The notes under the pieces: model-generated | The model's input: only the letters and a program-made list of their open reading frames with translations | Told to the model about the DNA's origin: nothing | Databases searched by the model: none | Position numbers and translations under genes: made by a program | Shown: piece after piece, positions 1 to 64,000 of the stretch | Position numbering within the stretch: the first letter of the stretch is position 1 | How the letters are laid out: every line of letters starts with the position of its first letter | Source: Pedomonas mirosovicensis | GTDB lineage: Bacteria; Pseudomonadota; Alphaproteobacteria; Sphingomonadales; Sphingomonadaceae | DNA: 64,000 nucleotides | Reading direction: 5' to 3' | Assembly: GCF_022569295.1 (NCBI RefSeq) | Contig: NZ_JAKFIA010000002.1 | Coordinates: 310,001-374,000, forward strand

Positions 1-82
1 ACGCACCGTAAACGGCTATCGCTGCAAGCCCCTTCGCGTGATCCCCGCGCGGGGCCAATATGTCGTCTGTCTGGCTGGTCAT
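1..82 (-). CDS. N-terminus of an unidentified protein (partial)
   Basis: An ATG at 80-82 on the minus strand opens a frame that runs off the window edge (27 codons, MTSQTDDILAPRG...). An AAGGAG ribosome site lies about 7 nt upstream, so the start is well supported. The frame is divergent from the LysR gene at 175, the usual arrangement of a LysR regulator and its target. Too little is visible to assign a family. Confidence 0.6.
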   Translation of the reverse strand, partial: MTSQTDDILAPRGDHAKGLAAIAVYGA

Positions 83-174
83 GCTGAACTCCTTCTGCAT
101 GAACACCGGATAGACGCAACCAATGATTGCGGATATAGCAAAGGATAGACAACACTTGTGCAGTATCAGCAATA

Positions 175-1113
175 ATGAAGCTAGCCAATCTTGAGCTGTT
201 CGAAGAGGTCTATCGCCGAGGTAGCTTCAGTGCCGTCGCCCGAGCGCGCAACGTTGCGCCATCCGTCATCTCGCGCGCGATTGCGGCGCTGGAGGCGGAG
301 CTCGGCACGCTCTTGTTCTACCGGACGACGCGCAAGATTGCCCCAACCGAGGCGGCAACTGTGCTCGCCCAGGAGATCGAACAGCATCTGGATGCGCTTC
401 GCTCGCTGCACACCATAGTTGCTGATACGGCGGGCGGCCCGAGCGGCATTCTTCGGATATCCGCATCGCATTCATTCGGCATTCGTCATCTGAGCCGCAT
501 CATCCCCGCCTTCTGTGCAGAATACCCGAAGGTTAAGGTCCAGCTGTCGCTTACCGACAGGATCGTGGACATTGTCGGGGAGCGGTTTGACCTCGCACTT
601 CGGCATGGGCCGTTGGCGGATTCCGCGCTGATCGCGCGCCCGATCTTGCGGACCCGCTATTATGCCTGCGCGAGCCCGGCTTATCTTGCAGCCACCGGCT
701 CCCCTTCAGACCCATCCGAGCTCAGCGATCGAGACTGTTTGACATTTCCGCTGCCGGGCTTCTCGGACGTCTGGCGGTTCAGAAATGCCGACGGCCAGGA
801 GACCGAGGTGCCCATTCGCAGCGCCATGTCAGCGAACAGCGGCCTGGTTCTCAGGGATTGCGCGTTGCAAGGCCTCGGGGTCGTCCTCCTCAGCGATTGG
901 CTCATCGGGGAAGACCTCGCCGACGGCCGACTGATCGACCTGTTTCCCGATCATCATGTAACGCCGAGCAATTTTCAGACCGTTATTTCGGCCGTTTATC
1001 CCAACCGGAAGTACACGCCCCAAAAGGTGAAGGCATTTGTCACCTTCCTCCAACAGCATTTCAACGCCGCAGGCGCTGGCGATGCATTGCTCCATGTCAG
1101 CACCGGGCGATGA
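175..1113 (+). CDS. LysR-family transcriptional regulator
   Basis: 312 aa, normal LysR length. The N-terminal winged HTH (about residues 2-60) has the usual pattern SFSAVARARNVAPSVISRAI. It is followed by a linker helix and a two-lobed substrate-binding domain (about 90-295) with GILRISASHSFG and RFDLALRHG. It resembles the group that regulates oxidoreductases or efflux, but the ligand cannot be read from sequence. The gene diverges from the truncated gene at the window start, its likely target. No strong Shine-Dalgarno is seen; the ATG at 175 was chosen because it begins the HTH. Confidence 0.9.
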   Translation: MKLANLELFEEVYRRGSFSAVARARNVAPSVISRAIAALEAELGTLLFYRTTRKIAPTEAATVLAQEIEQHLDALRSLHTIVADTAGGPSGILRISASHSFGIRHLSRIIPAFCAEYPKVKVQLSLTDRIVDIVGERFDLALRHGPLADSALIARPILRTRYYACASPAYLAATGSPSDPSELSDRDCLTFPLPGFSDVWRFRNADGQETEVPIRSAMSANSGLVLRDCALQGLGVVLLSDWLIGEDLADGRLIDLFPDHHVTPSNFQTVISAVYPNRKYTPQKVKAFVTFLQQHFNAAGAGDALLHVSTGR

Positions 1114-1152
1114 GCAGGCCTGAGTGAGGCCGTGATCGGCAGTAAGAGACGC

Positions 1153-1365
1153 TTAGCCCTTTTCGGCCGATAAGGTGTACGCCACGATCGCATTGGCATG
1201 GCCGTGGCCCATTCCATGCTCGTTCTTCAACATGGCCACGAGTTCCATGTGCTTCGCCGGCAGATGCTTGCGAACAAGATCCTGCCATTCGGCGATCGGT
1301 CGTCCATATTTTTTCTCAATGGATGGAAAGTAAGAAGCCGGACCCTTGATCGGTTCGTTAGCCAC
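1153..1365 (-). CDS. DUF4287 domain protein
   Basis: 70 aa. The whole protein matches the DUF4287 pattern: YFPSIEKKYGRPI, then W..LV, KHMELVAMLK and EHGMGHGHANAIVAYT. These are small cytosolic proteins of unknown biochemical role, often near glyoxalase or stress genes. The start is GTG at 1365 with a GGAG about 11 nt upstream; an ATG slightly further upstream is out of frame and stops after five codons. It is convergent with the LysR gene. Confidence 0.85.
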   Translation of the reverse strand: MANEPIKGPASYFPSIEKKYGRPIAEWQDLVRKHLPAKHMELVAMLKNEHGMGHGHANAIVAYTLSAEKG

Positions 1366-1716
1366 GGTGGTTCATGCTCCAAATTGCGTAGTCCGGCAGC
1401 ATGCTCGCATTCAGATGCCGAGAACGCAAGGGCAGCTCGCCGGAGCGTCGGCGCCGCCAGCAGGCCAAGCCCGAACAGCCGCATCTTACGCGGAATGCCG
1501 GAGCACAGGAGAGAGACAATACCCGCCAGGGCGGCACGATCCGAAAACCCTCGGACGGCCGCCCTTCGGCATGGGTGGTTCAGACGGCAGCAGCGGCGCG
1601 ATCACCGCCCACGGCGCATCAGGAACCAGAGGATTGCTCATGCAGACAAAAACACAGAGATGCCGTTTTGTTAGGTCGCCTTGGCTGGCCGAGCCAAATG
1701 CTATGAGCGAGGCAAC
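1366..1716. other. Intergenic stretch without a recognisable gene
   Basis: 351 bases between the DUF4287 gene and the end of the DoxX gene. Overlapping short frames exist on the plus strand but have no domain-like pattern or ribosome site. I see no clear terminator, repeat or RNA structure. It must hold the DUF4287 promoter near its left edge. Confidence 0.5.
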
Positions 1717-2316
1717 TCAAGCGGCCGCGATCATCCGGCGAACATAAGTGCTTCGCGTCAGCCAGTAATCGAGGCTCACATAGCGACCGCCGCCCGAGAA
1801 AAACAGAACGGCCAGCATGATCAGGTAAGTCGCCGTGAATTCGATGCCGTTGTTGAGGATCACGGGATCACCAAGTTCGGTGATATAATTGAATCGTCCC
1901 GGAAAATTCTGCCACAGCCATTCCATGAAGGCCTGCATCCGGAGAGTAGACTCGGCCGTTTTGCCGGCGATCGCAGCCCAGCCATGAGACCAGTGGACCG
2001 TTAGCCCTGCCACGGTCATGGTGACCATCAGCGGGAGCGACATGAGGCGCGTGAAAAGGCCTAGCGCCAGGCAGACGCATCCTGCGGTTTCGGCGGCGGT
2101 CGCAAGGCTTGCCATGAGAAGCGGGAAAGGCATCCCGAGTCCTCCCTGTGAGGCGGGTGCGGCGAACCACGAGACAAGCCCGGAGAAGCCCGTGATCTTC
2201 GCATGAGCGCCTTCGTACAGAGTTGGCAAAAGATAAAGGCGGATGGCGAGCGGAGGCAGGAAATCCAACGCTTGCGCCTTTTCCAGGGCTGCCGTGATGA
2301 GCGGTAATGGCCTCAT
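1717..2316 (-). CDS. DoxX-family membrane protein, last gene of a bufferin-like operon
   Basis: About 199 aa with four hydrophobic segments and the DoxX pattern (LAIRLYLLPTLYEGAHAK...; LATAAETAGCVCLALGLFTRL). The start was taken at ATG 2316, not 2337: a GGAGAA lies about 8 nt upstream and the ATG overlaps the preceding stop as ATGA. DoxX proteins commonly close DUF692/DUF2063 operons; a quinone- or redox-linked membrane role is proposed for the family. It is translated last in the cluster from 4124 to 1717. Confidence 0.88.
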   Translation of the reverse strand: MRPLPLITAALEKAQALDFLPPLAIRLYLLPTLYEGAHAKITGFSGLVSWFAAPASQGGLGMPFPLLMASLATAAETAGCVCLALGLFTRLMSLPLMVTMTVAGLTVHWSHGWAAIAGKTAESTLRMQAFMEWLWQNFPGRFNYITELGDPVILNNGIEFTATYLIMLAVLFFSGGGRYVSLDYWLTRSTYVRRMIAAA

Positions 2317-3008
2317 GATGTTTTCTCCATTTGGCAAGGAACCACGGTAATCATTTCATCGGCGAGTGCGCGGGCCAGCCAAGCTTGAGCCGAAAACGGA
2401 TCGGGGCCGTTCGCGAGTGGCATGGCCTGCCGAATGGCTTCGAGATTGCGACAGTCTTCGTGGGTGAGCCGGCGGATCTCCACGGAGTGATCGGCCTTCC
2501 GGTAAATGGCGCAAGGCAGTCCCGCGAAATAGGCAGCGGCAACATCGCCGAGGGTCGATCCGAGATCCTCAGGGTCGAACGGGAGCAGCACGAAACGCAG
2601 CGTCGGGTTCAGCGAGAGCGGTAGGCCCGTGCCACTTCGGCTGCGAGCGCGAGGGACCACGCAGGGGTCGATCTCTACAGAGAGCAGGCACCACTCGTAT
2701 TCCAGCACGGCAAGAAGCGAAGCGTCCAACTGCAGCCGGGCTTGCGCGAAGGCGACGAATTCGGTGGCAATGTGATGAAATTGTGGCCGCGCGGCCCGGT
2801 GGTGCACAACGAAGGCATCGACGGCATCCGCAAGGGGCCCGTTTCCGTATCGTGCGACAAAGGTGGGAAAGCTGTGCTGGAGCACGTCCGCGACGTTCTC
2901 GCGCAGAAGCGATCCGTACACGGGCTTGCGCCCTGAGCGCGCTCGTTTGCACAGGGCTGCCAGTTCCGCTTCCATCGCGGTGGGCGGAGCAGCGCATTCA
3001 GCAGGCAT
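2313..3008 (-). CDS. bufC: DUF2063 protein (BufC-like partner of a DUF692 oxidase)
   Basis: 231 aa from ATG 3008, which overlaps the end of the DUF692 gene by 11 bp. The N-terminal half is the DUF2063 putative DNA-binding fold (YGSLLRENVADVLQHSFPTF) and the C-terminal half an alpha/beta domain. In studied bufferin and related RiPP loci, this protein partners the DUF692 enzyme and presents the precursor peptide. Tight coupling both upstream and downstream (ATGA with DoxX) supports a stoichiometric complex. The symbol rests on synteny and family. Confidence 0.82.
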   Translation of the reverse strand: MPAECAAPPTAMEAELAALCKRARSGRKPVYGSLLRENVADVLQHSFPTFVARYGNGPLADAVDAFVVHHRAARPQFHHIATEFVAFAQARLQLDASLLAVLEYEWCLLSVEIDPCVVPRARSRSGTGLPLSLNPTLRFVLLPFDPEDLGSTLGDVAAAYFAGLPCAIYRKADHSVEIRRLTHEDCRNLEAIRQAMPLANGPDPFSAQAWLARALADEMITVVPCQMEKTS

Positions 3009-3837
3009 GAGAGGGCTTCCTTGCGAGCGGCGCGCTGACGGCGCGCAATTCCTTAAGGAGCGCGTCGAGGGCAGGCACGAAATTGTCGCGCTCCAGCAGC
3101 AGCGGACGGTCTCCATGGAGCCGCCGTACCTCGCGGCCAAGATCTGCAACTTCATCGGCTACAGGCGTGCCATGGGTGTCGAGCAGCGTACCGTCGGCCA
3201 GTTCTAGGTGCCCGGCTATGTGGTGATAGGCAATGGCCTCAGCCGGCAGCGCGCGGATAAATGCTTGCACATCCTGCCCATGATTGCGGGCGTTGACCCA
3301 GGCGTTGTTGATGTCGAGCAGCAGCCCGCAGCTTGAGTGCCGGACAAGCTCGGCGAGGAACTCGCCCTCGGGCATCTCGCCTCCGTACTCGTGGTAGCGG
3401 GAGATATTCTCCAGCACGAGCCGCCGCCCGGTCATGTCCTGCACCATCGCGATGCGGTCTGACAGGTAGGCGATGTTTTCCAGGCGACGCGGTATCGGCA
3501 GCAAATCATAGAGCTGGCCTTGTGCATCGCGCGAGGTGCTCAGGTGGTCGCTGTAGATCGCGATGGCGTAATCGTCGAGGAAGGCGCGCACTTCGCGCAG
3601 GAAGCGCACGTCGAGCGGCTCGGTGGCGCCGATCGACAGGCTGAGGCCATGTGCTACGAGCGGATACTTCCCGGCAATGCAGTCGAGCTGTTCACGCCGA
3701 CGGCCACCAATGCCCATCCAGTTTTCAGGCGCGAGTTCAAGGAAGTCGAGGCCGGGAACCGGCGCTCTTTCACAGAGCGCCGGGACCAGCTCGGGTCGCA
3801 GGCCAAGACCGCGCGCCGTGGGGCTCAGCTGCCGCAT
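2998..3837 (-). CDS. bufB: DUF692 multinuclear iron oxidase (MNIO), BufB-like peptide-modifying enzyme
   Basis: 279 aa from ATG 3837; the frame is open further upstream, but that part is antisense-like over the precursor gene. MNIO signature residues are all present: HGLSLSIG, YSDHLS, VLENISRY, LLDINNAWVN, AYHHIAGH, LLDTHGTPVADEV and LLERDNF. The fold is a TIM barrel binding two or three iron ions. Characterised members oxidise cysteines of a partner peptide to oxazolone/thioamide or thiooxazole groups. The likely substrate is the Cys protein encoded immediately upstream, whose stop overlaps this start by 13 bp. Confidence 0.9.
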   Translation of the reverse strand: MRQLSPTARGLGLRPELVPALCERAPVPGLDFLELAPENWMGIGGRRREQLDCIAGKYPLVAHGLSLSIGATEPLDVRFLREVRAFLDDYAIAIYSDHLSTSRDAQGQLYDLLPIPRRLENIAYLSDRIAMVQDMTGRRLVLENISRYHEYGGEMPEGEFLAELVRHSSCGLLLDINNAWVNARNHGQDVQAFIRALPAEAIAYHHIAGHLELADGTLLDTHGTPVADEVADLGREVRRLHGDRPLLLERDNFVPALDALLKELRAVSAPLARKPSHAC

Positions 3838-4124
3838 ACACCCTCCGCAAGCCGGTCCTTCCGGCTCTGCACGACGTTGTAGCCCTTGCCGCTCGGCCCG
3901 CACTTGCCATCGCGGGCGCGCACCAGCTTGCCGTTGGGATCGTGCGTGATCTTCGCCTGGCTGTAGATCTTCTCCGTACCGCACTTGCCGCTGGCGCACT
4001 TGCCGCCGCCCTTGGCGGGCTGGCTCGCGGCGGGGAGCGGAGCGGCGGCAGTGGCCGTGGCGGCGTAGGCCGGCAAGCCGAGCAGCGAAGCGGCGGCAAT
4101 GCCCAGGACGAGTTCATGCTTCAT
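3825..4124 (-). CDS. bufA: Small secreted cysteine protein, probable bufferin-type RiPP precursor
   Basis: 99 aa. A clear signal peptide (about residues 1-22, ending LPAYAATA) is followed by an Ala-rich linker and a Lys/Gly-rich core with four cysteines (C43, C48, C75, C97), two in GKC-type contexts. This is the architecture of DUF2282-like bufferin precursors, whose modified cysteines bind copper in the periplasm. AAGGAG precedes the ATG. It is first in the overlap-coupled set precursor, DUF692, DUF2063, DoxX. The cysteine spacing is not the textbook DUF2282 one, so the subfamily is uncertain. Confidence 0.82.
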   Translation of the reverse strand: MKHELVLGIAAASLLGLPAYAATATAAAPLPAASQPAKGGGKCASGKCGTEKIYSQAKITHDPNGKLVRARDGKCGPSGKGYNVVQSRKDRLAEGVCGS

Positions 4125-4148
4125 GTCGTTGTCTCCTTGGTGGGATGT

Positions 4149-5072
4149 TCAGAGAGGGAAGCAGGAGAGATCGCGGCCAGCGACGACGCGGCCCTTGAAG
4201 AAGCTGCGGATGATCTGGACGTTGTGATCCTTGTCGCGCAGCGCGCGACCCATGAAGTGATCGAGCACGAGGACCTTGGGATTCACGGCGGCGGCGATTT
4301 TGCCGACAACGGTGGGGGTTGCGTGCAAGAAGCGGGACTGCTCATCGGCGTTGTCATCAATGGCAGCGGGCATCATCAGGATGTCCGCTCCGCGTGCGAA
4401 GTCGATGAACTCCTTGCGACTGCCATTCTGGTCGGCAGAGAGCACGATCACGCCCTTGGGCGTCTCGATGCGAAAGGCGAGCGCGGGCACATCCCCATGG
4501 GGAATGCCCAGCGCATAAACGGTCACGCCATCCCCCTGCCAGACCTTGCTACGCATGGCCTTTGCCACCGCCACGTCCGTCGGATGGACGGCAAGATGCA
4601 GGCCGTCCGAGGCATTCGACAGTCCTGAAAGATAGGAGAAGGCACCGCGCCCTTCCGAAAATTCACGCGAGAAGAAGGCGGTCATGCTGGGGAAGTTGGC
4701 ATTGCCGGTAGGGCCTACGAGCGCGACCTTGTGGCTGCGGCTCAGGAAATAGCCGCCCTTCAGGATCGCGGGCAGATCAGCGACATGATCCGTGTGGAAA
4801 TGCGAGACGCCGATGAAATCGACATCCTCCAGCCGGGCGCCCGCCTCGCCGAAGCGAAGGTAAGTGCCGCCGCCGGCATCGATCAAAAGCCGCGCCTTGC
4901 CGTTGATCCAGATTACCGCACCCGAGGAAGCACGCGCGTCATCCGAAATCGGGCCGCCCGAGCCAAGCAGTTGAAGCGCAATGCCGCTGCCACAGACGGG
5001 CTGCGCCAGAGCCGGCGGGCTGGAGAGTACCGCTCCAGCCAGGAGAAGCAGGGATTTGGAAAGAGTTTTCAT
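4149..5072 (-). CDS. Periplasmic metallo-beta-lactamase-fold hydrolase
   Basis: 307 aa. A signal peptide (MKTLSKSLLLLAGAVLSSPP, cut after ALA) is followed by the metal motif SHFHTDHVADLP (HxHxDH). Downstream ligands are in SADQNG and DHFMGR, so a dinuclear zinc or iron site is likely. It resembles the RNase Z/arylsulfatase-like MBL group rather than true beta-lactamases; the substrate is unknown. It sits 24 bp before the Cys-protein gene and 11 bp after the YeiH gene, so it is probably co-transcribed with the bufferin-like set. Confidence 0.85.
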   Translation of the reverse strand: MKTLSKSLLLLAGAVLSSPPALAQPVCGSGIALQLLGSGGPISDDARASSGAVIWINGKARLLIDAGGGTYLRFGEAGARLEDVDFIGVSHFHTDHVADLPAILKGGYFLSRSHKVALVGPTGNANFPSMTAFFSREFSEGRGAFSYLSGLSNASDGLHLAVHPTDVAVAKAMRSKVWQGDGVTVYALGIPHGDVPALAFRIETPKGVIVLSADQNGSRKEFIDFARGADILMMPAAIDDNADEQSRFLHATPTVVGKIAAAVNPKVLVLDHFMGRALRDKDHNVQIIRSFFKGRVVAGRDLSCFPL

Positions 5073-5083
5073 GGGGAATTCCT

Positions 5084-6157
5084 TCAGGCGATGTGAAGAG
5101 CGAGGATAAGGGTCAGGCTGATCGCGCCCAGCACCAGCAGCGAGAGGACCACCGCAGCGGTGACGCGACCGCCAGCAGAGGCGACAGTGTGCACATCAAC
5201 GCCGAGCCCGAGGGCTGCCATCGACACCACGGTCAGAAAGGTTGCGATGGCCCCGGCCGGAGCGATCACCGCGTCGGGCACGAGGCCGAGCGAGCGCAGC
5301 GCTGCGAGGGCGAGGAACCCGAGGATGAACCACGGCACGAGATGATGGAGAGCCGGGCGTCCGGCGGCAGGCCGCTCACCGGCGGTCACGTGGGGCGCGG
5401 GTTCGTCCGTCTCCTCGCGCAGACGCGGTGCAACGAGCGAGAGAAGAAGGCAGACCGGGCCGAGCATCAGCACACGCACGAGCTTGACCAGCGTGCCCAT
5501 CTGCACAGCGGCCGCCCCGAGCGGCGCCGCAGCAGCAAGGACCTGCGGCACCGCGTAAACGGTAAGGCCGGTCAGAACGCCGTACTGCAACCCGTCGAGG
5601 TGCAACGCCAGGCCCAGCAGCGGCAGGCCAAGAACGACGATAACGCCCAGCACGGCAGTGAAGCCGATCGAAGCGGCGACGTCATCTGCGTCCGCACCGA
5701 TGACCGGGGCCACAGCCGCGATGGCCGAGTTGCCGCAGATCGAGTTCCCGCAGGCGACGAGCAGGGCCATGCGCGTCGGCAGATGCAGCATGCGCCCGAC
5801 GAGGAAGCTGGCGGCGATCGCCACGACCACCACGCCCGCAATGCCGAGCAGCATCTCTGGGCCCGCCGCCAGGATCGTGGCCGCACTCATGGAAGCGCCG
5901 AGCAGGACAACTGCGATCTCGAGCAATATCTTGGCGCTGAAGGCGATGCCGGGATGCCACCGCTCGTGGGGGGTCCAGAGGGAGCGCACCAGCGTGCCAA
6001 GCAGGATGGCGAGCACAAGCGCCTCGAGCCATGCCTGGCCGAACAACGCCTCCTCTGCCCACTGCACCGCATATGCCGCGCCAGTGACGGCGAGACACAG
6101 CATTAAGCCGGGTATCAGGCGAGTTGCCTTATTCCGATTGAGCAGGTTCTGGATCAT
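5084..6157 (-). CDS. YeiH/UPF0324-family putative sulfate or small-anion exporter
   Basis: 357 aa, about ten membrane segments. The family-defining stretch GNSICGNSAIAAVAPVIGA is present, as is ILLEIAVVLLGASMS. YeiH homologues are usually controlled by a LysR protein (YeiE/CbbR type) and are linked to sulfite, thiosulfate or taurine metabolism. Here a LysR gene lies 210 bp upstream on the same strand. A strong AGGAGA precedes the ATG. It appears to be the first gene of the unit that runs through to DoxX. Confidence 0.9.
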   Translation of the reverse strand: MIQNLLNRNKATRLIPGLMLCLAVTGAAYAVQWAEEALFGQAWLEALVLAILLGTLVRSLWTPHERWHPGIAFSAKILLEIAVVLLGASMSAATILAAGPEMLLGIAGVVVVAIAASFLVGRMLHLPTRMALLVACGNSICGNSAIAAVAPVIGADADDVAASIGFTAVLGVIVVLGLPLLGLALHLDGLQYGVLTGLTVYAVPQVLAAAAPLGAAAVQMGTLVKLVRVLMLGPVCLLLSLVAPRLREETDEPAPHVTAGERPAAGRPALHHLVPWFILGFLALAALRSLGLVPDAVIAPAGAIATFLTVVSMAALGLGVDVHTVASAGGRVTAAVVLSLLVLGAISLTLILALHIA

Positions 6158-6367
6158 GGTCGTCTCCTAAGGACAGGAGACAGGTGCACCCCAGCGACCG
6201 ATCAATCCAACGGTGTATTCTTATCGTTTCAATCTCTCAGGAAGATTGTTCGCCGGGCCGATAATCCCCGAAAACTCAAGATTTGGGCCAATGGCCGTCG
6301 ATCAGGCATCCCGGCGCAGCATCACGAATGCGGTGCATCCTGCGATCAATCCAATTGGCAGACGCGA

Positions 6368-7258
6368 TCAGATGACCCAATCCAACTGCGCGTGATGGCT
6401 GCGGATGACATCGAGCAGAGCGTCGGCCGCCTTGCTGCGATAGCGCTCCTTCTGGCGCAGGCCGAAGAAAGGGCGTTCGGGCAGAAGGAATGGCAGCGCG
6501 TGCAGCGTATGTGTGGCGAGCGCCGGGGCAACCACCAGTTTGGACAGGACGCCGTATCCGACGCCCGCACGTATGGCTGCGAGAACGGCCTCGTTGGATG
6601 GGAGCGTGAGAACGACGTTGAGCGTACGCGGATCAAGACCTCGATCGCGGATCGCCGATTCGAAGGCAGAGCGGGTGCCCGAACCCTCCTCACGCATGAC
6701 CCACGGCGCCCTGGCGAGCCAATCGTTGGTGATCGCTTCCGCCGGTTCCTGCCCGACCATTACCATCTGGTCGGCACCAATCGGCCATTGCGCGAGAGCC
6801 GGATCATCGATGGTGCCTTCGACGAAGCCTAGCTCCGCGTCACCAGCGTTGACCGCACGAGCAGACCCTTCGGTGTTTGCGATCGCGACCGAAAGTTCGA
6901 TCGCAGGATACCGACGTTTGAAGGCCGCGAGACGCTCTGGCAGCCAATAGCCGGCGATGGTCTGGCTGGCGACAAGCCGCAGCGTGCCGCGCTTGAGGCC
7001 GCCATATTCGGATAGCGCCAGTTCGGCACTGGCGGCGCGCGCAAGCACCGCGCGCGCCTCCTCCAGAAACATCCGCCCCGCGTCGGTAAGTTCAATGCCG
7101 CGTCCCACGCGGTTGAACAGCTTGACGTCGTGCCGGGCCTCCAGCGCGGCGATCGCGCCGCTGGCGGCCGACTGGGTGACATTGAGCGCCTCAGCCGCGC
7201 GGGTAACATGCTCGCGTTCGGCGACCGCAACGAAGATACGCAGCTGTTCAAGCGTCAT
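6368..7258 (-). CDS. LysR-family regulator, YeiE/CysB-like, upstream of yeiH
   Basis: 296 aa from ATG 7258 (MTLEQLRIFVAVAEREHVTR). An in-frame upstream ATG would add 12 poorly conserved residues inside the cytochrome gene. The HTH is residues 1-60 and the effector domain about 90-290 (LRLVASQTIAGYWLPERL; VMREEGSGTRSAF). The sequence is of the type that pairs with YeiH exporters. It overlaps the cytochrome b561 stop by 11 bp, so it is read with catalase and cytochrome and may pass their stress signal to the yeiH operon. Confidence 0.88.
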   Translation of the reverse strand: MTLEQLRIFVAVAEREHVTRAAEALNVTQSAASGAIAALEARHDVKLFNRVGRGIELTDAGRMFLEEARAVLARAASAELALSEYGGLKRGTLRLVASQTIAGYWLPERLAAFKRRYPAIELSVAIANTEGSARAVNAGDAELGFVEGTIDDPALAQWPIGADQMVMVGQEPAEAITNDWLARAPWVMREEGSGTRSAFESAIRDRGLDPRTLNVVLTLPSNEAVLAAIRAGVGYGVLSKLVVAPALATHTLHALPFLLPERPFFGLRQKERYRSKAADALLDVIRSHHAQLDWVI

Positions 7259-7877
7259 CCGCAGTGCTGTACCTTGCGTCCAGGTCCTTGGCAATCGGTG
7301 CCGGCGCGTGGCCGACCGCGTCGGGCGTGTCCGCGCGATAGCGATGGCCGGTGGTCATGCTGCGTAGGACGCCATCGCGTCGGATGAGGCCATGCATGAG
7401 CGCGGCACTCAGATGCGCCAGGATCAGCGCGAATAACAGCACCGCGATCGCCGTGTGCGCCTCTCGAAGCAGGGCATATAAGGCCAGGTCATGCGGCAGG
7501 ATCGGCGGCAGGGCCAAGGCCTTGGTCAACGTGATGCGATAGCCTCCCGCTGAAAGCATGGCCCACCCGATCAGCGGCATGGCAATCATGCCAGCATAGA
7601 GCAGGACATGGGATGCCTTGGCTGCCTGACGCTGCAGGGGCGACAAGTCATCCGGGAGCGGCGGCGCGCCGGTGATCAGGCGCAGTGGCAGTCGGATGAG
7701 CACCAGTATGAGGATCGCGATGCCCACGGGCCGGTGCAGTGCCAGCAGTGCGGGATAGAGCGGTCCGGTGGTCGAGACCATGCCGACCCCGATGAACAGC
7801 ATGGCGAGGACCATCGCTGCCATCAGCCAATGGACGAGGCGCAGCAGCGGGTGAAAGTCGTCAGGGTGGCGGGTCAT
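7248..7877 (-). CDS. Cytochrome b561-family membrane protein
   Basis: 209 aa with four predicted membrane helices. Histidines are placed for two b hemes: HPLLRLVHWLM, ALHRPVGI, KASHVLLYAGMI and REAHTAIAVLL...LAHLSAALMH. These proteins pass electrons from quinol to periplasmic partners. It overlaps the SrpA-like catalase gene by 4 bp (ATGA) and the LysR start downstream. Catalase/b561 pairs under an ECF sigma factor are a recurrent arrangement. Confidence 0.92.
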   Translation of the reverse strand: MTRHPDDFHPLLRLVHWLMAAMVLAMLFIGVGMVSTTGPLYPALLALHRPVGIAILILVLIRLPLRLITGAPPLPDDLSPLQRQAAKASHVLLYAGMIAMPLIGWAMLSAGGYRITLTKALALPPILPHDLALYALLREAHTAIAVLLFALILAHLSAALMHGLIRRDGVLRSMTTGHRYRADTPDAVGHAPAPIAKDLDARYSTADDA

Positions 7878-8947
7878 TGCTCGGCCTCCTTGGAGAAATC
7901 TGCTCCTGCCGCGCTCGGCCCCGCTCCTTCGCCGGCCCGGCGGGTGAAAGAGGAGGAGTAAGCTTTTGACCGTGCGGCAAGCATGGGATCATCCGACAGG
8001 CCAATGCCGGGCGGGAGGATTGTCGGGTCGAAGTTGAGATCACGGCAAGCGCCGGCTTCCTCCGGCTGCACGGCTGTAAGCGTCAAAATACCCGCATCAA
8101 TGGTCCGGTGCGGCCCCGTCCATGCGACCGTCGCGTTATCGGTGATGTCGCCGGGATTGGCGACCACAAGCTTGAGATGCCAGCGCGAGGAGCCTTTGGC
8201 GGTGCGGGCGATGATTTCGCGGAACAGGTAGTCGCGCGGAAGGGCATCGAGGTCCTTCTTGTCGAGCCCTGAAAGCGGCGCCTCGGGGTCGAACTGCCAG
8301 CGCACGAGCCTTGTCTGGCCCTTTGCGGTGAAGCGGAAGGCATTGATACTGTAGTAGGTGGCATTCGCGAAACTGTCCGGAAGAGTGGCCCTGGCCATGT
8401 AGTCCTGAAAGGCCTTCACCTCAGGGTGCGCGGCGAGGAATGGCTTCATCAATGCCGGATCGGGCTTGCCTGTCCTGGGATCCGGCTTTGTAGCCCGCTG
8501 GAGAGCGATGAACGAAGCGATATCGGCCACCGGAAAGATCGGAGTGTGGTCCATTGCCATGCGCCACTCCTGACCATCGGGCGTACGCAGTAACAAGGCC
8601 ATCGAGTGGAAGACGTTGCGCCCGTCAGTCGCCAGGGGATTACCGCCTGCGACCGAGAAGCGTCCGATCACAGGGTACTCGCCCGCGCGAAGTGCGGAGG
8701 CGCTCGATAACGCGCTCCCTGCCCCGTTCGCATGGAAGGAACCGCTGAAGCAAAGGCCCTTGGCGTGAGCCCGCCGATAGCCGGGATGCTTGCCGCCATT
8801 ATAGTCGAGCGAGGCTATGACGTCGCCGCCGTCGATGCGTCGTGCGCCGATCCAGCCCGCTGCCCACGCGAAAGCTCCGGCGAGCAGCAGCGCTATGGCA
8901 CCAATCAGCGCCGCAGGCGCCAGCGGCAAAGGTCTTGGAAGTGGCAT
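7874..8947 (-). CDS. SrpA-like catalase-family peroxidase, membrane-anchored
   Basis: 357 aa from ATG 8947. The frame is open to 8998, but the ECF-type promoter found at 8985-9010 would lie inside the longer version, so the inner start is preferred. An N-terminal hydrophobic segment (about residues 8-32) acts as an anchor or uncleaved signal. Catalase-fold marks are HAKGLCFSGSF (distal His), GRFSVAGGNP, and RSKAY near the C-terminus (proximal RxxxY heme ligand). It heads the catalase, b561, LysR unit and diverges from the ECF sigma gene. Confidence 0.9.
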   Translation of the reverse strand: MPLPRPLPLAPAALIGAIALLLAGAFAWAAGWIGARRIDGGDVIASLDYNGGKHPGYRRAHAKGLCFSGSFHANGAGSALSSASALRAGEYPVIGRFSVAGGNPLATDGRNVFHSMALLLRTPDGQEWRMAMDHTPIFPVADIASFIALQRATKPDPRTGKPDPALMKPFLAAHPEVKAFQDYMARATLPDSFANATYYSINAFRFTAKGQTRLVRWQFDPEAPLSGLDKKDLDALPRDYLFREIIARTAKGSSRWHLKLVVANPGDITDNATVAWTGPHRTIDAGILTLTAVQPEEAGACRDLNFDPTILPPGIGLSDDPMLAARSKAYSSSFTRRAGEGAGPSAAGADFSKEAEQ

Positions 8948-8984
8948 CGATGAGGTCCGTTCGTATTGGCAGGATGTAGCGAGA

Positions 8985-9010
8985 GACGATGGCGGCACGC
9001 GCGATATTCC
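8985..9010 (-). promoter_or_regulatory. ECF-type promoter for the catalase unit (GGAAT-N17-CGTC)
   Basis: On the minus strand GGAAT (9010-9006) is followed after exactly 17 nt by CGTC (8988-8985), 38 nt before the catalase ATG at 8947. The same element with the same spacing faces the sigma gene at 9039-9064. GGAA(T)/CGTC is a classic ECF -35/-10 pair. Seen in sequence; use by this sigma factor is inferred. Confidence 0.72.
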
Positions 9011-9038
9011 ATCATGATCAAAAATATTTTCGCTTGCT

Positions 9039-9064
9039 GGAATAGAATGTCTCCCCTCATCGTC
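9039..9064 (+). promoter_or_regulatory. ECF-type autoregulatory promoter of the sigma factor gene
   Basis: GGAAT at 9039-9043 and CGTC at 9061-9064, separated by 17 nt, ending 21 nt before the sigma-factor ATG at 9086. It is the same pair as the divergent catalase promoter, which points to autoregulation by the encoded ECF factor. Confidence 0.72.
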
Positions 9065-9085
9065 CAGCGCGGTATGATGCGGTCC

Positions 9086-9619
9086 ATGAACCCGAACTCA
9101 GAGCTGATCGCGACGATCCAGCCGCTCATTCCTGCGCTTCGGCGCTATGCTCGCGGTCTGATGCGTGATCGCTCTGAGGCCGACGATCTTGTCCAGGACG
9201 TTCTTGAACGCGTGATTTCCCGTTGGCACCAGCGCCGTCCGACTGGCAGCGCGCGGGCCTGGACGTTCAGAATTCTGCACAACCTCGCGATGGACCGCAT
9301 GCGCCAGCGTGCAACGCGCGCCGCGCCCGGACCGATGGACTCTGTCCCGGAGGACAGGCTCGCTTCTCCACCCACGCAGGAGGACAAGATAAGATATGAT
9401 GACGTCCTCTCGTTGATCGCTGCTCTGTCCGAGGAACAACGCGGTGTTCTGCTGCTTATCGCGGTGGAGGACCTGAGCTATGCCGAGGCCGCGGAGGTTC
9501 TGGACATCCCGGTGGGAACTGTCATGTCGCGCCTCTCCCGAGCGCGAGAGCGGCTGCACAGGATGAGCGCAGGGGAAGACACAGATCAAAAGAGCCCGAT
9601 GTTGAGGATCGTGAAATGA
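9086..9619 (+). CDS. ECF (group IV) RNA polymerase sigma factor
   Basis: 177 aa from ATG 9086. Region 2 has RYARGLMRDRSEADDLVQDV and the -10 recognition helix (WTFRILHNLAMDRMRQRA). Region 4 has LSEEQRGVLLLIAVEDLSYAEAAEVLDIPVGTVMSRLSRARERL. Upstream in-frame ATGs would put the ECF promoter inside the gene and were not used. The stop overlaps the anti-sigma ATG (ATGA). It likely drives itself and the catalase unit. Confidence 0.93.
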   Translation: MNPNSELIATIQPLIPALRRYARGLMRDRSEADDLVQDVLERVISRWHQRRPTGSARAWTFRILHNLAMDRMRQRATRAAPGPMDSVPEDRLASPPTQEDKIRYDDVLSLIAALSEEQRGVLLLIAVEDLSYAEAAEVLDIPVGTVMSRLSRARERLHRMSAGEDTDQKSPMLRIVK

Positions 9620-10393
9620 ACGGCGGACCGGTCAGCGAAGCAGATCTGCAAGCCTATGTGGATGGTCGCCTCACGCCCGAACGCGAACGTGAAGTGGCGG
9701 AGTGGCTCGCGGAAAGACCGAAGCAGGCTGAACGTATCACAGCCTACCGCGCGCAATCGCTGGCACTGCGCTCAGCACTTGCGTCCGTGGCGGACGAGCC
9801 GCTGCCTGCGTCACTGGACCTTCGCCTGAGGCATAGCCCTGGCGCGACGCCCTTCCCGGCCCGCCAAGCAGGGGATCGCAGCCGCCGCGGCACTGCTGCT
9901 CGTCCTCGGCGGAGCGGGAGGGTGGCTCCTTCGCGATATAACGTCTCCCCCTACCACCGGAACCGCGATGCTGGCGAGGGAGGCGACAGCGAATTACATG
10001 GTATATGCCAGCGACAGTACGCGCCCGGTTGAACTTGGCGCCGACCATCGCCGGGCGCTCGACGACTGGTTCTCCAACAGACTGTCCCGACCGATCAGTT
10101 CGCCGGACCTTGAACCCGTGGGCCTCAAGCTGATCGGTGGACGATTGGTCGCGACAGAGCATGGCCCTGCGGGACTTTATCTCTATGCCGATGGGCACGG
10201 CAGGCGCGTGGCGCTCTACGTCAGGCCGATGAAGATAGATAAAAATGACAGGATGGTTCGCCGGCAAGGCGAAGGCGTTCATGGGTGGACCTGGGCCGAT
10301 AATGGTCTGGGCTTCGGCATCTTCGGCCTGGAGCAGGCTGAAACGCTTCACCGTGCGGCCGACATGACGCGCAGGCATTATTTGGCTGTTTAA
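9616..10393 (+). pseudogene. Membrane anti-sigma factor, split by a one-base frameshift
   Basis: The first part (9616 to about 9835) reads MNGGPVSEADLQAYVDGRL, the zinc-less anti-sigma N-terminus seen with ECF factors. The second part, from about 9839 in the +1 frame, has a membrane helix (GIAAAAALLLVLGGAGGWLL) and a periplasmic domain ending at 10393. Dropping one C from the CCC at 9836-9838 joins them into about 258 aa with no gap in family layout. It is either a sequencing error or a recent inactivation, which would leave the sigma factor unrestrained. It overlaps the sigma stop by 4 bp. Confidence 0.8.
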
Positions 10394-10510
10394 GGCGGAA
10401 AGCAGCCAAACAATGCGCCAGAAGGACCATGTTTAAAGCTAGTAAATACTATGCTGACCCTGCGCTTGGCGGCGGATTGGCACCCTGACCGATGGAAAAG
10501 GCACGCAAAT

Positions 10511-11254
10511 CTAAACAATTCCCCCATTGGCGCGGATGGTCTGCCCGTTGATCCAGCCGGCATCCGGGCCGGCCAGAAAGGCCACGACGGCGGCGATATC
10601 CTCCGGCGTGCCGAGCCGCTCGAGCGGCGCGAGCTTTGCCAGGCGTTCCACCTGCTCGTCGCTCTTGCCCGCAAGGAACAGGTCGGTCGCGGTCGGGCCC
10701 GGCGCGACGGCATTGACGGTGATGGACCGCCCACGCAGCTCCTTGGCGAGGATGTTGGTCATGGTCTCGACGGCCGCCTTGGTGCCGGCATAGGCCGCAT
10801 AGCCCGGCATCGCGAGGCCGACCAAGCTCGTCGACAAACCGATGATCCGCCCGCCGTCGCGCAAGCGCCGGGCGGCCTCGCGCATGACATTGAAGCTGCC
10901 CTTGACATTCACCGCCATCAGGCGGTCGAACGTCACATCGTCCATGTCGACGAGCGGCGGCAGGTGCGCGGGCATGATCCCCGCACTGTTCACCACCACA
11001 TCCACACTGCCGAAAGCCGCCTCGGTATCGATAAACAGTCGAGCGACCGCTTGCGGATCGGCAACGTCCGCGCGCACGGCCCGCGCTGTCCCGCCCTGTT
11101 CGGTAATGGCGGCGATGACCTTCTCCGCCTCCGCTTGATTGCTCGCATAATTGACGATGACATTGAATCCGTCCCTCGCCAGCCGCAGTGCGATGGCGGC
11201 CCCGATACCTCGCGATCCGCCGGTAACGATCGCCGTTTTCTTCATCTCAACCAT
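10511..11254 (-). CDS. SDR-family oxidoreductase (FabG/glucose-dehydrogenase-like)
   Basis: 247 aa classical SDR. It has the TGGSRGIG cofactor loop, VVNSAG in place of NNAG, the catalytic Ser in GLSTSLVG and YAGTK (Tyr-xxx-Lys), and a C-terminal GWINGQTIRANGG. NADP(H) use is likely because basic residues follow beta 2. AGGAGG lies 7 nt before the ATG at 11254. It is downstream of a second SDR gene on the same strand (18 bp gap); both diverge from an AraC regulator. The substrate is unknown. Confidence 0.92.
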   Translation of the reverse strand: MVEMKKTAIVTGGSRGIGAAIALRLARDGFNVIVNYASNQAEAEKVIAAITEQGGTARAVRADVADPQAVARLFIDTEAAFGSVDVVVNSAGIMPAHLPPLVDMDDVTFDRLMAVNVKGSFNVMREAARRLRDGGRIIGLSTSLVGLAMPGYAAYAGTKAAVETMTNILAKELRGRSITVNAVAPGPTATDLFLAGKSDEQVERLAKLAPLERLGTPEDIAAVVAFLAGPDAGWINGQTIRANGGIV

Positions 11255-11272
11255 GATGCTCCTCCTTATCGC

Positions 11273-12007
11273 TCAGAAATCGCCTGCCGTCGGGCGCACG
11301 ATGATCTCGCTCACATCCACGTCCGTTGGCTGCTCGATGGCAAAGCGGATCGCCCGCCCAATGGCCGAGGGCTGGATGGCGATGCGGCGGAACTCCGCCA
11401 TTGCCGCTATTGCCTGGGGGTCCGTCATGTCGCTCCCCAGCTCGCTCTCGACCACGCCTGGCGAGATGATCGTCGCGCGGATGGTCTTGTGCTCCTGCCG
11501 GATGCCATCGGTGATCGCCCAGACCGCGAACTTGGTGGCGCAGTAAACCGCGCCTGTCGGCACCACATAATGCGCCCCCAGCGAGGCAACGTTGATAAAG
11601 TGCCCGCCTCCCTGCGCTTCGAACACAGGCAGCGCTGCGGCAATGCCATGCAGTACGCCGCGAATGTTGACGTCGATCATCCGGTCCCACTCGTCCACTT
11701 TGAGGGCTGCAAGCGGCGACAGCGGCATCACCCCGGCGTTGTTGACAAGAACGTCGATCCGGCCGAATTCCTGGATGGCAAAGTTGATGAAGTCGGCAAC
11801 ATCCGCGCGATGGCGCACATCCAGCGCCCGGGTCGCCACCTCCCCGCCAGCGGCGCGGATCTCGCCGGCAATTGCGTCCAGCCGCTCCGTGCGGCGGGCG
11901 CCCAGCACCAGCTTCGCGCCGGCCTTGGCAAGTTCTCGGGCGGTTGCGGCTCCGATGCCGCTGCTGGCGCCGGTTACAAGCACAACTTTCTGATTGATCT
12001 CTGGCAT
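11273..12007 (-). CDS. SDR-family NAD(P)-dependent oxidoreductase (YdfG-like)
   Basis: 244 aa from ATG 12007, which has an AGGAGAGG ribosome site; the longer open frame upstream lacks any SDR feature. Motifs: TGASSGIGAAT, LVNNAGVMPLSP, VYCATKFAVWA (catalytic Tyr-Lys) and the ISPGVV loop. It is closest in style to the serine/3-hydroxy acid dehydrogenase subgroup (YdfG). It forms an operon with the SDR at 10511-11254. Confidence 0.92.
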   Translation of the reverse strand: MPEINQKVVLVTGASSGIGAATARELAKAGAKLVLGARRTERLDAIAGEIRAAGGEVATRALDVRHRADVADFINFAIQEFGRIDVLVNNAGVMPLSPLAALKVDEWDRMIDVNIRGVLHGIAAALPVFEAQGGGHFINVASLGAHYVVPTGAVYCATKFAVWAITDGIRQEHKTIRATIISPGVVESELGSDMTDPQAIAAMAEFRRIAIQPSAIGRAIRFAIEQPTDVDVSEIIVRPTAGDF

Positions 12008-12171
12008 GTTGAGCCTCTCCTGGTCTGGCCGCCCCAGGACTGCCGGGGCAGGAGCGTTGTCGCTCAACGCGCACGACATGCGGTAGAACGATCGTCCGCC
12101 AGTCTTGTCTGATCCTCCAGAAGCGCGGTTCCCATCTTGTGGGCGCACCCGATCGGTGGCATCCAAGGGTC

Positions 12172-13071
12172 ATGAGCGCCATCGAAGAGATTGCTGGGAT
12201 TATCGATCGCCATACCGGCACGGACGGCATGCACTGCTCTGCCCTGCCCCGCGTGCGACTTATCAGATCCTCCAGACCCACGGAGCCGATCCACACCGTC
12301 TACACGCCGACGCTGTGTCTGGTTGCCCAAGGGGCCAAGCAGGCCAGCCTCAGCGATCGCAGCTTCTCCTATGATGCCGCCAAGTTCCTGGTCGTCTCGG
12401 TCGACCTGCCGCTGCTTGCCTGGGTCAGCGAGGCGAGCCCCGAGCGCCCCTACCTGTGCGTGGCCTATGACCTCGATCTTAATGCCCTGTCCGAGTTGAT
12501 GCTGGAGCGCGCGCTCCCGCCCCTGCCGGGCGATGATAGCGTGGGCCTGGCGCTGAGCGAGGTAGAGCCTGGGCTGCTGGACGTCGTGCTCCGGCTCCTG
12601 CGGCTGCTCGATACTCCACAGGACGCTCCGGTACTGGCGCCCCTGGCCGAGCGGGAAATCCTTTACCGGCTTCTCACCGGCGCGCAGGCCAGGATGATGC
12701 GTCACATCGCCGTGGGCGAGAACCGCCTTCGGCAGATCAGCCGGGCGATCGAGTGGATTAAGCACCACTATGCCAACCCGTTCAGCGTGGAACGCCTGGC
12801 CAGCGCCGCGGGAATGAGCGTCTCATCCTTCCACTACCATTTTAAGGCGGTGACGGGCCTCAGCCCGCTGCAATACCGCACGCAGGTCAGGCTGCAGCAG
12901 GCGCGCCGGCTGATGGTTCTGGAGGGTCTGGATGCTGCCAATGCGGGCTTCCAGGTCGGTTATGAAAGCCCCTCCCAGTTCAGCCGCGATTATAGCCGCA
13001 CCTTCGGCACTCCGCCCCTCAAGGACGCGATGCGGTTGCGCGGTGCGGCAAGCCTGACCGCAGCCATTTAA
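12172..13071 (+). CDS. AraC-family regulator with N-terminal AraC_N domain (YqhC-like)
   Basis: 299 aa from ATG 12172. The N-terminal domain (PTLCLVAQGAKQASLSDRSF) is the AraC_N type found in YqhC, an aldehyde-responsive regulator. The C-terminal pair of HTHs (RAIEWIKHHYANPFSVERLA; AGFQVGYESPSQFSRDYSRTFG) binds DNA. It is divergent from the two SDR genes, the usual arrangement of this subfamily with its reductase targets. An in-frame ATG at 12139 is possible but adds nothing conserved. Confidence 0.9.
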   Translation: MSAIEEIAGIIDRHTGTDGMHCSALPRVRLIRSSRPTEPIHTVYTPTLCLVAQGAKQASLSDRSFSYDAAKFLVVSVDLPLLAWVSEASPERPYLCVAYDLDLNALSELMLERALPPLPGDDSVGLALSEVEPGLLDVVLRLLRLLDTPQDAPVLAPLAEREILYRLLTGAQARMMRHIAVGENRLRQISRAIEWIKHHYANPFSVERLASAAGMSVSSFHYHFKAVTGLSPLQYRTQVRLQQARRLMVLEGLDAANAGFQVGYESPSQFSRDYSRTFGTPPLKDAMRLRGAASLTAAI

Positions 13072-13334
13072 GCGCGGGGGGCTGTAAAGCGCGCAGGCTT
13101 GGGTCTCGGCAAAGATGCCGCCCGCTGCCCGTGAACGATAGCCCACCTGCTTTGTATTCTCCTCTCAACGACTCGCTAGCGCCCGTGTCGGTCGTTCAGC
13201 AGGAATTACGGAGTACTGCAGAGCAAACCGTCTGGAAAGCAGGCTCAAGCAGGGCGGTGCTGTGCAGGGCCGCCGAGGAAAGCCAGGGGGGCAGGGCTTG
13301 CCCGACATCCACGTTGAGAGAATCCCAACATTCT

Positions 13335-14216
13335 CTATTTCAATGGCAAAAACAGGTCCGCTGCTGTGCCATGCTCTGGCTCGTCCAGAAAGAAGCGCTG
13401 GCAGTAGATGGGAAAGTCCCGCGCCTCTTCGCCGCTGGCAGGCAGCCATTCCCGGTACAGATAGAGGGCGGCGGGCTCAAGGTTGTGGGTATCACCGGTG
13501 ACGCGCAGCACCGCGCACCGTCCGCCGGGGATCTCGCCCTCCTGGATCGTCTCGCCCCTCGCCTCGATCGGCTGGTCGGCCCCGACGCCGACGCAGAGAT
13601 GCATTCTGTAGTCGGCAGGATCGGCGGGACGCCGCTCGGAATACCATATGGTGAAGGTCGGGTTGGTGCGGGGTGACAACCCGGCGGCCTTGCGCCAAGC
13701 GATAAACCGCTGGATCGTGCCGTTAATGGCCTCGGGATCGCCCCTGTGCTCGAAGATCGCCACGCGGGTCGGGGCCACCTCGCGGATCGTCACCTGATCG
13801 GAGATGAAGGTCGTCTGCATGATTTTGCTCCTGGCTGTGTAGAGGGGCCCGAAGGCCTCAAGCCACGGCTCCCAGTCGGGAGATTTCCGGAAGCTGGACG
13901 GTGACTGCCGGAGCCTTTGACGAAAGGCACGGGCAAAGGCATCGGGGGCCTCGTAGCCGGCGTCCAAGGCGATCTCAGTGACGGTCTGTCCCTGCCCGTC
14001 AGTCAGTTGTATCGAGGCCCGCCGCAGGCGGGCCAACTGGACGTAGCGATGCAGGGATACCCCGAAGATGGCCTTGAACTGCCGGTGGAAATGGAATTTA
14101 GAGAACGCCGCGACGCTGCTCACCGTCTCCAGGTCGAGATCGCGGTCCAGATTCCGGTCGATATAATCCAGCACCCTTTGCATCCGGGCACGGTAATGGT
14201 CGAATGCCGTCGTCAT
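13335..14216 (-). CDS. AraC-family regulator with C-terminal GyrI-like ligand domain
   Basis: 293 aa from ATG 14216. The HTH pair comes first (VLDYIDRNLDRDLDLETVSS; AGYEAPDAFARAFRQRL). Then a GyrI/BmrR-like effector domain (VAPTRVAIFEHRGDPEAING; CAVLRVTGDTHNLEPAALYLY) follows. This is the Rob/SoxS-like domain order of multidrug-sensing regulators. The frame is open further upstream but without homology-like content. No obvious target operon is adjacent. Confidence 0.9.
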   Translation of the reverse strand: MTTAFDHYRARMQRVLDYIDRNLDRDLDLETVSSVAAFSKFHFHRQFKAIFGVSLHRYVQLARLRRASIQLTDGQGQTVTEIALDAGYEAPDAFARAFRQRLRQSPSSFRKSPDWEPWLEAFGPLYTARSKIMQTTFISDQVTIREVAPTRVAIFEHRGDPEAINGTIQRFIAWRKAAGLSPRTNPTFTIWYSERRPADPADYRMHLCVGVGADQPIEARGETIQEGEIPGGRCAVLRVTGDTHNLEPAALYLYREWLPASGEEARDFPIYCQRFFLDEPEHGTAADLFLPLK

Positions 14217-14491
14217 CGTCCTGATCCGTTGTGGCGGTCCCAAGGTGCCGCGTGAAGCAATCGTCCGCTCGACCGATCTTGCTGTTTGGTTTCTCGATCG
14301 CCAAACCATTTCAGAATTTCGCTCTGCCAGCGCGAGGACAGAGACGCCAAGGTTGGTGGAATGGCTGCTTCCAGAATGCGGACGCGTCGACTGCACGACT
14401 GCAAGGGGGCGGCAACCGCACCCGAAGGTCGCATCGATGATGTCGCGTTGTTACCGGGTAATGGTCAGCCTGGCTGGCAGCCGGCTGAAGG

Positions 14492-15415
14492 TCAGGCTTG
14501 CTCCGCTTTGGGGAGTGCCTTCTGCGTGAGCCAGTCATGGAAGGCACTCACTTCATAACGCCGCAGCGCCTTGGGCGAGGCGACCACATAATAGGCCCAT
14601 TTTACTGGCCAGCGCCGGTCGGGCAGCAGGTGAACGAGCCGTCCGCTCTCGATCTCCTGCACAACGAGCGCCTTGCGTACCAGCGCGACGCCGCGTGCGG
14701 CAACCGCGGCCTGAATGACGGCAGCCGTGGAGTTGATCTTGAGCCCCCGATCAGTGGGCGCATGGTTCACGCCGGAGCGCGCGAGCCATTCGGACCATGT
14801 GGGAAAATCCCCGCCCGGATGTGGGGTGCCGTCATGGATCAGAGTTTGCTCCGCGATCCAGCCCGCCGTCACCTGGCCGTCATCCGGCAACAGCCGGTTA
14901 TGGCAAACGGCGATAATCTCCTCGTCCATGAGCCAGGTGGCCTTCACGCCTTTCCATGACCCCATGCCGCAACGAATGCCGATGTCGGCCTCCCCTTGCG
15001 CCAGATCGATAAGGCGATCCGAAACATCGAGCCGCACATCGATGGTGGGATAGGCTGCGGCGAAGTCCTCAAGCCGGGACAACAGCCAGTTGGCAACAAA
15101 AGCCTGGGAGGCCGTCACCACGACGACCGAGCGCGCTGTGCGTCCCCGCAACTTCTTCAGTCCGGACTCAAGCAGGTCGAGGCCCTGCGCGATATCCTGA
15201 AGCGCCTCCTGCGCCTCATCGACCGGCGTCAGGCGCTCACTGCCGGAGCGGCTCCGCCGGAACAGCGGGTAGCCGACCCAGTCCTCCAGCGAGCGCACGA
15301 GCTGGCCGACGGCGGCAGGCGTTACGTCCAACTCGCTTGCCGCGCCGACAAAGCTGCCGTGCCGGGCCGACGCCTCCAGCGCTTGCAAGGATTTCAGGCG
15401 GGTCAGGAATCTCAT
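14492..15415 (-). CDS. LysR-family regulator, GcvA-like
   Basis: 307 aa. It has the GcvA-subgroup N-terminus (LKSLQALEASARHGSFVGAA, then ELDVTPAAVGQLVRSLE) and effector-domain marks ADIGIRCGMG and NSTAAVIQAAVAARGVALV. It is divergent from the cluster at 15541-18051 (SDR remnant, cupin, DUF2938, flavin oxidase), which it presumably controls. Confidence 0.92.
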   Translation of the reverse strand: MRFLTRLKSLQALEASARHGSFVGAASELDVTPAAVGQLVRSLEDWVGYPLFRRSRSGSERLTPVDEAQEALQDIAQGLDLLESGLKKLRGRTARSVVVVTASQAFVANWLLSRLEDFAAAYPTIDVRLDVSDRLIDLAQGEADIGIRCGMGSWKGVKATWLMDEEIIAVCHNRLLPDDGQVTAGWIAEQTLIHDGTPHPGGDFPTWSEWLARSGVNHAPTDRGLKINSTAAVIQAAVAARGVALVRKALVVQEIESGRLVHLLPDRRWPVKWAYYVVASPKALRRYEVSAFHDWLTQKALPKAEQA

Positions 15416-15540
15416 GGCCGTGATCCTTATGCGCTACGTGACCACCAAGAAAGTTTTTCTTTCTTTGCGAAGCGGCCCGTTTGCCTCGCGAACCCGATCT
15501 CGCCGGTCCATGAGGGGAGGAAAGAGAGAGGACCCAGACC

Positions 15541-15702
15541 ATGCTTCACGGAAAAACGGCGCTGGTCACGGGCAGCTCCGGGAGCAGGCCCGGTCGCGCC
15601 CAGGTTGGGCCCGGCGCAGACGTGCTGTTTCTTGCCGGCGATGCCTCGAGCGATATGCTGGGGGCCGAGATCGTGGTGGATGGCGGCCGGGCGGAGCTGT
15701 GA
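15541..15702 (+). pseudogene. Internally deleted SDR gene (53 codons left)
   Basis: ATG at 15541 opens MLHGKTALVTGSSGS, the first strand and cofactor loop of an SDR. The frame then passes straight into FLAGDASSDMLGAEIVVDGG, the typical last helix and C-terminal strand of an SDR, and stops at 15700-15702. About 190 codons of the middle, including the catalytic Ser/Tyr/Lys, are missing, yet the joint keeps the frame. The mini-protein cannot be an enzyme. It lies 3 bp before the cupin gene, so it may survive as a translated leader. Confidence 0.85.
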
Positions 15703-15705
15703 GCC

Positions 15706-16404
15706 ATGCTGCTGAACGACGATTTTTCGGCCCGCGCCCTCGTCCACGCCAGCGAGCTGGCGTGGGTGCCCAGCCCCGCCAAGGGCGTCGAGCGCCGGAT
15801 GCTCTTCCGCATCGGCGCGGAGAAGGCGCGCGCCACCTCGATCGTCCGCTACGCGCCCGGCAGCCGCTTCGCGCGTCACGATCACCCCGGCGGGGAAGAG
15901 TTTCTCGTCCTCGAGGGCACGTTTCAGGATGAAACCGGAGACTTTCCGCTCGGCACCTATGTCCGCAACCCGCCGGGCACAGGGCACGCCCCCGGCAGCG
16001 AGGCTGGATGCACCATCTTCGTCAAGCTGTGGCAGTTCCGGGCGGGCGATCGCGAGCGCATCGTCCGCCTGCCCGGCGAGGGCAAGGCTGTGCCTCTGCG
16101 GCCCGGTGCCGCTTCGTCCACGCTGCTGTTCGAGGGCGCGGGCGAGCAGGTGATGCTTGAAGACTGGCACCCCGGTGCCGAGGTCGCGCTAGCCAATGCG
16201 AAGGGACTGGAGCTGCTGGTCCTTGAAGGCGGCTTCAGGGATGGCGCCGAGACGCTGGCGCGCTGGAGCTGGCTGCGCCTGCCCGCCGGCGCGCCGCTGC
16301 ACGCCCGGGTTGGCCCTGAAGGCACGCGCGTCTGGTTCAAGGCCGCACCGCTGCTCCATGCGGACGTCTGCGCCTTTGAGAACGACTCCCACACCCAGGG
16401 ATGA
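15706..16404 (+). CDS. ChrR-like double-cupin protein
   Basis: 232 aa made of two related cupin halves. The first has SRFARHDHPGGEEFLVLEGTF (metal His/His/Glu pattern) and the second LLVLEGGFRDG. This is the ChrR/anti-sigma cupin-like family, used as a sensor in zinc anti-sigma factors or as stand-alone dioxygenase-like proteins. No zinc anti-sigma N-terminus is present, so a small-molecule role is more likely. It is the first intact gene after the deleted SDR. Confidence 0.85.
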   Translation: MLLNDDFSARALVHASELAWVPSPAKGVERRMLFRIGAEKARATSIVRYAPGSRFARHDHPGGEEFLVLEGTFQDETGDFPLGTYVRNPPGTGHAPGSEAGCTIFVKLWQFRAGDRERIVRLPGEGKAVPLRPGAASSTLLFEGAGEQVMLEDWHPGAEVALANAKGLELLVLEGGFRDGAETLARWSWLRLPAGAPLHARVGPEGTRVWFKAAPLLHADVCAFENDSHTQG

Positions 16405-16408
16405 AGTG

Positions 16409-16910
16409 ATGATCGGTATGGAAGATATCATCAAAGCCGCGTTGATCGGCATCGGCGGCACCGTCGTTCTTGACCTGTGGGCGCTCCTCATGGCGCGCGT
16501 TCTCAAGATGCCTGCAACCAACTGGCCGATGGTCGGGCGCTGGATCGGCAACATGCCGCGCGGCCAGTTCGTTCACGAAAGCATGGCGAAGGCCCGGCCG
16601 GTCACCGGCGAAGCCGTGATCGGGTGGAGCGCCCACTACGTCATCGGCATCGGCTACGGTTTGCTCCTGCTCGCCTTCTGGGGGGCAGAACTGGATCGCG
16701 CACCCGACGGTCTTGCCGCCGATAATCCTCTCCTGGGCGCTCCTTGTTGCACCCTATTTCATCATGATGCCCGGCATGGGAGCGGGCATTGCCGGCGCGA
16801 AAACGCCGAGGCCTGCTGTGACCCGCCTGAAGAGTGTGGTAGGCCACTCGATCTTCGGGCTTGGCATGTATGCAACCGCTCTCGCGCTGGCGGCGGCGTG
16901 GCCGTCTTGA
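16409..16910 (+). pseudogene. DUF2938 membrane protein, frameshifted in a G6 run
   Basis: The N-terminal half (MIGMEDIIKAALIGIGGTVV...) and C-terminal half (PIILSWALLVAPYFIMMPGM...) are both typical of DUF2938 but sit in different frames. Removing one G from the six at 16680-16685 gives a continuous FWGQNWIAHPTVLPP junction and a 166-aa protein of normal length with four membrane segments. Function unknown. An assembly error is as likely as a true mutation. Confidence 0.85.
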
Positions 16911-16920
16911 GGTTTGTAAG

Positions 16921-18051
16921 ATGATTGATACCAAAGTCGCGATCGTTGGCGCTGGTCTGGCCGGTCTTTACGCGGCCCGTCTGCTGCGGGCGGCGGGCGT
17001 CGATTTCATGCTGATCGAGGCGCGTGATCGCCTTGGCGGCCGGATCTTGTCGGCGGATGAGTCTGGCCAGCCATCCGAGGACGGCTTCGATCTCGGCCCC
17101 TCCTGGTATTGGCCTCGGGTGCAGCCCGCCATCGGCGCGCTGGTTGCAGAGCTTGGCCTTCCCGCCTTCGCTCAGAACAGTGAGGGCGACGTGATCTTCG
17201 AGCGCATGTCACGCGAGGGACGCCACCGCCTGCGTGGCCTTGCACAGGGGCAGCAGTCGATGCGCCTCGAAGGCGGCACGGCCGCGCTGGTGCGCGCGCT
17301 CGCGCACGACCTGCCGCGCAGCAAGGTTCTTCTCGGCACGCGTGTGACGGCGATGGCGCTGACGGGGGACGGCGTCGAACTCACGATTGCGCGAGCCGAT
17401 GAAACGCCGGAGACGCTCGCGGTCAACCGTGTGATCGCCGCATTGCCGCCCCGGCTACTTGAGGCCACCGTGGCGTTCACGCCCGAGCAGGACGCGGCCA
17501 CGGCGGAGCGCTGGCGCGGCACGCCGACGTGGATGGCACCGCACGCCAAGTTCTTTGCGCTTTATGATCGCCCCTTTTGGCGCGAAGCGGGCCTGTCCGG
17601 CACGGCGCAAAGCATGGTGGGACCGATGCTTGAGATGCACGATGCGACCACCGCTTCGGGCCGTGCCGCATTGTTCGGGTTTATCGGCGTTGCAGCAGAA
17701 CAGCGCGCCGCGCTTGGCGAGGAAAAGCTGGCCCGCACCTGCCTTGACCAGTTCGCCCGCATCTTCGGCGACGAGGCGCGCGCGCCCCTAGCCACCCTTA
17801 TCAAGGACTGGGCCGCCGACCCGCTAACCGCGACCCCGGCCGACCGGGCGGCCGCCGGGTATATCCTCCCGAGCGACGCGCCCTGGGTTACGGGGCCGTG
17901 GCAGCAGCGCCTCGCATTGGCCGGAAGCGAGACCAGCCCGTCCGAACCCGGCTATCTCGCCGGAGCGCTGATCGCGGCCAAGCGGGCCGCCGCAGAAACG
18001 CTCGGCAAGCTCGAAACGGTCGGCTTTCGCTTCGAAGGAAAGCACGGATAG
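16921..18051 (+). CDS. FAD-dependent amine oxidase-like flavoprotein
   Basis: 376 aa from ATG 16921. It has the Rossmann FAD motif AIVGAGLAGLYAARLL with the acidic EARDRLGGR following, and the C-terminal FAD contact LALAGSETSPSEPGYLAGAL. It belongs to the flavin monoamine oxidase/phytoene-desaturase-like superfamily; the substrate cannot be told. It is the last gene of the cluster divergent from the GcvA-like LysR. Confidence 0.9.
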   Translation: MIDTKVAIVGAGLAGLYAARLLRAAGVDFMLIEARDRLGGRILSADESGQPSEDGFDLGPSWYWPRVQPAIGALVAELGLPAFAQNSEGDVIFERMSREGRHRLRGLAQGQQSMRLEGGTAALVRALAHDLPRSKVLLGTRVTAMALTGDGVELTIARADETPETLAVNRVIAALPPRLLEATVAFTPEQDAATAERWRGTPTWMAPHAKFFALYDRPFWREAGLSGTAQSMVGPMLEMHDATTASGRAALFGFIGVAAEQRAALGEEKLARTCLDQFARIFGDEARAPLATLIKDWAADPLTATPADRAAAGYILPSDAPWVTGPWQQRLALAGSETSPSEPGYLAGALIAAKRAAAETLGKLETVGFRFEGKHG

Positions 18052-18107
18052 AACAGTCCGGCCGCGAAGCCCAAGAATTCCAGTCAGCTATGAGTTGGTC
18101 TGCATAA

Positions 18108-18163
18108 CGTCATCGTGGTAGCATGCCGCCCAGCTTCGGTGCTTACTGAAGCGCTATGTGAGC
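18108..18163. repeat. Extra copy of the transposon right-end sequence
   Basis: A stretch of about 56 bp resembles 26869-26926 at roughly 80 percent identity, including a shared ATCGTGGTAGCATGC block and the CTTACTGAAG inner end. It has the orientation of a right end but lies just outside the left end at 18190. It looks like the remnant of a neighbouring or earlier copy of the element. Confidence 0.7.
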
Positions 18164-18189
18164 AATGGAAGTTCTGTCGGCCTACGTAC

Positions 18190-18226
18190 GGGAACCCTGT
18201 ACGCGAGCACATAGAGCTTCAGTAAC
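18190..18226 (+). repeat. Left terminal inverted repeat of the island
   Basis: Begins GGGAACCC and ends CTTCAGTAAC. Positions 18198-18226 match the reverse complement of 26905-26933 at 27 of 29 positions. A GGG...TAAG-like form of about 37 bp is the signature of Tn3-family ends. No target duplication is evident at the outer edges. Confidence 0.78.
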
Positions 18227-18248
18227 ATTCCCAGCAAATCCGCCAACT

Positions 18249-18272
18249 TGATCACATAGAGCTTCAGTGCAT
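18249..18272 (+). repeat. Truncated third copy of the terminal repeat
   Basis: TGATCACATAGAGCTTCAGT here repeats the inner 20 bp of the left end 50 bp downstream, in the same orientation. It may be an internal transposase- or recombinase-binding site or debris from an older insertion. Confidence 0.6.
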
Positions 18273-18386
18273 AATTTTTGCCGTTCGTGAGGACTTATCC
18301 AGCTAAAACAATGCAGAGCCGACCTCGGCACCCCATGCTTCTGGAACGGAAGCGCGGTTAGGCCATGCGCGGCTCCGCTAGGCAAC

Positions 18387-19430
18387 CTACTCTTCGCCCC
18401 ACATCTTCCTGGTCAAACGCTGGGCGGCGCCGCTGCGGAAGGCGAGCTGCTTGCCGTGGCGCAGCACAGTACCAGGGTCGCGCCAGCCGTAGGCTTGCAT
18501 GATCGCCTGCAGATCCTCGCCAACAGCCAGGCTGTCCCGAGCAATACCTGCCCGGGTGGACTGGCCATTAATCCTGGGCAGTATCTCATTCAGCTCTGCC
18601 TCGCTGACATCAGGGAAGGCGCCCTGCTCCCAGGCTTGACGCACGATACGCCGGTAGATCGATGGAGCTGTCTGCCCGCACGGTATTGGGCCTGATCTCG
18701 CGCGGGCTGCCGTCGGTATGAACCGGGATGTAGCGGAGTAGCGGACCACTGTTCAGCCTGGCGACCGCACAGAACGCACCGATGGCATCCATAGTCTGCG
18801 GCGCCAGATAGGCCTGCCGCCCCTCGCCTTGCTGGTCTGGGCTTGACCGGGGAACTGGCACAAGGCCGGAGCCATCCTCGAACGGCCCATCGATGTCTTC
18901 AATGCAAACCGCCACCAGCTCAGAAGGGCGGAACGCGGTATCGTAGGCGACCAGCAGCATGGCCCGATCACGCAGGCCGATCAGATCGGTGCGGCCGGTC
19001 CAGTCGCGGTGCAGCCCGTACAGCAGGCGGGCGATACAGATTCCCTTGGGCCGTTTGAGCTGGGGATCTGTCATATCCCCCTTGAAGCGCAGCGGGTGCG
19101 CCTGCTCCTGGGTGAAGCCGCGCGTCTACCGTTGGATTTGCATCTCCAGGGCAACCTGCTCGGCCCTGGTAGGATCGGATAGCCCTGTCAAACGATAGGC
19201 CGTGCGGAGGCTACTCAAGTAGCGCTCAAGCGTGGCGACCTTGCGAAAATCCGGGTTCTTCCTCAGGCTGTCGTCGCGGTGGAGCCGAATGCAACCTTGG
19301 GCATCCTGCAAGTAGGACTGGCAGCAATATCGGATGAATGCCACGATGGTCTCGGCGGTAGCGGCAGCGGGGTCAAACTTTATTCGCTCGCACCAGCTCT
19401 GCCAAAAGCGCAGATTGGTGCGGATCTGCG
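18387..19430 (-). pseudogene. Decayed tyrosine site-specific recombinase
   Basis: Three segments form one integrase. The N-terminal core-binding part (about 19430-19129) has RTNLRFWQSWCERIKFDPA and ends at an in-frame TAG (19126-19128). The middle part continues in the same frame with DTAFRPSELV, the box I Arg region. The C-terminal part is in another frame after a shift near 18660-18690. Box II reads QSTR where HxxR is expected, so a catalytic His is also lost, though GWRDP remains. The gene is certainly inactive. Confidence 0.82.
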
Positions 19431-19439
19431 CGCCACGCA

Positions 19440-19983
19440 GGTTGAACGGGCCAGTGAGGTGGTGCAGCAGCTTGAGCAGCGGATCTGGCTGACCTGGTTC
19501 AAGGTCGCGATTGACCGCGTCAACGCGTATGGACTGGCAGAATGGGCGCCGGAGTACGCCCAGGTACTGGTGGATCGAGTTACGGAAAGCCGGAGGTCGC
19601 ATCCCTTGACGGGCGTTCCCTTGAACGTGATGACGCCGCCACAGCGTTATCAAATCTACGCCGCCCGTGCAGCCTCCATGGCCAGCTACACCTGTTACCA
19701 CTTCGAGCGTCAATGGGTGGCCAGCACTGCTTATATCCAGACGCCACTGTTGGTCACGCAAAGAACCCCAATTCTTGCCATACCCAAGCACGCAAGGGGG
19801 CTGGGCAACACAGACAATCTCAAGACAAAGCGGCGGGCCAAACCAGCAAAGAGCCACACTCCTCCTTACTCCAAACCGGAGGGCGCCAAGAAAAAACGGC
19901 GGATCAAACATCCGAAAAAACTCAAAGTTTTTAGCCGGGGCCGCGGCCTGGCGGAACTGGCGGTTGGCTTAAAACCACGTTAG
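19440..19983 (+). pseudogene. 3' part of an unidentified gene with a basic tail
   Basis: About 180 codons read on the plus strand up to the stop at 19983 (VVQQLEQRIWLTWFKVAIDR...), ending in a Lys/Arg-rich tail (KKKRRIKHPKKLKV). Further upstream the frame is antisense to the recombinase, so its true 5' end is missing. The basic tail suggests nucleic-acid binding. Its position divergent from a tyrosine recombinase is like tnpT of Tn4651-type transposons, but I do not recognise the sequence. Confidence 0.45.
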
Positions 19984-20133
19984 TCCCACCAAGACGCTGA
20001 GATTCTCTCGTCACTCGGGAGTAGACTGCGAAACTGGGTGCGCTCCTGCAGTCTTCTCTGCGCCCTACTTGCCCCTGTTGAGCCAGGGTGCGTTTCCAGT
20101 TAGCTGCCGGTCAGCTTTACCTTGGCACGTCCG

Positions 20134-21637
20134 TTAGCACGCGCTGGCAGGGAGCACCCGGTCAAGATAAACCCTCAGCGCTTTGTCCAGCTCGCTCGTT
20201 GCAAGGATCGCAGCCACATAGCCGTCAGGCCGGACAAGCACCCAGTGGTCAGACCGCAGGCCATAAGCGTCAGCGATGTGTCCCTTATCATCAATGATGT
20301 CGCCCTGATTGCCCACCATGACGATGCGAAGGCCCTCACGGGGCGGCGGCCGGTCAACCGCATCATAGCCGAGCAGGGTCCATTGCGGTCCCTGGAACAG
20401 CGCGAACAACCGCGTCGGCTGGCCGGCCCGCCCCCGGCAGGGGGCATCCGGGGCCCGGTCGCCGCCCTGAACCCGCGCTTCGCTGATCGAGCCCCGCAGC
20501 GAGAGCGACGACGTGCGATAGCCGAGATCGAGTTGCCGAACCTCGCGGTTTCGGCGCATCAGCCCAGCCTTGGCTTCGTCTAGCAATCGTGTCGTCAGGC
20601 CGAGCATGTCCGCGGCAATGGGCCTTCGCTCTTCCTCGTAGGTATCGAGCAGAGCATCCGGCGCTCCGGCAAGGACGGCAGCCAGCTTCCAGCCGAGATT
20701 GTAGGCGTCCTGAACGCTGGTGTTCAGCCCCTGCCCGCCGGTCGGCGGGTGGATATGCGCGGCATCTCCCACCAGGAAGACGCGCCCGACGCGATACCGG
20801 TCGGCCAATCGCGCATTCATTGAATAGACGGAAGACCAGGAGACCGAGTCCACGACGATATCGGACCGACCGGTCCGATCCTTGACCAATTCGGTCAAAC
20901 CGGCGGGGGTCAGGTCCACCTCGCCGTCAAGGGGCACCGGCGCCTGGACCTGGAAGAGGTCTGTGCCGGCAAGCGGGCAAATCATGATTTGCGTTGCGCT
21001 GGCGCCGCGCTGAAAGCGGTGCCATGCGAGCCGGTCCAGACCTTTCAGTCGAACATCGGCGACAAGAGCCCGAACGCCCAGTGTCTCACCCTGGAAGGCG
21101 ACGCTAAGGCTTTGCCGCACGAAACTGCGACCGCCGTCCGTCCCGACCAGGAAACGCGCACGGATAAGGTGCTCTCCGGCGGCGTCTGCGATCCGGGCGG
21201 CAACTCCGTCTGCATCCTGCTCAAACCCGGTCAGCCGCCTGCCGAATTGGGGGGCGATGCCCCAACTCGGCGAGCCGCTCGCGCATCACACCTTCGGTCT
21301 TGAACTGCGGAATCATCAGCGGCGTGGCGTAGGGTTCGGCCGGATTTGGCACAGCCTGCTCGGTCAGGAGAGTTTCCTCGGTGGTCCCATCGGCGCGATA
21401 CTGCCGCAGAGGCGGATAGGGAGCGCCGACCGCCGCCAGTCGATCAAGGAAGCCGAGATCCTCGAAGACCTCCAGCGACCGAGGCTGAAGACCCTTGCCG
21501 CGCGATCCGCCGAACGGTTCATTATTCTGCTCTATGAGAATGAAAGAGACGCCCCGCCTCGCAAGATCAATCGCAAGTGTGAGGCCCGCCGCGCCTGCGC
21601 CGCTGATCAGGACTTCCATGTCGAAGGACATTGTCAC
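20134..21637 (-). pseudogene. FAD-dependent aromatic monooxygenase, frameshifted in a G6 run
   Basis: Class A flavin hydroxylase (PheA/MhpA/TetX-like). The FAD-binding start (LISGAGAAGLTLAIDLARRG) is in the part from 21637. The DG motif (VGTDGGRSFV), GD motif (FLVGDAAHIHPPTGGQGLNT) and thioredoxin-like C-terminus lie in the second frame, ending at 20134. Removing one base from the six G at 21249-21254 restores about 500 aa, the normal length. It diverges from a marR gene with shared operators. Such enzymes hydroxylate phenols or inactivate aromatic drugs. Confidence 0.85.
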
Positions 21638-21649
21638 CTCCGAGAATCA

Positions 21650-21716
21650 ATGTGTAATATGCACATATCTCCTCTCGGACCAACGAAGCAACGAAAAACG
21701 TGCATAATACACATAA
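21650..21716. promoter_or_regulatory. Pair of MarR-type operators between monooxygenase and marR
   Basis: ATGTGTAATATGCAC at 21650-21664 and the reverse complement of ATGTGTATTATGCAC at about 21700-21714 differ at one position. Both are quasi-palindromic and about 50 bp apart in the divergent promoter region. The second overlaps the GTG start of marR, which suggests autorepression by roadblock. Seen directly; ligand and occupancy are unknown. Confidence 0.7.
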
Positions 21717-22152
21717 TAGTGAGATTCTGCAGGGATTGCATGCGGCGATCATCGATCTGGTCGACGAGATAAACCGCCCTCGGCGTGATGATCGGCTGAT
21801 CGAGGAGGCGGGCATTCCGCTCGACCGCGCGCTGTTTCCGCTCCTCGTGCGGGTCGCAAGACACGGGCCTATCGGGGTCGTCGACCTCGCTGAGCGTACG
21901 GGGCGCGATCACACCACCATCAGTCGCCAGATGACCAAGCTTGAGGAGTTGGGCCTCATCGAGCGTCAGGCTTCGGCGAAGGACAAGCGCGTTCGCGAAG
22001 CCATGATCACCGACAAAGGCCGCGCCATGGTCGACGCGCTGAACGCTGCACGCGAAAGGCTTGCCAATCGCATTCTGGCGTCCTGGACCGATGCCGAACT
22101 CGATGAACTACGCAAGCTGCTCCGCCGCTTCGCCGACGACCTTATGCGCTGA
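21700..22152 (+). CDS. MarR-family transcriptional regulator
   Basis: 150 aa starting at GTG 21700. The winged HTH is about residues 40-110 (GVVDLAERTGRDHTTISRQM, wing EELGLIERQASAKDKR), with flanking dimerisation helices. It is divergent from the flavin monooxygenase and probably represses it until an aromatic ligand binds. An operator copy covers its own start codon. Confidence 0.92.
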   Translation: MHNTHNSEILQGLHAAIIDLVDEINRPRRDDRLIEEAGIPLDRALFPLLVRVARHGPIGVVDLAERTGRDHTTISRQMTKLEELGLIERQASAKDKRVREAMITDKGRAMVDALNAARERLANRILASWTDAELDELRKLLRRFADDLMR

Positions 22153-22326
22153 AAAGTGTTCGGCGACTTCGCGCCCGCCTCTACCGTTTGGCGGGTCCGG
22201 TAGCTTTCTACGAAGTGGACATCCGCATGAGTTCGCTCATTGGCTGGGTTGGATGAATTGCCGCCACCGCAGCGGTCGCAGGGGAGCCAGTGTTCATGCC
22301 ATCTCCCACATTAGCCGGCACAGCAA

Positions 22327-23199
22327 TCAGTGGCGGATGTTCGTCTGGTCGAGTGCGGCCTTCAGCCCCCGCGCCAACCTCGCAGCGTCGTCATTAGCCC
22401 AGAAGTGCATGAAGAACAGCCGCGGCTGATCGCTGAGCATATGGTTGTGGAGCGCAGTCACCTCGATGCCGTGGCCCCGAAGGGCCCGCAACACGGGATC
22501 AACCTCATTGGCGGTGAGAACGAAGTCCCCCGTGACAGCGGCCTTGCCGCCGCCGGTCGGCTGGAAGTTGATTGCGGTTGCCGTGCCCATGGCCGCGGGC
22601 GCAGGCATGTCGCTATCCGTCAACTTCTCAGCGCGCGCAAAGCTGAACTGATAGACACCGCCGTTCGCCTTGCCCTTGCCGCCCATAATCAGATCAAGGG
22701 CGGCCGTGTCGAGATCAAGCCGCTCATTCGCGGGCTTTGCCGGCGGTGACAAGGGCGTACGGCTGGCTTCAAGCGCGGACCGCAGCGTCGCTGCCAGCTT
22801 TGCCGGATCGCCATGGCCGCCGACATGCATGTACATGGTGGCGGGCGCGGAGCGCAGAAGATGATTATGCAGCGCGGTTATGGTCAGACCGCCTGCAAGC
22901 AGGCGGCTCAGCACCCCGTTCACCTCGTCATGCGTGAGCACCAGGTCGCCCATGACCATGGCCTGATCGCCCATCGGCTGAAAGGCAAGCCAGGAGCCGA
23001 GGGCAAGCGCCGGTTTAATTCGCACCCCGTCAAGCTGAACGTTGAGATCCGATCGGGGAAAGGCGTAGCGCCGGACGCCGTCGGCTTGGGTCGTGCCCGC
23101 GCGCCCGAGCGCCGCATCGACCGGGCCCCAGTCCGGCGCGGCTACGGCGGGAACTGCCAGGGTCAGGGCAATCGCACCTGCTAGACAGAACATCTTCAT
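22327..23199 (-). CDS. DUF1259 (LppY/LpqO-like) exported protein
   Basis: 290 aa with a signal peptide (MKMFCLAGAIALTLAVPAVA). Two repeats of the DUF1259 domain follow, each with a LHNH motif (TALHNHLLRSAP and TALHNHMLSDQP) and F/MHV or FMHFW. The histidine clusters suggest metal binding in the periplasm. Genes of this family often accompany chromate resistance genes, as here (divergent from chrB). Biochemical function unknown. Confidence 0.88.
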   Translation of the reverse strand: MKMFCLAGAIALTLAVPAVAAPDWGPVDAALGRAGTTQADGVRRYAFPRSDLNVQLDGVRIKPALALGSWLAFQPMGDQAMVMGDLVLTHDEVNGVLSRLLAGGLTITALHNHLLRSAPATMYMHVGGHGDPAKLAATLRSALEASRTPLSPPAKPANERLDLDTAALDLIMGGKGKANGGVYQFSFARAEKLTDSDMPAPAAMGTATAINFQPTGGGKAAVTGDFVLTANEVDPVLRALRGHGIEVTALHNHMLSDQPRLFFMHFWANDDAARLARGLKAALDQTNIRH

Positions 23200-23337
23200 A
23201 CGTCTTTTCTCCGGCCTGTTGAACGGTCGTGTCCCGATCCTGTCCCAGCGCAGGGCAGCCCCGGTATCAGAGGTCCGCTTTCGCGCTTTTTTTATGCAGC
23301 AGGGTAAACACTATGCCGCGCAGAAGTTTGATTCAGG

Positions 23338-23374
23338 TGTTTCATCAAATGATACAAAATGATATACTAATTAT
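23338..23374 (+). promoter_or_regulatory. Putative promoter/operator of chrBA
   Basis: The AT-rich 37 bp before chrB contains repeated TGATA units (AAATGATAC, AAAATGATATAC) and a TAATTAT box right before the ATG. ChrB proteins are chromate-responsive repressors of chrA, so this is the likely site. No ribosome site is clear, so chrB may be leaderless or weakly translated. Confidence 0.4.
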
Positions 23375-24327
23375 ATGAGATCGAGCACACCCGACGGGCG
23401 GCCGTGGCTGCTCTTGATTTATCAACTGCCGGCCAAGCCGGCCTATGTCCGGGTCAAGATCTGGCGGCAGCTACAGGGTATGGGCGCCACGCCCCTCAAG
23501 AACACCGTCCATGCACTGCCGTTCCGTGACGATGCCGTCGCGCGGTTTGATGCGCTGCAGAGAGAAATCACCAACAGCGGCGGCGAGGCGCTGATTCTCA
23601 AGGCGCAGTTGCTCGGGGGCATGACCGATGCCGATGTGCGCGGATTGTTCGATGCAGCCCGCGACGCCGATTATGATGAGCTGACCCGCGAGGCTCGCGC
23701 TTCTCTGGGCGAAGAGATCAGCGAGGCCGATCTGAAGCGGCTGCACAAGCGGCTGAGCGAAATCGCGGCCATCGACTTCTTCGATGCCCATGGGCGCCAG
23801 ACCGCCGAGGCGGCGATCGCAGAGCTAGAACGCCAGGCGCGAGCGCATCCGGACGTCAGCCGCTCGGGGAGCCCCAGTCGTTTACGCTCGCGGACCTTCG
23901 GCGATGCGTCTGGGTTACCCGACGGGGCGTGCACGCGGATCGCATCGCTTCGGCCTGGCTTATTCGCCGCTTCATCGACAAGCAGGCCAGCTTCAAGTTC
24001 GTCGACAGCAAGGGCTACGAACCCCAGCCCGGCGAGCTGCGGTTCGACATGGCCGAGGCAGAGTTCACCCATGAGGACGACCGCTGCACCTTCGAGACGC
24101 TCCTGCTCCGTGCCGGGCTGACATCGGATCCAGCGCTGACAGCCATCGCGGCAATGGTGCATGAGCTCGACATTGCCGACGGCAAGTTCCAGCGCCCTGA
24201 AATCATGGGCTTCAGCGCGCTCATGTCCGGCATCTGCGCGACTACAAGTGACGACGAGGCTCGGATTGCCCGAGGCAGCGACGCTCTCGATCAGTTTTAC
24301 GGCTATTTTTCCAAATGCGGAGTGTGA
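23375..24327 (+). pseudogene. chrB: ChrB chromate-responsive regulator, broken by one missing C
   Basis: The first frame has the ChrB N-terminal domain (PWLLLIYQLPAKPAYVRVKIWRQL). The second has the conserved C-terminal core (WVTRRGVHADRIASAWLIRR, FHxED-like FTHEDDRCTFE). Adding one C to the CCCC at 23872-23875 joins them as GSPQSFTLADLRRCVWVTRR and gives 317 aa, the family length. If real, chrA would be derepressed. It is followed by chrA after 2 bp. Confidence 0.88.
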
Positions 24328-24329
24328 CC

Positions 24330-25718
24330 ATGGACGCCCCTAGCCCGGCGCGACCGTCATACAATCACGGTATTTCCTTCGGCGAGGCGGTGCGCGTGTG
24401 GGCACGCATCGCCGCGCTCAGCTTCGGTGGGCCGGCGGGGCAGATTGCGGTCATGCATCGCATCCTTGTCGAGGAGAAGCGCTGGATCGGCGAGGAGCGT
24501 TTCCTGCACGCGCTCAATTACTGCATGCTGCTGCCTGGGCCCGAGGCCCAGCAGCTGGCCGTCTATATCGGTTGGCTGCTGCACCGCACCAAGGGCGGCC
24601 TGGTTGCCGGCACGCTGTTCGTCCTGCCGGGCTTCCTCGCCATCCTGGCACTCAGCTACATCTACGCGCTGCTGGGCAATGTGCCGCTGATCCAGGGCCT
24701 GTTCTTCGGCCTCAAGGCGGCGGTGCTCGCGGTTGTGCTCCAAGCGGTCGTGCGTATCGGAACAAAGGCCTTGAAGAACAATGTCATGCGCGGCCTTGCT
24801 GCAGCGGCATTTATTAGCATCTTCCTCCTCGATATTGCCTTTCCGCTGATTGTGCTGTCGGCGGCGCTGATCGGGTATGTCGGCGGGCGGATGGGCCTGC
24901 GCTCTTTCCAGAGCGGTGGCGGCCATGCCGCCGCGACGGGCAAGGTGGTGCCAGACCGTGCAACCGCACTTGGCGAAGAGTTGCCGGGTCATGCCAAGCC
25001 GAACCTCGCCTGGTCGCTTAAAATCTCTGCGGTGTTGCTGCTGCTGTGGCTCGGGCCCATTCTGGCGCTGTGGCTGACCCTCGGTCCAGACGACACCTTC
25101 ACTCGTATCGCCACCTTCTTCAGCCAGATGGCGGTCGTCACCTTCGGCGGCGCTTATGCCGTCCTCGCCTATGTGGCGCAGGCAGCAGTCGAAACCTATG
25201 GCTGGTTGCAGCCCGGCGAGATGCTGGATGGGCTTGGCATGGCCGAGACAACGCCGGGCCCTCTCATCATGGTGGTCCAGTTCGTTGGCTTCATGGGCGG
25301 CTTCCGCGCCCCAGGCGCCCTGGACCCGCTGGTTGCAGCCACGTTGGCGGCCGTGCTCACCACCTGGGTAACCTTCGTGCCCTGCTTCCTCTGGATCTTC
25401 CTGGGCGCGCCGTTCATCGAGCGGTTGCGCGGCAACAAGGCGCTTTCGGCGGCGCTCACTGCCATCACCGCAGCGGTTGTTGGCGTTATCCTTAATCTTG
25501 CCGTCTGGTTCGCCCTGCACGCACTGTTCGCCGAGGTGCGGGGGCACCGCCTGTTCGGCGGCACCCTTGACGTGCCGGTTCTGTCCACGGTCAACCTGCC
25601 GGCCCTCATCCTGACAGCCGCAGCTGTGGTCGCCGTCTTCCGCTTCAAAGTGGGCGTTCTGCCGGTGCTGGCGGCCTGTGCCACGGTGGGGATTGTTTAT
25701 CAGCTGACGATCGGCTGA
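24330..25718 (+). CDS. chrA: ChrA chromate efflux transporter (long-chain, two CHR domains)
   Basis: 462 aa from ATG 24330. Two CHR halves of opposite topology carry the paired motifs FGGPAGQIAVMH with MLLPGPEAQQLA in the N half, and FGGAYAVLAYV with ETTPGPLIMVVQF in the C half. About 10-12 membrane segments. It exports chromate by proton motive force. It is translated directly after chrB (2 bp apart). Confidence 0.96.
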   Translation: MDAPSPARPSYNHGISFGEAVRVWARIAALSFGGPAGQIAVMHRILVEEKRWIGEERFLHALNYCMLLPGPEAQQLAVYIGWLLHRTKGGLVAGTLFVLPGFLAILALSYIYALLGNVPLIQGLFFGLKAAVLAVVLQAVVRIGTKALKNNVMRGLAAAAFISIFLLDIAFPLIVLSAALIGYVGGRMGLRSFQSGGGHAAATGKVVPDRATALGEELPGHAKPNLAWSLKISAVLLLLWLGPILALWLTLGPDDTFTRIATFFSQMAVVTFGGAYAVLAYVAQAAVETYGWLQPGEMLDGLGMAETTPGPLIMVVQFVGFMGGFRAPGALDPLVAATLAAVLTTWVTFVPCFLWIFLGAPFIERLRGNKALSAALTAITAAVVGVILNLAVWFALHALFAEVRGHRLFGGTLDVPVLSTVNLPALILTAAAVVAVFRFKVGVLPVLAACATVGIVYQLTIG

Positions 25719-25850
25719 AGAGGACTTCACCAAACCTTTAGGCAGGAGTTGGCGGCAATGAAGAGCGGGCCTCGGTCAGCCGCCGACTGATCTGGCATCT
25801 GGTTTTTGGCTCAGTACACCTGAAGCCAGCCAGTCCGCTCTCGGCCAGTC

Positions 25851-26435
25851 TCAGCCGTGCACCGTGTCGTGCCGCTCGAGCATGGCGATGAAGCCTGCGA
25901 TCTTACGCGCCCTGGTCTCCGGCTTCTTCACGGCTCCTATGCGGTAGAGGATTGCGTACCGGTTGGCGCCGCTCAGTGTCCCGAAGAAGGCTGCCGCCTC
26001 AGGGCTCCGATCAAGCGCTGCCTGGAGGTCCGCCGGCACCTCGGCCGTGCTCGCAGGAGCATAGGCTGCGTCCCACCTGCCATCTGCCTTGGCAGCCTCG
26101 ACCTGCGCCAGCCCACCGGGGCGCATCCGGCCAGCCTCGATGAGCGCGGTCGCGCGCGTGCGGTTTACCTGTGACCACTTGCTGCGGGCCTTGCGGGGCG
26201 TGAAGCGAATGAGCCAATGCTCGTCGTCATACTTGTCGAGCTGGCCATCGATCCAGCCGTGGCAGAGCGCTGCATCGATCGCCTCGGCTTTCGTCACGCT
26301 AACACGACCCGAGCCTGCCTTCGCCAGCTTGATCCAGAGCCCTTTCGAATTTGCGGGCTGGAGTTCGAGCCACCGTTCCAGAGCCGCAGCATCGGCAAAG
26401 GCTACGATCGGCAGGCCTGCGCGCTCTTCGGTCAT
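25851..26435 (-). CDS. YdeI/OmpD-associated family protein
   Basis: 194 aa. It has the N-terminal LQPANSKGLWIKLAK, the central ALCHGWIDGQLDKYDDEHWL and RFTPRKARSKWSQVNRTRA, and the C-terminal helical repeat (LSGANRYAILYRIGAVKKPETRARKI). These are the marks of YdeI/OmpD-associated (bacteriocin-protection-like) proteins, cytosolic and of unclear mechanism. It is inside the chromate island, convergent with chrA. Confidence 0.88.
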   Translation of the reverse strand: MTEERAGLPIVAFADAAALERWLELQPANSKGLWIKLAKAGSGRVSVTKAEAIDAALCHGWIDGQLDKYDDEHWLIRFTPRKARSKWSQVNRTRATALIEAGRMRPGGLAQVEAAKADGRWDAAYAPASTAEVPADLQAALDRSPEAAAFFGTLSGANRYAILYRIGAVKKPETRARKIAGFIAMLERHDTVHG

Positions 26436-26642
26436 CGGTCGATCTCCCAGGGGTCGAGATATGATCCGTTCATCTGCACAACCGATACTATAGCCCGCCT
26501 TAAGCGACGTTGTCGTGGCTTGTTGCAGCGCGTCAGAAACGGTCCATGTAGGCGCAAAAGGGGAACGGCGGTTTTCCCAAGTTCCATGCTGGAAGCAGGC
26601 TAGCCGCTATCGGCCAAAGCTGGATACCGGTAATCATAGATA

Positions 26643-26801
26643 CTAATCGGCTCTAAGGTCAGGCGACACCTCTAATAGCCGTCTCACGGTCTCGGGCGAC
26701 CAACGGTGGCCTCTGGGAGGGTGAAAGCCTCTGCGGTCAAGCTCGGCTGCAAGGGCGCGGAGCGAAATCTTCGGCTGCGCCCGCAAAGTGCCGCGCCGCA
26801 T
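26643..26801 (-). pseudogene. C-terminal fragment of a serine recombinase
   Basis: 52 codons from ATG 26801 to TAG 26643. The stretch ISLRALAAELDRRGFHPPRG followed by WSPETVRRLLE is the C-terminal domain pattern of resolvase/large serine recombinases. The catalytic N-terminus is absent. It lies 100 bp inside the right end of the island, so it is probably resolvase debris. Confidence 0.65.
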
Positions 26802-26904
26802 GTATCAGCCTGTCATGGAGCCTGCTGCAAAGCCTAAGTAATCCAAGTAGCTGCAGGCTGGCCTACGCAACGCGATCGTGGTAGCATGCTGTCTAGCTTC
26901 AATG

Positions 26905-26940
26905 CTTACTGAAGCTCTATGTGATCGCGTACAAGAACCC
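26905..26940 (-). repeat. Right terminal inverted repeat of the island
   Basis: Read on the minus strand it begins GGGTTCTTGTACGCG and ends CTTCAGTAAG (36 bp). Positions 26905-26933 match the left end at 27/29. A further 36 bp inward (26869-26904) is shared with the extra copy at 18108. Confidence 0.78.
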
Positions 26941-27021
26941 ACATCCCCTTCCCCCTCCAAAACATCCCCGGCATTGCGCCTTCCCCGCGCCTATGGTTAA
27001 GTTTGCGCGAAAGGGAAACTC

Positions 27022-28089
27022 GTGCAAACTTTCCTCACTGCCTTGACCGGCTACGAAGTCGAAACCGCCCAGTCGCGCCTTGGCGCGCTCCGGGCGCTCG
27101 AACAGGCCACAACCGCCATGGCCCGGCTCGATCAGGCGGTTTTCGGCCATCCTTATGCGCCGCTGTGGCGGGCCTATGCCGAAATTCAGGCGCTGGCCGA
27201 GCTGGGCCGTCAGATCAACGAGCCGGACGACGCCAGACGTATTTTTTCTGCGCTGGCAGGCAGCGGAAACCACGTACTGGAGCCAGCCCTTGGCCGCCAG
27301 ACGGCAGCCGCCCGCACCCGCTGGCGGGCCATGGAGCAGCGCAAGGGGCATGAAGCGCTGAAAGCCACGGTCGAAGCCCTGTGCGACTTCGGCCCGGCCG
27401 ACGGCCCAACCCTCGTTCTCCTTATCGCCCGGCTCCACACGCTGGAGCGCCAGCGGCTCGACCGCTGTGACCTCACGCTCGCCGTGCCCTACGCGCTGTG
27501 GCGGCTGAAGCTGACCCACGCTCACCTGCCCGGCCTGTTCGGGTCCATCCGGGTGCTGGCCTCAAAAGAGTTCTCCACCACCGCCATGATCGAACGCTTC
27601 TGCCAGCGCCTCGCCACTCAGGCCGAGCAGGGCCTGCGCCTGCTCGAAGAGATCGGCCGCGCTGTGGCGGAAAGTCAGCGGAAAGTGGAGGGCGCGAAAA
27701 CTCAGCGGAAGGAGGCCCTGCGCCGCCTGGCGTGGGAGGCCCTGTGGCCGCGTCCCCTCTCCCCAGCCGGCCTTGCCCGGCGCTGGGGCCAGCAGGTCTC
27801 CACCACATCCCGGCTGCTGAAAGCCAGCGAGGAGATCGGCCTGGTTCAGCCTGCTGTTGACCGCTCTGCCATGAAACGCCCCCTGTATCAGCGCTACGCG
27901 GGCACACTTCTCTTCCAGATGGCCGGGCTCGAGCCGCCCAGCCGGGGCCGTCCGGCCCTTGCCCCGCACCCTGCCACGCTTGACGCCGGCTTCGATGAAG
28001 CCGCCTTCAACGATGCCCTGGCAGCGGTCGACCGGATGCTGGAGCGATTGGGCGAACCGGCGTCGCTCGCGGAGCTGGCGGAGGAATAA
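27022..28089 (+). CDS. Plasmid-associated helical protein with C-terminal winged HTH, unknown function
   Basis: 355 aa from GTG 27022 (AAAGGGA upstream). It is all-helical in appearance. Residues about 240-285 (PLSPAGLARRWGQQVSTTSR, LLKASEEIGLVQP) look like a winged HTH. A charged, coiled helix (AVAESQRKVEGAKTQRKEAL) precedes it. The general layout recalls the DUF1612+HTH plasmid proteins of rhizobia, but I do not claim homology. Two copies of the origin iteron motif lie inside the coding sequence at 27667-27682 and 27694-27709. An exact copy follows the stop at 28108. Confidence 0.7.
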   Translation: MQTFLTALTGYEVETAQSRLGALRALEQATTAMARLDQAVFGHPYAPLWRAYAEIQALAELGRQINEPDDARRIFSALAGSGNHVLEPALGRQTAAARTRWRAMEQRKGHEALKATVEALCDFGPADGPTLVLLIARLHTLERQRLDRCDLTLAVPYALWRLKLTHAHLPGLFGSIRVLASKEFSTTAMIERFCQRLATQAEQGLRLLEEIGRAVAESQRKVEGAKTQRKEALRRLAWEALWPRPLSPAGLARRWGQQVSTTSRLLKASEEIGLVQPAVDRSAMKRPLYQRYAGTLLFQMAGLEPPSRGRPALAPHPATLDAGFDEAAFNDALAAVDRMLERLGEPASLAELAEE

Positions 28090-28107
28090 TCGCCCTTCCC
28101 CCTCAGC

Positions 28108-28125
28108 GCGCGAAAAGTCAGCGGA
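28108..28125 (+). repeat. Dispersed 18-bp iteron-like sequence, copy 1
   Basis: GCGCGAAAAGTCAGCGGA, identical in all bases to copies at 32924, 38487 and 61134 and the same as the core of the origin iterons. It lies 18 bp after the stop of the HTH protein gene. Confidence 0.85.
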
Positions 28126-28754
28126 AACGATTCAAAGCCTTGCAGGCAAAAGCACCGGCCTGGCCGGCTGCTGTGCGAAAGGCGCTGCATGTAGGAGACG
28201 GGGGCATAACAAGGATTGTGCTGCGGGGAGGATTGTTTTGCAGGAGGGCCAAGACCCTCTTGGCACCCTCCCTTTTTGCTTACCGGGATGCACCCGGTCG
28301 GATCGGCGCGTGAGCTGCACGTGCAGACCGCCATGCGATTTCCCCAGGCGCGTCCCGATAAGGATGCAGGGCAGTCCTTAGGCTGTGGTGTGACCACGAG
28401 CGGGACGTACCGGCAAGGCAATCTCTGATCGGTGGGTTTGCCGCCAAGGTCGGCGCGGGTCCTCATGGCAAATGGGACGTCATGAAACGGAACCAGATTC
28501 CACCTGCCCAACCTGAACCGCCATGGAGAAGAGCTGTCTGGTCTAGCAGGCGCGTTGATGGAGTCTGAACAGGAACTGCACGTTTCGTCGCCCAATCGCG
28601 CCGGGGCGCAGAAGCCGACCCAAACGGAGGCGGAAAACCTCAGATTTCTGCGGGTTTCCGGGCAAATTGCAGGCCTGCAAGACGGCTCTTCCCCTTCCCT
28701 GTCGGTCTTGTGTGTCGACAAACGCCACCCGCCGCTGCCGCACCATTGACCAAC
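28126..28754. other. Non-coding stretch between HTH gene and parB terminator
   Basis: 629 bases with no convincing gene; the frames on both strands lack ribosome sites and family patterns. It holds the terminator at 28243-28277 and a small hairpin (ACCGGG/CCCGGT) directly after it. A transcript starting near the 18-mer and ending at that terminator would be a compact structured RNA, which is only a possibility. Confidence 0.5.
28243..28277 (+). terminator. Rho-independent terminator
   Basis: GGAGGGCCAAGA pairs with TCTTGGCACCCTCC across a CCC loop, followed by TTTTT at 28273-28277. It is oriented to end transcripts from 27022-28089. Confidence 0.8.
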
Positions 28755-28781
28755 AAAAAAGCCGCGGTTTTCCGCGGCTTT
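28755..28781 (-). terminator. Rho-independent terminator of parAB
   Basis: AAAGCCGCGG-TTTT-CCGCGGCTTT is a perfect stem. On the minus strand it is followed by a run of T (the A7 at 28754-28760 on plus). It lies 26 bp after the parB stop. Confidence 0.85.
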
Positions 28782-28806
28782 GAGGATATCTTGCAGGTCT
28801 GCAAGA

Positions 28807-29808
28807 TCAGCGGAGCAACTGCTCCGCCGTCTGGCTGATGAGCGCCAGCACCTCATCCTTGCTGGCTCCATGGCCCGGTAGTACTTGGATCTGGAAGGCT
28901 CCACCCCGGCCCGGCCGCGTGAAACGCAGCACCGGGCGACCGTTCGGCAACGTCACCGTCTCCGGCCCTGTCTTGCTCGCCTTGGGTGTGGCGGCGCTCT
29001 TCTTAAGGCGGGTCCGCACCGTTGCCGCCGGCAGGAAGGGCCTGCCCTCACCCGCCAGCGTCTCTTGCTCCGCCGCCAGTTCGTTTGCTGCCGCCAGCAC
29101 GGCGCTACGGCCCTTCTCGGTTTTGAGCAGCGGTGCGATCTCGGCGGCAGCGGTGATGTTGAGCGCGCGCTTGTCGCCGAACGCCGCCAGCACCTCCTCC
29201 GGCAGCCGGGCAATGGTGAGGTAGCGGCTTAGCCAGCTTTCCGAGACGTTAAGCCGCTTGGCCATGGCGTGCTGCTGGCCGCCGTAATAGTAGTCGAGCG
29301 CCTGGGCATAGGAGCGGGCGCGCTCGTAATCCGAGATGTCCTGCCGTTCCCGGTTCTCCAAGTCCTGCAGGCGGAAGGCGGCCTCGTCGTCCATGTCCTG
29401 CACGGCGACGAGGAATTTCATCTCCGGGTAGTTGTGGGCGCGCAGCCAGCTGATGCTCCAGTGCCGCCGCGCGCCGCAGATCACTTCATAGTCAACGCTG
29501 GCGTCGCCCCGGACCGGCCGCACGACGGCCGGGATCTTCTGCCCGCCCTCGGCGATGAGGTTGTCGATCAGGTCCTGGCACTGAGCGAGGGTCAGCTGGT
29601 CATAGATGCGCGCGTTACCCTGCCAGATGCGGCAACGGCTTGGGTCGATCAGCCGCTGGGTCTGCACCTTGGTATCAGAGCCCAGCGCCGAACCCAGCGC
29701 CGACATGCGGGTGGAGAGGTTGGCGTTCTCGCCCGCACCGGGCTCCGGCGTATTGGCTTGCCGCTTCTCCAGCGCCTGCGAGATGATGGATTTCGCCTTG
29801 ATCGCCAT
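28807..29808 (-). CDS. parB: ParB-family plasmid partition protein
   Basis: 333 aa. The N-terminal ParB/Sulfiredoxin domain has the CTPase-type box ICGARRHWSISWLRAHN. A central HTH follows (HAMAKRLNVSESWLSRYLTI) and the C-terminus is a dimerisation domain. It binds a centromere and loads ParA-dependent segregation. A GGAGAGGGACCC ribosome site precedes the ATG. It is 52 bp downstream of parA and ends before the terminator at 28755. No classical parS is recognised; the dispersed 18-mer is a candidate. Confidence 0.93.
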   Translation of the reverse strand: MAIKAKSIISQALEKRQANTPEPGAGENANLSTRMSALGSALGSDTKVQTQRLIDPSRCRIWQGNARIYDQLTLAQCQDLIDNLIAEGGQKIPAVVRPVRGDASVDYEVICGARRHWSISWLRAHNYPEMKFLVAVQDMDDEAAFRLQDLENRERQDISDYERARSYAQALDYYYGGQQHAMAKRLNVSESWLSRYLTIARLPEEVLAAFGDKRALNITAAAEIAPLLKTEKGRSAVLAAANELAAEQETLAGEGRPFLPAATVRTRLKKSAATPKASKTGPETVTLPNGRPVLRFTRPGRGGAFQIQVLPGHGASKDEVLALISQTAEQLLR

Positions 29809-29860
29809 GGGTCCCTCTCCTCCTGCCCGAGGTCAGGTGTTTTCGTTTCCGTCAGAGTGC

Positions 29861-31039
29861 CTAGAGCAGCCCGGCCTGCTCCAGAGATTCATAGTGGCTC
29901 GGCCAGGTCTTGCGGATCAGCAGTTCCAGTTCCTTGCCATAGGCGTCGAGGTACGACATGCAGCGCGTCCAGGTCTGGCGCGAGGCGGTCGGCTGGCCGA
30001 TTTCATAGACGGTCTTCAGCAGCATGCCCGCGTTGTCGATCTCCGCCGAGTCCTTCAGCTGCGCCCGCATCATGCGACGTCCCCAGGTTTCTTCCATGAA
30101 ATGGCTCATCTCGCCGTGGCTGGTCTTGGTATCCGAACCGCGGGAGATGACGACGCGCAGGAACTTGTAGGCGCGCTCGCGCGGCAAGCTGGAAAGCTGC
30201 TCCAGCACATCCGTCATCATGGCGATGAACTTGCGGGTGGAGAACAGGTCCACGTTCGACGGCAGCGTTGGAATGAGCAGCGCATTGGCCGCGCGCAGCA
30301 CGCTCAGCGAAATGAAGCCGAGCGCCGGCGGCGAGTCGAGGATCACCACGTCATAGTTCTGGGCCGCCCGCTCGATACCCTCGCGCAGCCAGTCGAAATG
30401 GATGGGGTTGTCCTTCAATAACACCGCCATCTCGTATTCCGAGCTGAACAGGTCGAGGTTGGCCGGAATCAGATCAAGCCCTTCCCAATGCGTCGGACGA
30501 ATGGCGTAGCTCAGGTCCTCATAGTCCCGGCGCAGATAAGGATAGAGGGTCTCGCCGCCGCCCAGGTCCACATCCGGGTTGATGCCCATGAGGCTGGTCG
30601 AGCTGCCCTGTGGGTCGCAGTCCACCAGCAGCACGCGGTAGCCCTTGAGCGCCAGATAGTGGGCGGTGTGCACAGCGATGGTCGACTTGCCGACGCCGCC
30701 CTTGAAGTTCTGCACCGAGAGGATGACCGGCTCGTCGGTTTCCGCCCGCCATGGCAGGGTGCCGAACACCCGGCGCATGTTGTTGATTTCAGGCAGCGTA
30801 TAGCCCACCCGCCGGTTAGTGGCGGACAGTTCAGGCTGGGGCAGACGGCCGGAGGCTTCGGCTTCCCGAATGGATTCGGAGGAGCGGCCAATCATCTCCG
30901 CTGCCTTTCCCATCGGGAAGCGCAGCGTCAACGTGCGGCGCTGATTGCGCTGCGAGACCACATCCTCCAGGGCCTGGAACGACAGCTCCGTGTCGTTGCG
31001 GAAGGCAAGGATGGTCTCCAGCGTCTCTAAAGGTTCCAT
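29861..31039 (-). CDS. parA: ParA-family partition ATPase
   Basis: 392 aa from ATG 31039 with AAGGAG 10 nt upstream. The frame stays open upstream to 31477, but that part covers the iteron array and is not protein-like. The N-terminal HTH (AAEMIGRSSESIREAEASG) marks the type Ia class, which also represses its own promoter. The deviant Walker A is KGGVGKST, Walker A' VVILDSPPALG, with VDCDPQGS. It is divergent from repA across the origin. Confidence 0.94.
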   Translation of the reverse strand: MEPLETLETILAFRNDTELSFQALEDVVSQRNQRRTLTLRFPMGKAAEMIGRSSESIREAEASGRLPQPELSATNRRVGYTLPEINNMRRVFGTLPWRAETDEPVILSVQNFKGGVGKSTIAVHTAHYLALKGYRVLLVDCDPQGSSTSLMGINPDVDLGGGETLYPYLRRDYEDLSYAIRPTHWEGLDLIPANLDLFSSEYEMAVLLKDNPIHFDWLREGIERAAQNYDVVILDSPPALGFISLSVLRAANALLIPTLPSNVDLFSTRKFIAMMTDVLEQLSSLPRERAYKFLRVVISRGSDTKTSHGEMSHFMEETWGRRMMRAQLKDSAEIDNAGMLLKTVYEIGQPTASRQTWTRCMSYLDAYGKELELLIRKTWPSHYESLEQAGLL

Positions 31040-31130
31040 GTGCAGCAGGCTCCTTGGACTGGCAACCCCTCGCTTATAGACAGAGCGCTTTGCAAAATGG
31101 AACCCCTTTGACGCAGAATTTGCAAACCCC

Positions 31131-31357
31131 TCCGCTGATTTTACGCATTCCGCCAAATTCCGAGTCGCTCTATGTCCTCGCTCCGAAACCGCCACAGTGT
31201 CCCGAAAGCGCTCCCACGCGCGTACCCTCCCTTGTGGATAAGCTCCGCTGCCTTTTCGCGCTTCCGCTGGGTTTTCGCTTTTCCCCTCCGCTGAGTTTCC
31301 CACCTGGGTTCCGCTGCCTTTCCGCAACGACTCGTGTTTCTTCCGCTGGGTTTCCGC
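31131..31357 (-). repeat. Iteron array of oriV
   Basis: 16-bp units TCCGCTGNNTTTTCGC start at 31131, 31244, 31263, 31287, 31310 and 31342. Read on the minus strand they are GCGAAAANNCAGCGGA. Starts are 19-32 bp apart over the last five, about two to three helical turns. Plus-strand copies are at 31412 and 31563. They are the likely RepA binding sites for initiation and copy control. Confidence 0.85.
31233..31241 (-). promoter_or_regulatory. DnaA box
   Basis: TGTGGATAA on plus is an exact TTATCCACA on minus, placed 2 bp before the second iteron. Confidence 0.85.
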
Positions 31358-31666
31358 GCGGCACAGAATCTGATTCCTATAGACCGAACTTGAATCCCTT
31401 CCGATATGATTACGAAAAGTCAGCGGGCAGCCCGTCCCCAGCCATGGTGCAACCCGAAGGTTCGAATCGTTTTTCAATTTTTGGCTTGTCTTTTTTGCAA
31501 AACGGCCGCCACAGTCCTGTCGCTACGCAAACGACCCGCCACCCCGGTCTGAACTGGCAAACGCGAAAACCCAGCGGATAACTTTGCAAATTTTTCGCTT
31601 TTGTGCGTGACAAAGGCCAACCGGTAACCATAGGCTTGCGGTAGAGAGTCGCTAGGGGCCGACGAA

Positions 31667-32905
31667 ATGGACGATGCAATCGACGTAGAGGGGCTGAGGA
31701 AGCAGTTGGAGCTGTTTTCCTATGATGCCGCGCCGATCATGGCCACCACGCGCGACCCGCGCGCTCGCAAGATCATTACCTCCATTTGCGAAATGGAGAA
31801 GACCGATCCCAAGCTGAGCTTTCTCGACTCGGCCTTCTGCACCATGAGCCTGCCGGCGCGCCAGCCGGCCAACCCCTATAAACCGATTCAGCGCACGGAT
31901 GGCCGCTATCAATTGTTGATCGCGCCCAAATCAGTGCCCGGCGAGGATGGCGAGCCGGTGTGCTACGGCGTGCCTTTCGGCCCCAAGGCGCGGCTCATCC
32001 TCGTCTATATGATGTCCGAGGCGCGGCGGAACAACAGCCCGGAAATTTACCTCGGCAACAGCCTGTCCCATTTCATGCGCCGCATGGGCTATTCCAGTGA
32101 CGGCGGCGGCAAGGGCGGGGCGCTGACCGGCGTGCGCGAGCAGCTGCGCCGCCTCTTGCGCTGCGAATGGACCATCCGCTTCGTTGGCGATGACAACAGC
32201 GAAACCGTGCAGGACGTGGCGCTGGCCAACGCCTACGAGATTTTCCAGGGCGATGCCTTCGTGAAGCGCATCCGTTTCTCGGATGCCTTTTTCAATCACC
32301 TGATGCGCCATTCAGTGCCGCTGGACGAGCGGGCGCTGGCCCAGCTGCGCGACAACGCCACCGCCATTGACCTTTATACCTGGCTGGCCTTCCGCCTGCC
32401 CAATGTCGACGGCGAGATCGCGTTCGAGTGGGAGAAGGTTCGCAAGGCCCACTTCGGGCTGGAATCGCCCCGGATGCGCGATTTCCAGCGCGCCATCCGC
32501 GACGCCTGGATTCGCGTGCAGGCGGTTTACCCCGCGGCCAAGGCCGACTTCAGCCGGCCGGACGTGGTGGTGCTGCGTGAGTCCGCTCCGCCTGTGGAGA
32601 AAGACTTCCTGCCCCGCCGCAGCCACCTGGCCCCGGCCCGGCTGCCGGGTCTGGAGGCGTCGCGCCCGGTCGTGGACAATAGTTTTACCTTTCCCTTGGG
32701 AAGTCTCAGCTTCGGCGGCCCGGCCGAGCAGAAGCTGCGGGAAGTCGCGCTTGATCTGGGCGGCGGTTGGGATGTGGACCGTATTGCGGACGAGTTCCGC
32801 AAGATTATCCGCGAGCGGCCGGGTGAATTGAAGGGCGCCGAGTTGCTGCGTTGTTGGGCCGGCTTCTGCCGCTCCTATGCCGAGCGGCGTGCCAGCCGGG
32901 CGTAA
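31667..32905 (+). CDS. repA: RepA plasmid replication initiator
   Basis: 412 aa. It matches the plasmid-encoded RepA family common on alphaproteobacterial plasmids: the N-terminal TDPKLSFLDSAFCTMSLPAR, then GPKARLILVYMMSEARRNNS, the winged-helix part YLGNSLSHFMRRMGYSSDGG and LTGVREQLRRLLRCEWTIRF, and TAIDLYTWLAFRLPNV. It binds the iterons upstream to open the origin. The coding region ends 19 bp before another exact iteron-like 18-mer. Confidence 0.93.
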   Translation: MDDAIDVEGLRKQLELFSYDAAPIMATTRDPRARKIITSICEMEKTDPKLSFLDSAFCTMSLPARQPANPYKPIQRTDGRYQLLIAPKSVPGEDGEPVCYGVPFGPKARLILVYMMSEARRNNSPEIYLGNSLSHFMRRMGYSSDGGGKGGALTGVREQLRRLLRCEWTIRFVGDDNSETVQDVALANAYEIFQGDAFVKRIRFSDAFFNHLMRHSVPLDERALAQLRDNATAIDLYTWLAFRLPNVDGEIAFEWEKVRKAHFGLESPRMRDFQRAIRDAWIRVQAVYPAAKADFSRPDVVVLRESAPPVEKDFLPRRSHLAPARLPGLEASRPVVDNSFTFPLGSLSFGGPAEQKLREVALDLGGGWDVDRIADEFRKIIRERPGELKGAELLRCWAGFCRSYAERRASRA

Positions 32906-32923
32906 GCCGCTGAAAAGAGGCGG

Positions 32924-32941
32924 GCGCGAAAAGTCAGCGGA
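32924..32941 (+). repeat. Dispersed 18-bp iteron-like sequence, copy 2
   Basis: GCGCGAAAAGTCAGCGGA between repA and the hydrolase gene. Its TCAGCGG end can pair with CCGCTGA at 32908, so the site may also form a small hairpin. Confidence 0.85.
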
Positions 32942-32979
32942 CTATATCTTCTCTGGTAAAAACGGGGAGGTGATCTTCC

Positions 32980-33762
32980 ATGGATTACGCGACGCTTGAA
33001 GACGGCTGCCGCATCGCCTGGCGGATGGACGGGCCAGAGGGAGCGCCGGTTCTCATCCTGGCCCATGCCCTCGGGGCGTCCCTCGACATGTGGGAGCCGC
33101 AGGTTGAAGCCCTGCAAGGGCGGCTTCGCCTGCTGCGCTATGATGCCCGCGGCCATGGCGGATCCGACGTGCCGCCCGGCCCCTATTCCATCGAGCGGCT
33201 GGGGCGCGATACCCTTGGCCTTATGGACGCGCTTGGAATCGAGAAGGCGTCCTTCTGCGGCATTTCCATGGGCGGGTTCGTGGGACAGTGGCTGGGCGTC
33301 AATGCGCCAGAGCGGCTGGAGAAGCTGATCCTCGCCAATACCTGCGCCTACATGGGCCCGCCGGAGAACTGGTTGTCCCGGATCGAGGCCGTCACCACCC
33401 AGGGTGTGGCGGCGCTGGCGGAGGCCACGCTGGGGCGCTGGTTCACGCCAGCCTTTCACGAGCGCGCGCCGGAGACGGTGGAGAGCATCCGCCGCCTGCT
33501 GCTGGCGACAAACCCACAGGGCTATGCGGGCTGCGCCGCGGCGATTGCCGAGATGGACCTGCGGGACATTCTTCCGGGGATTACCGCACCCACGCTCGTC
33601 ATCGGCGGCAGCAAGGATAGCTCGACGCCGCTGGATTGCGCCGAGATGCTTTACGCTGAAATCGCGGACAGCCGGCTGGAGGTTCTGCCGTCCGCGCACC
33701 TGTCCAACGTTGAGGATGCCGCCGCCTTCAATTCCCTGCTGCTTGCCTTCCTTGGGGAGTGA
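32980..33762 (+). CDS. pcaD: Alpha/beta hydrolase, 3-oxoadipate enol-lactonase-like
   Basis: 260 aa. Alpha/beta-hydrolase marks: oxyanion region LAHALGASLDMW, DARGHGGSD, nucleophile elbow FCGISMGGFVGQ (Ser), acid in GGSKDSSTP and His in PSAHLSNVE. The pattern is that of PcaD, which opens 3-oxoadipate enol-lactone in the protocatechuate pathway. No other pca gene is nearby, so the physiological substrate is open. Ribosome site GGGGAGG. Confidence 0.82.
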   Translation: MDYATLEDGCRIAWRMDGPEGAPVLILAHALGASLDMWEPQVEALQGRLRLLRYDARGHGGSDVPPGPYSIERLGRDTLGLMDALGIEKASFCGISMGGFVGQWLGVNAPERLEKLILANTCAYMGPPENWLSRIEAVTTQGVAALAEATLGRWFTPAFHERAPETVESIRRLLLATNPQGYAGCAAAIAEMDLRDILPGITAPTLVIGGSKDSSTPLDCAEMLYAEIADSRLEVLPSAHLSNVEDAAAFNSLLLAFLGE

Positions 33763-33857
33763 GTCCGCCTATGGCGGGTTGGGCCAGCCCTACCGCTTCC
33801 GTCCTGTCGCGCCATATGAAAGGAGAAGACTAATCAGTCAGGAAGAGGCGGTCGATC

Positions 33858-34844
33858 GTGGCAGACGAAGTGCCCGTGCTCGTTGGAGATATCGGCGGCA
33901 CCAATGCCCGCTTCGCGTTGGCCCGAAGGGGCCCGGCCGGGCAGCCGATGATGGCGGAGACGCGTAAATACAAGTCCGCTGACTTTCCGTCGTTCACGGA
34001 TGCGGTGCGCCGCTATCTGGAAGAAGCGGCGGAGCTTGCAAGAGGCGTGCGCCGGGCGGTGTTCGCGGTCGCAACGGCGGTGCTCGGCGATACGGTGCGG
34101 CTGACCAACAGTCCCTGGGTCGTCTCCGCGCCCGAGGCCTGCCGGCTGTTCGGCCTGGAAAGCCTGAGGCTGGTCAACGACTTCCAGGCCATCGGCCGGG
34201 CGGTGCCGCTGATGGAGCGGCAGGATCTCGCCCTCATCGGCCCCTTGCCCGCGCCTGACTGGCGCGCGGACATGACCCTTGCCGTCGTCGGCCCTGGCAC
34301 CGGCCTTGGCGTTTGCATGGTGCGATTGCAACGCGGCGTGCCGCTGGTCCTGCCGTCCGAGGCCGGGCATACGGCCTTCGCCCCGTCGGACGCGCGCGAG
34401 GTCGAGGTGCTGCGCCTCTTGCAGCTGCGTTACGGGCGGGTCTCCAACGAGCGGCTTCTCTCCGGCCCCGGCCTCGTTGCTCTGCATGAAGTCCTGTGCG
34501 AGATCGAGGGCAGGCCCACCGCCCTGTCCCGGCCCGAGGCCATTACGGAAGCCGCCGCCCAGGCGCCCGATGGGCCGGAGGCGCAGACGGTCCAGCTGTT
34601 CTGCGATCTTTATGGCGCGGTCGCGGGAGATTTCGTTCTGGCTTTCGGCGCATGGGACGGCCTGTTTCTTGCCGGCAATCTCACCTCCGTGCTGCTGCCT
34701 GCCTTGCAGGCCAGCCGCTTCCGCCAGCGTTTCGAGGACAAGGGCCGCTTTGCCGATGCCATGGCCAGGGTGCCCTCTCTGGCGATGACCCAACGACTCA
34801 TCGGGCTCAAGGGCACGGCGGCTCTGGCCCTGGATGAAAACTGA
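33858..34844 (+). CDS. glk: Glucokinase
   Basis: 328 aa from GTG 33858. Hexokinase/Hsp70-fold ATP loop LVGDIGGTNARFAL; substrate-loop elements TNSPWVVSAPEA and LVNDFQAIGRAVPL; VVGPGTGLGVCMV; EAGHTAFAP; and FLAGNLTSVLLPAL. It phosphorylates glucose with ATP, feeding Entner-Doudoroff flux. It follows the hydrolase by 95 bp. A degenerate iteron motif (14/16) occurs in its 5' coding part at 33975-33990. Confidence 0.93.
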   Translation: MADEVPVLVGDIGGTNARFALARRGPAGQPMMAETRKYKSADFPSFTDAVRRYLEEAAELARGVRRAVFAVATAVLGDTVRLTNSPWVVSAPEACRLFGLESLRLVNDFQAIGRAVPLMERQDLALIGPLPAPDWRADMTLAVVGPGTGLGVCMVRLQRGVPLVLPSEAGHTAFAPSDAREVEVLRLLQLRYGRVSNERLLSGPGLVALHEVLCEIEGRPTALSRPEAITEAAAQAPDGPEAQTVQLFCDLYGAVAGDFVLAFGAWDGLFLAGNLTSVLLPALQASRFRQRFEDKGRFADAMARVPSLAMTQRLIGLKGTAALALDEN

Positions 34845-35015
34845 TCCGCCCGTCGCAGCACCTGCCTGTGTCGAGCGAAGATTAATGCGTATGACTTAGG
34901 TGATACCTCCATTTAATTGACAAGATTGAATCCCACGCCGCCGCTTTTCACAATTGGTTGCAGCCGAGACGTAGCTGCAAGCACCGGGCGAACCACCAGA
35001 GTGGGGCGGCAGAAT

Positions 35016-35387
35016 ATGACAATATTGCAATCACGATGCCGGGCCATTGGCCTGGCCCTGACCCTCGGCCTTGGAGGCCCGGCGCTGGTGACCGCTGCGC
35101 CGACGAGAGATGCGGGCGCGGCGCTTTACGACTTTGCCATCCCGCCGCAGCCGCTGGGCGATGCCCTTAGCCTGTTCGCCCGTCAGACAGGCCTTGCCGT
35201 TCTGCATCCGCCCATTCCGCCTGGGGAGCTGTCGCCGGGCGTCAGGGGGCGACGAACGGCGCGGGAAGCGCTTGATCGCCTGCTTGCGGGCACAACGCTG
35301 GAAATTGCGGCCACGCCGCGTCAGCCTGCCGGCGGCTTTGCCCTGCGCTCGGTTCGTCGCGCGTCTCCCCAGGGTTCCGGGCGCTGA
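35016..35387 (+). CDS. Stand-alone STN-domain periplasmic protein
   Basis: 123 aa from ATG 35016. A signal peptide (CRAIGLALTLGLGGPALVTA) is followed by a single secretin/TonB short N-terminal (STN) domain: YDFAIPPQPLGDALSLFARQ, then REALDRLLAGTTLEI. STN domains normally sit at the front of transducing TonB receptors or with FecR. Here it is alone, and the TonB receptor at 61451 lacks one. No sigma/FecR pair is beside it. Confidence 0.8.
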   Translation: MTILQSRCRAIGLALTLGLGGPALVTAAPTRDAGAALYDFAIPPQPLGDALSLFARQTGLAVLHPPIPPGELSPGVRGRRTAREALDRLLAGTTLEIAATPRQPAGGFALRSVRRASPQGSGR

Positions 35388-35794
35388 TTCCCTTACGGTT
35401 TCACGGTCTGGCGCACTCAATTGGCGTCCGTCGCAAGCCGGGTTGCGCCTCGCGGCTTGATTTGCGACCCCATTCAACGCCAGCATGTGTTCATGCTGTG
35501 CTTTGCAACTGGGCCGAAATGGCCGATGATGTCTTTCTTATCCAGAGCCGGGCACTAGCATCTCCAGCCCGGTCGATCGGGGCAGCGCTGCGCGCCGGGT
35601 TGGGGAGCGCGCTGTCCCGCGCAAGAACATAAAGCAGGCAGGGTGACGGGGAGGCTTTGATCTTGGTTATTTACACAACCGGCTGTTAGCATAGGGGGCG
35701 GGGACTCCCGGGGAGGGAGCGCCGCGTGGCATGTTGCGTGTCTCGAGCAATCAAGGGCCTATATGCCTGTGCGTATGGGTACGAGTAGGTTGTA
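35388..35794. other. Non-coding stretch
   Basis: 407 bases with no convincing gene. A small perfect hairpin (CAGCATG-tgtt-CATGCTG, about 35482-35499) is visible. The promoter of the large signalling gene must lie at the right side. Confidence 0.5.
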
Positions 35795-38383
35795 ATGTCG
35801 AATACCCTGGAGAGTGTGTCGGGTTTGTTTAATCCCAGGCTGGGCGCTTCTGCGTTGGATGCGATGCCGACGGATGCGGAGGTCTTCACCACCTTCGCGC
35901 GCATGGCGGCGGATTGTATGGGCGTTCCCCTGGCCGCCGTCGCGGTGGCGGATGGCGAGCGCCTGCGGTTTCTCGGTGAGATTGGCTTCGGAATTACGGA
36001 GACGCCGCTTTCGGCTTCGCTCCTCATGCCTCACTTTCGCGCCGGGCAGCCGCTGACCGTGCTCGACATGTCCCGCGACGCCCGCTTCAGCGCCCATCCG
36101 CTCGTTGCCGGCGCGCCGGCGCTGCGGTTTGCGGCGGCCGTGCCGCTGGCGGGAAGCGATGGCCGGGTGTTCGGCTTCGTGGCCGGGCTCGATACGGCGC
36201 CCCACCTTGAGGGGCCGACGGAAACGCAGGCGCAAATGCTGCAAGGGCTGGCGAGCCTGCTGCTGGCGTGTCTTGCCGCGCAGGGCCGCGGCCGCGAGAC
36301 GGAGCGGGCGCTGCAGGAGGCCCGGCGCTGCCTTGAGGCGATCTCCAGCCAGGCTCTGGTCGGCATTCTCCATCAGGATTTCAACGGCCGCATTCTCATG
36401 GTCAACGAGCGGTTCTGCGCGCTTGCCGGCCGCAGCGCCAAGGTGTTGCGCCGCGTGCCGCTCGAGCGGCTGATGCATCTGCGCGACTGGCGCAAGCTCC
36501 GTGAGCTGTTCGATATGAACCGGCCGACCGGTCAGCCCTTCTCCACCGAGGTCCGCTGGGCCCGCCCGGATGGATCGATGCTCTGGTGCGCGGTCGATGT
36601 CTCCTTCGTGCGCGACGAGACCGGGAAGCCGGTTTCGCTTGTCGCCTTCATGCATGACATAACCTGGTACAAGAAGGCCAAGGCTGCGCTGAACAGCAGC
36701 GAGGAGCGGTTCCGGCTGGCGACCAAGGCCGCGCGTCTGGGCGTTGCGGACTACCACCTGCCCACCGGCGCGTTCAGCTGGTCGGACGAGTTGCGGGCGA
36801 TGGTTGGCGCGCCGGAGGGCACAAAGCCCAGCCTGCGCCTGGCGCTGGCGGTTCTTGAGCCGGAGGCGCGGCGGACGGTGCGGAACTGGCTGCTGAAGCC
36901 GGACCCGAACGTGCCCCTGCGCGAGGGCGCGCATTATATTCGCATCCGCCGTCTCGATAACGGCGCGCTGCGCTGGCTGGAGGTGCGCGTGTGGGCTTCT
37001 GCCGCCGATGACGGCGAGTCCGGCCGGCTGGTGCTCACCACCCGCGACGTCACCGAGGAGAAGAATTCCGAGGAACGCGTCCTCTGGGCGTCCGAGCATG
37101 ACCCGCTGACCGGTCTTGCCAATCGCCGCCTGTTCCTCAAGCGGCTGAGCGCGGCGGTTCAGCAGGCGGAGACGGAGCGCAGCCATGTGGGTCTTCTGCT
37201 GTTCGATCTCGATAAGCTGAAGCAGACCAACGACACGCTGGGGCACGAGGCGGGCGACTTCCTGCTGCGGACGTTCGTTGAGCGGCTTCAAGGGCTGCGG
37301 CGGGAAGAGGATACGCTGGCGCGGCTGGGGGGCGATGAGTTCGCGCTCATCATGCCCAACCTGTCGGGCAGCCAGCAGATGCTCGATCTCGCCCAAACGG
37401 TGCTCGAGCAGATGCGCGAGCGGCTCACCTTCGAGGGCCACGCCATCGAATGCCGGGCCAGCATCGGGGCCAGCCTTTATCCCGAGCACGGCCGCGACGC
37501 CAACAACCTCCAGCGCAACGCCGATGTGGCGCTCTACCGGGCCAAGGCGCAGGGGCGGTGCCGTCTGGTGGTGTTCGAGCCGGAAATGCGCTCGGAACTC
37601 CAGCTGCACACCTCCATGCTGTCCATGGCGCGGCAGGCGCTGGATACAGGAAATATCGTGCCCTACTTCCAGCCCAAGATCGCGCTGGATACCGGCAAGC
37701 TCGTCGGCTTCGAAGCGCTGCTGCGCTGGCGGCATCCGCGCCGGGGCATCCAGGGGCCGGCCCAGATCGCCGCCGCCCTTGAGGACCAGGATCTGGCCGT
37801 GGCCATCAGCGAACGCATGTTCGCCCTGGTGGCGGCGCAGATGCGCGCCTGGCTGGATGCGGGCTATGAGTTCGGCCATGTGGCCGTCAACGCCTCGGCT
37901 GTAGAGTTTCTGCGCGACAACTTTGCCGAACGCGTGCTCGGCCAGTTGCAGGAAGCGGGGGTGCCGCCCCGCTATCTCGAACTGGAAGTCACGGAGTCGG
38001 TTCTGCTCGGTCACCAGTCCGACCGGTCCGATCGCATTTTGCGGACGCTGAGCAACGCGGGCGTGCGGATTGCGCTTGATGATTTCGGCACCGGCTTTGC
38101 CTCCCTGTCACATTTGAAGCGCTTTCCGGTTGATACCATCAAGATCGACCAGAGCTTCGTGCGCGACCTGGAGAACGACCCCTTCGGCGGGGCCATCATT
38201 CGGGCGGTCATCAGCCTGGGGCAGAGCCTTGGCATCTGCGTCGTGGCCGAGGGCATCGAGACCCAGGCGCAGGCGGATTTCCTGCTGGCGCACCAGTGCG
38301 ACGTGGGGCAGGGCTATTTTCTCGGCCGCCCCGCCGCCGCCATGGCCGCCGAAAATCTGCTGCAAGGCGTCTATGCGGCCTAG
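35795..38383 (+). CDS. GAF-PAS-PAS-GGDEF-EAL cyclic-di-GMP signalling protein
   Basis: 862 aa. GAF is about residues 25-160; two PAS domains follow (about 180-300 and 305-425). The GGDEF domain (about 440-600) has an intact LGGDEF and an upstream RxxD inhibitory site five residues before it. The EAL domain (about 615-855) has FEALLRW, NASAVEFL, LEVTES, DDFGTGFASL, KIDQSF and EGIE. Both catalytic sets look complete, so it can make and degrade c-di-GMP, switched by small molecules or redox. Cytosolic, no membrane segment. Confidence 0.95.
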   Translation: MSNTLESVSGLFNPRLGASALDAMPTDAEVFTTFARMAADCMGVPLAAVAVADGERLRFLGEIGFGITETPLSASLLMPHFRAGQPLTVLDMSRDARFSAHPLVAGAPALRFAAAVPLAGSDGRVFGFVAGLDTAPHLEGPTETQAQMLQGLASLLLACLAAQGRGRETERALQEARRCLEAISSQALVGILHQDFNGRILMVNERFCALAGRSAKVLRRVPLERLMHLRDWRKLRELFDMNRPTGQPFSTEVRWARPDGSMLWCAVDVSFVRDETGKPVSLVAFMHDITWYKKAKAALNSSEERFRLATKAARLGVADYHLPTGAFSWSDELRAMVGAPEGTKPSLRLALAVLEPEARRTVRNWLLKPDPNVPLREGAHYIRIRRLDNGALRWLEVRVWASAADDGESGRLVLTTRDVTEEKNSEERVLWASEHDPLTGLANRRLFLKRLSAAVQQAETERSHVGLLLFDLDKLKQTNDTLGHEAGDFLLRTFVERLQGLRREEDTLARLGGDEFALIMPNLSGSQQMLDLAQTVLEQMRERLTFEGHAIECRASIGASLYPEHGRDANNLQRNADVALYRAKAQGRCRLVVFEPEMRSELQLHTSMLSMARQALDTGNIVPYFQPKIALDTGKLVGFEALLRWRHPRRGIQGPAQIAAALEDQDLAVAISERMFALVAAQMRAWLDAGYEFGHVAVNASAVEFLRDNFAERVLGQLQEAGVPPRYLELEVTESVLLGHQSDRSDRILRTLSNAGVRIALDDFGTGFASLSHLKRFPVDTIKIDQSFVRDLENDPFGGAIIRAVISLGQSLGICVVAEGIETQAQADFLLAHQCDVGQGYFLGRPAAAMAAENLLQGVYAA

Positions 38384-38486
38384 CGCAGCTTTCGAGCAGG
38401 GTGGACCATCCTGCGGTTGAAGAAAACGCGACCACCAAAAGGCTCTGGAGTTTTCGCGGCAGCAACTCCATCGCCTTCACCCGTCT

Positions 38487-38504
38487 GCGCGAAAAGTCAG
38501 CGGA
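38487..38504 (+). repeat. Dispersed 18-bp iteron-like sequence, copy 3
   Basis: GCGCGAAAAGTCAGCGGA, about 100 bp after the c-di-GMP gene and 100 bp before the Sel1 lipoprotein; identical to the other three copies and in the same orientation. Confidence 0.85.
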
Positions 38505-38604
38505 AAAAATTCGGGCGGTTTTCCCCACCCGCACGGGCGAGTGGCCCTTCGTGCGCGCTGGCGTAAAATCGGCGTGAGACATTCAGCCTGGAAGGGGAGA
38601 GACC

Positions 38605-39096
38605 ATGGCTGCTGGCATAGCTGCGCGCGCCTTGCCATCCTGGAAATTCGCCCGGCGCGTCATCGGGCCGTTGCTGTTGCCGGCGCTTCTGCTTGCCGCC
38701 TGCGCCAGGCCTCCCGTCTGCCAGGGCGAGGCGCCGGCATACGCGCTTCCTGGCGCATCTGCGCCTATCAGGGCGCTGGCGCTGCTGAACATGCGATCCA
38801 TGGAAAATCTTGCCTGCTGGGCTGAACGCAACGACCAGCTTGCCCAGTACGCCCTGGGCATCGCCTATGAGCACGGGCTGGGTGTGCCGGCTGACCGCAA
38901 GGCCGCTATGCGCTATTACCGCGCCGCGGCCGCATCGGTGCCGGGGCGGATCTGGGTCTACTCCCCGCCGGTTGGAAAGGAGAGCATGGGCCGGGTCATT
39001 CCCGTCGACACCGGGCCGGGCCGCACTGGCCTGCCCGAAGCCCGCGCGGCGCTGGAGCGCCTCACCGCCTCGCGGGACAACGGCGACAGGCCATAA
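38605..39096 (+). CDS. Lipoprotein with a Sel1-like repeat
   Basis: 163 aa. A signal sequence ends in the lipobox LLAAC (Cys about 33). One Sel1/TPR-like unit is clear: AQYALGIAYEHGLGVPADRK. Sel1 lipoproteins act as periplasmic scaffolds. GGAAGGGGAGAG lies before the ATG. It is isolated, convergent with the CsbD-like genes. Confidence 0.8.
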   Translation: MAAGIAARALPSWKFARRVIGPLLLPALLLAACARPPVCQGEAPAYALPGASAPIRALALLNMRSMENLACWAERNDQLAQYALGIAYEHGLGVPADRKAAMRYYRAAAASVPGRIWVYSPPVGKESMGRVIPVDTGPGRTGLPEARAALERLTASRDNGDRP

Positions 39097-39151
39097 GAAC
39101 ATCCCATGTCTCTGCCGCCGCTTGTCTGACGCCTGCCGGGCGCGCGGCCTA

Positions 39152-39463
39152 TCAGTAGTGCTGGCGCTCCGAATACATCTGCCGGTTGCGCCGACGGCGG
39201 CCGGTCAGCAGCGCCGCCGCGCAGCCGACTGCGCCGGCGATCAGCAGCGAGCGCACCGGGTGCTCGGCCACGTTGCGGCTCACCTGGTCCGTTGCGTTCT
39301 GCACGGACTGGCGGGCGCTGCCATACCATTCTTGGGCGCGGCCCATCAGTTCCTGGCGGGTGCCTTCGCCCTGCTGGCGCGAGCTGCCGGTAATGTCGCT
39401 GGCACCTTGCTGTGCCTTGCCCATGCCGGTCCTCAAAGTGCCTTCAACCCGATCCTGATTCAT
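39152..39463 (-). CDS. CsbD/DUF883-like membrane-anchored stress protein
   Basis: 103 aa from ATG 39463 (CAGGAG upstream). CsbD-like start (MNQDRVEGTLRTGMGKAQQG), an amphipathic middle, and a C-terminal membrane helix (LLIAGAVGCAAALLTGRRRR), as in ElaB/YqjD-type proteins. Induced by stationary phase or membrane stress in relatives. It is paired with a similar gene at 39660. Confidence 0.82.
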   Translation of the reverse strand: MNQDRVEGTLRTGMGKAQQGASDITGSSRQQGEGTRQELMGRAQEWYGSARQSVQNATDQVSRNVAEHPVRSLLIAGAVGCAAALLTGRRRRNRQMYSERQHY

Positions 39464-39659
39464 AACGTCACTCCTGACATTGCCGTGGAAAGAAAAAATC
39501 AAAGCGCCATCCCGCCGCCGTCCGGCGCGGCCTTCGGCCGGGCCGGGCGCGCCCCGCGCGGGATGGCGGATCAACGGCGCCGGCCGCGGCCTGTTCCGCC
39601 CAGGGCGGCGAAGCGCACCGCCCGCGCCGCGTGCGGAGCATCCGGAAGGCGCATCCTCG

Positions 39660-39977
39660 CTACATCGCCCGGCGGCGGGCCGACCACTGCATCTCCCGGT
39701 CATCCCGGCGGAAGGCCACCATGCCGAGCACAAAACCAAGTGCCGCGGCGATCAGCACGGCGGAAATGGGCTGGTCGGAAACCGTGCGGCCCATGGTGTC
39801 GGCGGCGTCCCGCATGGACTCGCGCGCCTGGCCATAAGCCCGCCGGGCCCGGCCGCGCATCCGCTGGCGCATCCCGCGCTCTTCCAGCACCTCGTCTCCG
39901 GTCAGGGTGCCAAAGGCCTGCCGCGTGCGGCCCGACATTTCATCCAGGCCGCCTCGTGTTGTCTGCTCGTTCGCCAT
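39660..39977 (-). CDS. Second CsbD/DUF883-like membrane-anchored protein
   Basis: 105 aa from ATG 39977 (AGGAGGCAGCAG upstream). Same layout as its neighbour: RTRQAFGTLTGDEVLEERGM, an Arg-rich amphipathic region and one C-terminal helix (ISAVLIAAALGFVLGMVAFR). The pair looks like an old duplication. Confidence 0.82.
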   Translation of the reverse strand: MANEQTTRGGLDEMSGRTRQAFGTLTGDEVLEERGMRQRMRGRARRAYGQARESMRDAADTMGRTVSDQPISAVLIAAALGFVLGMVAFRRDDREMQWSARRRAM

Positions 39978-40040
39978 CTGCTGCCTCCTGTGCGTCAAAC
40001 TTGGGTCCGGTCCGCCAGTCGGGCGGTCTGGCCGGGCCAG

Positions 40041-40454
40041 TCAGTGGGTGCTGGGGCTGATGGAGTTCATCGCCCCCATACAGGCCTGTTCGCAGCGGCG
40101 GCAGGCCTCGGCGCATACCTGGCAGTGCTCATGGCGCCGGGCATGGCGTTCGCATTCCTCAGCGCACAGGCGGCAGGCGGTGGCGCAGGCCTGCAGGGTT
40201 ATGCGGATCAACTCTTCATTCGAGCCGGTGCGGCGGGTGGCCACCTTGCCGGTCGTCGCGCACAGGTCCGCGCAGTCAAGGTTCAGGCGGATGCACTGGC
40301 GCAACTCCTGCACCATCTCCTCGGCCAGGCACGCATCCGCGCAGGAAATGCAAATTTGGGCGCAATCGTAACATTCCTCGATACAGCGGATGAGAATATC
40401 GTTGGTGTTGCCGCGCACGTCGGGGTGCGTGCGGATCATCTGTTCAGCGTGCAT
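40041..40454 (-). CDS. Four-helix-bundle copper-binding protein (Csp/DUF326-like)
   Basis: 137 aa from ATG 40454. Repeated CxxC/CxxxC pairs line four helices: CIEECYDCAQICISCADACL; CIRLNLDCADLC; CATACRLCAEEC; HEHCQVCAEACRRCEQAC. Cytosolic members store Cu(I) inside the bundle. There is no signal peptide here, so cytosolic copper storage is likely. It lies in a minus-strand group with the CsbD-like genes. Confidence 0.9.
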   Translation of the reverse strand: MHAEQMIRTHPDVRGNTNDILIRCIEECYDCAQICISCADACLAEEMVQELRQCIRLNLDCADLCATTGKVATRRTGSNEELIRITLQACATACRLCAEECERHARRHEHCQVCAEACRRCEQACMGAMNSISPSTH

Positions 40455-40596
40455 GAAATCACCTCTCGCGTTGGCCTTGGGGGAAGAAAAGGGCCAGCCG
40501 GGAGAGAGAATGTTCCGCCCGGCTGTTCTCAAAGGAACATCAGCCGGGCAGGGAGGTTCCGGCCCGGTCGTGTTCTGCCTTGCGCTGCCGCCTTGG

Positions 40597-41817
40597 TCAG
40601 TCGAGCCGGGTGAAAAGGCCGTAGAGGGTGGGCTTGAGGTAAAGGTCGATGGCCTGGGGCCCCGTGATGTCCGGCACCAGGCGCACCAGTTCCAGGACGG
40701 AGTTGATGCCCGCGTACAGCATCTCAGAGGCCACCAGCGGGTCCACGGCGCGCAGTGAGCCGTCGGCGATTCCGTCTGAAATCATCGAGGCGAAGCGGCG
40801 CGAGACGCGGCCGGAGTCGGCCAGTATCGCTCGCCGCAGCGGGTCCGGCAGCACGCTCAGCGCCGAGGCGCGCATCAAGGGGCCCTGCTCCGAAAGCTGG
40901 AAGGCGACCAGGCTGGCGGCGGCTGTCGTCAGGCGGGTCCAGCCGTCGCTCTCAAGGGCGCTGGCGGCCAGCTGAGTCTGCCGGGTGATCTCGAAGGTGC
41001 GCTCGAAGCAGGCGATCACCAGGTCATCCTTGGCATCGTTGTGGTGGTAGAACGCGCCCTTGGTAACGTTGAGGCTTTCTGAAATCCGCGCCACCGATGC
41101 GCCCCGGTAGCCGATCTCGTTGATGAGCCGGGTGGCGGCCATCAAGAAGGCGTCGGCACCGCTGTCCTGCGTGTCCGGCAGGGCGGGTGTCAGGATCTGC
41201 GGGGTCCATGCCGCGCCGGGGCGGGCGATGCCGCCCAGCAGCGCATCCAGCAGGCGCGCGGCGAGGCGCGGGGCGTCCTCCGCATCGTAGTGCTCGATCC
41301 ACACCACCGACCACAGCAGCTGCTCCAGCACCAGGTTGGCGCGGGCGTTGAGGCCGCGTCGGCCGGCCCAGGCCATTTCCGGTCCTTCCATCAGGCCGCG
41401 CAGCCGCCGCACCATGGCCTGAAGCGCATTTCGCACCACGCCGGCATGGGGCGGCCGCAGCGCGCGCACTTCGTCGAACCGCGCCATCGGCGGGGCCTCG
41501 CCCGCGCGGATGAGAAACTGGTTCTCCAGGTACAGCCGTATCAGCGTCTCCAGCCGGGCAGCGGGGGTGGGCTCGGCGCTGGCGGCCTCGATCATGGCAT
41601 CCCAGCGTTCGACGGCGCGCACCATGCAGGCGGAGACCAGGTCCTCCTTGCGCGGAAAATAATAGGCGACGCTGGTGGTGGTCAGCCCCACGGCGCCGGC
41701 CACTTCGGCAAAGGTTACGCCCCGCACGCCCTGCTGGTTGAGAATATCGACGGCCGCGGCCAGGACGGTCTCCTTGCGCGCGTTGTACCGGTTGGTTGCA
41801 GCCGGCCGTGCCGTCAT
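40597..41817 (-). CDS. Tandem TetR regulator (two TetR units in one chain)
   Basis: 406 aa from ATG 41817. The first TetR HTH is about residues 10-60 (FAEVAGAVGLTTTSVAYYFP) and its ligand domain runs to about 210. A second complete TetR HTH follows (YRGASVARISESLNVTKGAF, then YHHNDAK) with its own ligand domain. Ordinary TetRs are about 200 aa and dimerise, so this is a covalent pseudo-dimer. Target unknown; it is divergent from tag. Confidence 0.9.
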   Translation of the reverse strand: MTARPAATNRYNARKETVLAAAVDILNQQGVRGVTFAEVAGAVGLTTTSVAYYFPRKEDLVSACMVRAVERWDAMIEAASAEPTPAARLETLIRLYLENQFLIRAGEAPPMARFDEVRALRPPHAGVVRNALQAMVRRLRGLMEGPEMAWAGRRGLNARANLVLEQLLWSVVWIEHYDAEDAPRLAARLLDALLGGIARPGAAWTPQILTPALPDTQDSGADAFLMAATRLINEIGYRGASVARISESLNVTKGAFYHHNDAKDDLVIACFERTFEITRQTQLAASALESDGWTRLTTAAASLVAFQLSEQGPLMRASALSVLPDPLRRAILADSGRVSRRFASMISDGIADGSLRAVDPLVASEMLYAGINSVLELVRLVPDITGPQAIDLYLKPTLYGLFTRLD

Positions 41818-42026
41818 CTTGCCCTCGGGTTGCGTTGCTCTGGGCCCCCGCGTCTTGCCGGGGTCATCTGCGGTGCACCATAAATTGCGCCTTGCCCCCT
41901 GCAAAGCAGGCAATGGCGGGGGAGGGGCCTGTTGATGGGGAGGGCCCCCACGCAAAAGCTCTTGAGAACAAAGAAGGAACATGCCAGCATCCGCCTCCTG
42001 CGCCGAGGGAAGGAAGGAGAAAAATC

Positions 42027-42641
42027 ATGACCGCATTTGCGCTTGAGGAAGGGCCGGACGGGCAGCCGCGCTGCGCCTGGTGCCTGGCAACCCCCGCCTA
42101 TCGGCGCTACCACGATACTGAATGGGGTTTTCCGGTGGGCGATGACCGGCTGCTGTTTGAGAAGGTCAGCCTCGAAGGCTTCCAGTGCGGTCTCAGCTGG
42201 CTCACCATTCTCAACAAGCGGGAGGCTTTCCGCGCCGCCTTTGCCAACTTCGATTTTGAGATGGTGGCGCGCTTTGGCGAGGCGGATGTGGAGCGTCTGT
42301 TGCAGGACCCAGGTATCGTGCGCCATCGCGGCAAGATCCAGTCGGTCATCAACAATGCCCGCCGCGCCGTGGCGCTGCGGGAGAAGGAAGGCTCGCTCGC
42401 GGCCTTTTTCTGGCGTTACGAGCCCGACCCGGCGGAGCACGCCCGCCGTGGCGTGGTGGCGGAGACGCCGGAGTCGACCGCTCTTTCCAAGGCTCTGAAG
42501 AAGCAGGGCTGGAGTTTCGTCGGCCCCACCACCATGCACGCATTCATGCAGGCCATGGGGCTGGTCAACGATCATGCCCCCGGCTGCATTGTTCACGCGC
42601 AGGTGGAGGCGGCGCGGCAGGCCTTTCTCCGCCCGGCCTGA
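42027..42641 (+). CDS. tag: DNA-3-methyladenine glycosylase I
   Basis: 204 aa. RCAWCLATPAYRRYHDTEWG gives the zinc Cys/His, then LFEKVSLEGFQCGLSWLTIL with the catalytic Glu, the HhH-like SVINNARRAV, and GPTTMHAFMQAMGLVNDH with the closing His/Cys zinc ligands. It removes 3-methyladenine from alkylated DNA. GGAAGGAGAAAA precedes the ATG. It is followed by ybaK after 131 bp. Confidence 0.95.
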   Translation: MTAFALEEGPDGQPRCAWCLATPAYRRYHDTEWGFPVGDDRLLFEKVSLEGFQCGLSWLTILNKREAFRAAFANFDFEMVARFGEADVERLLQDPGIVRHRGKIQSVINNARRAVALREKEGSLAAFFWRYEPDPAEHARRGVVAETPESTALSKALKKQGWSFVGPTTMHAFMQAMGLVNDHAPGCIVHAQVEAARQAFLRPA

Positions 42642-42772
42642 GGTGTCTCCATCCCGCCCTGGGGATTGAGATGGCTCTGAAATGGCTTACAAAGCCCGTT
42701 CGTCCATTTCATCTCCAGCCTGCCGGCGGCGTGTCCGGTCAGGCCGGATTAAAGGCAAGGCACAGGTTCTCC

Positions 42773-43243
42773 ATGGCCAAATCCACCCCTGCGGTTGTGA
42801 CGCTCCAGCGCGCGGGCGCCGATTTTACGCTTCACACCTATGATTATGCGCCGGGCAACCAGCGCGTCGGCCTCCAGGCGGCCGAGGCGCTGGGGGTCAG
42901 CCCGTCAGAGGTCTACAAGACGCTGATGGCGCTGGTGGATGGCAAGCCGGTATGCGCCATTGCTCCGTCTGACCAGGAAATCAGCCTCAAGCGGCTGGCC
43001 TCAGCGGCAGGCGGCAAGGCGGCGCAGATGATGCCCGTGCCCGATGCCGAACGGGTAACCGGCTATCGCGTCGGCGGCATCAGCCCCTTTGGCCAGCGTC
43101 GCGCCGTGCCGGTGTTTCTGGAGGAAGGGGCGCTTCGCCTGCCGCTCATTTTTCTCAACGGCGGCCAGCGCGGCCTTCAGGTGCGGCTTGACCCGCGCGA
43201 GATTGTCCGCATCCTGAACGCCACCGCGGCCCCGCTGCTCTAG
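42773..43243 (+). CDS. ybaK: Cys-tRNA(Pro)/Cys-tRNA(Cys) deacylase YbaK
   Basis: 156 aa from ATG 42773. YbaK/EbsC family: FTLHTYDYAP, GLQAAEALGVSPSEVYKTLM, SLKRLASAAGGKAAQMMP, and GYRVGGISPFGQRRAVPVFL (the conserved GGISP-FG). It hydrolyses mischarged Cys-tRNA(Pro) in trans. The stop overlaps the convergent small zinc protein by 4 bp. Confidence 0.93.
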   Translation: MAKSTPAVVTLQRAGADFTLHTYDYAPGNQRVGLQAAEALGVSPSEVYKTLMALVDGKPVCAIAPSDQEISLKRLASAAGGKAAQMMPVPDAERVTGYRVGGISPFGQRRAVPVFLEEGALRLPLIFLNGGQRGLQVRLDPREIVRILNATAAPLL

Positions 43244-43482
43244 GCGCAGAATTTCTCCAAGCCATTCTGCAGCGCGTCCTTCGCGGCGCTGTTCCAGGCC
43301 GGTGCTCCATGCTCCTTGCACTCTGGGCACAGGTGCAAGCCGTCGGCCTCGCGCCAGCCATCGGGTAGCCAGGCATGGGTGAGCTGGTCATGGCGGTTGA
43401 ACTTGACCACCATGTTCGCCTCGATATGGCAACCGTCGCAGCGGGCCATGGATGGCCAGTGAAGAGTGTGCAAAATCATCAC
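43240..43482 (-). CDS. Small protein with two CxxC pairs (zinc-ribbon-like)
   Basis: 80 aa. Two Cys pairs (RCDGC and LCPEC) about 38 residues apart could hold one zinc. The rest is not recognised. Its ATG overlaps the stop of the gene upstream (43479), so the two are co-translated. It lies at the edge of the tailocin cluster, downstream of ogr on the same strand. Confidence 0.6.
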   Translation of the reverse strand: MMILHTLHWPSMARCDGCHIEANMVVKFNRHDQLTHAWLPDGWREADGLHLCPECKEHGAPAWNSAAKDALQNGLEKFCA

Positions 43483-43664
43483 GCAAATTCCTGGCCTGCT
43501 CCGCCGCGCATGGCCTTTCTCCCCCGGCGCTCAAGGCCTAGGGGCCGCCTGATCCGCTCCAGCTCATCGTGCCCGGCATCCGCCGGTACTCTGATCGCCT
43601 CTGCGCGCGCTTCGGTCCGATAGTCTGCCATACACGGCGACATCCAAGCGCCGCCCTCATTCAT
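43479..43664 (-). CDS. Small hypothetical protein next to ogr
   Basis: 61 aa from ATG 43664 with GGAG 6 nt upstream; longer in-frame starts lack ribosome sites. Basic C-terminal half (RRPLGLERRGRKAMRGG). Not recognised. It probably forms a short unit with the CxxC protein. Confidence 0.5.
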   Translation of the reverse strand: MNEGGAWMSPCMADYRTEARAEAIRVPADAGHDELERIRRPLGLERRGRKAMRGGAGQEFA

Positions 43665-43835
43665 GGCGGGCTCCGGCTGTTCCATGTTCGCGCCGCATCT
43701 TGCGCGGCGCTGTTGAAGGCGGATTGGTTTCAAGCAACATGTCACTCACGTTTTTCGGCAAGGCGCGATCCTCACCGACCGACAAGCGGCTGGCCAGGAA
43801 AGCCATGGCGTCAGGCGTTAATCTGCGGGTGCTGG

Positions 43836-44105
43836 TCAGGGCTGTTCGTTATTGGCCAGGTGCTCCGGCTTGCGCCTCACGCTCAGCGGCAGATCAATCC
43901 CCGGATTGGGCTTGGCGCTTGGCGAGATGGTCCGCATGACGCTGAGGCTGGCCGCGAAGGTATGGCCGCACTCCACATCCGAGCACTGGTAATGGATTTC
44001 CCGGTAAAGAGCCGTGACGGCGCGGCTCGTCCGGGCGACGGCGGGCGCCGTGCAATGCGGGCATTGCATGGCCGGGAGCCGGGGGGCTTTACGCATCTGC
44101 TGCAT
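43836..44105 (-). CDS. ogr: Ogr/Delta-like zinc-finger late-gene activator
   Basis: 89 aa from ATG 44105 (GGAG 9 nt upstream). It matches P2 Ogr and P4 Delta: MQCPHCTAPAVARTSRAVTA, then LYREIHYQCSDVECGHTFAA and MRTISPSAKPNP. Four cysteines (CPHC...C....C) bind zinc. Ogr activates P2 late promoters through dyads of the type TGT...ACA near -55. It is divergent from the repressor gene, and three matching palindromes precede the tail operons. Confidence 0.92.
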   Translation of the reverse strand: MQQMRKAPRLPAMQCPHCTAPAVARTSRAVTALYREIHYQCSDVECGHTFAASLSVMRTISPSAKPNPGIDLPLSVRRKPEHLANNEQP

Positions 44106-44379
44106 CGAACTGAACTCCGGTCGTCGAGACTTGAGAGGGGTGTGGTCGCTGGATCGTGGGCTGCTGTCTGGCAGGCCGCCCAGGCTTTGCCGGGCAGGCG
44201 CGGAGAATGGCGGGATAGGCGCCGGAAACGCCGCAGGGCCTCTCCATATACGCAGCATGCCAACGTCTCACATGGTGCCAATATATACTCATTACTATAT
44301 CGATATAGCATTTCGTATGGACATTCAATACGTAAAAATATAATCCCACCCTATTCGTTATCGTATAGAGGTTCAGCCT
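44106..44379. promoter_or_regulatory. Control region between ogr and the repressor
   Basis: 274 bp, strikingly AT-rich from 44275 to 44375. It contains repeated TTCGTAT / TTCGTTATCGTAT units and a TATCGATATA palindrome (about 44298-44308), candidates for repressor operators and the repressor promoter. The arrangement is a genetic switch for ogr. Confidence 0.55.
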
Positions 44380-45045
44380 GTGAGCGAGATCGTTGGCGAC
44401 CGGATCAGGAAGCGTATGGAGGAGCTTGGGCTGTCGCAGTCCGAGTTGGCCCGGCGCGTGGGTGTGCGCCAACCCACCATCAGCCGGCTGTTGCTTGGGG
44501 AGGCCGCAGGCTCGCGGCACCTGCATGTGATCGCCCGCGAGCTCGGCACGACCCCGCAGTATCTCACCGGCGAGACGGACGACCCCTCCGAAGGGGCCAT
44601 GCCGCTGCCGACGCCCGAGCTGCTCGCGGATCAGCTCGACCTGGTCGAGATCAAGGAGCTCGACCTGAAGTTCGGGATGGGGGCAACCTACCTCGATGTG
44701 CCGGTGACGCCGGAGAGCCGCTACTTCTCGGCTTCCTGGCTCCGCAGCTATACGACGAGCAGCCCGGACCAGCTGTTCTTTGCGCGCGGCATCGGCGATT
44801 CCATGGCCCCGACGATCCTGGATTCTGACATGGTGCTGGTGGACTGCACCCAGAAAACCCCGCATATAGGCGACCAGATCTGGGCCATCGCCTACGGCAT
44901 GACCGGCATGATCAAGCGTCTGCGGCCCATGCCGGACGGCTCGGTGAAAATCCTCTCCGATAATGAGCGCGTTCCGCCCGAAATCGCCGTCGATGGCGAA
45001 ATGCATGTCATCGGCCGCGTGGTGGCGGTCATCCGCAAGGTTTGA
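44380..45045 (+). CDS. Phage-type repressor with HTH and S24 self-cleaving domain
   Basis: 221 aa from GTG 44380 (AGAGG upstream). The N-terminal HTH_XRE has MEELGLSQSELARRVGVRQP (followed by TISRLL). The C-terminal LexA/CI-like S24 domain has the catalytic Ser in IGDSMAPTILD and Lys in MIKRLRPM. RecA-stimulated autocleavage would release ogr and the tail genes under DNA damage. The cleavage-site Ala-Gly is not obvious, so it may respond differently. Confidence 0.9.
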   Translation: MSEIVGDRIRKRMEELGLSQSELARRVGVRQPTISRLLLGEAAGSRHLHVIARELGTTPQYLTGETDDPSEGAMPLPTPELLADQLDLVEIKELDLKFGMGATYLDVPVTPESRYFSASWLRSYTTSSPDQLFFARGIGDSMAPTILDSDMVLVDCTQKTPHIGDQIWAIAYGMTGMIKRLRPMPDGSVKILSDNERVPPEIAVDGEMHVIGRVVAVIRKV

Positions 45046-45046
45046 G

Positions 45047-45682
45047 TCAGGCGGCCCTGCCGCAGCTCGTGAGGTAGGCGCTGAACATATCGGCCATCGC
45101 ATCGGCAAAGGCCTCAATCTCCGCGGCCGTGCGCGGTGATTCTGAAAACTGCTTCCCAACGGCGCTCATCGTCTTCGTGATCATCTCGCCTGCCAATGCG
45201 CGGCCTGCCTCCGAGGCTTCGGGCAGCGCCTCCCGCATGAAGCTGGCGAAGGCGCGCTCTCCCGCAGCGTGGGCCTCCCGCGCCTCGGGCGCATCCCGAT
45301 AAAGAGGAGCAGCATCATTGAGCGCCACACGAACCGGAGCCTCATCGCATTCGGAACGGATAAAGGCGTGGACCAGGGTTCGCAGCCGCTCGAGCGGTGG
45401 TTTTGCAGCGTCGCCAAGAATCGAGCCGAGCATTTCCGTCGTCTGTCGCCATTCGTCGCTCTGAAGCCGGAACAGGATCGCGGCCTTGTTCGGGAAATAC
45501 TGGTAGAGCGATCCGATGCTGACGCCGGCCCTCTCGGCCACCCGCGCCGTGGTGAAGCGCTGCGCGCCCTCCGTCGCCAAAACCTGAACAGCGGCTTCCA
45601 GAATCGAGGCGACAAGCTCGGTCGAGCGGGCCTGCCTCGGCTGTTTTCTCGAGGAAATTCGGGCTGTTCGGCGATCGGCCAT
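45047..45682 (-). CDS. TetR-family regulator (cargo)
   Basis: 211 aa from ATG 45682. The HTH is FTTARVAERAGVSIGSLYQY with FPNKAAI following, plus a C-terminal all-helical ligand domain. It is divergent from the methyltransferase/SDR pair, which it probably represses. It lies between the repressor and gene D and has no phage function, so it is cargo of the tail cluster. Confidence 0.9.
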   Translation of the reverse strand: MADRRTARISSRKQPRQARSTELVASILEAAVQVLATEGAQRFTTARVAERAGVSIGSLYQYFPNKAAILFRLQSDEWRQTTEMLGSILGDAAKPPLERLRTLVHAFIRSECDEAPVRVALNDAAPLYRDAPEAREAHAAGERAFASFMREALPEASEAGRALAGEMITKTMSAVGKQFSESPRTAAEIEAFADAMADMFSAYLTSCGRAA

Positions 45683-45776
45683 CCGGCGCTCCGGCAATGC
45701 GAATAGGAAACGCGACGAATTATTCGTATTTTCCAGCCCAGCACAAGAACGCTTTCATCTGGGATTGGAGACATCA

Positions 45777-46433
45777 ATGAGCACCTTGAATACGGCACCG
45801 CTCGCGCCTCTTCTGGATCGTCTGTTTGAGGAAGCCGAGGCCGCGACAAGCCCCGCGCTGGCCGAGATCTCCCGCGAGGAACGGGATCGCCTGATGCGGA
45901 GCAAGACCGAATATCTCGATTTCTACGGCCGCCTGAAGGATCTGTGGCTGCCCGTCTCGCGCGAGACCGGCACGCTGCTCTACATGCTGGCGCGTAGCAC
46001 CAAGGCTCGCACGATCGTCGAGTTCGGCACGTCGTTCGGCATCTCGACCCTGCACCTGGCCGCGGCGCTCAGGGATAATGGCGGCGGCCGCCTGATCACC
46101 AGCGAGTTCGAGCCCTCAAAGGTCGCGCGAGCGCGCCAGAACCTGGTGGACGGCGGCCTCATCGATCTGGTCGAAATTCGGGAAGGCGATGCCCTCAAGA
46201 CGCTGAGCGTCGATCTTCCCGATGCGATCGACCTGCTGCTGCTCGACGGCGCAAAGGCGCTCTACCTCGATATTCTGGGCCTGCTGGAAAGCCGTCTCAG
46301 GCCGGGCGCGCTCATCGTGGCGGACAATGCCGACCATTGCCCCGAATATCTGGAGCGCGTGCGCGCGCCTGCCGGAGGCTACATGTCCACGCCGTTCGCC
46401 GAGGATGTGGAGCTCTCCATGCGGATCGACTGA
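45777..46433 (+). CDS. Class I SAM-dependent O-methyltransferase (COMT-like)
   Basis: 218 aa from ATG 45777. SAM motif I is IVEFGTSFGISTLHLAAAL; EFEPSKVARARQNL follows; the metal/substrate site is DLLLLDGAKALYL and VADNADHC. The family methylates catechols or similar small phenols. First gene of a two-gene unit with the SDR 58 bp downstream; the TetR upstream is divergent. Confidence 0.88.
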   Translation: MSTLNTAPLAPLLDRLFEEAEAATSPALAEISREERDRLMRSKTEYLDFYGRLKDLWLPVSRETGTLLYMLARSTKARTIVEFGTSFGISTLHLAAALRDNGGGRLITSEFEPSKVARARQNLVDGGLIDLVEIREGDALKTLSVDLPDAIDLLLLDGAKALYLDILGLLESRLRPGALIVADNADHCPEYLERVRAPAGGYMSTPFAEDVELSMRID

Positions 46434-46491
46434 AACAGCCGCATCGAGCCGGGCCAGGGGGCCCCGCGCGGCAATAATGAAGGGCAAAACC

Positions 46492-47358
46492 ATGCACGTA
46501 TTCCTGACAGGCGCCACCGGCTGGGTGGGATCGGCTGTTGTCGATGAGCTTCTGAAAGCGGGCCACCGGGTCGCGGGCCTCGCCCGCGACAAGGGCAAGG
46601 CCGAGGCCCTTGCGGCCAAAGGCGCAGCCGTGGTCGAAGGTTCGCTTGAAAACCTTGATGTCCTGCGGCGCGCGGCCTCAGCGGCGGATGCGGTGATCCA
46701 CACCGCCTTCAACCATGACTTCTCGAAATTTGCGGAAAGCGCTGCCCAGGACCAGCGCGTGATCGATGCGCTCGGCAGCGTCCTTGAGGGGTCCGACCGA
46801 CCTCTGATCGTCACTTCCGGCCTGTCCGGGTTGCCGCGTGGCGCGACCGAGGCAGACCTGCCCAACCCTGCTTCTGCACGAAAATCGGAAGCGGCTGCGC
46901 GCGCGCTGGCAGAGCGCGGCGTTCGCGTCGCAACGATCCGCCTTGCGCCATCGGTGCACGGCCTTGGCGACCATGGGTTCGTCCCCATGCTGATCCGCCT
47001 CGCGCGCGAGAAGGGCGTGTCGGCGTATATCGGAGACGGCCAGAACTGCTGGGCCGGCGTGCATCGGTTGGACGCTGCGCGCGTCTACAGGCTGGTTCTG
47101 GAGGCGGGCGCGACGCACTCGGTCTACCACGCGGTTGCGGAGGAGGCCGTGCCCTTCAGGGCCATCGCCCAGGCGATCGGCCGGCGGCTTGGTCTGCCGG
47201 TTGAGCCGCGTGAGCGTGAACATTTCGGCTGGTTCGCGGGCTTCGCAGGCGGCGACATGTCCGTGTCCGCGGCGCGCACGCGTGCGCTTCTCGGCTGGGA
47301 GCCGACCGGTCCGGGCCTCCTGGCCGATCTCGACCAACCCAACTATTACACTGTGTAG
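46492..47358 (+). CDS. NAD-dependent epimerase/SDR protein (atypical SDR)
   Basis: 288 aa from ATG 46492 (AGGG 7 nt upstream; ATG 46477 is an alternative). It has the Rossmann start VFLTGATGWVGSAVVDELL, HTAFNHDF, and a C-terminal substrate part with GVHRLDAARVYRL. An extended/atypical SDR like those acting on carbonyls or quinones. It ends 24 bp before the convergent gene D. Confidence 0.88.
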   Translation: MHVFLTGATGWVGSAVVDELLKAGHRVAGLARDKGKAEALAAKGAAVVEGSLENLDVLRRAASAADAVIHTAFNHDFSKFAESAAQDQRVIDALGSVLEGSDRPLIVTSGLSGLPRGATEADLPNPASARKSEAAARALAERGVRVATIRLAPSVHGLGDHGFVPMLIRLAREKGVSAYIGDGQNCWAGVHRLDAARVYRLVLEAGATHSVYHAVAEEAVPFRAIAQAIGRRLGLPVEPREREHFGWFAGFAGGDMSVSAARTRALLGWEPTGPGLLADLDQPNYYTV

Positions 47359-47382
47359 CCGCCCGGCTCAGATCGCCCGCCG

Positions 47383-48387
47383 TCACACGGCATTCTCCAA
47401 ATTCAAATCCGTCCTGAATCCCTGGTTGCTGAGGCTGTGGCTGACCTCGGTGATGAGCCAGCGGTGGGCGTCGATCTCCGCCTTGAAGCCAGAGAGGGTG
47501 ACCTGCTGCTCGGGATAGAGGTCGGCCCGGCCGAGCGCCAGGCTGAAGCCCAGGGTGACGATGCCGCGCTGAAGGCGGCCCCATTCGGCGGTGGCGGCGG
47601 TGCGGGCGTCCTGTTCTGTCGCATAGACGCGGGACAGGCGCTTGGCATTCTTGTCGCTGCCGACTGTCACGTCATGGCGCTTCGAGGCCTTCACGTCCTG
47701 CCACGCGGCGATGACGCCCGTGTAGTCCTCCCGCTTGCGTCGGCTGAAGCGGTGACGGTCGCCCTGCTGGCGCGTAATGGCAACTGAAGGCAGGGGCTGG
47801 CCGCTGGCGGTCTCGCCCGCGCCGATCGGCAGGAACAGGAGGCTGCCGTTCTTGACGGTGGCAACCGCATCATAGCGGCGGCCAAGCCGTTGCAGGAACG
47901 CCATGTCGCTCTCCCGGCTCTGGATGATGCTGGGCAGGGCGGTCTCGCCAAGCGCGGGCGGAATGCGGGCGGCAAGGCCATTGCGCCCGGCGATGTCATT
48001 GATGACCTCGTCCAGCGTTGTGTCATGCCAGCTCTGCTCGCGCCGCAGCCGCAGCTGGGCGGTCATGTCCGCAGAGCGGGCCCGCACGGTCACCACATCG
48101 GGCGGGCCGCTGTGCTCGACCTCGTCCACCTTGAAGACGCCCTTGCCGACCAGACCGGCGGGAACGCCCGTCCCCTGCTTCCAGCCCAGCAGCAGCTGGA
48201 GGCTCGCGCCTTCCGCGGGCAGGGCGAGCCGCCCGTCGCTGTCATCGACCTGCAGGTCGAGCTGATCGGCCTCGTCGTCGCGTTTCTCCGTCAGCTTGAG
48301 GGAGATGAGGCGCGGGCGGATGCGGTCGGTCAGGTCCTGGCCATCCAGCACCACCTTATAGTCGGGGATCGGGTTGCGCGCGGCCAT
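47383..48387 (-). CDS. D: Tail protein D (baseplate hub)
   Basis: 334 aa. Late control gene D family, the T4 gp27-like hub of P2-type tails: LISLKLTEKRDDEADQLDLQ, VDEVEHSGPPDVVTVRARS and RVYATEQDARTAATAEW. AGGAGGG before the ATG. It is last of the V-to-D tail operon and just touches gene U (2 bp gap). Confidence 0.93.
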   Translation of the reverse strand: MAARNPIPDYKVVLDGQDLTDRIRPRLISLKLTEKRDDEADQLDLQVDDSDGRLALPAEGASLQLLLGWKQGTGVPAGLVGKGVFKVDEVEHSGPPDVVTVRARSADMTAQLRLRREQSWHDTTLDEVINDIAGRNGLAARIPPALGETALPSIIQSRESDMAFLQRLGRRYDAVATVKNGSLLFLPIGAGETASGQPLPSVAITRQQGDRHRFSRRKREDYTGVIAAWQDVKASKRHDVTVGSDKNAKRLSRVYATEQDARTAATAEWGRLQRGIVTLGFSLALGRADLYPEQQVTLSGFKAEIDAHRWLITEVSHSLSNQGFRTDLNLENAV

Positions 48388-48389
48388 GC

Positions 48390-48800
48390 TTATTGCCCTC
48401 CTGCGATGCGGGCGGCGGCGTCCGTGTCGTCCACCCGCCGCAGCTCCAGCCCGAATTCGATGCGCCGGGCCGTGCCGTCCGGATTGAACAGGCTCTGGCG
48501 CTCATCAAGCCCGGTGATGACGAAGCTGCCGAACACGCGCCCCGTGCCATCAACCAGCGGCCAAGCCTCGCCCTGGTCCGCCATGTTCCGCAGCGTGTCG
48601 AGGGAGGCGCGCCCGTCCATCAGCTCGGGCGCAACCAGGCCGGAGAGGGAAATGGTCTCCTCGCCGGGCCCGAGGAACTGGTTGGCATCGCGCGTGCCGA
48701 CGCGAGACGATTGCTCATGCCGCCAACCCAGCCGGTGGCTGAGATCCTGATGGGCGAGGGTCGAGAGGGAAAAGACGAACTGGCCAAGTGCCATCAGCAT
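48390..48800 (-). CDS. U: Tail protein U
   Basis: 136 aa from ATG 48800 (AAGGAG upstream); the frame is open beyond but overlaps the tape-measure gene. P2 gpU pattern: MLMALGQFVFSLSTLAHQDL, then HRLGWRHEQSSRVG, ISLSGLVAPE and DGRASLDTLRNMADQGEAWP. It binds the tail-tube distal end during assembly. Confidence 0.93.
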   Translation of the reverse strand: MLMALGQFVFSLSTLAHQDLSHRLGWRHEQSSRVGTRDANQFLGPGEETISLSGLVAPELMDGRASLDTLRNMADQGEAWPLVDGTGRVFGSFVITGLDERQSLFNPDGTARRIEFGLELRRVDDTDAAARIAGGQ

Positions 48801-48811
48801 GGCAGGTCTCC

Positions 48812-51223
48812 TTACAGTGTGTCCCGGTAGGCCGAGCGGGCGCGGGCTGCGCGCTCGCGCTCCAGCCGCTCGATCTCGGCGCGCACGGCCAGGGCGATGT
48901 CCTGCCCGCTGCCGCCCGCCGGGGCATTGACGGTGATGGTGTAGGTGACAGCCGGTCCGGCAGATCCAATTCCCGCCGCACCCGGTTGCGCCATGGCGGG
49001 GGTGGCGACGAGGCCGGCGGTGGCGGCGCCAACGGCCATGGCGTCGGTCATGCGCTGGGCGAGCGATGAAACACGATTGAGCGGTCCCTGCTCGCTTGCC
49101 GCCAGCCCTTGGGTGAGGCCCGCCATGGTCTGGCCGCCCAGCTCGGCGAAAACGCGGCTGGGGGAGTGGATGCCGAGCGCTTCCTTGAACCAGTCCTTCG
49201 CGCCATTGGCCGCCCCCAGCAGGGTTTCCTTCAGCGCTGCCAGCTTGCCGAGAACGCCGTCGATCACGCCCTGGATGAGGTTCGCGCCGAAGGTGCGGAA
49301 ATTCGCCCACAGCGCGGACAGGCTGGCCAGCGCCCCGGTGAAGCTGGCCGTGACCTGAGCCCATAAATTCGAGAAGTAGGCGGTAATGCCGTCCCAGTTG
49401 TCGTAGAGAAGATAAACAATTGCCGCGAGCGCAGCGATCGCCGCGATTACGGCAAGAACGATGCCGATCAGCGGCAGAAGGCCGATCCCGAGCGCTCCGG
49501 CGATGAAGGCGAGGGCCGCCAGTGGCGCCAGCAGCACGGCGATGGCGTTTGCCAGCCCGCCGAACACGACCATCGCTCCGGCGAGAACCCCGGCAACCAG
49601 CAGGATGCCCTTGGTGAGGCGCGGATTTTCGGCGGCCCACTGCCGCATCCAGTTAATAATCCCAACCGCCTTCTGCGCGAGAAATTCAACCGTCGGCAGC
49701 AGCTGCTCGCCGAGTTCGGTTCTGAGTGCGCCAAATGCGCTCCGTGCCTGGGCAACCGCGCCTCCGGCGGTGTTGAGCTGGTCCTGATATTCCTTGCCGG
49801 TTGAACTCGCATAGGCGCTGGCATCGCCCACGATGCGGAAGCTGTTTTCCAGCTGGTCGAGGTTGGCGAGCAGGGGCGTCATGGTCTTTGCGGCATCCGG
49901 GCCGAACAGGCTGTTCAGGGTTGCCGCCTGCTTGTCCGGGGCGAGCGTCGACGCGCGCTTCATCACGTCGAGAATGGTGCCGGAGGCGTCGGTTTTCATG
50001 CCCTTGCCGACCGTCGCCGCATCGAGGCCGAGCGCGCGAAATCCTTCCTGCTGGGCTCTGGTCGCCGCTCCGCCGCGCGTCAGGGCGGTCATCATGTTCT
50101 CGATGGCATTCGCGCCCGCATCCGCATCAACGCCTTCTCCGCTCAGCACGTGGCTGAGGGCCGCGATCTGCGGCGCGGTCTTGCCGGCCATCTTGTCGAG
50201 CCCGTCGATGCGGCCGATCATGTCCGTCATCGCCTGGCCGTTTGCGCCGTAGGCATTGTTCAGGGCGTTGATCTGGTCGCCGAAGCGCGCCGCCTCCGCG
50301 CGCCCAAGGCCGAAGGCGGTGCGCCATTGGGTCATGGCCGCGCCTGCCGCCTCGGCGGGGATGTTCAGCGCAACGGACAGCTTCGCCGCATCCTCGGTCA
50401 GGCCCAGCAACTCTTCCCGCCCAACGCCGGCCTGCGCGGCCGAGGCGGCAATCCGGGCAAGGGCATCGCCAGCCACCGGCACGCGGGCCGAGAGATCAAG
50501 AATATCATGCGACATGGCGGCGAAGGCATCAGGCGTCGGAAAACTCACCGCCTGCCGCACTCCGGCCATGGCGGTCTCGAACGTCATGGCCTCGCTTGCA
50601 GCAGCCACGAGGGGCGCGCCGATGGCCACGCCTGTCTGGAGCGAGGCCGCGCCCACCGCGGCCAGGCCAGAGGCGCCCTGCCGCACCTTCCCGAAGGCCG
50701 CCCGCCCGGCCGCCAGCCGCTGGCTCCGCCTGGTTGCCGTCTCGGCGCGGCTGGCCTGCTCCGCGAAGGTTTCATTGGCCTGCGCCGTCTGGGCGCGCAG
50801 CTTTTTCTGCCCGTCCACCAGCCGGGTCGTCGAGATGCCGGCGGCCGACAGCCGGTTGCGAACCTCCTGCAGCCGCCCGGCCTGCGCCTGATGCTCCGCC
50901 TTCAGGCTTGCGGCGGCGCGGCGGGCATCGTCGAACCTGGCCTGAAGCGTCTGCGCCGGGGCGCCAGCCGTCTGCATCTGGCGGGCAAGCGAGGCAACCT
51001 GCCCCTGGGCCGCGCGCATCGCCTGCTCGGTTTGCCTCATGCCCAGCTTGAGCGTTCGGAACTCCCCGATGTCCGCCTGCGTCCGGTTGAGCGCGCGCAG
51101 CTGTTCCTGCGTCTCCCGCAGGGCCTTGGTGGCCCGGTCCGAGCCGCCGGCGATTTCGCGCAGCGGTGTGTTCGTCTTGTCCAGCGCTTCAAACAGCACG
51201 CGAATACGCAGGTCGCGGTCCAT
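48812..51223 (-). CDS. T: Tape-measure protein (gpT)
   Basis: 803 aa. It begins with long coiled-coil helices (residues about 10-180, many ALRETQEQL and QARFDDARR units). It then has the TP901-type core (FETAMAGVRQAV; LIGLTEDAAKLS-like), a strongly hydrophobic segment (about 515-625) and a C-terminal tail. P2 gpT is 815 aa, so the predicted tail length is close to P2, about 135 nm by length proportionality. Confidence 0.95.
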   Translation of the reverse strand: MDRDLRIRVLFEALDKTNTPLREIAGGSDRATKALRETQEQLRALNRTQADIGEFRTLKLGMRQTEQAMRAAQGQVASLARQMQTAGAPAQTLQARFDDARRAAASLKAEHQAQAGRLQEVRNRLSAAGISTTRLVDGQKKLRAQTAQANETFAEQASRAETATRRSQRLAAGRAAFGKVRQGASGLAAVGAASLQTGVAIGAPLVAAASEAMTFETAMAGVRQAVSFPTPDAFAAMSHDILDLSARVPVAGDALARIAASAAQAGVGREELLGLTEDAAKLSVALNIPAEAAGAAMTQWRTAFGLGRAEAARFGDQINALNNAYGANGQAMTDMIGRIDGLDKMAGKTAPQIAALSHVLSGEGVDADAGANAIENMMTALTRGGAATRAQQEGFRALGLDAATVGKGMKTDASGTILDVMKRASTLAPDKQAATLNSLFGPDAAKTMTPLLANLDQLENSFRIVGDASAYASSTGKEYQDQLNTAGGAVAQARSAFGALRTELGEQLLPTVEFLAQKAVGIINWMRQWAAENPRLTKGILLVAGVLAGAMVVFGGLANAIAVLLAPLAALAFIAGALGIGLLPLIGIVLAVIAAIAALAAIVYLLYDNWDGITAYFSNLWAQVTASFTGALASLSALWANFRTFGANLIQGVIDGVLGKLAALKETLLGAANGAKDWFKEALGIHSPSRVFAELGGQTMAGLTQGLAASEQGPLNRVSSLAQRMTDAMAVGAATAGLVATPAMAQPGAAGIGSAGPAVTYTITVNAPAGGSGQDIALAVRAEIERLERERAARARSAYRDTL

Positions 51224-51679
51224 GTCGGGCTCCTTCGGCAGGCGGGGTGGCGCGCGCGGCGGCGCGGGCGCGCCAGGCCATCAGCTCGCTGACGGCCATG
51301 GCGCTCATCTCGGAGAGACTCCAGTGAAAGACACAGGCGATGTCGGCCATGGCCTCGTCTACGCTTGCGGCAAGGCCGCCCTGATCCGCTTCGGCAGCAA
51401 AAAATCCACCACCTCCGTGCCCATCTGCATCAGGTCGGACGGGTCGAGCTCCGCCACATCCTGCTTGGTCAGCATCGGCGTGGTGATGCGCGGCAGCAGC
51501 GTCTCGAGCGCGGCATAGTCCAGTTCGCTCAGGCTCCGCAGGTTCAACCCGCGCAGCTCGCCCGCCTTGGGGCGGCGCACCTGAATGGTCTCGAGGGTCT
51601 GCTCGCCGCGCACCAGCGGGCGGTCGAGCGTCACGGTGCGGGTTGCGGTGTCATTCATCGCTTCGGCAAATTCGGTCAT
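51189..51679 (-). CDS. E: E+E' tail assembly chaperone made by programmed -1 frameshift
   Basis: Gene E (51359-51679, 106 aa) has the gpE pattern (LDRPLVRGEQTLETIQVRRP, GLNLRSLSELDYAALETLLP). It holds the heptamer T TTT TTG (51404-51398 on minus), in frame as GAT TTT TTG. Slipping back one base enters an open frame without its own good start. That frame carries the GpE domain (DEAMADIACVFHWSLSEMSA, then MAVSELMAWRARA) and stops at 51189, inside gene T. P2 makes E+E' in just this way at the same heptamer. Confidence 0.9.
51359..51679 (-). CDS. E: Tail assembly protein E (unshifted product)
   Basis: 106 aa zero-frame product ending RAALPQA at TAG 51359-51361. It is the small chaperone that coats the tape measure; the longer E+E' form shares its first 91 or so residues. 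Confidence 0.9.
   Translation of the reverse strand: MTEFAEAMNDTATRTVTLDRPLVRGEQTLETIQVRRPKAGELRGLNLRSLSELDYAALETLLPRITTPMLTKQDVAELDPSDLMQMGTEVVDFLLPKRIRAALPQA
51398..51404 (-). promoter_or_regulatory. Slippery heptamer T TTT TTG for -1 frameshifting
   Basis: Seen on minus as GTG GAT TTT TTG CTG in the E frame. It fits X XXY YYZ and is the same heptamer as in P2 gene E. The -1 frame is open for about 70 codons afterwards. Confidence 0.88.
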
Positions 51680-51710
51680 GGGTCAGGGCTCCGGATAAAA
51701 AGTCATGGGG

Positions 51711-51743
51711 AAAAAGGCGCTCCCGCCCGCGGGGGCGGGAGCC
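51711..51743 (-). terminator. Hairpin terminator between FII and E
   Basis: On minus GGCTCCCGCCC pairs with GGGCGGGAGCGCC, followed directly by TTTTT. It may lower expression of E to D relative to sheath and tube, as needed for major versus minor tail parts. Confidence 0.8.
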
Positions 51744-51758
51744 AGTGGCAGGGAGGCG

Positions 51759-52268
51759 TTAAAGGCCGATGGCTTCGCGCACGGCGGCGAGACGGTCGCT
51801 GCCGCCCACGTTCTCGACCATGTTCAGAAGATCGATCTCGATCACGGTCGCGCCGTTCCAGCTCAGCTTGTAGTAGGAGCAGGCGGTGGTGACGCTGAAC
51901 TCGGTGTCCTCGCCCGCCTGGGTATCGCCGAAGCCGATTTCCGTATGGCGGCCGCGTACCACCACTTCGATGGCATCGACCGCGCCGGTGCTGTCGCTCT
52001 GATAAGCGCCGGCGAAGCGCAGCTGAACGCCGTCGGCGGTGGTGACGCCATACTGGGCCAGCACGCCCCGCATGGGGCCGCCGCAGGTCCACTCAAGCGT
52101 GATGGCCTCCTGGCCCTGGTCGATCAGAACCGGGCCGGACATGCCGCCGCCGCGCCATTCCTCGGTCTTGCGGGTGAGCGTCGGCAGGGTGACGGTGGCG
52201 ACATCGCCAAGATAGGCGTTGCCGTCGTTGAACAGCATGAAGTTCTTCAGTTTGCGGGGCGCGCCCAT
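51759..52268 (-). CDS. FII: Major tail tube protein (FII)
   Basis: 169 aa. P2 FII family: RKLKNFMLFNDGNAYLGDVA, MSGPVLIDQGQEAITLEWT, RGRHTEIGFGDTQAGEDTE, then FSVTTACSYYKL, and the C-terminal VIEIDLLNMVENVGG. It forms the inner tube. It follows the sheath gene after 63 bp containing a GC-rich hairpin. Confidence 0.95.
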   Translation of the reverse strand: MGAPRKLKNFMLFNDGNAYLGDVATVTLPTLTRKTEEWRGGGMSGPVLIDQGQEAITLEWTCGGPMRGVLAQYGVTTADGVQLRFAGAYQSDSTGAVDAIEVVVRGRHTEIGFGDTQAGEDTEFSVTTACSYYKLSWNGATVIEIDLLNMVENVGGSDRLAAVREAIGL

Positions 52269-52331
52269 AAATTAAGTCTCCAATGTTCAGGCGGATAACG
52301 GGGGCGGCCAGCACCGGCCGCCCCGGCGGAA

Positions 52332-53477
52332 TCAGAGGCCGGTTGCGAAGTCGGCCAGGTACTGGTCGGTGATGCGCTGGCGTAAGGTGAGGCTCTCCAG
52401 CGGCGGCACGGGGGTGTAGTCGTAATCGATCACCAGTTTGCCGGCGGAAAGCGCGCTCGCCGGGTTCTGCTCGGGGTCGAACCAGGCGTTGGCGTCGATG
52501 ATGAAGCCCTGGCTCTTCAGCGCGCGGAAGGAGGCGTTGATGGTCTCGACGATGTCGCGCACCAGCGATTTGTGCAGCGGCTTGTCGACCGCCCACAGCA
52601 GGCCGTCGGCGATGGTGTCGGAGAGCACCTGCGCCGTGCGGGTGGCGCTTTCGAAGGCGAACAACGGCTCGTCCGAGCAGGTGCGATTGCCCCAGAAGCG
52701 GTAGCCGTTGCGGTTGGCGAGCGTGGTGATACCCGCGTTGTTGAGGAGCCCTGCGTCGGTCGTGTCGTCCTGCAGGTCCCAGCTAATGTCGCGGGAGAGA
52801 CCCATGACGCCATTGACGGCAACGTTGGAGAGGGTCTTGTGCCAGCCCTGCTCCTGGTCGATGCGGGCGCGCAGGCCAAGGGCATAGGCTGCGGCCGGGC
52901 GGGTCACGGTGGCGCTGGTCGCGGTGTCCCACACGAGGAAGTCCGGCCAGATCAGCATCAGCTCGCGCGCCGAGAAGTTGTTGCGGTAGAGAATGGCCTC
53001 CTCAACCGTCGCCGCCGCGCAACCGGCGTAGGCGCAGGCCCGCAGTTTCTGGGCGACGGTGATCATCGCCGTCGTCACCGGCTGGGTATCAAGGCCGGGC
53101 GCGCCGATGATGCGGGGCTTGACGCCCAGCTGGTTCTCGGCGGCGAGCAGCGCCTGCAGGCCGGTCATCGAGCCGTCGGTGCTGGCACCGATCACATTGC
53201 TGTTGGTCTCGTCCGCATCGAGGCCCTCGGCCACCCGCACCACGACGACAACCGGGGAAGACTGCGCGGCGATGGCCTCCAGCGTCGGGCGCAGGGTGCC
53301 GTCCGTGCCGGCCTTGGCGATGGCATTGTTCAGGTTGGTAATCAGCACCGGCCGGTTGAGCGGAAACAGGGTGACGTCGGCCGATGCGCCGGTGGCGACT
53401 AGGCCGATGATCGCCGTGGAGACGGTCGTCAGGCGGCGTGCGCCATCGTTGATTTCGGTAACTTTAATTCCATGCAT
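52332..53477 (-). CDS. FI: Tail sheath protein (FI)
   Basis: 381 aa, close to P2 FI (396). Sheath marks: HGIKVTEINDGARRLTTVST, IIGLVATGASAD, FPLNRPVLITN, RIIGAPGLDTQPVTTAMITV, DISWDLQDDTTDAGLLNNAG, ITTLANRNGYRFWGNRTCS, and the C-terminal LADFATGL. It contracts to drive the tube through the target envelope. Confidence 0.96.
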   Translation of the reverse strand: MHGIKVTEINDGARRLTTVSTAIIGLVATGASADVTLFPLNRPVLITNLNNAIAKAGTDGTLRPTLEAIAAQSSPVVVVVRVAEGLDADETNSNVIGASTDGSMTGLQALLAAENQLGVKPRIIGAPGLDTQPVTTAMITVAQKLRACAYAGCAAATVEEAILYRNNFSARELMLIWPDFLVWDTATSATVTRPAAAYALGLRARIDQEQGWHKTLSNVAVNGVMGLSRDISWDLQDDTTDAGLLNNAGITTLANRNGYRFWGNRTCSDEPLFAFESATRTAQVLSDTIADGLLWAVDKPLHKSLVRDIVETINASFRALKSQGFIIDANAWFDPEQNPASALSAGKLVIDYDYTPVPPLESLTLRQRITDQYLADFATGL

Positions 53478-53491
53478 CAGGTGGGGCTCCT

Positions 53492-53851
53492 TCAGGTGAA
53501 ATTGCCGCGCAGCGGCAGGGTAAGACGGGTGAGGCTGTTGGGTGCGGGCGCATCCATGCGGGTGCCCTCAAGGGTGAGGGCAAAGCCGCCGTGCTCGCCC
53601 GACAGCGCGATGGCAACGCGGCTGAGGCGCAAGCGCGGCTCCCAGCGCATCAAAGCCTGGGCCACGGCAGCGTAGAGCCGCAGGCGGGTCGTGGGGTTGA
53701 AGGGCTGGTCGATCAGCTCTGGCAGCAGGGAGCCGTAGTCGCGCCGGGCCACGCGGCTGCCGATGGGGGTTGTCAGAATATCGTTTATCGATTGGCGCAG
53801 GTGGGCCTCGCCCTCAATCGCCTTGCCAGTGGTGGCGCTCATGCCCTTCAT
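53492..53851 (-). CDS. W: Baseplate wedge protein W (gp25-like)
   Basis: 119 aa. GPW/gp25 family: AHLRQSINDILTTPIGSRVA, then RRDYGSLLPELIDQPFN, with the EPR core in RWEPRLRLSRV. It connects sheath initiation to the baseplate. Its ATG overlaps the V stop (ATGA). Confidence 0.95.
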   Translation of the reverse strand: MKGMSATTGKAIEGEAHLRQSINDILTTPIGSRVARRDYGSLLPELIDQPFNPTTRLRLYAAVAQALMRWEPRLRLSRVAIALSGEHGGFALTLEGTRMDAPAPNSLTRLTLPLRGNFT

Positions 53852-54399
53852 TGCGGCGCTCCCGAAACTGCGGTGCCAGCCGTCACCTTGCCGTGAACGT
53901 GGGTTTTGAGGCTGATGCCGGCGGCCGTCACATCCTCGCTGGCTTCCAGCTTGCCGGTCACGGTGACGGTGCCGGTGATGGTCACGTCGCCTTCGATTTC
54001 GACGCCACCGGGGGCTTCAACGTGCGCCGTGCCGCCGGACGGCAGAACGGCACTCAGGCGGTGCGCGGCGGGGTCATAGGCAAGCTGCGCGCCGTCCTTG
54101 AAGGCAAGGAGGGTCATGTCCTCGCTTGCGGGGGCGGCGTTGTGGTCGGAGAACAGGCCGGTCAGCACAATGCCCAGCGCCGTGTCGGCTTCGGGGCAGA
54201 GGAGGACCACCTGTTCACCCACCGATGGCGGGGACCAGCTCCGGGCGCTGCCCGCGCGCGGGGCCAGCCAGGGGAGGGGCGGGGTGAGAATTTCGCCAAC
54301 CTTCACCGTGCAGCGTGCGGCCGTGAGGTCAACCTCGGCAACAGTGCCAATCCGGATCAGGTCTCCGATGAGGCGTAGAATTTCTGGGGTGTCTGTCAT
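53848..54399 (-). CDS. V: Baseplate central spike protein V
   Basis: 183 aa (P2 V is 211). OB-fold N-terminus (IRIGTVAEVDLTAARCTVKV; LPWLAPRAGSARSWSPPSVG) and a beta-helix tip (GVEIEGDVTITGTVTVTGKL). It ends with THVHG, the HxH that binds iron at the spike apex. The ATG is 34 bp from the palindrome at 54434-54476, so the transcript may start at or near the ATG. Confidence 0.93.
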   Translation of the reverse strand: MTDTPEILRLIGDLIRIGTVAEVDLTAARCTVKVGEILTPPLPWLAPRAGSARSWSPPSVGEQVVLLCPEADTALGIVLTGLFSDHNAAPASEDMTLLAFKDGAQLAYDPAAHRLSAVLPSGGTAHVEAPGGVEIEGDVTITGTVTVTGKLEASEDVTAAGISLKTHVHGKVTAGTAVSGAPQ

Positions 54400-54433
54400 G
54401 CGGGTAGAATGCCCGCATTTTTCGCTTAAAGCG

Positions 54434-54476
54434 CGGCCCCCATGTTGTGCAAAAGCGTGTCACAACATGGGGGCCG
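54434..54476. promoter_or_regulatory. 16-bp perfect palindrome upstream of V, TGTTGT-N13-ACAACA
   Basis: Arms 54434-54449 and 54461-54476 are fully complementary around an 11-nt loop. The core TGTTGT (54443-54448) and ACAACA (54462-54467) are 13 nt apart. The same core geometry is at 58351-58375 and 61029-61053. The centre is about 56 nt before the V start, near the -55 position of Ogr sites in P2. There is no T-run on the minus strand, so it is not a simple terminator for the gene upstream. Confidence 0.75.
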
Positions 54477-54496
54477 AAAGAATTTATTTGGAGGGA

Positions 54497-54718
54497 TTAT
54501 TCAGCGTGTGCAGGGGCGGCCGTAATAACGCCAAGCGCAATTTTATTGGCAACGCCGCGGGCAACTTCCTCAACGCGCTGCCGGGTTGCTTCGGCGTCAT
54601 AGGCGCCATTTTCATCGTGGCAGGCATTCACCTGCCGTTCGTGCACGATCTCGCCCTGGCGGAACGTCACCGGGACGGCGCGCATGGCCTCATCGTAGGT
54701 GCCAATTTTAATTTTCAT
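54497..54718 (-). CDS. Small phage-cluster protein of unknown function
   Basis: 73 aa with an AAAGGAG site before ATG 54718. The charged N-terminal part resembles small tail-region proteins (TYDEAMRAVPVTFRQGEIVH) and the C-terminus is Ala-rich. Not recognised. Last gene of the J operon before the palindrome. Confidence 0.65.
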   Translation of the reverse strand: MKIKIGTYDEAMRAVPVTFRQGEIVHERQVNACHDENGAYDAEATRQRVEEVARGVANKIALGVITAAPAHAE

Positions 54719-54736
54719 TAAAGTGCTCCTTTTTTC

Positions 54737-55132
54737 TCAAAGCTGTGCAGGGGGCGTCGGCCACACTGCCTCACTCGGGGCGGCGGCATAGTTTTCGGGC
54801 AGGTCGCGCAGCGCCTGGCGGTAAACCTGCCAAGCCGCGCGCTGCTCTGCGCTCAATGGCGCATCGGGAATCTGCGTAAAGTCGCTCTCACGCAGCAACC
54901 GATCACGCTTGCGTCGCAGGGAGGCGAGCAGTTGCTCCGCGCTTGCGGGCGGCGGAGTTCGCGCAACGACCGTGCCATCAACAACGGCAAACACCTTGCC
55001 TTCGGCCTGGGCCTCAAGAAGGGTCTTATGGTGCTCGTCTGTTATCGATATCGCATCCACAGGGATGCTGTCGGGGCGGTGGAGAGTGCTGTCGTAAAAT
55101 CCACCGGTTGAGGGAGAGTAGAATTTGGCCAT
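54737..55132 (-). CDS. G: Tail fibre assembly chaperone (gpG-like)
   Basis: 131 aa. N-terminal AKFYSPSTGGFYDSTLHRPD and ISITDEHHKTLLEAQAEGKV, with a C-terminal DAPLSAEQRAAWQVYRQALR, then DLP. This is the tail-fibre-assembly/TAC layout. It sits directly after the fibre gene (2 bp), as P2 G follows H. Confidence 0.88.
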   Translation of the reverse strand: MAKFYSPSTGGFYDSTLHRPDSIPVDAISITDEHHKTLLEAQAEGKVFAVVDGTVVARTPPPASAEQLLASLRRKRDRLLRESDFTQIPDAPLSAEQRAAWQVYRQALRDLPENYAAAPSEAVWPTPPAQL

Positions 55133-55134
55133 GT

Positions 55135-56769
55135 CTAGTATCCAAATGCGATGAAAAACGCCTGTGTCGTCTCCGCGGCGTTAAAAACCTGAAAACTCGT
55201 AGTGTACACCGATCCGCTTCGCACGGCCGGGTTATTGTCCTGTGCATCGGCACTGAGGTGAGCCGTGCCCGAGACGACGACACCCATGCAAAGGCTCGGA
55301 AAGGCGACGGGGAAGGTCAGGGTGACGGTCGAGTCATTGGCCGCCGTGAACCTGCCCGCCTGAATGATCATGCCGTTGGGCAATTTGCAGTAGCCGTATG
55401 CAGATTTGCTTGCGACGAAGTCCGCTAGCTTGGCAAAATCAGAGGCGTGCAGGCCATCAAGCAGATCAGCGTCGAGGCCCGACCCGGATCCGTCATTGCC
55501 CGCCGTCCAGACTCTCGTCCATCCGGCTGGACGGGACAGCAGCATCAGGTCCCCCGAGCCGTATAGCGATGAAAGATAGAAGCCTCGGGCCCCGACGTCG
55601 CCTCCGCCTAGGCAGGCAAGATACGCAAGCTGTGTGCCACTGTAGCCGTTGTTTGTGTGGAGCGAGAACAGGGTCCCGCCGATGGCCAGAGAAAATGGGT
55701 CGGTCACTCCGTCGGCGGGCACACCCGTGGTATTGTAACCCCAGTGCAGTGGGCGGTGCAGGCCGTCGATCATATCCGCATCGAGTCCGGACCCAGCTCC
55801 ATCGTTACCAGAGTGCCAGACGGTACTGCCCTTAACGCTTAGCTCGCCCCCTTCGGTCAGCGACATTTTGGAGACGCCATTGCTGCCGAGCCAGTTATAA
55901 ATGACGTTCGAGGTTGTCCCTGTAACATTGTTGAAGAAATTGATCGCTGTTCCGGATACCGAGAGGCCCAAGAGGCCAAGGGTGTTGCCGTAGGTCAGGT
56001 TGACTTTGCCTGCGGTGCCGATGCTGCCGGTGAAGTTCGCGCCTGAAAGTTTGGCATAGGCCGAGCCTTGCAGGCCATCGAGCAGATCCGCGTCCAGCCC
56101 ATTGCCCGCGCCTTCGTCCTTGAGTGCGGCGGATTTGATATCGAGCAAGGAACGGAAGGCCGATGCAGAGGCGGACGTCAGCAGGGATTTAACGAAGGAT
56201 GAAGGCGCGCCTGCTCCGAACCGGTTGTCGAGCCAGTTGGTGATGGCGGCCTTCAGCCCCTTCGGCGTGACGGCGCGGACGGCATCAACGCCGTTCGTGG
56301 TCTCCTCGGATGTTGCCAATTCCACCACGCCCTGGCGTTCGGTGGTGGCAGGCGGGTTGAGGAAGCTGGTGTCACCGAAGGTGATCTGCGCGGCATCAAC
56401 TTCGGCAAAGGTCACATCGATGCTGAGCAGTAGCATCGCCTGCGCGGACTTCTCCATGATCGGCTCTGCCTGCCCATAAAGGGCGAACAGAGTGCCGTCG
56501 GCAAGGTACAGCGCGAATGAGCGCACCGTATAGGTGTCCCCGCTTTCGTCGCGGACGGTCACATGAATGGTGTCGTCGGCCACGGCCTCGCCGGAGAGGG
56601 TCGATATCCGTTTGATCTCGCCCGGCAGGGTGGCGGCATTCGGCGTCGGCGTGATGGCGGTGGCAGAGACGCCAACGGATGCCATCAGCACCGGCGCGGT
56701 GCCGTTGTTCGCCGCATTGACGAGGGCGGCGCGGCCGGCGTCCGTAATGGTAAGGCTCAATCCGCTCAT
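55135..56769 (-). CDS. H: Tail fibre protein H
   Basis: 544 aa. The N-terminal collar domain of P2 H (LTITDAGRAALVNAANNGTA; SGDTYTVRSFALYLADGTLF, then ALYGQ) attaches to the baseplate. The middle has three repeats of G(L/A)DADLLDGL preceded by NDGxGSG. The C-terminal receptor-binding part (FPVAFPSLCMGVVVSG) resembles putative-tail-fibre C domains. This part sets the target range. Confidence 0.92.
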   Translation of the reverse strand: MSGLSLTITDAGRAALVNAANNGTAPVLMASVGVSATAITPTPNAATLPGEIKRISTLSGEAVADDTIHVTVRDESGDTYTVRSFALYLADGTLFALYGQAEPIMEKSAQAMLLLSIDVTFAEVDAAQITFGDTSFLNPPATTERQGVVELATSEETTNGVDAVRAVTPKGLKAAITNWLDNRFGAGAPSSFVKSLLTSASASAFRSLLDIKSAALKDEGAGNGLDADLLDGLQGSAYAKLSGANFTGSIGTAGKVNLTYGNTLGLLGLSVSGTAINFFNNVTGTTSNVIYNWLGSNGVSKMSLTEGGELSVKGSTVWHSGNDGAGSGLDADMIDGLHRPLHWGYNTTGVPADGVTDPFSLAIGGTLFSLHTNNGYSGTQLAYLACLGGGDVGARGFYLSSLYGSGDLMLLSRPAGWTRVWTAGNDGSGSGLDADLLDGLHASDFAKLADFVASKSAYGYCKLPNGMIIQAGRFTAANDSTVTLTFPVAFPSLCMGVVVSGTAHLSADAQDNNPAVRSGSVYTTSFQVFNAAETTQAFFIAFGY

Positions 56770-56865
56770 GCCTCGGCCCTCCGGATTGCGAAGGCCAAGA
56801 ATGCGGCACAGACAGTCTGCGCCGAAGCTTCAGGGGGGTGGGAGAAGTGTTGTCTCATTGTTTCC

Positions 56866-57406
56866 TCATGCAGCAAAGGAAAGGCGGGCATAGGTGACGG
56901 GGCGGGCCGCGGCGGCGGCCCCAAGGTGGGCGCTCCCCGCAAACCCTTGGGTGAAGGTGAAGTGGCTTCTGGCGGGCTTGGTGCGGGAAACCTCGGCGAT
57001 CACCGCGTCGACAAAAGCGGCGTCGGCCGGGGTTGCTGCGCCGCCGAGCGTCAGGACCAGATCGAAGGTGTAGGGGTCACCGGCTGGGTCTTTCTGCCAC
57101 CATTCCCGAATGGCGACCGACCCGCCGAAGCTCTCGACCACCCGGCGCACGCTCTCGGCCGTGCCTTTGCGGCGCTGAATGGCGATGGCCTGGCGCACCC
57201 GCTCGCGCTTGACCGCCACCGGCCAATCCGAGGACCAGCTGTCGATGGAAAGCGCCCAGGCAAGCCAGGGCAGCAGGTCGGCGGGGCAGGTGTCCGGGTT
57301 CCACAGCTGGCGCAGCGGAACGGGAATGTCCGCCAGCCGCGCGGTGGTGATTTCCAGTGCGCGCTCCAGTTCCGTGGCGTTGGAGGGCAGGAGGGGGGGC
57401 CATCAT
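56866..57406 (-). pseudogene. I: Baseplate protein I, split by an extra base in a G7 run
   Basis: From ATG 57406 (overlapping the J stop) the frame is lost after four codons. Removing one base from the seven G at 57393-57399 gives MMAPLLPSNATELERALEIT and continues as RLADIPVPLRQLWNPD, then LPWLAWALSIDSWSSDWP. This joins the open frame MAVKRERVRQAIA to the stop at 56866. The joined protein is 179 aa against 176 in P2. A tail cannot assemble without I, so an assembly error is the simpler reading. Confidence 0.88.
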
Positions 57407-58314
57407 TCGCCCACCCCCGTGTGGATAACGCTGACGCTGGTGCACCAGCTCGCCTGCGTGCGGCTGACGATGATATCGCCGGCGGGGGAGAGCAGCCTGA
57501 CATTCTGCACGCCCTCGGCGTGCAGGGCGGCGTAAAGGCCGGAGAGGGTGACGTCGCGCCCCAACCGGTGGCTGGCCGCGATGTAATCGTCCAGCCGGCG
57601 GCGGCTCTCCGCGAGGACGACGCTGCCATCGGGGCCGGAGAAGGTGGTGATCTCGGCCTGAACCTCATAGGGAATAATCGCGGCCGATTGCACGATCACC
57701 TGATCGGTCAGCGGGCGCACCGCCTCGTCCGAGACCTTGGCCGCCACCGCTTCCAGCAGCGCGGCGGAAGCTGTGCCATCGCCAGAGCGCGACAGCACGG
57801 TCACGACCACCGTGCCTGGCGTCGGGCTGGTGGCCGAGGCGTCGAGCACGTCGCCATCAGCGGAGAGCGCATGGAAAACATAGGCCCCTTCCGGCCCGGC
57901 GACGGAGTAGCCTTCCGGGGCCAGCACCATGCGCCGGCGCAGGTCGGTGTCGCTTTCCATCGTGGGCGAAATGCCGAGGTCCGGATTACCGGGGGCGAGT
58001 TCTAAGCGCGTGATGCCGAGGAGGGCGGCAAGGTTGTCGAGGTCGGCCCCCGCCGCATAGGCGGGCATTACGGCGCGGGCGGCCTCATTGATGCGCTGGC
58101 GCAGCAGCAGCTCCCGGTAGGCGGCGACCTCTAACACCTTGACGGCAGGGTCGGATTCAACAACCGCGTCGAAGTCCGGCAGCAGCTCGCGCAGCCGTGC
58201 CAGCATGGCGGCGTAGATGGTTTCATAGGACAAGATCTCAACCACAGCCGGCGCGGGCAGTTTGGAGAGATCAACGGCGGTGAAGGTTTCGGTTTGCTCT
58301 GTCATGTCTGGCAT
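57403..58314 (-). CDS. J: Baseplate wedge protein J
   Basis: 303 aa from ATG 58314 (58305 is possible). P2 J family: AVDLSKLPAPAVVEILSYET, LRQRINEAARAVMPAYAAGA, then DLDNLAALLGI, and DDYIAASHRLGRDVTLSGLY. First gene of the J-I-H-G unit, 32 bp downstream of the palindrome at 58346-58380. Confidence 0.95.
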   Translation of the reverse strand: MPDMTEQTETFTAVDLSKLPAPAVVEILSYETIYAAMLARLRELLPDFDAVVESDPAVKVLEVAAYRELLLRQRINEAARAVMPAYAAGADLDNLAALLGITRLELAPGNPDLGISPTMESDTDLRRRMVLAPEGYSVAGPEGAYVFHALSADGDVLDASATSPTPGTVVVTVLSRSGDGTASAALLEAVAAKVSDEAVRPLTDQVIVQSAAIIPYEVQAEITTFSGPDGSVVLAESRRRLDDYIAASHRLGRDVTLSGLYAALHAEGVQNVRLLSPAGDIIVSRTQASWCTSVSVIHTGVGE

Positions 58315-58345
58315 GACACCAGCACCGGCCCGTCTGCGGAAGGGA

Positions 58346-58380
58346 GCCGTTGTTGTGGAAAAGGGCGCCACAACAACGGC
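58346..58380. promoter_or_regulatory. 13-bp perfect palindrome upstream of J, TGTTGT-N13-ACAACA
   Basis: Arms 58346-58358 and 58368-58380, 9-nt loop. The core TGTTGT 58351-58356 and ACAACA 58370-58375 have 13-nt spacing, and the 25-bp core is 21/25 identical to that before V. It may also act as a terminator on the plus strand (TTTTTT follows), but no plus-strand gene is there. Confidence 0.75.
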
Positions 58381-58483
58381 GAGATTTTTTCGGGCGGAAC
58401 GAGCCGAGAAAAAAGATGCGGGGGAGCGGGCGCGCGGCCCTGCTCCCCCGCTTGCTCAATATTCGCAGTCCTGAGGCGTCACG

Positions 58484-58948
58484 TCAGAACACGGTTTCAT
58501 CGCCAAGCGCCAGCGTTTGCAGCCGGGCCGTGTCGGGCACATTGTCAAAGCCGGGGTCATAATCCGGCTCTGGCACGTAGGTCAGGGTGTACCCGCCGCC
58601 TTCACGGGGCTCGGCCAGCACGGTCTCGCTCAGGTCCAGCACGATTGTGAAATTGGTTTGGCCGGTATCAAAGGTTGCTATCTCAAACGTGAGCGCCTCG
58701 TGGGCCGGCTGGCGCAGCCGCTCGGGCTGGTTGCGCTCCAGCCAGGCGAGCACCGGCACCATGATCGTATCGAGCCCTCCGGAAAAATCGTTGATGGTGA
58801 CGGTAAGGCTGTAGCGATACTCAAAGCTGAGGGTCGCGGACTGCACAATGGCTGTCCGCCCCTGGCCGATGGAAAGCGTCAGGCGTTCGGGGGGCAGGTC
58901 GGGCAGCGCCTCCAAAAGATGCTGGCGGAGTAGGTCAGGCTTGTTCAT
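58484..58948 (-). CDS. R: Tail completion protein R
   Basis: 154 aa. P2 GpR pattern: MNKPDLLRQHLLEALPDLPP, SATLSFEYRYSLTVTINDFS, and VPVLAWLERNQPERL. It caps the tail end that would join a head. Its ATG overlaps the Rz1 stop. Gene S, next in P2, is absent. Confidence 0.92.
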   Translation of the reverse strand: MNKPDLLRQHLLEALPDLPPERLTLSIGQGRTAIVQSATLSFEYRYSLTVTINDFSGGLDTIMVPVLAWLERNQPERLRQPAHEALTFEIATFDTGQTNFTIVLDLSETVLAEPREGGGYTLTYVPEPDYDPGFDNVPDTARLQTLALGDETVF

Positions 58949-59247
58949 TGCGGGGGTTCCTTACAGCTGTTGGGCGCATGCCAGGCGATGAGCCGCTCAA
59001 GCTGGCTCGTTGCCTCGGCATAGCTTTGGGCAAGGCGCACGGTGGCTTCCCGCACGGCCTTGGGCATGACGGCAGCTATTCCCACCGGGAAGCCATCCGG
59101 GCGTTCAGGGCAGGTAAGCAACTCGGCCGGCGGCGTATCGCGCACCTCAATGGCTACCGCAGCAGGCGCTGTCTCCGGCGCTTGGTGCGCGCAGGCCTGC
59201 AAGAGCGTTGAGAGCAGCAAACCAGCTGCCGGTGACCTCATCATCAT
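58945..59247 (-). CDS. Rz1-like outer-membrane spanin lipoprotein
   Basis: 100 aa with lipobox LLQAC after a short signal and a Pro/Glu-containing mature part. Its first 101 bp overlap the 3' end of the Rz gene in another frame, the usual nested o-spanin arrangement (lysC in P2). Confidence 0.8.
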   Translation of the reverse strand: MMMRSPAAGLLLSTLLQACAHQAPETAPAAVAIEVRDTPPAELLTCPERPDGFPVGIAAVMPKAVREATVRLAQSYAEATSQLERLIAWHAPNSCKEPPQ

Positions 59248-59641
59248 GAATCTGCTCCTCGGCGGTGTTCATTGTGGCGGTGGCGGCGCGCGCGGCCTCG
59301 TGCGCGGCAGCGCGTCGCCTGGCGTCTGCGGCCTGCTTGTGCTCGCGCGCCTGCATGGCGGCGATCAGGCGCTCGGCGGTCGCCGCCTGCGTGTCGCGCC
59401 TGAAGGCCGCAAGCTCCCGCACTGTCCGGGCGCAGGCCACGCCGGGGTCGCCCTGATCGGCTTCAAAGGACGCGCCCGCGCTCGCGCAAATCCGCTCGGC
59501 CATGGCCTTGAGGTCATCCCGTTCGGCCCTGACCTTGGCGAAGGCGGCGTAAAGACCGGCGGCCGTACCGGCGACGATGAGCAGGGTCAGATAGTCCCGC
59601 TTGCCGGTGAGAAGGCGGAAGAGGCTATGCAACATGGCCAT
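59147..59641 (-). CDS. Rz-like inner-membrane spanin
   Basis: 164 aa from ATG 59641. One N-terminal membrane helix (YLTLLIVAGTAAGLYAAFA) is followed by a long periplasmic coiled coil (RAERDDLKAMAERICAS; AFRRDTQAATAERLIAAMQA). It pairs with Rz1 to fuse the membranes at lysis. It overlaps the lysozyme stop by 17 bp. Confidence 0.85.
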   Translation of the reverse strand: MAMLHSLFRLLTGKRDYLTLLIVAGTAAGLYAAFAKVRAERDDLKAMAERICASAGASFEADQGDPGVACARTVRELAAFRRDTQAATAERLIAAMQAREHKQAADARRRAAAHEAARAATATMNTAEEQIHDDEVTGSWFAALNALAGLRAPSAGDSACCGSH

Positions 59642-60293
59642 GGCCTGCACCCCAGATGGCCTTGGCACGATCCAGGCAGGCGCGCCGGCTGGCGAGGCCG
59701 TTCAGCCCGCCGTTGATCCGGCGGGTGATGGCTTCCAGGTCATCCTGATCGGCAAGGGAGTTGAGGCCATGGTCAGCCCAGAACAGGCAGGCGATGAGCA
59801 CGGCCAATTCCGGCTCGGCCGCGCGCTCGGGCTGCCCCACGAGATCGATCCCGAGCCGGGCGCCGTAAGCCACGTAGTTGGCCTTTCCGGTCAACTGGAA
59901 AATGCCCCGGCCGCGAAACCGCTCGCCATCGCCGCCGGCATTGTTGCCCAGGCTTCGGCGATAATCGTAGCGCTGCAGATAATCATCCCACGGATCGGGG
60001 TCTGGCCCATCGCCCGAGCCCAGCTCGACGAAATAGCGAAAGCCGCCGGTCTCGTGTGCGGCCTGTGCCAGGAAGTGGGACATCCGCAGGGGCGTCGTGA
60101 TGCTGAACCGGCGAAAATCGCCGGCCATGGCCGCGCCGAGCAATGGCCCGAGCGCGCCGAGCGGGCGGCCCGCCACATAGCCGCACCAGGCGGCAAGACT
60201 TCGGGGTCCCCATATGCCGTCAATGAGGCCGGGATCGTAGCCGGCCTTGGTGAGGTGGACCTGCGCGGCGAGACTCTGGTCGCGGGAGATCAT
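59625..60293 (-). CDS. GH19-type endolysin
   Basis: 222 aa from ATG 60293 (overlaps the holin stop as ATGA). A peptidoglycan-binding-like start (AAQVHLTKAGYDPGLIDGIW, then G) is followed by a glycoside hydrolase 19 domain with the catalytic Glu in FLAQAAHETGGFRYFVELGS and RGRGIFQLTGKANY. It cuts the cell wall for release; no signal peptide, so it needs the holin. Confidence 0.93.
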   Translation of the reverse strand: MISRDQSLAAQVHLTKAGYDPGLIDGIWGPRSLAAWCGYVAGRPLGALGPLLGAAMAGDFRRFSITTPLRMSHFLAQAAHETGGFRYFVELGSGDGPDPDPWDDYLQRYDYRRSLGNNAGGDGERFRGRGIFQLTGKANYVAYGARLGIDLVGQPERAAEPELAVLIACLFWADHGLNSLADQDDLEAITRRINGGLNGLASRRACLDRAKAIWGAGHGHVA

Positions 60294-60632
60294 CGGTTCC
60301 TCCCCAGAAGATTTTTCAGAAGGCACGGAATATCAGCGGCCAGTTCGCCGGCCGCGCGGGTGAAGCGCGGCGCGGCCTCGAATGCCACCATGGCGATGAC
60401 GAAACCGACAGCCTGGGCAACGAAGGGGGAGAAGTCGAACAACTCGGCCGCGGCCAGCGTTACATAGTAGCTGACGCAAATGCCGGTGACCCATTGCACG
60501 AGGCGCTGGCGCCAGGAAAGTCCCGGTCGCCACGCCTGGCCCACGGCAGAGCCCAGGGCGGCGGGGGGCGAGGGCCGCCACGGCGGTTTGCGCCGACTCC
60601 CACAACTCGCTCGAAAACTCAGAGAAGGTCAT
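60290..60632 (-). pseudogene. Holin-like membrane protein, extra base in a G6 run
   Basis: The first frame MTFSEFSSELWESAQTAVAA breaks at the six G at 60563-60568. With five, it continues as LAPAALGSAVGQAWRPGLSW, then RQRLVQW, followed by two membrane helices (GICVSYYVTLAAAELFDF; AQAVGFVIAMVAFEAA) and a charged tail. The joined length is 113 aa. Position between X and the endolysin matches P2 Y. Confidence 0.8.
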
Positions 60633-60636
60633 CACG

Positions 60637-60849
60637 CTAATCCCACAGCTGGATCAGGGGGAGGCTGGACGGTCCGGGGCGGAGGTCCGGCACGGCAACG
60701 CCAATTCCGACGGGAAGAACAGGGCCAAGGTCGGCAAGTCCGGGGTTGGCATCCAGCACAACAGGCAGAGCGTCCGCACCGAGGCCGGTTTCCCGCCAAA
60801 GTAGCGCATCGAGGGTGTCTCCTTGGGTCGCGGTCAGCATCAGTGGCAT
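60637..60849 (-). CDS. X: Tail protein X
   Basis: 70 aa, P2 gpX (67 aa) layout: a LysM-like QGDTLDALLWRETGLGADAL, then PVVLDANPGLADLGPVLPVG. It begins the lysis/tail operon 4 bp before the holin. Confidence 0.93.
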   Translation of the reverse strand: MPLMLTATQGDTLDALLWRETGLGADALPVVLDANPGLADLGPVLPVGIGVAVPDLRPGPSSLPLIQLWD

Positions 60850-60864
60850 GGGCTCGGCTCTCCG

Positions 60865-60946
60865 TTATTCGGGGTGTCGGGGGGCGTGCGCCTGATCGGC
60901 GAGCCGTGCCTTCAGCGGCGGCATGGGGGATGTCGATATCGGTCAT
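60865..60946 (-). CDS. Possible short leader ORF before X
   Basis: ATG 60946 has a good AGAGGGA site and opens MTDIDIPHAAAEGTARRSGA. With the six G at 60879-60884 it reads on over X in another frame; with five it would stop at 60865, just before X. In P2 this place is held by the end of the head gene L. It could be a scar of the lost head genes. Low certainty. Confidence 0.35.
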
Positions 60947-61027
60947 TGTCCCTCTCGGCTGGCGGCAATCAGGTCGGGAAATTCAATTAGAATTAGAAGG
61001 GATGGGGTGCCGGCGCTCAAGCAGGGG

Positions 61028-61054
61028 CTGTTGTTCACGGCGCCCCTACAACAG
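61028..61054. promoter_or_regulatory. Palindrome upstream of the X/lysis operon, TGTTGT-N13-ACAACA
   Basis: Arms CTGTTGT (61028-61034) and ACAACAG (61048-61054). Core spacing 13 as in the two others. The centre is about 95 nt before the possible leader ATG at 60946, leaving room for a promoter at the expected place. Confidence 0.7.
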
Positions 61055-61133
61055 GAGGGAGCCAATGGCTCTGGGCCGCCCCTGCGATCACTATGGGCAG
61101 GGCAGATCGCTGCATTAGCGGCTGGCGGGCGCG

Positions 61134-61151
61134 GCGCGAAAAGTCAGCGGA
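61134..61151 (+). repeat. Dispersed 18-bp iteron-like sequence, copy 4
   Basis: GCGCGAAAAGTCAGCGGA, identical to copies 1-3 and 29 kb from the origin. It shows that the tailocin is embedded in the same replicon as repA. Confidence 0.85.
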
Positions 61152-61450
61152 AAACCCAGGCGCTGCCCACCCATGAGAAGGGAGGCGGGCGGCCGTCTGC
61201 GGTCAGGTTTCAGCTAAGTGAACTTTATCAAAATTAAGTGAGGATGAACGGGATGTTGACTTGGCCAATGAATTGGTTACGTCTCTTCCCGAAATGAAGT
61301 CGCGATCCTTAGATGTAATATTTATAAACAATTAGATATTTTATAATTTGTATTTTTAATTCTTCTAAATTGTCCCGGCTCGGGGCGCTGCCGATCGCTT
61401 TTTAAATAGTTCCACGCAGATGTGCCCGGTCCTTGCGGAGAACAACAACA

Positions 61451-64000
61451 ATGATATCTCTCTGCGTCTCCTCCCGTTCCGTTTATCGCAACCACGCCTC
61501 CCGCGGTGTCGTTGCTCTCATGCTGCTGGCGGCGGTGGCGTCTGGCCGCGCTTCTGCTCAGTCGCAGGATGTGGGCATACCCCAGTCCGGTTCCCAGGCC
61601 GGGGATACGCCGAACGATGTCGAACCCGCTGCGGGAATCGGGCCAGACACTGCCCGCCCCGTCCCGCAGGACCATTATCTGGAATTCAAGCAGATCGTCG
61701 TCACCGGCTCGAACATCCGCGGCATCGGCATTTCCGCCGGCTCTCCGCTCACCATCATCGGCCGGCCGGAGATTGAAAGCTCCGGCTATGCCACCACCCA
61801 GCAGATCCTTCAGCTGCTGCCGCAGAATTTCGGCGGCGGCGCGGCGGAGGATACGTCGCGCGGGGCCGAGGCGATCTCTACGCTGAAGCGGCGCACCTCG
61901 GGCATCAACCTGAGAGGCCTGGGCAATGTCGCCACGCTTGTGCTGCTCAACGGGCGGCGCATGATCGGGGCCAGCGATAACGGCGATATTCCCGATATCT
62001 CGCTCATCCCCACCTCCGCGCTTGAGCGCATCGAAATCCTTCCCGATGGCGCATCGGCGGTGTACGGGTCCGATGCTGTGGCCGGCGTCGTCAATTTCAT
62101 CCTGCGCTCGGATTACGAGGGGGCGGAGACCACCCTGCGCTATGGCTCCTCAACCGAGGGCGGGGTTGACGAATATCAGGCGGCGCAGACCTTCGGGTTT
62201 AAGTGGAACGGCGGCAACCTGCTTTTGACCGGCGAATATTATCACCGCGACCGGCTTGATTCCGCCGACCGCGATTTCGCCGCCACGTCGGACCTGACCG
62301 CGCGCGGCGGCACCAACTGGAGCAACTTCTACTCCGTTCCCGGCAATATTATTAATCCGGCAACCTTCACACCAGCCTTCGCCATTCCGCCGGGGCAGGA
62401 TGGGCGCAATCTCACGGCGGCCGATCTCCTGCCGGGGCAGACCAACTTCTTCAACACCCGGCAGGGGGTTGATCTCTTGCCCCGGCAAAATCGCTATAAT
62501 GTCTTCGGTCGGGCCAATCAGGAACTGAACCCGGATCTGAAAATCTTCGCTGAGGTGTTCTTCGCCCAGCGCAAGGCCAAATATCATGATGGCTCGCAGA
62601 TCTGGCCGGTTGTGGTCACGCCTGCCAATCCCTTCTGGGTCGATGCGTTCGGCACCGGCCAGCCCGTCATCGTCGCCTATAATTTTTATAACGATCGAGG
62701 GGCGGAGGCCAAGTTCGCCAACCAGAAAACCTGGCAGAGCACGGCGGGCCTCACCTACGACGTCGCGGGCGACTGGCGGGTCAACGGCTATTTCACCTAT
62801 GCCAAGAGCATCGGTCACCTGGATTTGGGATCGAGGCTGGATCAGGACGAGCTGGCCGCGGCGCTCATCGATCCTAACCGTGAGACGGCGCTCAATGTCT
62901 TTGGCGACGGGAGCGCGAACAACCCTGAAACCATCGCCCGTATTTTCAGCGACGACAGTTATCAGGATCGGGTGCGCTCGCGCTATTGGGCGGTCAACCT
63001 GTTTGCGGATGGCACCGTTTTCGAGGTGCCGGGCGGCCCGATGAAGGTGGGCTTTGGCGGCGAGTTGCGGCGCGAGCGGCTGCGCTCCGTGGTGGACGTG
63101 GATACCTCGCGGTTCAACCGCCGCGTGGCGGCGGCCTTCGGCGAGCTTTATGTGCCGTTTGTCGGTCCCCGCAATGCCATGCCGGGCATCGAGGCGCTCA
63201 ACGTCTCCTTCTCCCTTCGGGCGGAGAAGTATGACGACAAGGAACTGGAGCCTGTTGCCTTCAAGCGGGATGACGCAGACACCATTAACCCCAAGATCGG
63301 GATGAATTGGACAGTCACGCCCGGCCTCATCCTGCAGGCCACCTACGGCACGGCCTTCCGTGCTCCCAGCCTTGGCCAGCTGGCCCAACAGAAATCGCTG
63401 TCCTTCGGCCCGGTGAACGACCCGCGCTCGCCAACAGGCACGACGCAGGCTCTCTTTATCAGCGGCACCCAGCCGGACCTTGAGAACGAGACGGCCGATA
63501 CCTGGACCCTGGGCGCGGTCATCGCGCCGCCGTCCATTCCCATGCTGCGCCTGCAGGGCACCTATTATAATATCAGCTTCACCAACCGCATTACGGGCGC
63601 GGCCATTCCCACGGAGATGATCGCGAACGAGGACCAGTACGCTGAGTTTATCACGCGCAACCCCAGCCTGGCGCAGCTGCAGGCGGCCTGCGCCGGGGCT
63701 GTTCTTGGCTTCACGCCACCGGTTGTCTGCACGACGCCGGATCTGGCTGGCGTCATCATCGACCTGCGAACCGGCAACCGCGCCCGCTATACCACCGAAG
63801 GGTTGGACCTGGCCGCATCCTACACCATCGACACGGATGCTGCCGGCCAGTTCAACCTCATGGCCAACGCCAACTATGTGTTCAACCTGAAACAGTCTCC
63901 CACCCGCGTCGCACCGGCCATCCCCATTCTCGATACCTTCTCCAATCCGGTCGAGCTGCGGGTCCGGGGCGGCGTGGCATGGACCTCCAATTTCGGCCTC
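61451..64000 (+). CDS. TonB-dependent outer-membrane receptor (3' end beyond window)
   Basis: 850 codons visible from ATG 61451. Signal peptide (VALMLLAAVASGRASA), then plug domain: IVVTGSNIRGIGISAGSPLT, the LRGLGNVATLVLLNGRRM box and IEILPDGASAVYGSDAVAGV, then VNFILR. Beta-barrel strands follow. No STN domain precedes the plug. The subfamily is the sphingomonad/xanthomonad type often used for sugars, peptides or plant polymers; substrate unknown. The AT-rich region upstream likely holds its promoter. Confidence 0.93.
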   Translation, partial: MISLCVSSRSVYRNHASRGVVALMLLAAVASGRASAQSQDVGIPQSGSQAGDTPNDVEPAAGIGPDTARPVPQDHYLEFKQIVVTGSNIRGIGISAGSPLTIIGRPEIESSGYATTQQILQLLPQNFGGGAAEDTSRGAEAISTLKRRTSGINLRGLGNVATLVLLNGRRMIGASDNGDIPDISLIPTSALERIEILPDGASAVYGSDAVAGVVNFILRSDYEGAETTLRYGSSTEGGVDEYQAAQTFGFKWNGGNLLLTGEYYHRDRLDSADRDFAATSDLTARGGTNWSNFYSVPGNIINPATFTPAFAIPPGQDGRNLTAADLLPGQTNFFNTRQGVDLLPRQNRYNVFGRANQELNPDLKIFAEVFFAQRKAKYHDGSQIWPVVVTPANPFWVDAFGTGQPVIVAYNFYNDRGAEAKFANQKTWQSTAGLTYDVAGDWRVNGYFTYAKSIGHLDLGSRLDQDELAAALIDPNRETALNVFGDGSANNPETIARIFSDDSYQDRVRSRYWAVNLFADGTVFEVPGGPMKVGFGGELRRERLRSVVDVDTSRFNRRVAAAFGELYVPFVGPRNAMPGIEALNVSFSLRAEKYDDKELEPVAFKRDDADTINPKIGMNWTVTPGLILQATYGTAFRAPSLGQLAQQKSLSFGPVNDPRSPTGTTQALFISGTQPDLENETADTWTLGAVIAPPSIPMLRLQGTYYNISFTNRITGAAIPTEMIANEDQYAEFITRNPSLAQLQAACAGAVLGFTPPVVCTTPDLAGVIIDLRTGNRARYTTEGLDLAASYTIDTDAAGQFNLMANANYVFNLKQSPTRVAPAIPILDTFSNPVELRVRGGVAWTSNFGL

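Follow-up and report, generated by a model that had tools for sequence, protein, structure and literature searches.

What does a bufferin-like RiPP operon do in the company of a secreted hydrolase and an anion exporter, and is this company peculiar to one genome? The question is raised by a locus of Pedomonas mirosovicensis, located in the 64,000-nucleotide stretch of DNA analysed here (the window). Six genes follow one another on the minus strand from position 6157 down to 1717 and encode a YeiH-type exporter, a secreted MBL-fold protein, a four-Cys precursor, an MNIO enzyme, its DUF2063 partner and a DoxX protein. The exporter and MBL genes are separated by 11 bp and the MBL and precursor genes by 24 bp, whereas downstream the precursor and MNIO genes overlap by 13 bp, the MNIO and DUF2063 genes by 11 bp and the DUF2063 and DoxX genes by 4 bp. 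The start codons of all six were confirmed in the sequence (ATG at 3837 for MNIO, 3008 for DUF2063 and 2316 for DoxX), and PF03601, PF12706, PF05114, PF09836 and PF07681 score above their cut-offs, so the placement, strand, gaps and overlaps described in the initial annotation hold. The same-strand block extends upstream beyond the six genes with a YeiE-like LysR regulator, a cytochrome b561 and a catalase-family gene, followed by a divergent ECF sigma factor. Scans of positions 1500-7300 gave no sigma-70 promoter (0.9 expected from shuffles) and two terminators (4.4 expected from shuffles), that is, no excess. The arrangement is more than chance, because the YeiH–MBL junction recurs in nine other loci, with gaps of 19-47 bp at the nearest ATG, and the order MBL–precursor–MNIO is kept in 53 of the 53 top related loci, which were collected via MBL similarity, so that the presence of the MBL in these counts is given by construction.

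The precursor (99 aa; 3825..4124, minus strand) has a Sec-type signal by inspection, and its four cysteines, found at 43, 48, 75 and 97 as initially described, lie in GKCASGKCGTEK ... RARDGKCG ... EGVCG. C43, C48 and C75 are present in every row of a 29-row precursor alignment and C97 in 27, the remaining two rows ending early. The predicted model is unfolded (pLDDT 52.8), and no Pfam or NCBIfam model matches at E 0.001. The Buf1 (DUF2282) and Buf2 (6 or 12 conserved Cys) bufferins share the core gene order of the window, but the precursor lies outside the DUF2282 models (Pfam, E 0.001), which excludes Buf1, and has four Cys at another spacing, which excludes Buf2; the view of a bufferin-like operon with a non-DUF2282 precursor is upheld. 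The Buf_EGKCG/oxazolin family (HvfABC; gonophorin, fontiphorin; captophorins) has in common with the window the Lys-Cys-Gly contexts, an HvfX-family DoxX and an MNIO for which HvfB is the best-scoring model. However, the precursor lacks the EGKCG repeat, with SGKCG, DGKCG and EGVCG instead of any exact EGKCG, and both the MNIO (304.5 bits; cut-off 360) and its partner (74.4 bits; cut-off 142) fall below the HvfB and HvfC cut-offs. By sequence, the operon core agrees with the CxxxxC class that Antoine et al. 2025 (PMC12452194) describe and not with the classic bufferins: the precursor is a small ORF directly ahead of an MNIO gene with a signal peptide (by inspection) and a CxxxxC motif (C43-ASGK-C48), and the cluster includes DUF2063, DoxX and a PF12706 (Lactamase_B_2) gene, the last being present in 54% of CxxxxC clusters (PMC12452194). 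The union of an MBL with bufferin-like genes is therefore already in print and cannot count as new, while the words YeiH, cytochrome and ubiquinol have no match in the main text of that paper. The genome of the window also has, elsewhere, a separate sigma–NrsF–six-Cys precursor–MNIO locus.

The MNIO (DUF692; 279 aa; 2998..3837, minus strand; PF05114, 5.2e-86) resembles structure 3bww (5.9e-47). In the family alignment, the proposed catalytic Asp is followed by Asn, His or Gln, the corresponding residue in 3bww being Phe. The DUF2063/RRE partner (PME type 1, HvfC-like; 2313..3008, minus strand; PF09836, 3.5e-8) has a weak match to 3dee (E 0.0072), and the membrane protein (1717..2316, minus strand; PF07681, 3.2e-14) belongs to the HvfX family of DoxX proteins (NF050144, 205.9 bits, over the cut-off of 80). 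DoxX proteins are associated with a thiosulfate:quinone role. The MNIO–PME1 clusters characterised to date introduce 5-thiooxazoles, and Cu binding is general among their products (PMC13097082). By analogy with such relatives, the MNIO and its partner would convert the precursor cysteines in GKC contexts to 5-thiooxazoles in the cytoplasm, the peptide, once exported to the periplasm, would bind Cu(I) or other thiophilic metal ions, and DoxX would be its membrane partner. The six genes would then constitute a single operon whose product, made by the MNIO and exported via Sec, is a RiPP metallophore of the CxxxxC class, probably a small copper-binding peptide.

The MBL-fold protein (307 aa; 4149..5072, minus strand; PF12706, 1e-10) has a signal peptide by inspection and a well-predicted model (pLDDT 91.2), for which the nearest folds are RNase Z, PNGM-1 and arylsulfatase 8gyg (Z about 31). 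H91, H93, D95, H96, H192, H250 and H272 are kept in 34 of 34 aligned rows and D214 in 33; their roles as metal ligands are presumed from the ligand list of PNGM-1. According to the model, the protein has the fold and the intact two-metal ligand set of RNase Z and MBL arylsulfatases, a fold that alone does not show activity. Its score as an RNase Z is 80.4 bits (NCBIfam cut-off 292.95), and every other NCBIfam function listed scores far below its cut-off, so that assignment to RNase Z or to any of these functions was rejected. A pattern search for a CueR-like site in 17 regions upstream of the MBL gave no match. The likeliest substrate of the enzyme would be the peptide or a small sulfur compound of the periplasm.

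The exporter (357 aa; 5084..6157, minus strand) passes PF03601 (2.1e-65), but its TIGR00698 score of 119.3 bits is below the cut-off of 232.6, making it YeiH-type in the wide sense only; it is an inner-membrane anion exporter, likely for sulfite/sulfate. Next to it lies a YeiE-like LysR-type regulator (6368..7258, minus strand; PF00126, PF03466) scoring 179.3 bits with the YeiE model NF040889 (cut-off 480). In Salmonella, YeiE/YeiH confer sulfite resistance (PMC12880088); the pair described there likewise consists of a LysR regulator adjoining a PF03601 exporter, whereas the window proteins fall below the YeiE and TIGR00698 cut-offs and their genes lie on the same strand, with the RiPP operon following. 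Ahead of the exporter start, an alignment of 11 rows (nine related loci, the window and L126, where a LysR–YeiH pair has no peptide genes beside it in the stretch examined) revealed a conserved block (6197..6234, minus strand), a candidate LysR/YeiE-type site and promoter region. If so, a LysR-controlled promoter before the exporter would make the peptide genes sulfite-responsive.

Further upstream, cytochrome b561 (7248..7877, minus strand; PF01292, 8.6e-29) and the catalase-family protein (7874..8998, minus strand, start uncertain; PF00199, 8.5e-25; an N-terminal hydrophobic stretch) are both kept in L044, L051, L052, L053 and L064. The divergent ECF sigma factor (9008..9619, plus strand, start uncertain; Sigma70_r2, Sigma70_r4_2) is followed by a putative anti-sigma gene (9616-10032; no Pfam match), and a related pair is found in L044, L051 and L052; alignment of six stretches ahead of the catalase gene revealed no convincing ECF promoter.

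How far do these associations reach? The initial annotation had proposed comparing neighbourhoods of DUF692 genes next to YeiH and MBL genes, and the comparison found co-occurrence in other genomes for both, the MBL accompanying the precursor gene in 53/53 loci (collected via the MBL) and YeiH in one lineage. YeiH is present in 9 of the 53, all within a sphingomonad-type clade, and in 0/38 loci outside this clade in the stretch examined. In 119 genomes from the family of the window, the window's own MNIO gene is the only one with a PF03601 gene less than 10 kb away, and the nearest other pair on one contig is 28 kb apart (coordinates by eye). The YeiH link is thus real in one lineage and not a general design. 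We found no paper pairing YeiH with DUF692 in a literature search.

The link with cytochrome bd is stronger and commoner. Genes for cyd or their remnants flank 31 of the 53 loci (634 kb of flank). In 49 genomes (L043, L063, L088 and L056 being left out), cydA lies within 8 kb of 25/49 focal MNIO genes and of 0/35 other MNIO genes; the Fisher value is 6e-8, which for related loci is not an independent-sample probability. A PF03601 gene lies within this distance of 7/49 focal and 0/35 other MNIO genes of the same genomes, and neither cydA nor PF03601 occurs within 20 kb of any of these 35. Cyd or YeiH is present in 39 of the 53 loci, the two together only at L052, and neither in 14, including L044 and L055 of the sphingomonad-type clade (stretch examined); in the HMM comparison, where remnants are uncounted, both are absent from the 8 kb around 18/49 focal MNIO genes. 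Neither partner is therefore obligatory for the cassette, and the cydA remnants show that the link has also been lost at times. In a tree of the 53 loci, the window and four of the other 27 loci (remnant or edge cases L046, L047, L049, L065, L066 and L080 labelled cyd; L052, with both, labelled YeiH), the partner changes several times, joining upstream or downstream of the cassette. Different lineages have different cyd types (Q-loop types), as called by eye from the sequences and the best-matching query. Furthermore, FNR-like boxes occur in 14 of 52 upstream regions (41 MBL, some with starts estimated from residue offset, and 11 cydA) against 0.08 expected from single-base shuffles. As far as we searched, no earlier report links cytochrome bd with the cassette: the literature search gave no paper joining DUF692 with cydA or with ubiquinol oxidase, and none of the matches listed has both cytochrome bd and DUF692. 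CioAB/CydAB operons are a recurrent neighbour of the cassette in other genera, whereas none lies near the window locus, the only cydA match of the genome being ~534 kb off on the same contig (contig 2; 905,578 bases), which may be a second replicon. Cytochrome bd, the commoner partner, was outside the view of the initial annotation.

To what end would one peptide cassette keep such different company? The reading we favour, at about an even chance of being right, is that of a thiooxazole-metallophore cassette in the periplasm coupled to whatever sustains quinol oxidation under copper or reactive-sulfur stress. The partner depends on the lineage: many relatives have cytochrome bd, and most of the sphingomonad-type clade has a YeiE-like/YeiH-like module. 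Their common purpose would be that the periplasm stays functional and quinol oxidation continues where heme-copper oxidases would be poisoned by copper or by reactive sulfur (sulfide, sulfite). In favour of this reading are, besides the operon anatomy and the neighbourhood counts, the cyd genes next to the cassette on plasmids, the sulfite resistance that YeiE/YeiH confer, the protection given by cytochrome bd in Chromobacterium violaceum (PMC11837568) and the need for it at low copper in Bordetella pertussis (PMC12914433). Counted against it are the restriction of YeiH to 9 of the 53 loci, its absence at the 38 loci outside the clade and a plasmid on which the YeiH/catalase/b561/LysR module occurs without peptide genes. 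Moreover, in a B. pertussis cydAB mutant, inactivation of the bufferin failed to reproduce the phenotype seen on losing the copper importer CrtA (PMC12914433).

A possible but less probable explanation is that only copper matters: the cassette would be a plain copper buffer, the MBL would tailor or process the peptide, copper-free cytochrome bd would work while the peptide ties up copper, and YeiH would have arrived with a sphingomonad stress island, with no functional tie. Related products do bind copper (PMC13097082), Bordetella pertussis needs cytochrome bd (cydAB) at low copper (PMC12914433), the MBL precedes the precursor in all 53 top loci and YeiH is restricted to one clade. However, the MBL family also occurs without an MNIO in the stretch examined, beside sulfite genes, and both the YeiH–MBL junction of the nine loci and the block upstream of YeiH are conserved.

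These sulfite genes lead to an unlikely explanation, namely, that detoxification of reactive sulfur comes first and copper is secondary. Here, peptide thiols, DoxX and the MBL would act on periplasmic sulfite, sulfide or persulfide, YeiH would deliver sulfite, and cytochrome bd or the b561/catalase-family pair would take the electrons. Of 27 further loci, 5 have MBL relatives that lack a CxxxxC precursor and adjoin genes for a rhodanese, a sulfite oxidase and a PF03601 exporter, and ATP sulfurylase lies near such relatives in three. Together with the sulfite resistance conferred by YeiE/YeiH (PMC12880088), this lends support to the linked sulfur function suggested initially, although the exporter on which that suggestion drew is not general. 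Cytochrome bd is reported to be sulfide-resistant (PMC4815019), and C. violaceum owes to it protection from sulfide, cyanide, NO, iron and zinc (PMC11837568). A gene of sulfite-oxidase type (PF00174 with Mo-co_dimer or, at a contig end, only PF00174) lies within 8 kb at L046, L047, L050 and L060, with a match on plasmid LK11, but among the 31 cyd-type loci it occurs only at L046 and L047 (stretch examined). Also counted against this explanation, we know of no activity for an MBL, DoxX or peptide of the window's type.

It is similarly improbable that stress-gene clusters on plasmids and islands share transfer and not function, the adjacency of cyd or YeiH reflecting co-selection only. The cassette is found on plasmids and across families, including Nitrospirillum and an Acetobacter record, and its partner differs between lineages. 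On five of five plasmids inspected, cyd lies beside it, as cydAB in Pectobacterium, Klebsiella and two Escherichia albertii and as a cydA remnant, missing from the gene table, on Sphingomonas plasmid LK11; the Pectobacterium cluster had no blastn match in E. coli genomes. Mere hitch-hiking is, however, at odds with the 0/35 other MNIO genes of the same genomes that have either partner within 20 kb and with partners that join on different sides and, by eye, with different cyd types per lineage. Slightly less likely still, finally, the CxxxxC–MBL–DoxX cassette would be a mobile module for the protection of respiration. The thiooxazole peptide, or a sulfur compound that it and the MBL handle, would be oxidised through DoxX into the quinone pool, and a dedicated quinol sink would lie alongside, namely, cytochrome bd in most lineages and, in sphingomonads, sulfite export together with the b561/catalase-family pair. 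If true, the peptide would take an active part in a redox path of sulfur and copper in the periplasm and be more than a metal sponge.

Returning to the favoured reading, the data suggest that the operon and its partners form a kit sustaining respiration under copper and sulfur stress. MNIO clusters are known by the thousands, but ideas about their physiological setting are mostly guesses that start from the binding of copper. For a single class of precursor, there is now a recurrent link, from either side, with a respiratory oxidase that is free of copper, and one lineage links it with a module similar to a sulfite-resistance pair; the package is carried on plasmids of enterobacteria. The purpose of the peptide thereby becomes a testable matter, namely, whether it protects respiration from copper, sulfide or sulfite.

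On the minus strand of the window, six consecutive genes encode, in transcription order, an exporter of YeiH type (6157-5084), a protein of MBL fold for which inspection indicates a signal peptide (5072-4149), a precursor of 99 residues (4124-3825), an MNIO (DUF692; 3837-2998), a protein of the DUF2063 family (3008-2313) and one of the DoxX family (2316-1717). Gaps of 11 bp (exporter-MBL) and 24 bp (MBL-precursor) give way to overlaps of 13, 11 and 4 bp, the arrangement described in the initial annotation. Pfam confirmed the families of all products other than the precursor, which has no Pfam or NCBIfam match at E 0.001. Upstream of the exporter, the same strand encodes a YeiE-like LysR regulator, cytochrome b561 and a member of the catalase family, beyond which comes a divergent ECF sigma factor. 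The stretch at 7248-10032, comprising the cytochrome b561 and catalase-family genes, the divergent sigma factor and a small gene after it, is retained beside the cassette in some sphingomonads.

The precursor cysteines claimed at 43, 48, 75 and 97 were found at the same positions. In a 29-row alignment with the consensus GGKCA(S/A)GKCGTEK ... RARDGKCG ... GVCG, all rows have C43, C48 and C75, and 27 have C97, the remaining two being shortened by the alignment. By motif and neighbour gene, the precursor fits the 'CxxxxC' family, which in the available text of Antoine et al. 2025 (PMC12452194) comprises 76 proteins, all from 'Pseudomonadati', with a Lactamase_B_2 gene in 54% of the clusters; the MBL link is already in print there. 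Among NCBIfam models, HvfB scores best for the MNIO, with a score under its cut-off, and the DoxX protein lies over the HvfX cut-off. After the proposed catalytic Asp, window-type MNIOs have Asn, His or Gln, whereas 3bww has Phe and three other aligned rows have Asp. Because this position is described as among those governing substrate choice (PMC13097082), window-type MNIOs look like a separate specificity class. A second MNIO locus of the same genome (contig 2, 492803-493579) comprises a sigma factor, NrsF, a six-Cys precursor, an MNIO and a DUF2063-like gene and resembles an ordinary Buf2 operon, the precursor class being judged by eye.

For a neighbourhood comparison, four aligned MBL proteins were used to scan genome contigs, and the best 80 of 180 relatives were analysed by tblastn. 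The precursor and MNIO directly follow the MBL gene in all 53 top loci (L043-L095). Among the remaining 27 the precursor has no match, and an MNIO occurs at one locus (L101), with a precursor of another type by eye. At nine of these 53 loci YeiH precedes MBL, the intervening gap measuring 19-47 bp when the nearest ATG is taken as the start. All nine fall within a sphingomonad-type clade of 15 loci, which takes in a Nitrospirillum, an Acetobacter and a MAG record, and YeiH is absent from the flanking stretch examined at the 38 other loci. The proposed union of a bufferin-like locus with a periplasmic MBL protein and a YeiH exporter is confirmed, both co-occurrences being real, with YeiH a variant specific to one lineage; the interpretation put on it, a linked sulfur or thiol function, is partly supported. 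The 119 genomes of the window's family hold 47 MNIO matches (38 genomes) and 53 PF03601 matches (47 genomes), and the window's pair is the only one within 10 kb when compared by eye. Catalase-family and b561 genes stand ahead of the block in 5 of the 15 clade loci (L044, L051, L052, L053, L064). Since a Sphingomonas insulae plasmid carries b561, catalase, exporter and LysR genes together with a sulfite oxidase gene, and the stretch viewed lacks an MNIO, this module exists independently of the peptide genes. Nearly identical MBL proteins are encoded on contigs of Sphingomonas and Acetobacter sicerae (L048/L049), which points to recent transfer or contamination; the latter contig also has ParA-like and recombinase genes by eye.

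Clustering of the neighbouring proteins brought CydA and CydB to the surface (Pfam on examples). By tblastn over 634 kb of flank in total, cyd genes or remnants occur at 31 loci of the 53, namely 5 of the 15 sphingomonad-type loci and 26 of the other 38, on either side of the cassette (L057-L059, L067, L068, L070, L073, L075-L078, L081-L084, L086, L087, L089-L093 and L095, among others). Only cydA fragments are left at L046, L047, L065 and L066; L049 has a short cydA match ahead of cydB, and L080 is interrupted by the contig end. A cyd or YeiH partner is present at 39 loci and neither, in the flank covered, at 14, and tblastn gave no cyd match at the 27 precursor-less loci. As an internal control, we compared MNIO genes across the whole genomes of 49 cassette loci: 25 of the 49 cassette MNIO genes have cydA within 8 kb, versus none of 35 others (Fisher value 6e-8, ignoring kinship among loci), and a PF03601 gene within 8 kb of 7 of 49 versus none of 35; 18 of the 49 have neither. 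An additional cydA match is found elsewhere in 24 of the 25 genomes with cassette-linked cydA. On the MBL tree, upstream-cyd, downstream-cyd and YeiH labels need 3, 6 and 3 changes (2, 5 and 2 of them forced by starred branches), so the joins were gained or lost repeatedly. The closest grouping of the window is with one YeiH locus and the four upstream-cyd sphingomonad-type loci (support 94/82, slightly under the starred level); cyd and YeiH fill one slot in close relatives.

The association extends to plasmids. Sixteen plasmid records, 13 of them from Escherichia, carry the precursor, and all five examined (L123, L127-L130) have cyd genes or a remnant beside the cassette: cydABX downstream on the plasmids of Pectobacterium and of two Escherichia albertii, cydAB upstream in Klebsiella, where a transposase intervenes, and a cydA remnant upstream of MBL in Sphingomonas LK11.

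The MBL protein is modelled with good confidence (pLDDT 91.2); in fold it comes closest to RNase Z, PNGM-1 and an MBL arylsulfatase (Z tied at about 31), and sequence profiles rank arylsulfatase 8gyg first. The metal ligands (H91, H93, D95, H96, H192, D214 and H272, assigned after PNGM-1) and a further histidine, H250, are retained in 33 or 34 of 34 aligned rows. Given this model, these folds and the retained ligands, the protein should be an active two-metal hydrolase. At five of the 27 precursor-less loci (L097, L100, L104, L112, L113; Pfam on examples), MBL relatives accompany a rhodanese, a molybdenum sulfite oxidase and a PF03601 exporter, with partial sets at L114 (rhodanese and oxidase), L120 (oxidase), L103 (rhodanese) and L106 (weak oxidase match). 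Because the five exporters are only 28-30% identical to that of the window, the MBL family is here tied a second, separate time to sulfite genes. These five are gammaproteobacterial MAG loci, three labelled Woeseiaceae; ATP sulfurylase is also present at L097, L100 and L104, and hydrogenase-like genes, by eye, at four viewed. L046, L047, L050 and L060 likewise have a gene of sulfite-oxidase type within 8 kb. By eye, the MBL family adjoins MNIO clusters with Buf1/Buf2-like precursors at L035, L033 and L101 and is therefore not restricted to CxxxxC precursors.

Scanning 52 upstream regions with the FNR consensus revealed FNR-like boxes ahead of MBL in 14, versus 0.08 expected from shuffles; 13 of the 14 are Vibrionaceae. 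Seven Vibrio loci, six with the box (L061, L065-L068, L078) and one without (L069), have in common, by eye, a GTTCA...GAAC-like inverted repeat farther upstream; a strict search of upstream regions for this repeat with an 8-base spacer gave no match. The block upstream of the window YeiH is also present at a LysR-YeiH pair with no peptide genes in the stretch viewed, which suggests that the window peptide genes were brought under a sulfite-type regulator.

Cytochrome bd requires no copper. According to the available texts, it is essential in Bordetella pertussis at low copper (PMC12914433) and shields Chromobacterium violaceum from sulfide, cyanide, NO, iron and zinc (PMC11837568), YeiE and YeiH confer sulfite resistance on Salmonella (PMC12880088), and the MNIO and partner of characterised relatives make 5-thiooxazoles, the products generally binding copper (PMC13097082). 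By analogy, the MNIO and its partner would form 5-thiooxazoles and the product would bind copper. Two observations count against a role in copper or reactive-sulfur stress: a sulfite exporter and cytochrome bd co-occur at a single locus, L052, and bufferin inactivation in a B. pertussis cydAB mutant is reported not to phenocopy copper importer loss (PMC12914433). The pairing of the cassette with either partner fits such a role. The cytochrome bd link, for which our literature search found no published report beside a DUF692/MNIO cassette, is the part worth follow-up. Meeting either partner, the cassette would help quinol oxidation and the periplasm to keep functioning during stress from copper or reactive sulfur, and in the window the peptide genes would answer to a sulfite-type regulator acting ahead of YeiH.
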